In this document: positions 1 through 25,863 of the stretch, one piece after another
Position numbering within the stretch: position 1 is the first letter of the stretch
Layout: each line of letters opens with the position of its first letter
The notes under the pieces: generated by a model
What the model was told of the DNA's origin: nothing
Databases searched by the model: none
The model's input: the letters and a program-made list of their open reading frames with translations, nothing else
Translations under genes and position numbers: made by a program
IMG/VR virus record: IMGVR_UViG_3300028027_000213
Location: 1-25,863 of that record
Length of the DNA: 25,863 bases
From: a virus
Reading direction: 5' to 3' (one strand)

Positions 1-310
1 TTTTTTTTGTATTAAAAACATTTTTAGATTGGTCTGCAGCCCTTAAGTTATTCATCAAATTATTTGATTTGTTGCAATCTATGTGGTCTACAACTTTAGG
101 CAAAAAACCATAATGCATTAAAAAAATTATTCTATGAGTGCAATATGTTTTTCCATTTATGCGAGTTTTGTGGTAACCGTGGCTGTTTAGCCCTCCAGCT
201 AATTTCTTTTTTATTCCTGGTTTAGAAATTTTCCAAAATAAATTACCCTCTTTGTATTCAAAGAGTTCGTGTAAATTTATTTCTAATAATGTAAAATCTT
301 TAGCAGCCAT
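1..310 (-). CDS. HNH homing-type endonuclease, 3' end cut by window edge
   Basis: A leftward frame opens at ATG 310-308 and stays open to the window edge (103 codons visible, no stop). The protein starts MAAKDFTLLEINLHELF, has GNLFWK at about residues 22-27, then an HNH core: HRIIFLMHYGFLPK, DHIDCN and NNLMNNLR at about 60-95. The same order and wording occur in the second HNH gene at 2518-3012, so they are paralogues. Family members are free-standing phage endonucleases, often with a C-terminal AP2 DNA-binding domain; that part would lie outside the window. An SD-like AGAGG lies about 9 nt before the ATG. The gene has its own leader (see 311-385) and is separated from the operon upstream, as expected of a mobile insertion. 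Role as a selfish homing nuclease is inferred from the family. Confidence 0.85.
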   Translation of the reverse strand, partial: MAAKDFTLLEINLHELFEYKEGNLFWKISKPGIKKKLAGGLNSHGYHKTRINGKTYCTHRIIFLMHYGFLPKVVDHIDCNKSNNLMNNLRAADQSKNVFNTKK

Positions 311-385
311 AGCAATACCTCTATATTGTGGTGGTTAGAAGCCCCATTGGTTTGTCAGAACCTTTGGGGTTTTGTTTATTTTAAC
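311..385 (-). promoter_or_regulatory. Leader of the partial HNH gene: -10-like box, hairpin, CTAACCA motif
   Basis: Reading leftward there is a TAAAAT box (383-378), then a hairpin with CCCC/GGGG outer arms and an inner GG/CC (369-342), then CTAACCACCAC starting exactly 28 nt before the ATG, then an SD-like AGAGG. The second HNH gene has the same order of elements with the same 28-nt spacing. No clear -35 is visible. On the other strand the hairpin is followed by a T-rich run (370-382), so it could alternatively act as a rightward terminator; no gene reading into it from the left is visible. Confidence 0.5.
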
Positions 386-425
386 AGCAAACAAGAAAAC
401 TTTAAAGACCACAACTCATCAAAAC

Positions 426-665
426 TCATAAAAGTCCCCACTTAGTAAGTTCACCGGTTACAAATAATACTATGCCTGCAAAGTAAAAAGCAACAGCTAC
501 GATCTCTACTGTAAACAAGGCCATATCGTCTTGAGCGTACCCAGCCGCAGCCCATAAGCCAGATCCTATAAATCCTATAAGGATGTTAGCTGGGTAGATG
601 TTTAGCGCAGTCAGCAATATGCCTAGCAAGCAAAGGGTAGTGCCAGTCCACTTTAGTGTTTGCAT
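426..665 (-). CDS. Small three-helix membrane protein
   Basis: 79 aa, start ATG 665-663 directly abutting the TAA of the 38-aa gene upstream (TAA then ATG with no gap), so translation is probably coupled. Three hydrophobic segments are visible: about residues 5-22, 27-43 and 51-70, with the charged pair DD between the last two and a short polar tail ending in GELTKWGLL. It is the last gene of the leftward operon that starts at 1558. Small phage membrane proteins in early operons often act in superinfection exclusion or membrane remodelling, but nothing here proves a function and I do not recognise the family with certainty. Confidence 0.75.
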   Translation of the reverse strand: MQTLKWTGTTLCLLGILLTALNIYPANILIGFIGSGLWAAAGYAQDDMALFTVEIVAVAFYFAGIVLFVTGELTKWGLL

Positions 666-782
666 TTAGTTTCTGTAATATATGTTTTGTGGGTTTTTTA
701 CCATGCTTGCAATCAGCAAGTCTATGCTAGAAAACCATTGGATAAACATCTGACCGCCAGGCTCGTATATGGTAAAGCTCAT
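666..782 (-). CDS. 38-aa protein of the left operon
   Basis: A short frame from ATG 782-780 to TAA 668-666, encoding MSFTIYEPGGQMFIQWFSS and a tail ending YYRN. It is below common size cut-offs but well supported by packing: its ATG overlaps the TGA of the 75-aa gene (ATGA) and its TAA abuts the ATG of the 79-aa membrane protein gene. It fills exactly the only space left in the operon. The middle (IQWFSSIDLLIASMV) is hydrophobic enough for membrane or amphipathic association. No known family recognised. Confidence 0.65.
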   Translation of the reverse strand: MSFTIYEPGGQMFIQWFSSIDLLIASMVKNPQNIYYRN

Positions 783-1006
783 TTCTTTACCTTTTTAGGT
801 TTTAATGTTTCTCTATGCAACTCCATAAGCGCATCGGCTTGCTTAGCAACCTTGTCCTCAATATGCTCGATCATATCCTTAATGGCCCATAATGCACCGC
901 TATACGGACTATCTACATCTTCTGCTACCAGCTCAACCATATCTCGCACATTAGCCAGTTTGTATGATAGTTCCTCTATGTCGTTTGCTGCTTGCCATAA
1001 ACTCAT
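779..1006 (-). CDS. Hypothetical helical protein, 75 aa
   Basis: Begins MSLWQAANDIEELSYKL at ATG 1006-1004, which overlaps the previous stop as TAATG, with a GGGAG ribosome site just upstream. The protein is acidic and predicted to be almost wholly helical by its heptad-like spacing of I, L, V and M (NVRDMVELVAEDV, IKDMIEHIEDKV), ending in a lysine cluster LKPKKVKK. Its TGA overlaps the ATG of the 38-aa gene. Third gene of the operon from the 1566-1595 promoter. A coiled-coil or protein-binding role is possible; no family is recognised. Confidence 0.75.
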   Translation of the reverse strand: MSLWQAANDIEELSYKLANVRDMVELVAEDVDSPYSGALWAIKDMIEHIEDKVAKQADALMELHRETLKPKKVKK

Positions 1007-1221
1007 TAGTGACTCCCATAATTTGTGTACACAGTAAGGCTATCTAGCCGCATCTGCATATCACGGATTTTTAACTCTTGCGCTCTTAGCATCTCTGCTG
1101 CTTCTACTAACGCATAAATAGCATTACTAAACTGCAATGCGCTTTCTAACTCATCCGCTAATTCCATAGCGGTTTTGCCGATCTCTACTTCCCCAGCAAA
1201 CGGAATAAACTCAATTGGCAC
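1006..1221 (-). CDS. Hypothetical helical protein, 71 aa (GTG start)
   Basis: Starts at GTG 1221-1219. A full AGGAGG Shine-Dalgarno sequence lies about 5 nt upstream inside the end of the preceding gene, which makes this start convincing although it overlaps that gene by 11 bp. The protein begins MPIEFIPFAGEVEIGK and continues with helical repeats rich in Ala, Glu and Leu (AMELADELESAL, LVEAAEMLRAQEL). Its TAA overlaps the next ATG. Second gene of the left operon. Family and function unknown. Confidence 0.75.
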   Translation of the reverse strand: MPIEFIPFAGEVEIGKTAMELADELESALQFSNAIYALVEAAEMLRAQELKIRDMQMRLDSLTVYTNYGSH

Positions 1222-1558
1222 TTGCTCCTCCTAATGCTTTTATGGCCTTCATACTTAACAATATTTTGTCTAAGTCGTTTTCAGAACGAATACCGATTAA
1301 CTTTAATTTGTCTGATGTATAGCAAGATCCGTCATCCCGATATAGGCTGCCAGTAACGCTGTCCATCATTAGTGTTTTATTTTTTGGGTCTGTAAGAATT
1401 TGAACTGGGGTAAGTATGATCTCGCCCTCATTCAGAATACCTCTAAGCAATGTGCGGTCTTGAAGCCATTTTTTTCGCAGCTCTTTGTTTCCCCAGGAAG
1501 GGTAGCAGAATGTGGCTTGAGCGCATAAGCCGTCTGTAGATGCTCGTATTTTTTTCAT
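1211..1558 (-). CDS. First gene of the left operon, 115 aa, unknown function
   Basis: Starts at ATG 1558-1556 and ends at 1211. It begins MKKIRASTDGLCAQATFCYP, with two Cys near the N terminus and one at about residue 80 (GSCYTSDKL). The centre resembles a small beta-rich domain (GEIILTPVQIL, TLMMDSVTGSLYRDDG). There is no ribosome site in the AT-rich sequence before the ATG, and the proposed -10 box ends 7 bp before the start codon, so the mRNA is predicted to be leaderless or nearly so. It is the promoter-proximal gene of five leftward genes. No family recognised; a host-takeover or regulatory role fits the position but is inference. Confidence 0.75.
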   Translation of the reverse strand: MKKIRASTDGLCAQATFCYPSWGNKELRKKWLQDRTLLRGILNEGEIILTPVQILTDPKNKTLMMDSVTGSLYRDDGSCYTSDKLKLIGIRSENDLDKILLSMKAIKALGGASAN

Positions 1559-1565
1559 AAATTAA

Positions 1566-1595
1566 ATACTAATCTACAAATCTACATTTGTGCAA
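1566..1595 (-). promoter_or_regulatory. Leftward early promoter with TCTACA operator half-sites
   Basis: On the minus strand TTGCAC (1595-1590) is followed after 18 bp by TAGTAT (1571-1566). The rightward promoter at 3283-3312 has TTGCAA, the same 18-bp spacing and the same TAGTAT, and the two share the 15-bp stretch TTTGTAGATTAGTAT. Two TCTACA half-sites on the plus strand (1573-1578 and 1581-1586) lie in the spacer, the second extending to TCTACATTTGTGCA, a 12/14 match to the palindrome at 3292-3305. Start of transcription would fall at about 1559-1560, at the start codon of the 115-aa gene. Confidence 0.6.
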
Positions 1596-1637
1596 GCGTT
1601 ATTTTTGTATAGACAATGTATATACATTTCGCATAGC

Positions 1638-1834
1638 AATGTCACATTTTTGCAAATTAAAAAGTTTCCTGATCGGGAAAAATGTAAGAAAAAGTTGCGT
1701 AAATTACACAAAAGTTACTGATCGGGGCATTTTGTAAAAAAAGGTTTGACGGTCAATAAATCTGCGTATTCCAGAGCTTTTACCAGAATAATGTCAATAA
1801 TTGTGTTTGAAAGGTAAAAAATGTCACTTATTCT
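1638..1834. repeat. AT-rich block of short repeats and palindromes (origin or control candidate)
   Basis: Part of the gene-free 1559-2116 stretch. Visible elements: a near-palindrome TTTCCTGATCGGGAAA at 1665-1680; a repeat of CTGATCGGG at 1669-1677 and 1718-1726, each preceded by AAAGTT; a third AAAGTT at 1691-1696; the palindrome GTAAATTAC at 1699-1707; the palindrome TTGACGGTCAA at 1746-1756; and AATGTCA three times near 1639, 1790 and 1820. The block is clearly more AT-rich than its surroundings and no convincing ORF crosses it. Such clusters occur at phage replication origins and at multi-operator regions; which applies is unknown. Confidence 0.45.
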
Positions 1835-1879
1835 GCACATTAACTGCGTTTTTGTATTTAATGAGATACATAACTAACA

Positions 1880-2100
1880 AAGTCTTTAATAAGACTTAGT
1901 AGTATAAAGGTTACTGCTTTCTGGTGAACGAACCTAGCCTACCTAGATTCGCCTTCATCTGCTTACTGGAGCCACAGAACCCGTCAGTCGTTCAAGGAAT
2001 AGGCACTAACTTCGCCACCTATATTGCGCTGTTTCATCCTTTACCCCCAGTAGCGCTGTATCCCTATGTCGCTGGTATGTCGTTAGAGCCTCCAACATAG
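1880..2100. other. GC-richer non-coding block, possible structured RNA
   Basis: About 50% G+C from 1921 to 2100 against about one third in 1621-1680. It starts with a perfect 7-bp hairpin AAGTCTT/AAGACTT (1880-1886 and 1891-1897, loop TAAT), followed by a TAGTAT box (1900-1905). Within it are the inverted repeat TGAACGA/TCGTTCA (1925-1931 and 1988-1994) and GCGCTGT twice. Only weak short frames exist: 58 codons from GTG 1924 (plus) and 30 codons from ATG 2098 (minus), neither with a good ribosome site or known family. It does not look like tRNA, tmRNA or rRNA to me. Orientation of any transcript is unknown. Confidence 0.3.
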
Positions 2101-2116
2101 GAATTGGTATCTTACA

Positions 2117-2428
2117 TCAGAACTCAAACTCTTTGCAAGCGTATCTTCCATTAGGCTGCTTAAAAAACCCAATCACAATAATTCGCCAGCCTGCGTTTAA
2201 AAGATAAGGTAGAGCTTCGCTTTCTTGAATTTTTCTTATTCGTGATGACATATTACTTTTGCTTGTAATTTGTATACCTATAGTTTCTTTGTTGCCGACA
2301 GCAAGCACATCAAAAATTGTAAAAAGGTCTTTTTTGCGCCTGGTGAAGCTATTGTAGGATTCCACCGTGTCGCACAAGTAGCCACGATCTTTAAAAATAG
2401 CTATTGTTCTTTGATTAAGAGATGTCAT
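2117..2428 (-). CDS. PD-(D/E)XK-like nuclease-fold protein, 103 aa
   Basis: Starts ATG 2428-2426. The core FTIFDVLAVGNKETIGIQITS at residues 36-56 has the beta-hairpin pattern of restriction-endonuclease-like folds (VRR-NUC, Hjc and Mrr types): a conserved Asp (D40), then after a short loop a strand with G-I-Q-I-T-S where many active enzymes carry E-x-K or Q-x-K. A downstream helix (IRKIQESEALPYLLNAGW) and strand (RIIVIGFFK) complete the fold. The second acidic and lysine positions are not standard (Q53, T55), so it may bind DNA with modified catalysis or none. It is transcribed away from the HNH gene, and no ribosome site is obvious. Family placement is by eye. Confidence 0.6.
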   Translation of the reverse strand: MTSLNQRTIAIFKDRGYLCDTVESYNSFTRRKKDLFTIFDVLAVGNKETIGIQITSKSNMSSRIRKIQESEALPYLLNAGWRIIVIGFFKQPNGRYACKEFEF

Positions 2429-2517
2429 TTTTGTTTAAAAGTGGTTTATAATTAACGAGCCAGCTAAGAATTGCAGTTCTAAACTGGCTCTAACCATCAT
2501 TGGATAAGGATACAACA
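2429..2517 (+). promoter_or_regulatory. Leader of the second HNH gene: TATAAT, hairpin, CTAACCA motif
   Basis: Reading rightward: TATAAT at 2447-2452, then a hairpin with perfect GAGCCAG/CTGGCTC arms (2458-2464 and 2484-2490) and an inner AGAA/TTCT pairing, then CTAACCATCAT beginning 28 nt before ATG 2518, then AAGGA at 2506-2510. No T-run follows the hairpin, so it is not a classical terminator. The -35 region is poor. Order and spacing match the leader at 311-385. The same interval must hold the start signals of the divergent gene at 2428; a TATAAA-like box overlaps the TATAAT on the other strand. Confidence 0.5.
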
Positions 2518-3012
2518 ATGGCTACTTTTGATTCTACATTATTGCTTGAGCAATTAAAACAATCGTTTTATTACAAAAACGGCAATCTCTATTGGAAAAA
2601 TTCATGCAAGGGCACAAAGCAAAATGCCTTAGCTGGGTGGGAAGGAGATCGCTGTAGAACTATTGAATTTAAACAAAAAAATTACAAAGCACATAGGTTA
2701 ATTTTCCTACTTCATCATGGATATTTGCCAAAATATATAGACCATATAGACGGAAATCCACGAAACAACAACATAGAAAATTTAAGAGAAGCAACCCATC
2801 AACAAAATTTATGCAATACAAAATTAAGAAAAGACAACACCTCTGGTTACAAAGGCGTGTCTTTTAAAAAAGAGCTAAATAAATGGCTGGCTCAATCTAC
2901 GCTTTATGGAAAAAATCATTATTTAGGCATTTTTGTGCATAAAGAAGATGCTATAAACGCAGCAAAGGCCTTTAGGGAAGCTAACCACAAGGACTTTGTT
3001 AGGCACTTTTAA
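2518..3012 (+). CDS. HNH endonuclease with AP2-type DNA-binding domain
   Basis: 164 aa from ATG 2518, chosen because AAGGA lies 7 nt upstream and because the protein then starts MATFDSTLLLEQL, aligning with its paralogue at 1-310; an in-frame TTG at 2500 has no such support. The HNH core is HRLIFLLHHGYLPK, DHIDGNPRNN and NLREATHQQN at about residues 62-100. The C-terminal half contains SGYKGVSF, KWLAQ, HYLGIF and EDAINAAKAF, the three strands and helix of an AP2-like domain. Free-standing homing endonuclease, inferred to cut DNA of phages lacking the insertion. It is an isolated rightward gene and its stop overlaps the convergent repressor gene by 4 bp. Confidence 0.9.
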   Translation: MATFDSTLLLEQLKQSFYYKNGNLYWKNSCKGTKQNALAGWEGDRCRTIEFKQKNYKAHRLIFLLHHGYLPKYIDHIDGNPRNNNIENLREATHQQNLCNTKLRKDNTSGYKGVSFKKELNKWLAQSTLYGKNHYLGIFVHKEDAINAAKAFREANHKDFVRHF

Positions 3013-3188
3013 CCAAGGTCTTGCTCTGTTAAGCGGCCTTCCGAGGCTTCTATGATTTTTTGATGCCATTTGGCAGGGATGCCATTGCGCATCTTCCAGG
3101 CATAAGCGGTTACATACTTAACCCCTAATACTTGGCATAGATTCTTGATTGATCCAAATTCGCCCATTAGTTTTTCAAATGCAGTCAT
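3009..3188 (-). CDS. Cro/YdaS-like helix-turn-helix repressor, 59 aa
   Basis: Frame from ATG 3188-3186 to TAA 3011-3009, with AGGAG about 5 nt before the start. It begins MTAFEKLMGEFGSIKNL; residues about 12-34 (SIKNLCQVLGVKYVTAYAW) form a helix-turn-helix, followed by GIPAKWHQKIIEAS and GRLTEQDL, the layout of Cro/YdaS-type proteins (IPxxW, then E-G-x-L/V-T-x-x-D-L). Such proteins are small dimeric DNA binders that set the lytic-lysogenic decision or early gene shut-off. An inverted repeat TGTAGA-N7-TCTACA overlaps its own promoter, so autoregulation is likely. The gene lies between a leftward and a rightward early promoter carrying the same half-sites. Its 3' end overlaps the HNH gene by 4 bp. 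Confidence 0.8.
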   Translation of the reverse strand: MTAFEKLMGEFGSIKNLCQVLGVKYVTAYAWKMRNGIPAKWHQKIIEASEGRLTEQDLG

Positions 3189-3199
3189 GGTTTCTCCTA

Positions 3200-3238
3200 T
3201 GTAGAGTTTTATTCTACACCGTTACAAAAAAACAACAA
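3200..3238 (-). promoter_or_regulatory. Repressor promoter with overlapping inverted-repeat operator
   Basis: On the minus strand TTGTTG (3238-3233) and TAGAAT (3216-3211) are 16 bp apart. The -10 overlaps one arm of TGTAGA (3200-3205) - 7 bp - TCTACA (3213-3218). Transcription would start near 3204, leaving about 16 nt of leader with AGGAG before ATG 3188. Repressor bound here would block its own transcription. Confidence 0.55.
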
Positions 3239-3254
3239 AGTGCGTAAAAGCAAC

Positions 3255-3273
3255 ACTAGGGTTTGTCCCTAGT
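3255..3273. promoter_or_regulatory. Perfect 7-bp inverted repeat between the two promoters
   Basis: ACTAGGG (3255-3261), loop TTTGT, CCCTAGT (3267-3273). It lies just upstream of the rightward -35 box and upstream of the leftward repressor promoter. Neither strand has a T-run directly after it, so a binding site for a second regulator is as likely as an RNA hairpin. Its sequence differs from the TCTACA sites. Confidence 0.4.
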
Positions 3274-3282
3274 AAAAATACT

Positions 3283-3312
3283 TTGCAAATCTCTACATTT
3301 GTAGATTAGTAT
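3283..3312 (+). promoter_or_regulatory. Rightward early promoter with palindromic operator
   Basis: TTGCAA (3283-3288), 18 bp, TAGTAT (3307-3312). The spacer contains TCTACA-TT-TGTAGA (3292-3305), a perfect inverted repeat with a 2-bp centre. Transcription from about 3319 leaves a 37-nt leader with AAGGAG at 3344-3349 before the first ATG at 3356. It drives the recombination operon and shares core and spacing with the leftward promoter at 1566-1595. Confidence 0.65.
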
Positions 3313-3355
3313 GGATTCATGCAGTACAGATTAATCACTCGTGAAGGAGTATGAA

Positions 3356-3445
3356 ATGAAAGACATTATTTTAGGCGGCATATTTGGGGCAGTAATTGTA
3401 TTCTTTGTAGCCGTAGTTTATGGCTTCCGTGTAGGTGCGCTATGA
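3356..3445 (+). CDS. 29-aa single-span membrane microprotein
   Basis: ATG 3356 follows AAGGAG by 6 nt and the frame ends at TGA 3445, whose bases overlap the next ATG (ATGA at 3442-3445). The product starts MKDIILGGIFGAVIV and is one hydrophobic helix ending in YGFRVGAL: charged N terminus, about 20 non-polar residues, then Arg. It is the first gene of the rightward early transcript, so it would be made at once on infection. Support comes from the good ribosome site, the overlap and the clean transmembrane pattern. No known family; superinfection exclusion or membrane targeting would fit. Confidence 0.65.
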   Translation: MKDIILGGIFGAVIVFFVAVVYGFRVGAL

Positions 3446-3717
3446 ACAACGACAACTACTACGAACCAGCAGATGACGATTACAGCTTGGATCTGCAAGA
3501 GCGCATCTACGATACCGTTAAGAACGATCCAGAGTACGACCCATCCGATATATTCAAGTGGGGCGAGGCTCTACAGCAAAAGTGTAATGATCCCGACCTA
3601 CAGGCTTTCTTGCGTGATTGCATTGAAAAGAAAGACTGGGAGAAGTTAGGCAGGAAGTTATACTATCTGTCCTTTGAGTACCAAGAAGCTGTTGCAGAAT
3701 ATTATTTAACCAAGTGA
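3442..3717 (+). CDS. Acidic early protein, 91 aa
   Basis: Starts at ATG 3442 overlapping the preceding stop, with AGGTG about 5 nt upstream. Begins MNNDNYYEPADDDYSLDL and is strongly acidic throughout (many D and E, few K and R), with helical stretches in the second half (ALQQKCNDPDLQAFLRDCIEK quoted only in part: FLRDCIEKKDWEKL) and a C-terminal EYQEAVAEYYLTK. Acidic small early proteins of phages sometimes mimic DNA to block host defence enzymes, but no specific family is recognised and this is only a possibility. It sits directly before the ERF gene. Confidence 0.75.
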   Translation: MNNDNYYEPADDDYSLDLQERIYDTVKNDPEYDPSDIFKWGEALQQKCNDPDLQAFLRDCIEKKDWEKLGRKLYYLSFEYQEAVAEYYLTK

Positions 3718-3728
3718 AGGGGAAAACT

Positions 3729-4298
3729 ATGTCAGTATATGCAAAATTAAACGAAGCAAGAATTAGCTTGCAAAACACCGAACTTAGCAAGTCAGGCCAT
3801 AACAAGTTTGCTGGGTATCGCTACTTTGAACTTGGTGACTTTTTGCCAGCAGTTCAAGATATATTTAGAAACTTAAATTTGTGCGGTGTGGTTTCTTATA
3901 CGGCTGAGTACGCAACATTAACCATTGTAGATATAGATGATAAGAGTCAAATTGTTATCACTAGCCCAATGGGATCTGCGACTTTGAAGGGCTGCCATGA
4001 AGTCCAAAACATCGGAGCTGTAGAAACCTATCAGCGTAGGTATTTATGGGTTACGGCAATGGAGATTGTAGAACACGATGCGCTGGATTCGTCTGAGCCA
4101 TTAACTACAAAGCCAGAGTTGCCGGTAGATTACTACATTGGCAATTTGCAGGCAGCAGAAAGCCCTGCCGAACTCCGAACCGCCTACGCTCTATCTTACC
4201 CTAAATTCAACAAAAATAAGGCCGAGCAGGGAAAATTAGTTGCAGCTTACGAGCAAATGAAGGTGATGCTAAATGAAACTAGCGCAACAGCAACCTGA
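3729..4298 (+). CDS. erf: ERF-family single-strand annealing protein
   Basis: 189 aa from ATG 3729, preferred over an in-frame GTG at 3714 because AGGGG lies 6 nt upstream. The N-terminal two thirds carry the ERF signature: KFAGYRYFELGDFLP at about residues 25-39, ITSPMGSATLKGCHEVQNIG at about 78-97, AVETYQRRYLWVTAMEIVE at about 99-117, then HDALDS. ERF proteins form rings on single-stranded DNA and anneal complementary strands in phage recombination and genome circularisation. The C-terminal third is variable and helical. With the YqaJ exonuclease at 5136 it makes a Red-like pair, although seven genes (two zinc-binding-type) intervene or overlap. The TGA is passed over by the next gene by 26 bp. 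Confidence 0.92.
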   Translation: MSVYAKLNEARISLQNTELSKSGHNKFAGYRYFELGDFLPAVQDIFRNLNLCGVVSYTAEYATLTIVDIDDKSQIVITSPMGSATLKGCHEVQNIGAVETYQRRYLWVTAMEIVEHDALDSSEPLTTKPELPVDYYIGNLQAAESPAELRTAYALSYPKFNKNKAEQGKLVAAYEQMKVMLNETSATAT

Positions 4299-4473
4299 TA
4301 ATGTATGTTCAGAATGTGGAAAAAAATGGGGGACACACAGACCAAAAGACCACCAGTACCGAATATGGGTGGACAAGTGCGATGTGTGTTCCGATTTGAG
4401 AGCCGTATGCGATGCTTCAGAATATGGATATTTAAAGGAAGGATGGGATGGTGGAACGGAAGTGGTGTGCTAG
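4273..4473 (+). CDS. Small Cys-rich, probably zinc-binding protein, 66 aa
   Basis: ATG 4273 with AAGGTGA about 7 nt upstream, inside the end of the ERF gene. The protein has VCSECGKKWG at about residues 11-20 and KCDVCSDLRAVCD at about 35-47: two C-x2-C knuckles about 20 residues apart, the layout of a zinc ribbon. It ends DGGTEVVC. Zinc ribbons in phage early proteins bind nucleic acid or partner proteins; the exact role is unknown. The next gene, also with two C-x2-C pairs, overlaps its end by 26 bp. Confidence 0.75.
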   Translation: MKLAQQQPDNVCSECGKKWGTHRPKDHQYRIWVDKCDVCSDLRAVCDASEYGYLKEGWDGGTEVVC

Positions 4474-4603
4474 TTGCCAGGTGGAAAGACCAGCTAGTGA
4501 TTTTAAGTTGGTAAAGACTGGGCCAGTTAAAAGATGGAGATGTGGAGTGTGTTTAAAAAGATCTGCAGAACAAAAATATAAGGGGAAGAAAAGTGCAAAA
4601 TAA
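4448..4603 (+). CDS. Small zinc-knuckle protein, 51 aa
   Basis: Frame ATG 4448 to TAA 4603, preceded by AGGAAGG about 6 nt upstream. It begins MVERKWCASCQVERPASDFK and later has RWRCGVCLKRSAEQK, giving C-x2-C twice with a spacing of about 22 residues, then a lysine-rich tail KYKGKKSAK. The pattern CASC, DFK, CGVC resembles small zinc-binding proteins of phages and HNH-associated zinc ribbons. It overlaps the previous gene by 26 bp and the next by 11 bp. Basic charge suggests nucleic-acid contact. No family name can be given safely. Confidence 0.7.
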   Translation: MVERKWCASCQVERPASDFKLVKTGPVKRWRCGVCLKRSAEQKYKGKKSAK

Positions 4604-4796
4604 TTATGTGTACACAAAATCAGGAACAGACATTACGATTCGCTGGGCAAAACTCTACAATTATGTTCCGGCTAGTGAGCAAGAGTTCTACAAAAAGAAG
4701 TGGGCTGACTTTCGTGCGATTTGCAACCAGTCTATTGAGGACATTGTTCCAGAGGTAAAGACCAGTAGCGTTATTTATAAATGGAAGAAAAAATGA
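4593..4796 (+). CDS. Hypothetical basic protein, 67 aa (GTG start)
   Basis: GTG 4593 follows AAGGGG by about 7 nt; no in-frame ATG is near. The product starts MQNNYVYTKSGTDITIRWAK and ends SSVIYKWKKK. It is rich in Tyr, Trp and Lys, with a helical middle (SEQEFYKKKWADFRAI). It overlaps the preceding and following genes (ATGA at 4793-4796). The N terminus could be a small beta-hairpin. No known family; position among recombination genes suggests a nucleic-acid-related accessory. Confidence 0.7.
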   Translation: MQNNYVYTKSGTDITIRWAKLYNYVPASEQEFYKKKWADFRAICNQSIEDIVPEVKTSSVIYKWKKK

Positions 4797-4993
4797 TAAA
4801 CAAACATTGCCTAGAGGCTTTCAATAACCTAGAGAAGATTCCGTACCATCCGCAGGAATACTTTGCGCTGGGATGGAACGCTGCGATAGATGCCATGTCT
4901 GCTGAGTTTGCTAAAAAGTGGGAAATGGATGAGCTTTCTGATGTACCATTTATAACCCAGCCAACCAACGAATCAATGGAAGATAAAGAATGA
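4793..4993 (+). CDS. Hypothetical protein, 66 aa
   Basis: Start ATG 4793 is chosen over ATG 4781 because it overlaps the previous TGA as ATGA and has GGAAG 6-7 nt upstream. It begins MINKHCLEAFNNLEKIPYHP, contains FALGWNAAIDAMSAEF at about residues 23-38 and ends with an acidic tail ESMEDKE. The ALGWNAAIDA stretch is common in small phage early proteins of unknown role. Coupled by overlap to the next gene as well. Confidence 0.7.
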   Translation: MINKHCLEAFNNLEKIPYHPQEYFALGWNAAIDAMSAEFAKKWEMDELSDVPFITQPTNESMEDKE

Positions 4994-5139
4994 GAGATTA
5001 TTCAGAAGTATATATAGATATTGTCAAAACCCTTAGAAGTTTCTATAACTATGAGCTGAAAGGCAATGCAGAGGCAGCGCAACAGGCGGCAGTACGAACC
5101 AATGAATTAGCAAAAGAGTTGCTAGAGGCGGTCAAATGA
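4990..5139 (+). CDS. Hypothetical helical protein, 49 aa
   Basis: Runs from ATG 4990 to TGA 5139; both ends overlap neighbours as ATGA (4990-4993 and 5136-5139), which strongly supports it although it is short. It begins MRDYSEVYIDIVKTLRSF and continues with an Ala-rich helix (GNAEAAQQAAVRTNELAKEL) split here as NAEAAQQAAV and NELAKELLEAV. Probably entirely helical. Directly upstream of the exonuclease, so it may be translated with it. No family recognised. Confidence 0.7.
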   Translation: MRDYSEVYIDIVKTLRSFYNYELKGNAEAAQQAAVRTNELAKELLEAVK

Positions 5140-5756
5140 TTGAGCAAGGATCGCCAGAATGGTTGGCAATTAGGCTAGGCAAAGTTACCGCTAGTCGTAT
5201 TGCTGATGTCATGGCTAAAGGAAAATCGGGCGAGGCTGCCACTAGAGAAGATTACCGCACAGAATTGGTAGTCCAAAGGCTCACAAACGAGCCAGGAGAG
5301 TCGTTTACCAATGCGGCAATGGAATGGGGTACGCAGACCGAACCAATGGCTAGAATCGCTTATGAAGCCCACGCCAATGTATTTGTAGAACAGGTCGCTT
5401 TTGTAGATCATCCTACGATAGAATGGTTTGGATGTAGCCCAGACGGACTGGTTGGCGAAACTGGTTTAGTGGAGATTAAATGCCCAGCTAGTAAAACGCA
5501 TATCAAGTATTTATTGGGAGGCAAACCGCCTGCAAAGTATGTGCCGCAGATGCAATGCCAGATGGCAGTAACGGGCCGAGAGTGGTGTGATTTTGTAAGT
5601 TATGATCCACGCTTGCCGGAAGATTTGCAGTTGTTTGTAGTGCGCCTTGAGAGAGATGAGGAATACATTAAGGCGATGGAAGCAGAAGTAGATAAGTTTT
5701 TAAAAGAAGTGAGTGGGATGTATTCTAAATTAAAGGAAATCAATAATGGCTTATGA
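5136..5756 (+). CDS. YqaJ/lambda-type 5'-3' exonuclease
   Basis: 206 aa. Motifs of the YqaJ viral recombinase family (PD-(D/E)XK fold) appear in order: [18 protein letters not shown] at residues 5-22; [16 protein letters not shown] at about 62-77 with the conserved Glu; GCSPDGLVG at 99-107 with metal-binding D103; VEIKCP at 112-117 with the E-x-K pair (E113, K115); [19 protein letters not shown] at about 138-156. This enzyme degrades one strand of duplex ends and loads an annealing protein, here most likely the ERF protein at 3729. ATGA coupling to the 49-aa gene. The protein length is typical and no key residue is missing. Confidence 0.93.
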
Positions 5757-6003
5757 ACCAAAAGAAGGTAGCGGATCACTATTTAAGAATGACCGCAAAG
5801 AGAAACCGACCCATCCTGATTACGCTGGAACAATCATGGTAAATGGCAAAGAGCATTGGCTAAGTGGCTGGATTAAGGAAGGTAAGAATGGCAAGTTCTT
5901 TAGCATTGCGATTGGCAAAGAGAAGGAGCGCAGCAACTTCAAGGCCAAGGGCGATGACGAAATGCCTAAGCATACGATTGACGATGACGCAGTACCCTTT
6001 TGA
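5746..6003 (+). CDS. Small SSB-like protein with acidic PF tip, 85 aa
   Basis: ATG 5746 follows AAAGGAAAT by about 8 nt and overlaps the exonuclease by 11 bp. It begins [20 protein letters not shown], then [20 protein letters not shown] and [11 protein letters not shown] at about residues 29-61, a beta-rich segment like the strands of a small OB fold or a DUF736-like protein. The C terminus is DDDAVPF, closely like the DDDIPF tip with which bacterial SSB recruits repair and replication proteins. I read it as a single-strand DNA-binding or SSB-mimicking accessory of the ERF and exonuclease pair. The tip is seen in the sequence; the function is inference. Confidence 0.7.
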
Positions 6004-6012
6004 GGAGCTGAC

Positions 6013-6150
6013 ATGAAAAAAATAGCTTTAGGATTGGTAACATATATGTTACTAGGGACAGTAGCTTATGCCTGCCAAACTACTACGATTATCGTAAATG
6101 GCAAGATGACTACTTGTACGGTCTGTGGCAACATTGTGAGCTGCTTTTAA
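6013..6150 (+). CDS. Secreted Cys-rich peptide, 45 aa
   Basis: ATG 6013 has GAGGAG 5 nt upstream; TAA at 6148-6150. It starts MKKIALGLVTYMLLGTVAYA, a signal peptide (two Lys, hydrophobic core, A-Y-A before a Cys). The mature part would be about 25 residues with CQTTTIIVNGK and TTCTVCGNIVSCF: four Cys including a C-x2-C. Cys21 at the cleavage point could be lipid-modified, but the lipobox (A-Y-A-C) is weak, so a periplasmic disulphide-bonded peptide is as likely. It is expressed early, which fits an exclusion or envelope role (inference). Confidence 0.7.
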   Translation: MKKIALGLVTYMLLGTVAYACQTTTIIVNGKMTTCTVCGNIVSCF

Positions 6151-6151
6151 T

Positions 6152-6304
6152 ATGCAGCAACAAGTCACCGACCTAGTATTAAAGTTTCTAAGGCAAGGTT
6201 TTACGATTGAGCAAATAGAGCAGGCGTTTGTTGCGGAACTAGAAACAATCCGTAAATCAGCGCCAATGCTAAAGGCTCAAAAAGAAGCTGCTTTAGCCCC
6301 ATAA
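6152..6304 (+). CDS. Hypothetical helical protein, 50 aa
   Basis: ATG 6152 comes one base after the preceding TAA and lacks a good ribosome site, so re-initiation by ribosomes finishing the 45-aa gene is likely. The product begins MQQQVTDLVLKFLRQGFTIE and ends KAQKEAALAP; QGFTIEQIEQAFVAELETI looks like a small helix-turn-helix-shaped pair of helices. It is the penultimate gene of the rightward operon. No family recognised. Confidence 0.6.
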   Translation: MQQQVTDLVLKFLRQGFTIEQIEQAFVAELETIRKSAPMLKAQKEAALAP

Positions 6305-6374
6305 CCCCACTAAGAGATAGGCTTGTATCCTTCACGAGTTTTTGGCTAGTTCACTTCCTATCAAACTAGCGCCA

Positions 6375-6809
6375 ATGACCACTAAACAATTTAACCAGGC
6401 ACTCCATGATCAATACGATCCACCAGCGAGGGAAGCGGTGACGAAATGGGTAAAGATGAAATGGGGGCTGGAGTGTAGGGAAAACCCTAATGTGTATGGA
6501 GTAGATTTGCTCGTATATAGAGCAGATAAGTTAGTTGGTTATATTGAAGTAGAAGTTCGGAGTTGGGACTACTGCCACTATCCCACCATCCATGTTGGAT
6601 TACGGAAAGAGAAGCTATTTCAGCAAGATCTCCCTGTGCTATTTTTTGCACTAACTCACGACTTAACCCATGCGTATTGGGCGAGAACTCAGGTGATTGA
6701 AGGTAGTTCATTAATAGAGGTCAAAAATACAGAAGTTCCTAGTGGCGAGTTGTTTTTTGATGTCCCAGTCAAGCATTTTAAGTATGTTGATCTTACGCAG
6801 CCTTTTTAG
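6375..6809 (+). CDS. PD-(D/E)XK-like nuclease-fold protein, 144 aa
   Basis: From ATG 6375 (an in-frame TTG at 6342 is possible; neither has a good ribosome site). It begins MTTKQFNQALHDQYDPPARE. Residues 38-66 hold the likely active site: NPNVYGVDLLVY with D44, a hairpin, then VGYIEVEVRSWD with E58 and E60, followed by YPTIHVGLRKEK with lysines at 78-80. D, then E-x-E after a beta-hairpin is the restriction-endonuclease-like pattern. LPVLFFALTHDLTHAYW forms the next strands. Substrate is unknown; a DNA-processing role fits the operon. Its stop overlaps the convergent endolysin gene by 4 bp, marking the early-late boundary. Confidence 0.65.
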   Translation: MTTKQFNQALHDQYDPPAREAVTKWVKMKWGLECRENPNVYGVDLLVYRADKLVGYIEVEVRSWDYCHYPTIHVGLRKEKLFQQDLPVLFFALTHDLTHAYWARTQVIEGSSLIEVKNTEVPSGELFFDVPVKHFKYVDLTQPF

Positions 6810-7324
6810 CCGTTCTTGGCTAATTGCAGCGCTTCTAGGCGTTCTGATTCTGTGCGACTTAGCCAACCCTTACCAAATACAGGAAATGTCTTTAGACCCT
6901 TGTAAAACGCTGTACGAGCTTCTGAGAACTTATCTATCAATGTTTCTACATTAGCCTCGTTTATCTTAGCCATTGTGTTTGGGCCAATAACACCATCTGC
7001 CACAACACCGATTGCATCTTGCAACAGTTTTACGCTACGACCAGAGCCAGAGTTTACTGCCATAGTAAATACTAATAAATCTAAGCCTCTTGGTAGTTTT
7101 TCGCAATAGCTGGTGCGCCAGTATTTCATCTCATACATAGGGCCTACAAGCGCTGGAGTCAATTCTCTCATTGCTTTTTCGTCTGCTTCATGCCCGATCC
7201 ATTCTTCCCAAACCTTTTTGGTAACCCCAAGGTTAGTCATGCCGCCTGGGTCTTTAGGATGGTTTACAAAGCCGCCCTCATGCTTTAAAACCTTAACCAA
7301 ACACTCTTGGAAATTATTTGCCAT
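6806..7324 (-). CDS. Endolysin, glycoside hydrolase family 108 muramidase
   Basis: 172 aa. The N terminus has KVLKHEGGFVNHPKDPGG at about residues 11-28, the EGG motif of GH108 with catalytic E16, then MTNLGVTKKVWEEWIG. The C-terminal half (LLVFTMAVNSGSGRSVKLLQ, quoted to 20, then GVIGPNTMAKI) matches the PG-binding domain usual in this family. The enzyme cleaves glycan strands of peptidoglycan at the end of infection. There is no signal peptide, so it needs the holin encoded just upstream, which it overlaps by 11 bp. It is the last gene of the leftward late operon. Confidence 0.93.
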   Translation of the reverse strand: MANNFQECLVKVLKHEGGFVNHPKDPGGMTNLGVTKKVWEEWIGHEADEKAMRELTPALVGPMYEMKYWRTSYCEKLPRGLDLLVFTMAVNSGSGRSVKLLQDAIGVVADGVIGPNTMAKINEANVETLIDKFSEARTAFYKGLKTFPVFGKGWLSRTESERLEALQLAKNG

Positions 7325-7718
7325 CTTTTGCTTTCATATCCATTACTTTCTCAACTGTGCGCCCACCAAAATATGCGAGGAACACGATTTGCCCCCATTG
7401 GCCTAGGAGCTGAACATAACTCTCGGTAGCATCATATCCAAAGGCTGACATCATTGCAAATAAGAAATATCCTGCAAAAATAGCAATTAAAGCCATAGGT
7501 CTAATGTTTTTAGATAACCAAGAGTCGGAAGTCATATCAGCTTCCCAACGCTTAGTAATTTCTTGTGATTCAGCAATATCGGCCTGCATTTTAGCCAGCT
7601 CACCGTTTTGCTGCATCTGCATAAGTTCTAATTGAGCTTTAGCTTTTTGCTCTGGATCTGGAAAGAACTTGTCAATCAGCTTTTCGCCAATTCCTAGTAT
7701 TGCTGTTAATGGAAACAT
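7314..7718 (-). CDS. Holin of the 3TM (GTA-type) family
   Basis: 134 aa. After an amphipathic start (MFPLTAILGIGEKLIDKFFP) and a charged helix rich in Q, K and E at about 22-60, the protein has SWLSKNIRPMALIAIFAGYF and WGQIVFLAYFGGRTVEKVMD, the conserved blocks of the 3TM holin family first named in gene transfer agents. Two hydrophobic spans are clear (about 73-92 and 108-120) with the N-terminal segment possibly a third. It would permeabilise the inner membrane for the GH108 enzyme. Start ATG 7718 overlaps the preceding stop as TAATG. Confidence 0.88.
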   Translation of the reverse strand: MFPLTAILGIGEKLIDKFFPDPEQKAKAQLELMQMQQNGELAKMQADIAESQEITKRWEADMTSDSWLSKNIRPMALIAIFAGYFLFAMMSAFGYDATESYVQLLGQWGQIVFLAYFGGRTVEKVMDMKAKDGK

Positions 7719-8167
7719 TATTTACTCCCCCATACGATATACCACGCTATCCATGCCGCTACAAAGTAACAAGCAAACATAACTTTACGAACTTTAGCCA
7801 ACTCAGCATCAAACTCTACTTTGTCGGCTTTTTCTATTTTTTCAATGCTAGTTTTAATTCGTAGCACTTCATCCCATTCTTTACTGCCGTACTTCTTAAT
7901 AAAATTAACTTTTAGTTGATACTCCTGCTCTGAAATAAACTTTTTTCTTTTGTATTCTTCTAGTGCTTTGTATATCGCCTGTTGCTTTTTAAATTCTTCT
8001 TCTCTGCGTTGCCGGATTCGATCATTGGATCTTTGTCTTGCAAGGTCTACAGCTTCTTTTTGAGAGTCCTCAATAACTCCAGCAATTTGTTTGCCAGCAG
8101 CTTTGCCTGTTTTATAACCTTCGCTGATGCCTTTTGCACCAGCAGCCAAACCGAGTTCGTCTGCCAC
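7718..8167 (-). CDS. Coiled-coil protein with C-terminal membrane anchor, 149 aa
   Basis: Begins MADELGLAAGAKGISEGYKT (Gly/Ala-rich), then a long, highly charged helical region at about residues 35-115 (QRSNDRIRQRREEEFKKQQA and EEYKRKKFISEQEYQLK), and ends with a single hydrophobic span MFACYFVAAWIAWYIVWGSK. This is a tail-anchored layout. It lies in the lysis cassette directly before the holin (TAATG overlap). It is not a typical spanin, because the membrane span is C-terminal and no lipoprotein partner is visible. Function unknown; a regulator of lysis or a virion-associated protein are both possible. Confidence 0.75.
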   Translation of the reverse strand: MADELGLAAGAKGISEGYKTGKAAGKQIAGVIEDSQKEAVDLARQRSNDRIRQRREEEFKKQQAIYKALEEYKRKKFISEQEYQLKVNFIKKYGSKEWDEVLRIKTSIEKIEKADKVEFDAELAKVRKVMFACYFVAAWIAWYIVWGSK

Positions 8168-8171
8168 ATTA

Positions 8172-8369
8172 TTAACCTACCTTAATTTGACCAACGCCAG
8201 CCAAGTAGGTAACTAAGCCAATAGCGCCAACGCCTACTATCCAAAAGAATTTAGTTACGACTGATTTGCCAACAGAGGTATATACATTGCTAATAACTCG
8301 TTCAGTTACTCGCTCAACGATATGCTCAATCTGCTCGTCTGTAAGGGGTAAAGTTGGTTTATCTGACAT
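8172..8369 (-). CDS. Small single-span membrane protein, 65 aa
   Basis: Starts MSDKPTLPLTDEQIEHIVER at ATG 8369. The N-terminal half is a polar helix (EQIEHIVERVTERVIS); the C-terminal half has one transmembrane span (FFWIVGVGAIGLVTYLAGVG). Size, topology and place in the lysis cassette resemble haemolysin XhlA-like or class III small holins, so it could be a second holin or a holin partner. No specific family motif is seen, hence the cautious call. Confidence 0.75.
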   Translation of the reverse strand: MSDKPTLPLTDEQIEHIVERVTERVISNVYTSVGKSVVTKFFWIVGVGAIGLVTYLAGVGQIKVG

Positions 8370-8371
8370 AA

Positions 8372-8542
8372 CTAGGCTTTCAAGGCGTCAATCTGTTCTT
8401 GCAGTTTAGCAATCTGTTCTTCTTTGGTTGGCTGTGCGGCTAACCATTCTGCGTGACTAGCTTGTGCTTGTGCCACTTCCTCAGCAGTTAGTTCAACGAC
8501 TTGACGCTCACCTGTAATTACATTAATTTCTATTCTGTTCAT
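8372..8542 (-). CDS. Small tail-fibre-linked protein, 56 aa
   Basis: Frame from ATG 8542-8540 to TAG 8374-8372, fitting with 2-3 bp gaps between its neighbours. It begins MNRIEINVITGERQVVELTA, then EEVAQAQASHAEWLAAQ and ends in a coiled coil EEQIAKLQEQIDALKA. The pattern of a short beta N terminus containing TGE, then LTAEE, then a helix is common in small proteins encoded next to phage tail fibres (XkdW-like or fibre chaperone fragments). It follows the last fibre gene. Role inferred only from this pattern. Confidence 0.7.
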   Translation of the reverse strand: MNRIEINVITGERQVVELTAEEVAQAQASHAEWLAAQPTKEEQIAKLQEQIDALKA

Positions 8543-8545
8543 AAT

Positions 8546-9052
8546 TTACTCGTATAAAATGTTAATTGAACCAGCATCAAATGTATCTGTACCGTTTACT
8601 GTAGTAATACGAACACGGTCAAGAGTGCCAGATAAAGATTTATCACCGCCCAAAACAACAATATCTGCAGCACTTGTTTGAGCCATTATTCCTGTCCCAA
8701 CCCAAACATTAGACCCCATTAAAGTTAAAACAAAATTTCCACTAAAAATTAGTGAAGAATTCATTGAGCCTCGCAAAACAAATGCGTTGGTGTGGTTGCT
8801 ATTAGTTGTGTTTGCTTGCCAAGTTTCTGTCAAATAACCAGATGTGTCCACAGAACCAGAACCTATTTGAATCATAGGTAAACTTGAGCCATTTGTTGAA
8901 ACACCGTTAAACATCACCGTAATCCGCTTAACCCAGCTAGGAATGCTAGTAAAGTCAATGCTTGTTCCGCTTGTAGAAGCTACAGCAGTACCAGCGACAA
9001 AAGCACCGCTATTACCTTGAACTCCAGTAGTGCCATTAAGTTCTAGTGGCAT
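8546..9052 (-). CDS. Tail fibre or receptor-binding tip protein, 168 aa
   Basis: Begins MPLELNGTTGVQGNSGAFVA, then SIDFTSIPSWVKRITVMFNG at about residues 32-51 and a beta-rich, Ser/Thr/Gly-rich remainder ending DRVRITTVNGTDTFDAGSIN. The 'IPSWVKRITVMFNGVSTNG' segment is a frequent C-terminal fibre domain in aquatic phages, often fused to longer fibres. Here it is a stand-alone gene with the LNGTTGV start typical of fibre modules. It probably forms a distal fibre tip or an exchangeable receptor-binding domain. Preceded by the probable fibre-assembly gene. Confidence 0.75.
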   Translation of the reverse strand: MPLELNGTTGVQGNSGAFVAGTAVASTSGTSIDFTSIPSWVKRITVMFNGVSTNGSSLPMIQIGSGSVDTSGYLTETWQANTTNSNHTNAFVLRGSMNSSLIFSGNFVLTLMGSNVWVGTGIMAQTSAADIVVLGGDKSLSGTLDRVRITTVNGTDTFDAGSINILYE

Positions 9053-9053
9053 A

Positions 9054-9455
9054 TTAAACCTCTGCTTTCAAAGCCCGTAATTCGTCTAAGGTTGTAGCGG
9101 TGATGTTAGTAATATCACGCAGTCTTTGTTTCTCAGCAACGATAGCTGTGGTGTCTGCACCTGATTCTTGCGCTCTTTGAAACGCTACATCTTGTGCGGC
9201 TAGAAGTGGGGTACGCTCTGCACGCAAACGCTTCTTGGTGATTTCTGTGGCTTTAGCTAGATTAACAGTAACTACTCCATTGGCTAGTTCCCAAGCATCA
9301 AAGAAGTCGTTAGCTGTTGGTAGGTCAGAAGTTTTAACAATCAAAGAACCCTTTGGAGTATCTTTAGCTTGTACGGCTTCAATTGATAGTTCGCCAGTAG
9401 GGATGCAAACTGATACACCGCCATTGTCGTTAGTAAAAATAATTGCTTGTGTCAT
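9054..9455 (-). CDS. Probable tail-fibre assembly chaperone, 133 aa
   Basis: A beta-rich N-terminal half (MTQAIIFTNDNGGVSVCIPT, GSLIVKTSDLP) is followed by a helical part with ITKKRLRAERTPLLAAQDVA and QESGADTTAIVAEKQRLRDI at about residues 72-113, ending in TTLDELRALKAEV. The R-x-R-A-E-R-x-P-L-L-x-x-x-D pattern is that of phage tail assembly chaperone and fibre-assembly families. It sits between fibre genes, as such chaperones do. AAGGA precedes the ATG. It probably helps a neighbouring fibre to fold or trimerise. Confidence 0.7.
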   Translation of the reverse strand: MTQAIIFTNDNGGVSVCIPTGELSIEAVQAKDTPKGSLIVKTSDLPTANDFFDAWELANGVVTVNLAKATEITKKRLRAERTPLLAAQDVAFQRAQESGADTTAIVAEKQRLRDITNITATTLDELRALKAEV

Positions 9456-9469
9456 TTTGATTTCCTTAA

Positions 9470-9865
9470 TTAAGAACTAAAAACTGCTGTACAAACCCAA
9501 TTTAAATTAGCGTAAGCACCCCAACCAGCCGTTCCAGTTGTTACTGTAAATCCAGTTGTTGTAGGGGCTACAGAAGCGGCTGAATTGTTTGTAAATATTG
9601 CTTGGCTTGAGTTTGCACCACTAATTACTGTACCGCCTGACATTAAAGCAGAATAATTAGCATTAGGCATTGCATTTGTAAAAGCTATTGTGTAATAACC
9701 AGTTGCAGTTGTAGTTACTGAAGAAATATTGTAAGAACCATTTACTACTGCTGTAGATGAACCAGTAAATTGCACCCAAGCCTTTGCAGAGCCTTGAATA
9801 CAGTTCGTTGCAGAAGTGCTATTAGTGCCGTCTGAAAGGGTTGTTATTACGAGTGTGCCAGCCAT
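9470..9865 (-). CDS. Fibre-type beta protein, copy 2 of a tandem pair, 131 aa
   Basis: Begins MAGTLVITTLSDGTNSTSAT and contains KAWVQFTG, VNGSYNISSVTTTATGYYTI and MPNANYSALMSGG. The same framework occurs in the neighbour at 9875-10273 (MAGALTISTLNDSSG, KAWCQFGG, IYGSFNIGSITKNGTGDYTF, MPNANYAFVGSA), so the two arose by duplication, with divergence concentrated in the C-terminal half. The pattern 'AKAWVxF...sxNxxSxTxxGTGxYTxxFxxxMPxANY' is a common receptor-binding or fibre-tip domain in phages of aquatic bacteria. Good AAGGAT ribosome site. Probably trimeric and surface-exposed. Confidence 0.75.
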   Translation of the reverse strand: MAGTLVITTLSDGTNSTSATNCIQGSAKAWVQFTGSSTAVVNGSYNISSVTTTATGYYTIAFTNAMPNANYSALMSGGTVISGANSSQAIFTNNSAASVAPTTTGFTVTTGTAGWGAYANLNWVCTAVFSS

Positions 9866-9874
9866 GATTTATCC

Positions 9875-10273
9875 TTAATCAAAAATTGCCATTGAAGCAT
9901 AAGAAACATCACTAGCTTGTGCCCCCGATGAAGAAGTTGACAATGTTGCCCTACAAGTTGTAGTTGTGGGTGCTTGAAAGTAAGGAACACCAACTAAACT
10001 ATTAGGAAAAAATGATGTATATCCTGCGGTTGATAAATTTATGCTGGCAGAACCTACAAACGCATAATTTGCATTAGGCATTGCGGTAGTAAAGTTAAAT
10101 GTGTAATCGCCAGTTCCGTTTTTTGTAATACTTCCAATATTAAATGAACCATAAATTGTTGGTGTAGTACCACCAAATTGACACCATGCTTTAGCAATAC
10201 CAGTCATGCCGTTCTGTGTTGCAAGAACTCCGCTACTGTCATTTAATGTTGAGATTGTAAGTGCGCCAGCCAT
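9875..10273 (-). CDS. Fibre-type beta protein, copy 1 of a tandem pair, 132 aa
   Basis: Begins MAGALTISTLNDSSGVLATQ, with KAWCQFGGTTPTIYGSFNIG at about residues 27-46 and a second conserved block FTTAMPNANYAFVGSASIN. It is paralogous to the next gene downstream. The last 45 residues (from about ASINLSTAGY) are different from the paralogue, as expected if the outer loops face changing receptors. It directly follows the collagen-like/beta-helix fibre at 10284-10973 and is probably part of the same distal fibre or an alternative tip. AAGGA precedes the ATG. Confidence 0.75.
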   Translation of the reverse strand: MAGALTISTLNDSSGVLATQNGMTGIAKAWCQFGGTTPTIYGSFNIGSITKNGTGDYTFNFTTAMPNANYAFVGSASINLSTAGYTSFFPNSLVGVPYFQAPTTTTCRATLSTSSSGAQASDVSYASMAIFD

Positions 10274-10283
10274 ATATTTTTCC

Positions 10284-10973
10284 TTAAACGATTACCCAAG
10301 CTGCATTAGTTTGGACTGTAACTGAAAAGCCTGTATCAATTGTTATTGGGCCAGCAGATAAACCATTGTTGCCTGCGGTTACTGTGACATTTTCTGCAAT
10401 GGTTCTAGAGTTGTATGCGATTGCTTTTGTGGCGGCAAGGCCAAAGTATTGACCGCCACCTACATTGCCCCATGCCCCATTTACATAACCCTCAAACAAG
10501 TTTGTTTCTGAGTTATAACGAAAATACCCATTTGCAGGGCTGCCGTCACGCTGGGCGCTAGTTCCAGAGGTAATAATTACTGAGCCAGTAGTGGTTGTGT
10601 ACCCTACTGCTGACAAGTTTATTCGAGCATTTGCTGCTGTAGAAGCCCCTGTGCCGCCATCAGCTACAGCTAAGTCTGTAATGCCGGTAATTGTGCCGCC
10701 AGTAATTACTGGGCTTGTAAGTGTTCCACCCGTAATAATAGGGTTTGTAAAAGTATTGCCAGTTAATGCCACCCCAGTAATAGAGCCGCCTGTAATAACA
10801 GGAGCAGTCATGGTATATGTGCCGTTCCTAATGCCATCGCCTGCATCCCTGATTTGGGACATCATATCCCTCATCGTATCGTTTACCGCAGACGGAAGCA
10901 TCCCCTCTGGAGCGCCATTTGGGGGAGCAGCGTTATTATCTGCTGGGGTAAGGGAGTATTTTGTATAGGCCAT
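10284..10973 (-). CDS. Tail fibre with repeated ITGG/TG shaft, 229 aa
   Basis: The N-terminal part (MAYTKYSLTPADNNAAPPNG, SAVNDTMRDMMSQIRDAG) is the attachment module found in many short-tail fibres. Residues about 55-105 form a repeat with APVITGGSITG, NPIITGGTLT, SPVITGGTITG, giving a beta-helix or triple-beta-spiral shaft, then the common fibre junction ADGGTGASTAANARINLSAV. Next comes a small domain with PANGYFRYNSETNLFEGYVN and AWGNVGGG, and a C-terminal beta part. TTAAGGAAAATC precedes the ATG. It heads a cluster of fibre and tip genes (8546-10973). Confidence 0.85.
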   Translation of the reverse strand: MAYTKYSLTPADNNAAPPNGAPEGMLPSAVNDTMRDMMSQIRDAGDGIRNGTYTMTAPVITGGSITGVALTGNTFTNPIITGGTLTSPVITGGTITGITDLAVADGGTGASTAANARINLSAVGYTTTTGSVIITSGTSAQRDGSPANGYFRYNSETNLFEGYVNGAWGNVGGGQYFGLAATKAIAYNSRTIAENVTVTAGNNGLSAGPITIDTGFSVTVQTNAAWVIV

Positions 10974-11001
10974 GATTTTCCTTAATTATAACTATATTAT
11001 G

Positions 11002-12891
11002 TTATTCTGATAAGCCAAAAGCAGCACCATATCCAATACTTAGCGCCTTCTTTTGCAATTCTTTACTTAATGGCTCTACGGTAGTCGTAGATGCTTTTGT
11101 AAGTAATCTTGATGCTAACTTAGGGTCTAACATAGACTGCACCAACAATTCCCTAATTTGATCGTCTGTGCCGTTATATAGCCAGTTTAAAGGTGCAATG
11201 GTTTTATTAACAATTGGAGGCACTTCGCCAAACATCTGCTTGCCAATAATGCCACCAATAACATTGGCTGTAGACAGGTTTTTAAATGTATCTGAACCTG
11301 GCACTTTGCCGGAACGGTTTAAAACACCTGTGTCTAAATCACGGCCTACTTTTTCTAATACTCGAACTTGCATTTCCGATAGCTGGGTATCTTTTGCAGT
11401 TGCACGAATGGCTCTAGCAAAGGATGGCTGGGAAATCATAAAATCGCCAACATTGATTGGGTCAGGCGTTGTTGATAAGACCTTAGACCTAAAGGTCTGC
11501 GCCTCACCTAAACGCTCAATACCCTTACTTGCTTGAGAGTATTTTCTTAAATAATCTTTATAACCAGGCGCAGAGGAGTCAATAACATCATCTACAGAGC
11601 GAATGACATTCTCTAGTTGTCCTTTTGCTTGGCTAAATGCCGAGCCTTCTCTGTCTAAAAGCCCTTGTGCGGCTGCTCGTAAGTCTTTGCGAACCTCGTA
11701 CAAAGAGCCGACAGTATCAGCACGATTTACAGAATCTCTTGCAAATTTCATTGCATTTTGAACGGTAGACCGCTTTCCTGCGTCAGACGCCAAAATATCA
11801 TCAATATTCTTATTAACTACTAAAGATATTGCAGACTGGATCTGCTCTGGAGTTTGTGTAGATGCAGCAAAAGCAGCCTCACGCATTGGGGCAGTAACCT
11901 CATCACGCTTTAAAATAGCTTGCGTTACAGCATCTTGATCCTTAGCCATGCGGTCAAGGATCGTCATACGAGCCTTGTTTGCTTGCGATGCCTGTGCGGC
12001 AAATTGACCTGTAGTGTCCATTCCACGAATAGCCGTTTCAGCAGAGATAAGGCCCACATCTCGGCTTGCCTGTGCAGTAGTAGGTGTATATCCTGCTATT
12101 GGCGCTTGGAACTCCTCTAAGCGCTGGGCTAGTCCTTGTGGCTTATTGGCTAATTGCTCTAAAACCTTGCCAACAATAGCCTCTCTGCCGCCTGCGGTAA
12201 ATGGCCGTACCACTTCTTTTCCGGCTCTGCTTAATACTTGTGCGCTTCCAGCCATTCCGCTAGGAGCTACCATACCGCCAAGCACCGCTAAACCAGCCTG
12301 ACCCATACCGCCAACATCGGCAAATTCACGACCAGCAGCAGAGGCTAAAGCGCCACCGCCAGCAGCCGCAGCCTGTAAAGGCACATTCTCAGCAAAGAAA
12401 CGAGCAAGCGCTGGAGCTTCCCTGCCAGCAGTTTGTGCGGCTTGTAACCCTCTTTGCGCTAAAGCGGCAGGCGCAGCGACTCCAGATAAAGCAGAGGCTA
12501 CATCTTGCGTTACTTTTTCTTCTTTTGTCGCAGGCTCAGGCAATCCAGCAGATGTAAGTAATGTCTGCATAGATTTACTAGCCATTGGCAAGTTACCGCC
12601 AAACATATTGATTAGCTGGTTTAGCGCATCTCCAGCCATAATAGGCAAGCCAGCAGCACCAGTAATGCCAGCCCTAGCGGTTAATCCTAGTTGGCGTGGA
12701 GCTTGTCTTACGGCTTCTGCTGCGCCTTGGGAAATTTTCTCAACAATAGATTCTTCTTTTTTTGTTGGCTTTTCTACACCAGTAGAACGCAATGCAGCAA
12801 CTCGATCACGCAACTCTTGGGAATTTGGATCAACATTATCTGGGATGTTGTCAATCGTAATTCCATCTTCGGTAGTAATGGAATATGACAT
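11002..12891 (-). CDS. Large internal virion (DNA ejection) protein, 629 aa
   Basis: The largest gene but one here. It starts MSYSITTEDGITIDNIPDNV, then a long Ala/Gly-rich zone at about 95-240 with segments able to span or insert in membranes (GLTARAGITGAAGLPIMAG, GGALASAAGREFAD, AGLAVLGGMVAPSGMAG). The C-terminal 350 residues are helical and charged (REAAFAASTQTPEQIQSAIS, RSVDDVIDSSAPGYKDYLRK). Large helical, Ala-rich proteins encoded after the nozzle genes in short-tailed phages are ejected with the DNA to form the envelope-spanning channel (P22 gp7, gp20, gp16 type). I infer the same here from size, composition and position; no enzymatic motif is seen. Confidence 0.75.
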   Translation of the reverse strand: MSYSITTEDGITIDNIPDNVDPNSQELRDRVAALRSTGVEKPTKKEESIVEKISQGAAEAVRQAPRQLGLTARAGITGAAGLPIMAGDALNQLINMFGGNLPMASKSMQTLLTSAGLPEPATKEEKVTQDVASALSGVAAPAALAQRGLQAAQTAGREAPALARFFAENVPLQAAAAGGGALASAAGREFADVGGMGQAGLAVLGGMVAPSGMAGSAQVLSRAGKEVVRPFTAGGREAIVGKVLEQLANKPQGLAQRLEEFQAPIAGYTPTTAQASRDVGLISAETAIRGMDTTGQFAAQASQANKARMTILDRMAKDQDAVTQAILKRDEVTAPMREAAFAASTQTPEQIQSAISLVVNKNIDDILASDAGKRSTVQNAMKFARDSVNRADTVGSLYEVRKDLRAAAQGLLDREGSAFSQAKGQLENVIRSVDDVIDSSAPGYKDYLRKYSQASKGIERLGEAQTFRSKVLSTTPDPINVGDFMISQPSFARAIRATAKDTQLSEMQVRVLEKVGRDLDTGVLNRSGKVPGSDTFKNLSTANVIGGIIGKQMFGEVPPIVNKTIAPLNWLYNGTDDQIRELLVQSMLDPKLASRLLTKASTTTVEPLSKELQKKALSIGYGAAFGLSE

Positions 12892-12892
12892 A

Positions 12893-14047
12893 TTAGTAGT
12901 TCACCTTAATGTTTTTGCTTGGCAGTTTAGCTGGTGCGCCTAAAGCACGATTAGCATCTAAACCATAAGCAGTTCCCATTTGCTCAAACTCGCCACGCTT
13001 TGCGTTATATGCAGTAGTGGCTGTGCTAAACAGCTTGTCTGACAACTGCTGAAAGTCTTTGCGCTGATCTGGGGTTAGTTTTTTGCCGCTAATCCGCAAT
13101 TCTGCGTAGTTTCTAGCACGATCTAATGCTCCTGACGCAGCCATTGCCATACCTAATTCTGACTCACGAACTACTGAGCCTGGATCAAGAAGTTTCATAA
13201 ACTTAGTTGCTGCCGCCAAATCGCCTGCTGGGCTATTTGATTTTAATGAGTCGGTAATTTGACCGTAGGCTGATTGCATCTCTCCATAAGCCTTATATAC
13301 TGGCTCTGCCGCAAAAGACTTTTTAAGGGACATTTCATTGTCAAAACCTTTTTGACCACCAGTCATATCTACAGTAACTTTTGGCGCAACGGCAGCTTTT
13401 TGTTCTAATTGAAAGTCTTGGAACGATCCTTTATATCCTTGACCTACAGCAAACTGATACTCTTTTACTGATGATGGGGCTGCTTCTGCTTTAGGCGTAG
13501 TTAGCTCAATAAACTTAGCAGGGTCAGTTTGGCGCAAGAAGTCTAATGCTGCACGATTGGCTGCGGCAGGATCAACTACATTAGCCATAGGCAGATTGCC
13601 ACGCAAAGCACCTATTGTTTCTGGCTCTGCCATTGCGCCACCAAATTCAGGGCGAGAAAGCATTTCTAACTGCGATCCCACATCCGTAGACATTGGAATA
13701 GCTTGCGGTCTTTGTGTTGTAGCGCCTGCAATAGCTTCTTCATACCGCTTACGAGCTTCTTGCTTTTGCTTTGCCTCGCCCAACTGTTGTGCTGTTAGCA
13801 TCTGCTTTAGGGTATTGTCAAACGATGACTGATAGCCGCCAAAGCCTGCGCCTAATGCGCCAGCTAAAGCCTGCTGTGTGCTGACTGGGCGTGTAGTCTG
13901 TCCTGATGCGCCTAGTAATGCAATTAACGCACCAATGCCACCTTGAGCCAACGCATTTTGTTGCATTTGCGCTGTTTGTTGTGGACTAAGCACATTTGAA
14001 TAATCTGGCGCAGAGCCAAGTAAAGCAGAGATAAAGTCTTGAGCCAT
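12893..14047 (-). CDS. Virion-associated, probable ejection protein, 384 aa
   Basis: Begins MAQDFISALLGSAPDYSNVL with a glycine-rich hydrophobic segment at about 34-72 (GGIGALIALLGASG, ALAGALGAGFGGY). The middle is Gln/Ala-rich and helical (LKQMLTAQQLGEAKQKQEAR). The C-terminal part has FMKLLDPGSVVRESELGMAM at about residues 295-314, a motif frequent in internal virion proteins of this phage type, and a helical end. It is separated from the next gene by only one base. Probably acts with the proteins at 11002, 14052 and 15319 in DNA delivery. Confidence 0.7.
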   Translation of the reverse strand: MAQDFISALLGSAPDYSNVLSPQQTAQMQQNALAQGGIGALIALLGASGQTTRPVSTQQALAGALGAGFGGYQSSFDNTLKQMLTAQQLGEAKQKQEARKRYEEAIAGATTQRPQAIPMSTDVGSQLEMLSRPEFGGAMAEPETIGALRGNLPMANVVDPAAANRAALDFLRQTDPAKFIELTTPKAEAAPSSVKEYQFAVGQGYKGSFQDFQLEQKAAVAPKVTVDMTGGQKGFDNEMSLKKSFAAEPVYKAYGEMQSAYGQITDSLKSNSPAGDLAAATKFMKLLDPGSVVRESELGMAMAASGALDRARNYAELRISGKKLTPDQRKDFQQLSDKLFSTATTAYNAKRGEFEQMGTAYGLDANRALGAPAKLPSKNIKVNY

Positions 14048-14051
14048 TTTT

Positions 14052-14876
14052 CTATCCTAGTAAAGAATATGGATTGCGTTGAGGCGATCTTGTTTGCAAT
14101 AAATTAAGTATTCCAGAGTAATCTACAGCGCCTTGTGGCATTGTGTTTCCTCTAAATTGTTGTGTAGCACCTGCTGGGGTTGCTGGAGATTGCGCTAATA
14201 AATTCTTTCCAAGCCTAGCTACATCTAACGCATCTTTAATTCCAAGGCTTGTAGTTGGAACGGCTTGACCGCCAAAACTAACCGATGATGCTGGAACTAA
14301 CTGTCCAAAAGCGCCTACCGCAGGAAGCCCATTTGCGCCAAGCATATAACTAGAACCAATAGAGCCACCGCCCTCTAAGCCTGTGCCTAATATTGTTCCT
14401 GGGGCTAATTCAGCCGATAATCCTGCGCCAGCGCCACCAACTGATCCAGCAGAAGGTAAAGCAGGGTTTAGTGATCCTACTGTGCCTGTACCTCCACCAA
14501 TTGCTGCACCTGTGCCAGCCAAAGCTGATCCTGCCGTTAATCCTAATCCTGCCGCAGCTTGTGTTCCAGCAATACCAGCAGCCGAACCTGCTCCAGCTAA
14601 TGATCCTACCGTACCGCCACTAGCTAATAATCCACCACTAGCGCCTGCTCCAGCAGTTAATCCTGTTCCAGTAGCCGTACCCCCAGCAGCACCACTAGCC
14701 GCACCTGCCCCAGCTCCAGCGCCAGAGGCAGCGCCAGCCGTAGCGGCAGCAAGACCAACAGTTACCCAACCACCAGGTATTTCATCGTTTACAAATTCGT
14801 CTACATCAGCTAATCCGCTACCTATAGCTGGGCCTGGATCAATAGATGCTAATGCTTCTCCGACTCCACCGCACAT
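14052..14876 (-). CDS. Gly/Ala-rich virion protein, 274 aa
   Basis: Starts MCGGVGEALASIDPGPAIGS; AAAGGA lies about 7 nt upstream within the end of the GNAT gene. Residues about 40-170 are almost entirely G, A, S, T and L (for example GAASGAGAGAGAASGAAGG), followed by a more normal C-terminal part (IKDALDVARLGKNLLAQ, GILNLLQTRSPQRNPYSLLG). Composition and location match low-complexity ejection or neck-core proteins. The Cys at position 2 next to Gly-Gly is unusual and could be a modification or disulphide site. The antisense Pro-rich frame is a by-product of the codon use. Confidence 0.7.
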   Translation of the reverse strand: MCGGVGEALASIDPGPAIGSGLADVDEFVNDEIPGGWVTVGLAAATAGAASGAGAGAGAASGAAGGTATGTGLTAGAGASGGLLASGGTVGSLAGAGSAAGIAGTQAAAGLGLTAGSALAGTGAAIGGGTGTVGSLNPALPSAGSVGGAGAGLSAELAPGTILGTGLEGGGSIGSSYMLGANGLPAVGAFGQLVPASSVSFGGQAVPTTSLGIKDALDVARLGKNLLAQSPATPAGATQQFRGNTMPQGAVDYSGILNLLQTRSPQRNPYSLLG

Positions 14877-14878
14877 AA

Positions 14879-15322
14879 TTAATCCTTTAAATGTTTGACT
14901 GTATTAAAGCCAACAGTTTTATAACCTAGTCTTTCATAAAACTGTCTGGTTTTATCAATCTCTACTGCTGTTGTTTGTCCTAAATGCAGATCGTCTGCAC
15001 CTATTTTTGTAGCCCATGTTTCCAATGATTTTACAAGTTTAAGTGCTGCTCTACTACCTCTGTATTCAGGTGCAACATAAAACCCTAAGTCACTAACTCG
15101 TTTCCTATTGCTGAAAAAGTATTCATGCGAAAGAGCAGCTATAAATCCTATTATTTTGTCATTGTCTATTGCTAAAAATGCTATAGCATTTGGATTCTTG
15201 TAAAGCTGCAATATCTTATGCTTCTCTAATTTTGCGTAAGAAAACTCTGCCTCAGTTACCATTTTGGTAACTATTTCTAAAAACTCCTCTAAACGGCTAA
15301 GAGATAGTTCTTCTACTATCAA
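14879..15322 (-). CDS. GNAT-family N-acetyltransferase, 147 aa
   Basis: The acetyl-CoA fold is clear: an N-terminal strand and helices, AFLAIDNDKIIGFIAAL at about 48-64 (strands 2-3), motif A DLGFYVAPEYRGSRAALKLV at 78-97 with the R/Q-x-x-G-x-G/A pyrophosphate loop in the variant form YRGSRAA, then FYERLGYK at 128-135 (motif B). It transfers acetyl groups from acetyl-CoA to an unknown amine. It is embedded between virion genes and coupled by ATGA to the one before. Substrate may be a virion protein, host target or small molecule; none can be inferred from the sequence. Confidence 0.85.
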   Translation of the reverse strand: MIVEELSLSRLEEFLEIVTKMVTEAEFSYAKLEKHKILQLYKNPNAIAFLAIDNDKIIGFIAALSHEYFFSNRKRVSDLGFYVAPEYRGSRAALKLVKSLETWATKIGADDLHLGQTTAVEIDKTRQFYERLGYKTVGFNTVKHLKD

Positions 15323-16251
15323 AGGAAACCGCCTAATAAACCACCGCCAATAGCACCGATTGCTGGGGCTGCGTAACTTGATCCGAGCGTTCCGGCTAAC
15401 GATGGGAAGGCTTGACCTAAAGCGTAACCGCCCAAACCGCCAGCCAATGCGCCACCTAATGCGCCTGTCGTTCTGTTTTGGTACAAAGGTTGCTGAGTAG
15501 TCTGAGTGCCGTAACTTCCCATAGGCGAACCATAAACCGATGACAGATAGCCTTGTAATTGCTGGTATGGCAACTGCTGACCAAACTGGAATCGAGCCAT
15601 CTGCTCTTGTAGTGGTTGCGCTGCAATAGCTTCTTGCTGTGCGCCAACTTGACCTAATGTTTGTGCTGGTAAAAACTGTTGCCCATAAATGCTAGGTGCT
15701 GCCTGTGCTAATGCTGCCTGTCCTAATTGAGCTTGTTGCATTAAGCCACGCTCTTGCTGGTACTGTGTGCCAGCAATGTTGCTTGTAATATCGCCTAATG
15801 CACGACCATAGCCTTCTGTAGCAGTTCCTAATGCTCGTTCCATAGCGCCAGAGCCTAAACGGCCAGACTTAGAGAAAAGGCTAGAGATGCCAGGCAATAC
15901 TTGTTGGCTAAATGCCTGCTCTAGTGGCCGTGTGGCTGCCTGTATCATTTGCGCTTGGTATGGATTAGCGTTTAAAAAACCGCCTTGAGCAGTTTGTCCT
16001 ATGCCTCCCAATGAGCTTTGAAATGCCTGCTGTGCTTGTTGCAGTACAGGGCTTTGCTGACGAGCAATGGCTTCTTGCTGTGCAATAGACTCAGTAGTAG
16101 CGGCAGATGGGCTTACATAGGTTTGCCCAGGGAAAAACTCTGGCTGCTGACCAGTCAAAAATAGACTCTGCGCCCTCTCCAAACCTTGTGTAAGGTATGG
16201 CAGTAATGCTGGGTCAATGCTTGAGGTCTGTGTAGTTGATTGAACGGCCAT
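15319..16251 (-). CDS. Gln/Ala-rich virion protein, probable ejection or neck protein, 310 aa
   Basis: Begins MAVQSTTQTSSIDPALLPYL. The body is rich in Q, A and G: repeated QQ pairs in a helical region (QQSPVLQQAQQAFQSSL, GLMQQAQLGQAALAQA) and a conserved LFSKSGRLGSGAMERALGTA at about 126-145. The C-terminal 45 residues are a Gly/Ala hydrophobic segment (GALGGALAGGLGGYALGQAF, AIGAIGGGLLGGFL) suitable for membrane insertion. Proteins with 'SKSGRLGSGAM' and a C-terminal Gly-rich tail are common virion proteins in aquatic short-tailed phages. Ejection role inferred. Confidence 0.7.
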   Translation of the reverse strand: MAVQSTTQTSSIDPALLPYLTQGLERAQSLFLTGQQPEFFPGQTYVSPSAATTESIAQQEAIARQQSPVLQQAQQAFQSSLGGIGQTAQGGFLNANPYQAQMIQAATRPLEQAFSQQVLPGISSLFSKSGRLGSGAMERALGTATEGYGRALGDITSNIAGTQYQQERGLMQQAQLGQAALAQAAPSIYGQQFLPAQTLGQVGAQQEAIAAQPLQEQMARFQFGQQLPYQQLQGYLSSVYGSPMGSYGTQTTQQPLYQNRTTGALGGALAGGLGGYALGQAFPSLAGTLGSSYAAPAIGAIGGGLLGGFL

Positions 16252-16263
16252 AATATTTTCCTT

Positions 16264-17058
16264 TTATCCTACTATTACATAATCATAAGTTACACCAGCT
16301 ACAGAATTAGCTGGGTGAGTAATTGTTGCGCTTCCGTTTGTTATTGCGCTTACAAAAGCATCTGCAAATAAGTTTGTTGTAAATGCGTTAGGTGAAACAT
16401 AAGAAACAGTTAATATTACAGATGGAGTTGCCGGCCTTGTAGGACTTGTTTGCGCTGGTATATATTCCATAGATACGGAAGTATTTGAAGCTCTCCAGTT
16501 AATCTGAACATAATCATTTTTTGCTAATTCTATAAATAAATTAAATGTAGCAATTAAAGACCCATCAATAGAACCATGTCGCTCTGTAATCGTAAACTCA
16601 CCATTAGAGTTTGGAATGTTTACGCCATTTTTAGAAAACCAAACGCTAATATCTTGTATCTGAGAACTGGTATTTAAAAATTGAGAACTAAACTGAAAAT
16701 TATATAACCCAGAATAATCTACTTTAATCTTAGACCCATCTACCACAGACATTCCTAAAGCAAAGTCTAAAGTATCAAACTCCATTGGATAAGCAGTAGT
16801 TGTACTAGCTATTGTCTGATCGCTTAAATCTTGAAACGACCCATAAGGCACATAACTAGCAGAAGCCGTCATGCTTATTGGGGTAAGGGTTACTACTGAG
16901 TCTACGCCAATTCTAGCGTCTGTAATTGTTGTAGTTGTTGCACCGGCTGTAGCTAATGTAACAGATCCAGTATTGTTGGTTTTACCATCCATAATGCCAT
17001 TGACGATTTCAGCGACTGCTCGCTGATCTCCACCAAACGGAGGTAATCGTCTAAACAT
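16264..17058 (-). CDS. Structural protein with jelly-roll-like C-terminal domain, 264 aa
   Basis: The N terminus MFRRLPPFGGDQRAVAEIVN and GIMDGKTNNTGSVTLA form a short attachment module, followed by TTITDARIGVDSVVTLTPIS. Residues about 90-235 look like a C1q/TNF-like jelly roll (VDYSGLYNFQFSSQFLNTSS, DISVWFSKNGVNIPNS, NDYVQINWRASNTSVSMEYI), a fold used in fibre tips and head decorations. Its ATG overlaps the stop of the nozzle gene (TAATG), so it may be a nozzle-attached fibre or tip. Confidence 0.7.
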   Translation of the reverse strand: MFRRLPPFGGDQRAVAEIVNGIMDGKTNNTGSVTLATAGATTTTITDARIGVDSVVTLTPISMTASASYVPYGSFQDLSDQTIASTTTAYPMEFDTLDFALGMSVVDGSKIKVDYSGLYNFQFSSQFLNTSSQIQDISVWFSKNGVNIPNSNGEFTITERHGSIDGSLIATFNLFIELAKNDYVQINWRASNTSVSMEYIPAQTSPTRPATPSVILTVSYVSPNAFTTNLFADAFVSAITNGSATITHPANSVAGVTYDYVIVG

Positions 17059-18500
17059 TATCTAGTCCCTAAACCATTTAATTCAATATCTGCCCCAACA
17101 ACTGAAGTCCAGCTACCTGTAGGTGTTAATTGTAGACGATGATAGCGACCTACGCTACGGATACTTACTCTGTTTTCGGCATCAGCAGCCGTCTGAGTTC
17201 CATAGGATATAGCTTCATTTAGCAGTCTACGGGATTCAACTGCCACGCTTGCAGAGCCATTATCTACTATTGGCTTTACCATCGTAATAGCTGATGTTGC
17301 GCCTGGCACTTCGACATCTCCAGTTTCTAAATACGCTGTTGCATTAGCACCTGTAAATGTAACGATCTTAGCGCCATTAACGCCAGCTAATTGCAGTTTT
17401 CCGCCAAGCCATAAACGGCTGTCAAAAGAAGTCAAAATAGTGTCTAAATTGCCGTAAACATCTAAGCCCTCTAAGGTTACTGCTGGGGTAGAGGTGCTTG
17501 CAATGCGATCAGCAGTAGTTGTGCCGCTAGTCCATCTTTGGGTTTTAAAATTGTAGATTAGTAAACTATCTACAGTTGCCGAGTTATTAGAGGCATAAGC
17601 CCAGATAATTAGCTTCTTGGCTGGGTCTACAGCAGCAGACATAAGATACAAAGTGGCTTCGTCTACATTATCAAAGAAGAAACGATTTACCTTTTCATCT
17701 CCAATAGGCACTACATTCTGACCGTCACAAGCATAAAATCCATCATCCGCTAAGAAAAAGCTAGTTCCACCGTACTGAATAAGGGAGTTTTGCTCATAGC
17801 AGCCTAAGTTACGGCTAATATTGTCAAACTGGAATACCAATGGGCTACCAACATACGACATACGGTGAATGGCTCTATCCATAAAGACTAAGCCAAACTC
17901 ACCGCCTGTAACACCAACGACTGTGCCGCCATCAGGAATATCTTGAAAATCAGCTTGAGTTGTTGCGCTTGCAGTCCAGTTAGACTCATCACCTAAAGCA
18001 GACCATTGGACTCTATTAGGGTAATCTGTTTGCACATTGCCGGAAACTACAAAATCACGCACTACCGTTACATATTTGGATGCTGGAGCATCTGCCGCTA
18101 GGTCAGCAAATAATGTAGAAGAATTAACATTAAACCCTTGTAATTTAGCCTGCCCGTTTGCTGCAATAACAACATTACCAAATTGAGTAAATCTCCATCT
18201 ATCGCTGGATGTAGTTGTATAACCGCCAGACTTAGATACATTATCTAACGACAAATCAGCACTATCTAGTTTAAATAGCTTAGTATCTCCACCCGCAAAC
18301 ACCAAAGTAGCGCCTAGCGTTGTTTTGGCTGCGACTACATTGTTTAGGTTTTCTGAGGCTGCCGCAGAGTAATCTACTACGGTAGGTAGCGCCCCATACC
18401 CAACTAGCTTTGCATAGACATTTTCTGCCCTTTGCAGGCCATTAGTCAGTCCTGGCTGGTCGGGAGTCCACTCACCGAACGAAAGTCTACTTATTGCCAT
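17058..18500 (-). CDS. Tail nozzle/hub-type beta-propeller protein, 480 aa
   Basis: Begins MAISRLSFGEWTPDQPGLTN and then LQRAENVYAKLVGYGALP, the start typical of P22 gp10-like (stabilisation protein) and T7 gp12-like nozzle proteins. Propeller blades recur through the sequence: RWRFTQFGNVVIAANG, RVQWSALGDESNWTAS, GGEFGLVFMDRAIHRMSYVG, FFLADDGFYACDGQNVVPIG, LLIYNFKTQRWTSG. These proteins form a hexameric tube closing the portal channel. Overlaps the previous gene by 10 bp. Exact match to one family could not be tested. Confidence 0.8.
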   Translation of the reverse strand: MAISRLSFGEWTPDQPGLTNGLQRAENVYAKLVGYGALPTVVDYSAAASENLNNVVAAKTTLGATLVFAGGDTKLFKLDSADLSLDNVSKSGGYTTTSSDRWRFTQFGNVVIAANGQAKLQGFNVNSSTLFADLAADAPASKYVTVVRDFVVSGNVQTDYPNRVQWSALGDESNWTASATTQADFQDIPDGGTVVGVTGGEFGLVFMDRAIHRMSYVGSPLVFQFDNISRNLGCYEQNSLIQYGGTSFFLADDGFYACDGQNVVPIGDEKVNRFFFDNVDEATLYLMSAAVDPAKKLIIWAYASNNSATVDSLLIYNFKTQRWTSGTTTADRIASTSTPAVTLEGLDVYGNLDTILTSFDSRLWLGGKLQLAGVNGAKIVTFTGANATAYLETGDVEVPGATSAITMVKPIVDNGSASVAVESRRLLNEAISYGTQTAADAENRVSIRSVGRYHRLQLTPTGSWTSVVGADIELNGLGTR

Positions 18501-19090
18501 TGTGTTGTTCCAGTTGTGTTATCTGTCCAAGTGCTGCTATTGATACTAACATCTGTCCAAGTATTGCTTGCGGCTGATACATCAGTCCAATTACTACTTG
18601 TTATTGAATCTAAACTCCATGTATCAGAAGTTGGCGTATCTAATGTCCATTCTTCGCCAATAATATAGCCTTTGCCGACTAACAGCGCTAGGCCATTAAT
18701 TGCGCCATTGCCTTGGAATATTGCATTACCAACAGCAGAAACAGTTGCCAATGCTGTTATAGATATACTAGCGCCTGCTATGTAGTTTCCAGTTCCACTA
18801 CTTGTTGCTGTTCCGTTTATAGATGATGTAGCTAAACGCTGTCTAATTCCACCACCAGTTACAGAAGCATCAGCAGATATAGAGCTTTCTGCTAAACGCT
18901 GTCGTATTCCTGCGCCACTTATTGTTGCGCTTGCACTAATTGAAGCGGTACTAAATGTTATCTTTGTTGCAAATCCAGATATTGTTGCTGTTCCAACAAT
19001 AGAGCCACTAGCTTCAGTAGCTAAAACATCTCCTATACAGTAATCGTATTCCCAATAACCATATACGACATATTGATCAGCAAAAGCCAC
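18491..19090 (-). CDS. Repeat-rich structural protein, 199 aa (GTG start)
   Basis: Starts at GTG 19090-19088, sharing one base with the previous TAG. It begins MAFADQYVVYGYWEYDYCIG. Two repeat families are visible: beta repeats ending in GGIRQRLA or AGIRQRLA at about residues 55-90, with Ser/Ala/Thr alternation (SISASATISG, SISADASVTG), and a C-terminal set NWTDVS, TWTDVS, TWTDNT at about 173-193. Likely a fibrous or neck-associated beta protein. The repeats are also visible in DNA, so copy number may vary. Family not recognised. Confidence 0.65.
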   Translation of the reverse strand: MAFADQYVVYGYWEYDYCIGDVLATEASGSIVGTATISGFATKITFSTASISASATISGAGIRQRLAESSISADASVTGGGIRQRLATSSINGTATSSGTGNYIAGASISITALATVSAVGNAIFQGNGAINGLALLVGKGYIIGEEWTLDTPTSDTWSLDSITSSNWTDVSAASNTWTDVSINSSTWTDNTTGTTQWQ

Positions 19091-19356
19091 TAGCAGTCCT
19101 CTGCGCCAGCGTAATCGCTAAAAGTCTTTAATACTGCGTAGATTGCAGGGATTAAATCACCTTGTAAATCTTCCATAGCGATGTAATGTGCGTTTTCTTT
19201 AACGGTAGCCATGTTGCCCTGCCTAGCATCTTCGTTGTAATAGATTGCAACTTGAACTTGGATTTGGTCTTTTGTACCAAAGAAGTTTGTGATTCGTGCG
19301 TAGGCTTCAGGAGCTGGTACTCCAAATTGGGTTTCAACTGCTAGTTTTAGTGCCAT
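19090..19356 (-). CDS. Small tail-region protein, 88 aa
   Basis: Starts MALKLAVETQFGVPAPEAYA at ATG 19356 with an AAGGAG-like site upstream. The segment ARITNFFGTKDQIQVQVAIY suggests a small beta domain, followed by KENAHYIAMEDLQGDLIPAI and a final helix VLKTFSDYAG ending in Cys. The pattern 'Y-x-x-I-x-x-F-x-G-x-K-D' with 'V-Q-V-x-x-Y' is seen in small proteins next to fibre genes in aquatic phages. It is placed between the large fibre and the nozzle. Function unknown. Confidence 0.7.
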   Translation of the reverse strand: MALKLAVETQFGVPAPEAYARITNFFGTKDQIQVQVAIYYNEDARQGNMATVKENAHYIAMEDLQGDLIPAIYAVLKTFSDYAGAEDC

Positions 19357-19366
19357 GTAAATCTCC

Positions 19367-21565
19367 TTAGAAAGTCATTTCGGTTGTGCGAATCTGCGCA
19401 ACAGTACGAATAGTCGTACTAGCCTGTCCAGTAAAGGTAACTCGTAATCCACCGTTAGTCGTATCGGCTGTAACTGCAATAGTCCAAGTTGCTGCGCCTG
19501 CATCACCGTGGGTAGACATTACTGTAACTCCAACAAGGGTAGTAGATGCAGCGTTAGCACCTCGTTTGATAACACCCTCAATAGTCCAGCCTTTAGTGTT
19601 ACCACCGCCAGTAACTCCTGATATAACCTCGCCACGGAAGAAGTAAGCAGAGTTATTAGGTAGTATTACTTGGTTTGTTGTTCCTGCGGCAGATGTATTG
19701 GAGCAAAGAGCAGTAGGTGTGGCGTCTGTGGTTTGAACCGCAAGAACTAATACTGCTGATTGAGAAACGCCACTAACAACCGCAATTGGATTTGAACTAG
19801 CTGGCAAAACTGCATTACCAACAATTGACCTTGCTGTTCCTGAATACCCTCCTAAAACAGATGCGCCATTTGCATTAGCTAAATTTCCAAATCCTCCTAA
19901 TACTGAACTAAATGCGCTTGAAGCTGTATTGCTGTTACCGCTACCTATAAACGATGATGAACCTGAAGCCGTGTTTCCTGTTGCTGGAATGCCTCCTGAA
20001 TTTAAACCGCCACCAACAACTACTGAGCCGTTTCCACTAGCCACATTCTTAAATCCACCACCAACAAAACTCCAATCCCCACTAGCCACATTCCTATTGG
20101 CCGCAGTACCAGCATCACCACCACCACCGATAAATGAATAACTACCTGTAGCTTGGTTATTACCACCGCCTACTACTACTCCATGAGGAGTAAAGAAAGA
20201 TAAAGTGCTTGTAGATGAACCTGATGCGGCTTGGGAAAGGGTAAGGCTTGTTCCTGATATGGCGGCTACATAGGTGTTATTAGCTATGCTTGTACCACTA
20301 ATAAATTGACCAACTTTAATGTTGGCATTACTTCCACTTAAAGTTACGGCAGTAGTAGCGTTCATTGTTCCTGACTGCGTGGTTACTGTTGAATTTGAAG
20401 TTGTAGAGTTTGTTTGCCCACCACCAACAAATCCGTAATAACCACTAGCAACATTACTTGCACCACCCACAGAACTTGAAAATAAACCACTAGCAGTATT
20501 AGCGTTTCCACCACCTACAAAAGAATCTTGTGCTGTTGAATTATTATTTCTACCACCAGCAATCGTTGTGCCGTTAGATGTAGATGCAGTATTGTTTGCA
20601 CCGCCACCAATTACAGAAAAACCGCTTGAAGCCACTTGTGTTGCGCTTGCCCTACTTGTCTGCCAATCAACAGCATTAGCACCCCTAGCATTACCACCTG
20701 CTGTAGTAGATGTAGTAGCTTGTGCTTGTAATGCGCCTGTTCCTGCTGGTTGTAGATATAGCGCACCATTAGACTGTAATCCAATCTCAGATACTCCTGA
20801 GAATGATAGAGTAGGAGTTCCGTAAACTGCGGTTGTGGTTGTGGGGATGTAGGTGTTAGCGGTTGAGCCAATCTCAATTTGAGAACCATACAAATAAATA
20901 GATTTACTTGTGCCAGAATAAGTAGAAATTGAGTCAGATTCAGCAAGACCAACAGCAAGACTATCAGAAGTAACCGCAGTAGTATAAGTTGCAATACACC
21001 TATACCAGCCATTTCCTGCATTAGAAATAGACGCTGTAATACCGCTATCTGTTGTTCCAACAGTACCAGTAGATAAATTAAAAACTACAGTTTTGTTAGA
21101 AGATGCCCACCTTAAATACAAATAACCAGCAGTATTATTTTTACCATAACAACTAAATGTATATGTAATTCCACTTACAGAAGTAAATACTTGTTGTATT
21201 TGATGCCTTGCTACTGTTGCATCATTGGTAATAATCCAAGCGTTAGAACCGCCATTAGGGTCTGTTGTTGCTACTGTTGTTGTAATAGTTGCAGATGTTG
21301 TTGCCCAAGGAGAAGTTGTTAAAGTGTTTGATTGCAGTATTAAATTCTGCCCCGTACCCCGTAACACTCCTGTCTCTCCTGAAAGGGTAGTAGCATTAAC
21401 AGTAGATGGGGTAGTAGCACCAATGGTAGTGCCATTGATTGTGCCGCCTGTGATGGCAGCAGATGTTTTCTCTACTTTATCTGTATTTAGGTTTGTAAAG
21501 TTAGCATCTACTTCCACATGAGTAAGCGGACTCCCTTTACCACTTCTAGTAACTATTGTTGACAT
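19367..21565 (-). CDS. Large tail fibre with CBM-like domain and YadA-head-like repeats, 732 aa
   Basis: Residues 1-30 (RSGKGSPLTHVEVDANFTNL) are a common virion-anchoring module. Residues about 70-245 resemble a carbohydrate-binding beta sandwich (NLILQSNTLTTSPWATTSA, TYTFSCYGKN, GWYRCIATYT, GSQIEIG). Residues about 316-578 hold about a dozen GGG-N-x-N-T-A-S-G repeats like the left-handed helix of YadA-type adhesin heads, interrupted at about 393-460 by a small beta domain (GTSIANNTYVAAISGTSLTL). The C-terminal 150 residues are a beta domain. It probably forms a trimeric adhesin-like fibre for host recognition. Confidence 0.9.
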   Translation of the reverse strand: MSTIVTRSGKGSPLTHVEVDANFTNLNTDKVEKTSAAITGGTINGTTIGATTPSTVNATTLSGETGVLRGTGQNLILQSNTLTTSPWATTSATITTTVATTDPNGGSNAWIITNDATVARHQIQQVFTSVSGITYTFSCYGKNNTAGYLYLRWASSNKTVVFNLSTGTVGTTDSGITASISNAGNGWYRCIATYTTAVTSDSLAVGLAESDSISTYSGTSKSIYLYGSQIEIGSTANTYIPTTTTAVYGTPTLSFSGVSEIGLQSNGALYLQPAGTGALQAQATTSTTAGGNARGANAVDWQTSRASATQVASSGFSVIGGGANNTASTSNGTTIAGGRNNNSTAQDSFVGGGNANTASGLFSSSVGGASNVASGYYGFVGGGQTNSTTSNSTVTTQSGTMNATTAVTLSGSNANIKVGQFISGTSIANNTYVAAISGTSLTLSQAASGSSTSTLSFFTPHGVVVGGGNNQATGSYSFIGGGGDAGTAANRNVASGDWSFVGGGFKNVASGNGSVVVGGGLNSGGIPATGNTASGSSSFIGSGNSNTASSAFSSVLGGFGNLANANGASVLGGYSGTARSIVGNAVLPASSNPIAVVSGVSQSAVLVLAVQTTDATPTALCSNTSAAGTTNQVILPNNSAYFFRGEVISGVTGGGNTKGWTIEGVIKRGANAASTTLVGVTVMSTHGDAGAATWTIAVTADTTNGGLRVTFTGQASTTIRTVAQIRTTEMTF
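19832..20620 (-). repeat. DNA encoding the YadA-like repeats, interrupted once
   Basis: In-frame degenerate repeats of about 14-17 codons with the core GGGxxNxASG, for example FVGGGNANTASG, SVGGASNVASG, FVGGGFKNVASG and FIGSGNSNTASS. On the plus strand CCACTAGCCACATT or close variants recur (near 20034, 20084 and 20437). A non-repeat insert of about 68 codons interrupts the array at roughly 20186-20389. The repetition would permit gain or loss of units by recombination. Confidence 0.75.
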
Positions 21566-21566
21566 A

Positions 21567-21953
21567 TTAGGCCAATGTTACAGAAACAGCACTAATAGCG
21601 AACTTAAACACATCGCCCGTGTCTATTACTTTGCTGGCTGTCAAAGCCCCATGATAAAGCAGGTTTCCGCTTGTAGAAGCGTCTAAGATTCCGAAATGGG
21701 TAATTGTTCCCCAGCTTGTAGTTGCTTGGTCAAACTCTACCGCAGCGCTATTGACTGATACGCCATTGCTAGGTGCGCCAAAAGTAATGGCTTTTCGGCT
21801 ATACGATCCACCAGTACATTCTGCGCCTGATCCAGCATCCGTAGGATCAGCAGTAAATAAGCCAACATAAACGGTGGCTGGTGATGAATAAGCCGTATTT
21901 CTAAGCGTAGCGTTAATTAAGGCATTTTCTAGGTAATTGGATAAAGCGGCCAT
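21567..21953 (-). CDS. Gp80-like structural protein, 128 aa
   Basis: Begins MAALSNYLENALINATLRNT, then SPATVYVGLFTADPTDAGSG at about residues 24-43, TGGSYSRKAITFGAPSNGVS, and GTITHFGILDASTSGNLLYH at about 82-101. This is the pattern of small tail or head-associated proteins often grouped as Gp80-like in actinophages and aquatic phages (LxNYLENxLLN, YVxLFTxDPTDxGSG, THFGIxDAxxxGNLLxHG). It lies between adaptor and fibre genes. A role in tail tip or fibre attachment is inferred from context. Confidence 0.75.
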   Translation of the reverse strand: MAALSNYLENALINATLRNTAYSSPATVYVGLFTADPTDAGSGAECTGGSYSRKAITFGAPSNGVSVNSAAVEFDQATTSWGTITHFGILDASTSGNLLYHGALTASKVIDTGDVFKFAISAVSVTLA

Positions 21954-21961
21954 AATCTGTC

Positions 21962-22582
21962 CTATCGTGAGGTAAGTTTCATTTGTAATGGAATACCCGA
22001 ATACTCACCGCCTTGGTCTGCATCGGAAATGTTTTTAATAGCTCTATCGTATAGAGTTGCCCAGGTATTAGACCTTGCATCGTTGATAAGGTAAGGCTCT
22101 GCCTCTATCAATGAGCCATACAGCAGGGCGTCGGGATAATTGGCTAGGAATACATTAGAGGCTGTTGTACTAGACAGCACAGTCGGCTTTGCATAGTACA
22201 GAATCTCTAGCGTATAAACTGTGTCAGGCTTTGGGGCAAACTGAAACTCTGAGGCAAGTACGGTATAAAAGACTGGTAAGCCAGACTCATCTGCCCTAGC
22301 ATCTCTTGTGAAGGCGCTAGGTGACAGATAGGTTACTGGCATCCGAGGGTTTCCCTGTACGAATAAGTCACGAATCTCTAAGAAGTCGGTAGGCAGGGCC
22401 ACTCGTGCATCTGCCGCAACTGTAGGCGCTGTAGCCGACTTTAGCATTAAGCGAGTACGCAACTCTCTTGCCAGGCGTGTTTCTGCAAAACGAATAAAGT
22501 CTGGAATTACTGAGGTTAAATCACTTCGCCCTAAGTAGCTTGCAACTGAAGCCTGCAAGTCCGTGTAGTTTGTATACGCCAT
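21962..22582 (-). CDS. SU10-type head-tail adaptor, 206 aa
   Basis: Begins MAYTNYTDLQASVASYLGRS, then VIPDFIRFAETRLARELRTR at about residues 25-44, ALPTDFLEIRDLFVQG at about 62-77, and FAPKPDTVYTLEILYYAKPT at about 115-134, with a helical end (LIEAEPYLINDARSNTWATL). This is the layout of adaptor proteins of SU10-like and other short-tailed phages (gp11/gp4-like), which sit under the portal and join the nozzle. Position among capsid genes fits. Confidence 0.85.
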   Translation of the reverse strand: MAYTNYTDLQASVASYLGRSDLTSVIPDFIRFAETRLARELRTRLMLKSATAPTVAADARVALPTDFLEIRDLFVQGNPRMPVTYLSPSAFTRDARADESGLPVFYTVLASEFQFAPKPDTVYTLEILYYAKPTVLSSTTASNVFLANYPDALLYGSLIEAEPYLINDARSNTWATLYDRAIKNISDADQGGEYSGIPLQMKLTSR

Positions 22583-22584
22583 AT

Positions 22585-23211
22585 TTAGTCCTTAATGTCA
22601 TCCCACCCATAGGTGTATGAACCGACATGGCCTATCTCCATAGATAAGTCATGGTCTACCCATGTTTCTATTCCTGCATCTTTTGCTTTTATACAAAAGT
22701 AAATATCTTCGCCTAACAACTTGCCTTTTGATAACTGCTCAAAGTAAAAATACGGTTGTGGAATATTTTTTAGGCATGAGGTCTTAATCAACATCACGCC
22801 ACATCCAATCGCATCTACCTTGCCAATTCCCTTTTTTTTATTGGAAAAGACTTCTAGCCAATCTACGCTGCCATCTTCGTTGATCTGAATATTCCTAGCT
22901 GTGGGCTTAGGCGGCATCATTCTAGTAGTAGCGTTTACGCCTATTATATCTTTGTTATGTGCTAAAAGGCGCTCTAATGTAGTCTTAGGAAAGCGCATAT
23001 CTGCATCTATAAACAGGATGTAGTCGCACTTTTCCTCTACTGCTGTACGCACCAAGCTATTGCGCTGGTCAAATATCAGCGTACCCTGCGAGGTATATAC
23101 ATTTAAATCTATATTCTTTTTGGAAGCCATATAGGCTGCCATCATTGTCAGGTCAAATGCGGTTGTAACCTCCATCTGCCCTCTTGCCGGAATACAGATA
23201 GCGACTCTCAT
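22585..23211 (-). CDS. GT-A fold glycosyltransferase (family 2-like), 208 aa
   Basis: MRVAICIPARGQMEVTTAFD is the first strand and nucleotide-binding loop; CDYILFIDADMRFPKTTLER at about residues 62-81 carries the D-x-D metal motif (D69, D71); GEDIYFCIKAKDAG at 167-180 carries the acidic catalytic pair of GT2 enzymes; IGHVG with H195 follows. The enzyme should transfer a sugar from a nucleotide sugar to an acceptor. It is encoded between the major capsid and adaptor genes and overlaps the previous one by 4 bp. Targets could be virion proteins, host surface glycans or phage DNA bases; the sequence does not tell. Confidence 0.85.
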   Translation of the reverse strand: MRVAICIPARGQMEVTTAFDLTMMAAYMASKKNIDLNVYTSQGTLIFDQRNSLVRTAVEEKCDYILFIDADMRFPKTTLERLLAHNKDIIGVNATTRMMPPKPTARNIQINEDGSVDWLEVFSNKKKGIGKVDAIGCGVMLIKTSCLKNIPQPYFYFEQLSKGKLLGEDIYFCIKAKDAGIETWVDHDLSMEIGHVGSYTYGWDDIKD

Positions 23212-23552
23212 ACATTGCCCCCACGAGTGCGGAATACCCTGTTATCGGGGTTATTTAGCCATTTAGCCATCGCTTTAGGATCAACAATATGATAGCCACG
23301 CATAATGCCTAGCTTGTTTAAATCTTCAATTACCAATGGCGGCAGTTCCGCTATCTTGTTTCTTGGGTCTAGCGGCTGATCGCCCCAGCCCGTCTTTTCA
23401 CTACGCTGATTAAACTGTTGTTTTGTATGTTCTACAAAAGCAGTCATATCCGTTTCTGAATGAATAATAAGGCCACCATCACCGTCGGCGTGGGCTGTCT
23501 TTATTATTCCATCAACACTACCTAAATTACCTCGTTTACCGAGATCAGACAT
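23208..23552 (-). CDS. Hypothetical head-region protein, 114 aa
   Basis: Begins MSDLGKRGNLGSVDGIIKTA, then GGLIIHSETDMTAFVEHTKQ (helical) and DPRNKIAELPPLVIEDLNKL, GIMRGYHIVDPKAMAKWLNN, ending RVFRTRGGNV. Mixed composition with no enzyme motif. Its AGGAG lies just after the hairpin that follows the capsid gene. Genes at this position are often minor head or head-completion proteins, but I do not recognise the family. Confidence 0.75.
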   Translation of the reverse strand: MSDLGKRGNLGSVDGIIKTAHADGDGGLIIHSETDMTAFVEHTKQQFNQRSEKTGWGDQPLDPRNKIAELPPLVIEDLNKLGIMRGYHIVDPKAMAKWLNNPDNRVFRTRGGNV

Positions 23553-23568
23553 TTATATCTCCTAGAAA

Positions 23569-23590
23569 GGGGGCGAGTTTCCCCGCCCCC
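23569..23590 (-). terminator. Strong GC hairpin after the capsid gene
   Basis: Arms GGGGGCG/CGCCCCC with an 8-nt loop, followed on the minus strand by TTTCT. The T-run is short, so this may be a partial terminator, or a hairpin protecting the 3' end of abundant capsid mRNA from nucleases. It lies between the capsid stop (23606-23608) and the AGGAG of the next gene. Confidence 0.6.
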
Positions 23591-23605
23591 TATTCTACAT
23601 TACTA

Positions 23606-24556
23606 CTAGGCGGTTAAGTCAAATGCACCACCGTGTGCTGCTTCATTGCGAACTTCTAGGGTCAATTCGGCCAAGATTTGTGTCTTGTCGCTATCGCCAG
23701 CTTTTGCGAGTTCATTCGTTTGGAATGGGCGCAGGTAAGCCAATGCGGCGTACTCAGGATCGAGTACGAGTGCATCACGGGTACGCATGAAACGGTTAGG
23801 AACGATCTGCAATACACCAAAGTCGGACTGATACAAGTCAGCGCCGGCTAGAATGGTTGCTTGACCGCTTGTTGGCACTTGATAACGCTGGGCAGCAAGA
23901 CCGGCAAAGCCTGAAACAACTTGCTTGAGAGCTGGGCTAACAAACAAAGCTGAAGGCGTACCGCCTGAAACGAACACTTTAGAGATTACATCTTTGAGGA
24001 TGGCTTCTGTGAAAGTGCGGGTTGTGCCGTCTGTACGGGTAGAAACACCGATAGTCGTAGGATCAACGCCAGTTACGGATGTACCGTTCTTGCTGGTGTT
24101 GGTCTTGATGTACGACAAGAGCGAACCCATCTTACGGGCTGTGGAGTTGCTTGAGCCTACTGCTTGACCTTGATTAGCGGTGATGATGGTTTCAATATCA
24201 CGCTTGATTTCAGCAGATGCCTTAGCCAACTGATAAGCCTTCTCAGACTTACGGCCAGCCTTGTCAACAGCTTCCAAAGTACCCGAAACCTGAATGGTTT
24301 TACCCACGATTTGTGTGTAGTTACCAATACGGGTTGTTGGGCTAAGGTCAGCAGCAGCAGCGTCTGCACCTTCTACCAATGCGTTGGCAGTAGTAGATGC
24401 TGCGAGGCTGTCAGTCTGCCACTCATGGTAAACACCAGTAGCTTTGGTCTTGCCAATCGATGACATGATTGGGGTGTCGGTTGGGGAAATGTTATAAATA
24501 ACATCGGAGAGATCTTCACGAGCGCCAATGGCCTCGTAGCGATTATAAATAGCCAT
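23606..24556 (-). CDS. Major capsid protein, SU10/DUF5309 type, 316 aa
   Basis: Begins MAIYNRYEAIGAREDLSDVI and continues YNISPTDTPIMSSIGKTKAT, WQTDSLAAST at about 46-55, then NYTQIVGKTIQVSGTLEAVD at about 79-98 and ASAEIKRDIETIITANQG at about 114-131. This is the start of SU10-type HK97-fold capsid proteins (EDLSDxIYNISPTDTPxxSxxGK...). Later blocks SALFVSPALKQVVSGFAG and FGVLQIVPNRFMRTRDALVL also fit. It forms the head shell. The codon pattern is cleaner (more G/C at third positions) than in neighbours, as expected for a highly expressed gene. AAAGGA precedes the ATG. Confidence 0.95.
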   Translation of the reverse strand: MAIYNRYEAIGAREDLSDVIYNISPTDTPIMSSIGKTKATGVYHEWQTDSLAASTTANALVEGADAAAADLSPTTRIGNYTQIVGKTIQVSGTLEAVDKAGRKSEKAYQLAKASAEIKRDIETIITANQGQAVGSSNSTARKMGSLLSYIKTNTSKNGTSVTGVDPTTIGVSTRTDGTTRTFTEAILKDVISKVFVSGGTPSALFVSPALKQVVSGFAGLAAQRYQVPTSGQATILAGADLYQSDFGVLQIVPNRFMRTRDALVLDPEYAALAYLRPFQTNELAKAGDSDKTQILAELTLEVRNEAAHGGAFDLTA

Positions 24557-24573
24557 GATTTAATTCCTTTAAA

Positions 24574-25548
24574 TTATAAAAATCGTTCAAATAACCTTGC
24601 AGCGTCTTTTTTATTGCCGGATTGGCGTAGACGCTCAAAGTCTTTCTTTTTTGCTTCTTGCTCGGAACTCTTAGGGTTAGATGTTCCTGGCTTCAATGTC
24701 TTTGGTGCTGACTGCACTTTCTTATGTGCGCCTGGCTTCCCAGCCACTAGCTTGTCATACATCATCGACTTATAGAGCGCTGACACAGCACGGCTATCGT
24801 AAACTTGGCTTAGTTCTTGATCCGTAAATCCAATAGACTTAGCATAAGACCGAATATCCCTACGGATTACCTCGGCTTTAGCATCATCCTTAAACTCAGG
24901 AATCATCTCAACTAGCTTTTGTTGCTCTTGCTGAATATGCGATTGCAATACTTGGGCCTGTTGTTGGGCTTGTTCTTGCTGTACTCGCTGGCGTTCAGCT
25001 TGGATAGCGCTAAGTTGCTTTTCCTTCTCACTACGCTCTGCTATGGCGATTGCATAGGCAATTGGGTCATTCTCTTTGAGTTCCGCTAAGTTCTCAGTTC
25101 CCTTTTGCTGTTCAAGCAACTGCTCAATAACTTGGAGTCGTTGTGCATAGGTATCACGCACCTTGGCTGTTTCCTCAATCTTACTGCGCTCTGCCTCTAT
25201 GGCCTTGCGCTGTTCCGCTAAAGATTGAGTCTTTTTCTGATAATCGGCAGTTCGACTGTATCCGTTCAAAAGTTCATCAAGGCTTACCTCCAGTTCCTCA
25301 CCGTTAGCTTTCACTCGGTATTTGGGAGATTCCTCTACTGCTTCTTCTTCGTATTCAGTTTCTTCCGCATTTAAATCCGATTGCTCGAACTCGCCCTCCT
25401 CCGCATACTCCTCAGATTCAGACTCTGCACGAATTTCTGGGTCAGCTTGCGCTTCCTCGTTTCGTGGTTCAAGAATAGACATAAATGCGTTAGCCGCACC
25501 GTTTACAGATGTATCTACACTCCCTGATGGGTTGGTGTTGTCGCTCAT
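24574..25548 (-). CDS. Capsid scaffolding protein, 324 aa
   Basis: Encoded directly before the major capsid gene. The N-terminal 75 residues are very acidic (EEYAEEGEFEQSDLNAEETE). Residues about 75-100 (PKYRVKANGEELEVSLDELL) form a small domain seen in these scaffolds. A long coiled coil follows at about 100-220 with many Q, E and A (QAERQRVQQEQAQQQAQVL). The C-terminal 45 residues are basic (KKKDFERLRQSGNKKDAARL), the usual capsid-binding end of scaffolds. It shapes the procapsid and leaves before maturation. Confidence 0.9.
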   Translation of the reverse strand: MSDNTNPSGSVDTSVNGAANAFMSILEPRNEEAQADPEIRAESESEEYAEEGEFEQSDLNAEETEYEEEAVEESPKYRVKANGEELEVSLDELLNGYSRTADYQKKTQSLAEQRKAIEAERSKIEETAKVRDTYAQRLQVIEQLLEQQKGTENLAELKENDPIAYAIAIAERSEKEKQLSAIQAERQRVQQEQAQQQAQVLQSHIQQEQQKLVEMIPEFKDDAKAEVIRRDIRSYAKSIGFTDQELSQVYDSRAVSALYKSMMYDKLVAGKPGAHKKVQSAPKTLKPGTSNPKSSEQEAKKKDFERLRQSGNKKDAARLFERFL

Positions 25549-25568
25549 GTTGTTTACCTTTTAGGTAG

Positions 25569-25799
25569 TTAAAAAAACCGTATACGCCTCTTATCAATTT
25601 CGCTTTGTTGCACGAGTGATTGTAATGACGCTTCAAATTCTTCGATTGCTCTCAGCTTTACTAAGGCTCGTTCTCTGCCTTCTACATCTTCTTCTGCTGA
25701 TCCAAATATGTAAGACTTGTACAAGTCCTTCTGAGCATTTACTAGCTCCATAAAGAACTCATCCATCAAGTAGTTGTTAGCTCTTTCCGCTTTGTTCAT
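25569..25799 (-). CDS. Hypothetical protein between portal and scaffold, 76 aa
   Basis: Starts ATG 25799, overlapping the TGA of the upstream gene as ATGA. The product is helical and charged: MNKAERANNYLMDEFFMELV, then KDLYKSYIFGSAEEDVEGRE and ALVKLRAIEEFEASLQSLVQ, ending KRRIRFF. Small acidic helical proteins at this position are common in portal-scaffold junctions of short-tailed phages; some are terminase- or portal-associated. Family unknown. Confidence 0.75.
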   Translation of the reverse strand: MNKAERANNYLMDEFFMELVNAQKDLYKSYIFGSAEEDVEGRERALVKLRAIEEFEASLQSLVQQSEIDKRRIRFF

Positions 25800-25863
25800 T
25801 GCATCCCTTTAGCTACCATCTCAGCCGTCTTTAACTGTGTTTCTGCTTGAAACTGTGCAGTCT
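25796..25863 (-). CDS. C-terminal end of a probable portal protein (partial)
   Basis: The minus-strand frame open from the right edge ends at TGA 25798-25796 and encodes TAQFQAETQLKTAEMVAKGM followed by Q. This Gln/Lys/Ala-rich helical tail is the type seen at the end of portal proteins of short-tailed phages, and the gene precedes the scaffold and capsid genes. Only 21 residues are visible, so the call rests on context. Overlaps the next gene by ATGA. Confidence 0.6.
   Translation of the reverse strand, partial: TAQFQAETQLKTAEMVAKGMQ

Follow-up and report, generated by a model that had tools for sequence, protein, structure and literature searches.

The window is the whole of IMG/VR virus record IMGVR_UViG_3300028027_000213 (positions 1–25,863, i.e. 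25,863 nt) and contains two HNH genes, termed HNH1 and HNH2, on opposite strands (Table 1). A preliminary description of this DNA called them HNH-AP2 genes. Both have an HNH_3 domain, but the AP2 part is less certain: the AP2 match of HNH2 is below the Pfam cut-off, and HNH1 is truncated by the contig edge, so that an AP2 domain would be out of sight. As that description proposed, the same elements precede both genes in the same order, with a TAAAAT or TATAAT box, hairpins and ATGGCT all found there, and the ATG begins 28 nt after the C of CTAACCA both in HNH1 (minus strand, ATG 310–308) and in HNH2 (plus strand, ATG 2518–2520). A pattern scan of the whole record finds CTAACCAYCAY at two sites, which are the two HNH leaders, and a reversed control pattern at none. 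The 28-nt spacing was built into one pattern scan and hence is imposed on the matches of that scan; spacings of 26–30 nt recur among protein-found loci and search matches where no spacing was imposed.

Table 1. Features of the two HNH loci; positions are those of the window.
Feature	Position	Strand	Basis or remark
HNH1 gene (HNH_3), truncated by contig end	2..310	-	ORF and Pfam domain match
Predicted antisense promoter -10 (TAAAAT), opposite HNH1 codons 5-7, ORF nt 14-19	292..297	+	
Predicted antisense RNA of HNH1, approximate ends	305..380	+	fold z -5.8; 3' tail TTTTGTTTATTTTAA
HNH1 hairpin P2, SD in loop	313..328	-	fold
HNH1 motif CTAACCACCA	329..338	-	pattern scan
HNH1 hairpin P1, CCCC/GGGG arms	338..373	-	fold
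HNH1 sense promoter, extended -10 TG.TAAAAT	378..383	-	9/12 promoter-like match, TG in front
HNH1 sense promoter, -35-like TTTAAA	401..406	-	consensus match only; inserted unit begins about here
Inserted unit: promoter, leader and HNH2	2418..3009	+	missing from close relatives; right edge is HNH2 stop codon
HNH2 sense promoter -10 TATAAT	2447..2452	+	sequence match
Predicted antisense RNA of HNH2	2456..2523	-	fold z -6.0
HNH2 hairpin P1, GAGCCAG/CTGGCTC arms	2457..2490	+	fold
HNH2 motif CTAACCATCA	2490..2499	+	pattern scan
HNH2 P2 region, SD (TAAGGA) in loop	2500..2515	+	fold
HNH2 gene (HNH_3, weak AP2)	2518..3012	+	Pfam domain match
Predicted antisense promoter -10 (TAGAAT), opposite HNH2 ORF nt 14-19	2531..2536	-	hexamer and position same as symR

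A second hairpin, P2, was missed in the first reading. It holds the Shine–Dalgarno (SD) sequence in its loop in both leaders, and is formed by CAATA-TAGAGG-TATTG in HNH1 and by a weaker pairing (TTG..CAA) in HNH2. Compared with shuffled sequences, only the sense fold of the HNH2 leader is clearly better (z −3.3); that of the HNH1 leader has a z of −1.0. Across leaders, the sense −10 mostly ends 37–39 nt upstream of C1. The opposite strand of the leader was also overlooked; read on the plus strand, P1 of HNH1 is the 3′ hairpin of a predicted antisense RNA with a U-rich tail.

The suggestion that this is a mobile unit with regulation of its own is supported by empty sites. Five close relatives (L413, L414, L416, L421 and L422) jointly lack the promoter, leader and HNH2, as would be the case for a free-standing homing endonuclease, and the HNH1 unit, with its own promoter at the start, sits within a gene that runs on uninterrupted in L413, L414 and L416. 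Promoter, leader and open reading frame are thus inserted as one unit. The record has only two copies of the leader, which might be attributed to chance or to recent duplication of one leader in this phage. The HNH1 and HNH2 proteins, however, are only 45% identical and their hairpin arms differ, which rules out recent duplication, and 73 distinct leaders elsewhere, together with independent genome and plasmid matches, refute chance as well; this explanation can practically be dismissed.

A covariance model of the leader matches dozens of environmental phages, E. coli prophages, plasmids and gammaproteobacterial genomes. Hairpin and motif are therefore not peculiar to the two HNH genes of this phage, and across the leaders pairing is conserved and covaries, in line with the earlier view that structure is kept while sequence changes. 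The leader is not HNH-specific. The nuclease genes downstream of it are of the HNH, NUMOD4-HNH, Endo VII and GIY-YIG types, and it also precedes Bro-N, GroES, Ash/Icd-like and SymE genes; Icd-like genes follow it in roughly one in four complete E. coli genomes, and E. coli Nissle has such a leader at about 940,529–940,607 of NZ_CP022686.1. In record MW202520 the leader is followed by the gene of a small Cys protein. Phages PS-1 and ENT1 have HNH genes that are not preceded by it, and a BLAST search of the leader consensus against named phages returned chance pieces only. It should be pointed out that only model- or structure-supported matches were counted, because the bare pattern CTAACCAYCA-N18-ATGGC is prone to chance, which accounts for over half of the matches of one scan; those of another scan, in genome contigs, looked like chance.

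The inverted repeats lie beside a mobile nuclease gene and the unit moves whole, so that a DNA-level element might be considered, either an operator bound by the HNH protein or a site for recombination or of the attC-like hairpin type. Yet the arms are unrelated in sequence while their pairing is kept, and such an element does not fit the fixed SD-to-ATG geometry, the non-nuclease targets or the strand asymmetry of G-U pairs described below. It is very improbable.

The functional RNA of the leader is probably the antisense strand, judging from its base-pairing. The antisense strand folds better than the sense strand in 73 of 73 leaders, many of which are related, so that leader counts are not independent. 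In the antisense RNA, the complements of ATGGCT and CTAACCAY pair together, with G-U pairs where the sense strand has C-A mismatches. Two stem pairs are G-U in the antisense strand in 76 of 78 leaders each; as C-A in the sense strand they are paired in only 3/78 and 10/78. It is because of this G-U/C-A asymmetry that the antisense strand is taken as the polarity of the functional RNA. Covariation of the antisense pairing is 0.46, compared with 0.28 or less when slid, and two-sided cells number 181 as opposed to 68 when shuffled. Alignment A2, used in another covariation test, was hand-picked partly on P1, which biases P1 covariation in that test upward and P2 much less; in some rows of alignment A3 MAFFT shifts the distal P1 by one column, which lowers the A3 counts. 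One A2 row (L214) was entered with ATG, its gene start being GTG.

The position of the putative antisense promoter adds to this. A −10 hexamer on the opposite strand lies at ORF nt 13/14 in 31 of 42 leaders, as against one of 55 leaderless matches and none of 19 leaderless HNH genes. It is at nt 13–15, the position of the symR promoter, in all 18 loci outside the training set. When the antisense −10 was used as the only criterion to select loci, P1 and the SD were present in 31 of 31. The antisense −35 boxes are weak, and GC-rich members have no clear U tract after the reversed P1.

Alternatively, the leader may act in the sense strand only, with P1 a stabilizing or regulatory hairpin at the 5′ end of the HNH mRNA, CUAACCAYCA a protein or ribosome site, and the opposite strand silent. 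The promoter box just upstream would indeed put P1 at the mRNA 5′ end, P1 and P2 pair in the sense strand too, and T4 homing genes make use of structured RNA where the ribosome binds (PMC3014915); control of the T4 I-TevI or mobE type is one version. I-TevI and Aeh1 mobE offer RNA-level restraint of a homing endonuclease, as proposed here, but do so with one sense hairpin in which the SD is buried and with no antisense RNA (PMC3014915). The parallel with T4, drawn in the preliminary description, is not borne out, as the SD is in the P2 loop and is not sequestered, and the conserved bases are explained by antisense pairing. A sense-only leader is also at odds with the better antisense fold in every leader and with the polarity fixed by the G-U/C-A asymmetry, and it leaves both the antisense −10 and the T at nt 6 within the open reading frames unexplained. 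It is thus distinctly unlikely. A CsrA target, a tRNA-like or RNase P substrate and an attC site, all considered from the motif and hairpins, were dropped solely because antisense pairing explained the motif.

SymR is known from enterobacterial chromosomes as an antitoxin, whereas the RNA of plasmid R1162 controls plasmid copy number. Covariance model R1, built without the symE and IncQ repA leaders, matches both, the symE leader opposite symR with an E value of 3.7e-8 in 5 kb and the IncQ repA leader with 1.3e-11. The symE leader of the E. coli type I toxin–antitoxin system (RF01809; Kawano et al. 2007, PMC1891008) shares with the phage HNH leaders the order P1, CTAAYCA, SD hairpin and ATG, with CTAATCA paired to ATGACT in place of the phage motif/start pairing. 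The antisense −10 is at ORF nt 14–19 and the antisense 5′ end at nt 6, and SymR is a two-hairpin antisense RNA of ~77 nt, like the predicted phage RNA. Leader geometry, antisense −10 position and the antisense 5′ stem that pairs the start-codon complement with the motif complement are thus held in common. The target differs: symE encodes an AbrB-fold protein under LexA control, whereas the phage genes encode HNH_3 nucleases. LexA control was rejected for the other leaders, since the LexA box CTGN10CAG is found only in symE (1/78 leaders examined). The Rfam symR model (gathering threshold 61 bits) has no match in the window; five leaders (L148, L394, L399, L499 and L503) have sub-threshold matches to SymR in their antisense strand, the best being L394 at 51.4 bits. 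The leader in the window carries no usable Rfam name and at first pointed to an entirely new RNA; that idea was replaced after these sub-threshold matches.

The antisense RNA over repA of R1162/RSF1010 (IncQ; RF00043) has the same order of CUAACCACCA, SD and AUGGCU as the phage leaders, and an antisense −10-like TAGGCT at nt 14 that matches the phage promoter position. It differs in that its target is a plasmid replication operon and P2 is longer. Against the R1162 model (gathering threshold 55 bits) HNH2 reaches only 22.4 bits. Two leaders from genomes, L497 and L494, match PtaRNA1 (RF01811) and AS-pc01 (RF02875) in their antisense strand, but only weakly and below threshold. Since E. coli leaders precede Icd-like genes, C4/P4 immunity RNA came into consideration, but C4 and isrK sit separately downstream. 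The PeSL cassettes of RB49-type phages are also promoter and stem-loop units, tied to exchange of accessory phage genes. They are terminator-plus-promoter cassettes of similar sequence, whereas the phage HNH leaders have unrelated arms and a predicted antisense promoter in the open reading frame.

We infer that each HNH gene has a compact two-way control module, mobile and of the antisense SymR/R1162 type, through which translation of the endonuclease is repressed, and put the probability of this at roughly 0.8. The sense promoter would give a short mRNA leader with P1, CUAACCAYCA, the SD in P2 and AUGGCU. An opposite-strand promoter in codons 5–7 would give an antisense RNA of ~70–77 nt that starts near ORF nt 6. 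Its 5′ stem-loop would pair AGCCAU with RUGGUU and carry the anti-SD in the loop, and its 3′ hairpin would be P1 read backwards. With its full complementarity to the 5′ UTR and SD, such an RNA should prevent translation and hold endonuclease levels down, as SymR does with SymE; mutation of the antisense −10 there abolishes SymR and raises the protein more than sevenfold (PMC1891008).

The antisense RNA might instead activate translation, or its promoter might mainly serve a neighbour gene. Asr9, an antisense RNA that covers the 5′ UTR of a nuclease gene in a mobile element, as in the proposed module, opens the tnp leader of ISPpu9 and so activates rather than represses, though that element is a different one (PMC8450116). 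Near HNH2 there is a gene (2428–2117) severed from its operon, and the predicted HNH2 antisense RNA, the tail of which has a weak U tract that may allow read-through, is directed into this disrupted operon. Nevertheless, the SD already sits in a loop, SymR as the closest characterized case represses, and the predicted HNH1 antisense RNA has a U-rich tail at its end and is not directed at any gene of the same orientation. Activation or service to a neighbour seems unlikely.

With repression as the preferred reading, phage homing endonucleases probably take their own antisense silencer along when they move. Perhaps SymR, R1162 RNA, PtaRNA1, AS-pc01 and the phage leaders share a single bidirectional cassette as their ancestor, a proposal for which the odds appear about even. 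The cassette, of ~110 bp and reaching into target codon 7, would have detached and reattached between genes and spread as an antisense silencer of genes costly when over-expressed, i.e. homing endonucleases, toxins, cell-division inhibitors and replication genes.

If SymR and R1162 RNA are one portable cassette that phages use, this suggests how free-standing homing endonucleases curb their expression wherever they are inserted. Phages would apply the cassette to homing endonucleases and to other accessory genes, and a regulatory RNA would constrain the first codons of unrelated proteins. A simple sequence rule, i.e. CTAACCAY upstream, ATGGCT, and TANNNT on the opposite strand at ORF nt 13–15, would then bring to light numerous antisense RNAs not yet annotated, together with their targets, Icd-like genes included.

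Both HNH genes of the window, a 25,863-base virus record, carry the leader proposed in the preliminary description. Each has a −10-like box, a hairpin, the motif CTAACCAYCAY, an SD-like stretch and ATGGCT, and the motif-to-ATG distance is 28 nt in both. Recent duplication had been raised as an alternative source of this similarity, but the HNH1 and HNH2 proteins are 45% identical, so the pair does not stem from a recent duplication. The idea of a mobile unit with its own regulation is upheld by comparison with other loci. HNH2, its promoter and its leader are jointly absent from close relatives, and the HNH1 unit, which starts with its own promoter, interrupts a gene that continues in loci L413, L414 and L416. 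Since promoter, leader and nuclease are inserted together, the regulation travels with the nuclease.

Features of the window and of compared loci
Feature	Position	Strand	Remarks
HNH1	window 310-2	minus	cut by record end
HNH2	window 2518-3012	plus	
Inserted HNH2 unit	window 2418-3009 (~590 bp)		splits junction of two minus-strand genes; right edge is HNH2 stop codon
Gene truncated after MSFDELW by HNH1 unit	window 385-430	minus	
Gene downstream of HNH2 insertion	window 2117-2428	minus	one of the two co-oriented genes
Betaproteobacteria-1 RNA (Rfam RF02932)	window 1979-2102	minus	97 bits, E 3e-18; lies between the HNH1 and HNH2 units
int-alpA RNA (Rfam RF02996)	L020 2873-2941; L505 1400-1466		just upstream of HNH relatives without SymR-like leader
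Leader before Icd-like cell-division inhibitor gene	L392 3094-3172		E. coli Nissle NZ_CP022686.1

HNH2 relatives were collected by protein similarity alone and then scored for the leader. They fall into two groups: L003, L005, L007, L008, L010, L015, L019, L028 and L030 score 34-68 bits, and the remainder below 12 bits. Pattern scans added dozens of further leaders. In a shared register the leaders read in order: a −10 box; some 3 nt, the last of them C; hairpin P1 (33-38 nt); CTAACCAYCA; hairpin P2, whose loop contains the SD; and the ATG. The P1 and P2 arms range from AT-rich to GC-rich with pairing maintained; two-sided changes number 203 vs 74 in shuffles, and all slid registers are worse.

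The opposite strand folds better in 73 of 73 leaders, with z about −6 for the window's two predicted antisense RNAs vs −1.0 (HNH1) and −3.3 (HNH2) in the sense orientation. In the antisense 5′ stem, the complements of ATGGCT and CTAACCAY pair with each other. Two of its six pairs are mostly G-U (76/78 paired each), whereas in the sense strand these are C-A mismatches (3/78 and 10/78 paired), which marks the antisense as the probable functional strand. Motif position 8 is Y because U can pair with G or A. Genes whose leader reads CTAATCA (symE, L015, L503) have ACT rather than GCT as codon 2, a compensatory change that spans the start codon. RNAalifold recovered the same stems unaided, and formal counting found 83.7% of cells paired, with covariation scoring 0.46 vs at most 0.28 in slid controls.

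Sub-threshold Rfam matches to SymR, the antisense RNA over E. coli symE, lie exactly over the leader on the antisense strand (L148, L225, L248, L259). R1, a covariance model built from 37 leaders with symE absent, matches the E. coli K-12 symE leader opposite annotated symR, and also the IncQ repA leader. The CUAACCA-SD-AUGGCU core is common to the leader and the Rfam model of R1162 RNA, which is antisense to repA. Aligned as antisense, the window's two predicted RNAs, SymR and R1162 RNA all have AGYCAU at the 5′ end and UGRUUAG ahead of the second hairpin.

In unrelated genes behind the leader, a TATAAT-like hexamer is placed on the opposite strand at ORF nt 13-14. The symR −10 has this same position, and SymR is lost when that −10 is mutated (PMC1891008). 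The hexamer is present in 31/42 leaders vs 1/55 leaderless pattern matches, the one positive (L164) being itself a leader by model search, in 0/19 leaderless HNH relatives, and in 18/18 loci outside the training set. ORF nt 6, the SymR start position, is T in 41/42 leaders vs 16/55 leaderless matches, and Ala-2 is GCT in 68/69. Conversely, pattern matches picked by the antisense −10 alone have P1 and SD in 31/31. As related sequences are non-independent, p-values overstate; recurrence across unrelated gene families carries more weight. The predicted HNH2 antisense promoter points into the downstream minus-strand gene, and read-through might keep that gene expressed.

The leader precedes nuclease genes, among them HNH_3 with or without AP2, NUMOD4-HNH, HNH/HNH_5, Endonuclease VII and a weak GIY-YIG match; its other targets include Bro-N, Cpn10 (GroES), Phage_ASH (Icd-like) and several small proteins without known function. 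R1 matches occur on plasmids, in gammaproteobacterial genomes (the L399 target resembles SymE, judged by eye), in one annotated environmental phage record (MW202520), and before 'host cell division inhibitor Icd-like' genes of E. coli prophages. The 351-bp Icd-like leader region is matched in 1,267 of 5,426 complete E. coli genomes; the Nissle annotation at this leader has no antisense RNA. Genome leaders L493-L503, L394, L403 and L406 precede short proteins without known function, all with an antisense −10, and these are candidate new antisense-controlled toxins or accessory genes.

Other RNA elements also occur. RF02932 recurs at L051 and L078, two related phage loci, and suggests betaproteobacterial hosts. 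L011, L012 and L021 look like the int-alpA loci upstream, and these nucleases apparently associate with several RNA elements.

Antisense control of symE and of R1162 is already known, and Kawano et al. noted upstream nucleotide conservation at other symE genes (PMC1891008). A literature search that covered few subscription journals found no paper linking SymR, R1162 and PtaRNA1 (Rfam RF01811) or placing SymR-like RNAs on homing endonucleases, which falls short of proof of novelty; Rfam has no common clan for the three RNAs.

If it acts as SymR does, the antisense RNA would cover the SD and start codon and repress translation; T4 reaches a similar end by RBS hairpins (PMC3014915). A phage acquiring the unit would get the nuclease together with its silencer. 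We speculate that a first burst of nuclease in a naive cell, before antisense RNA builds up, may favour homing in co-infection.
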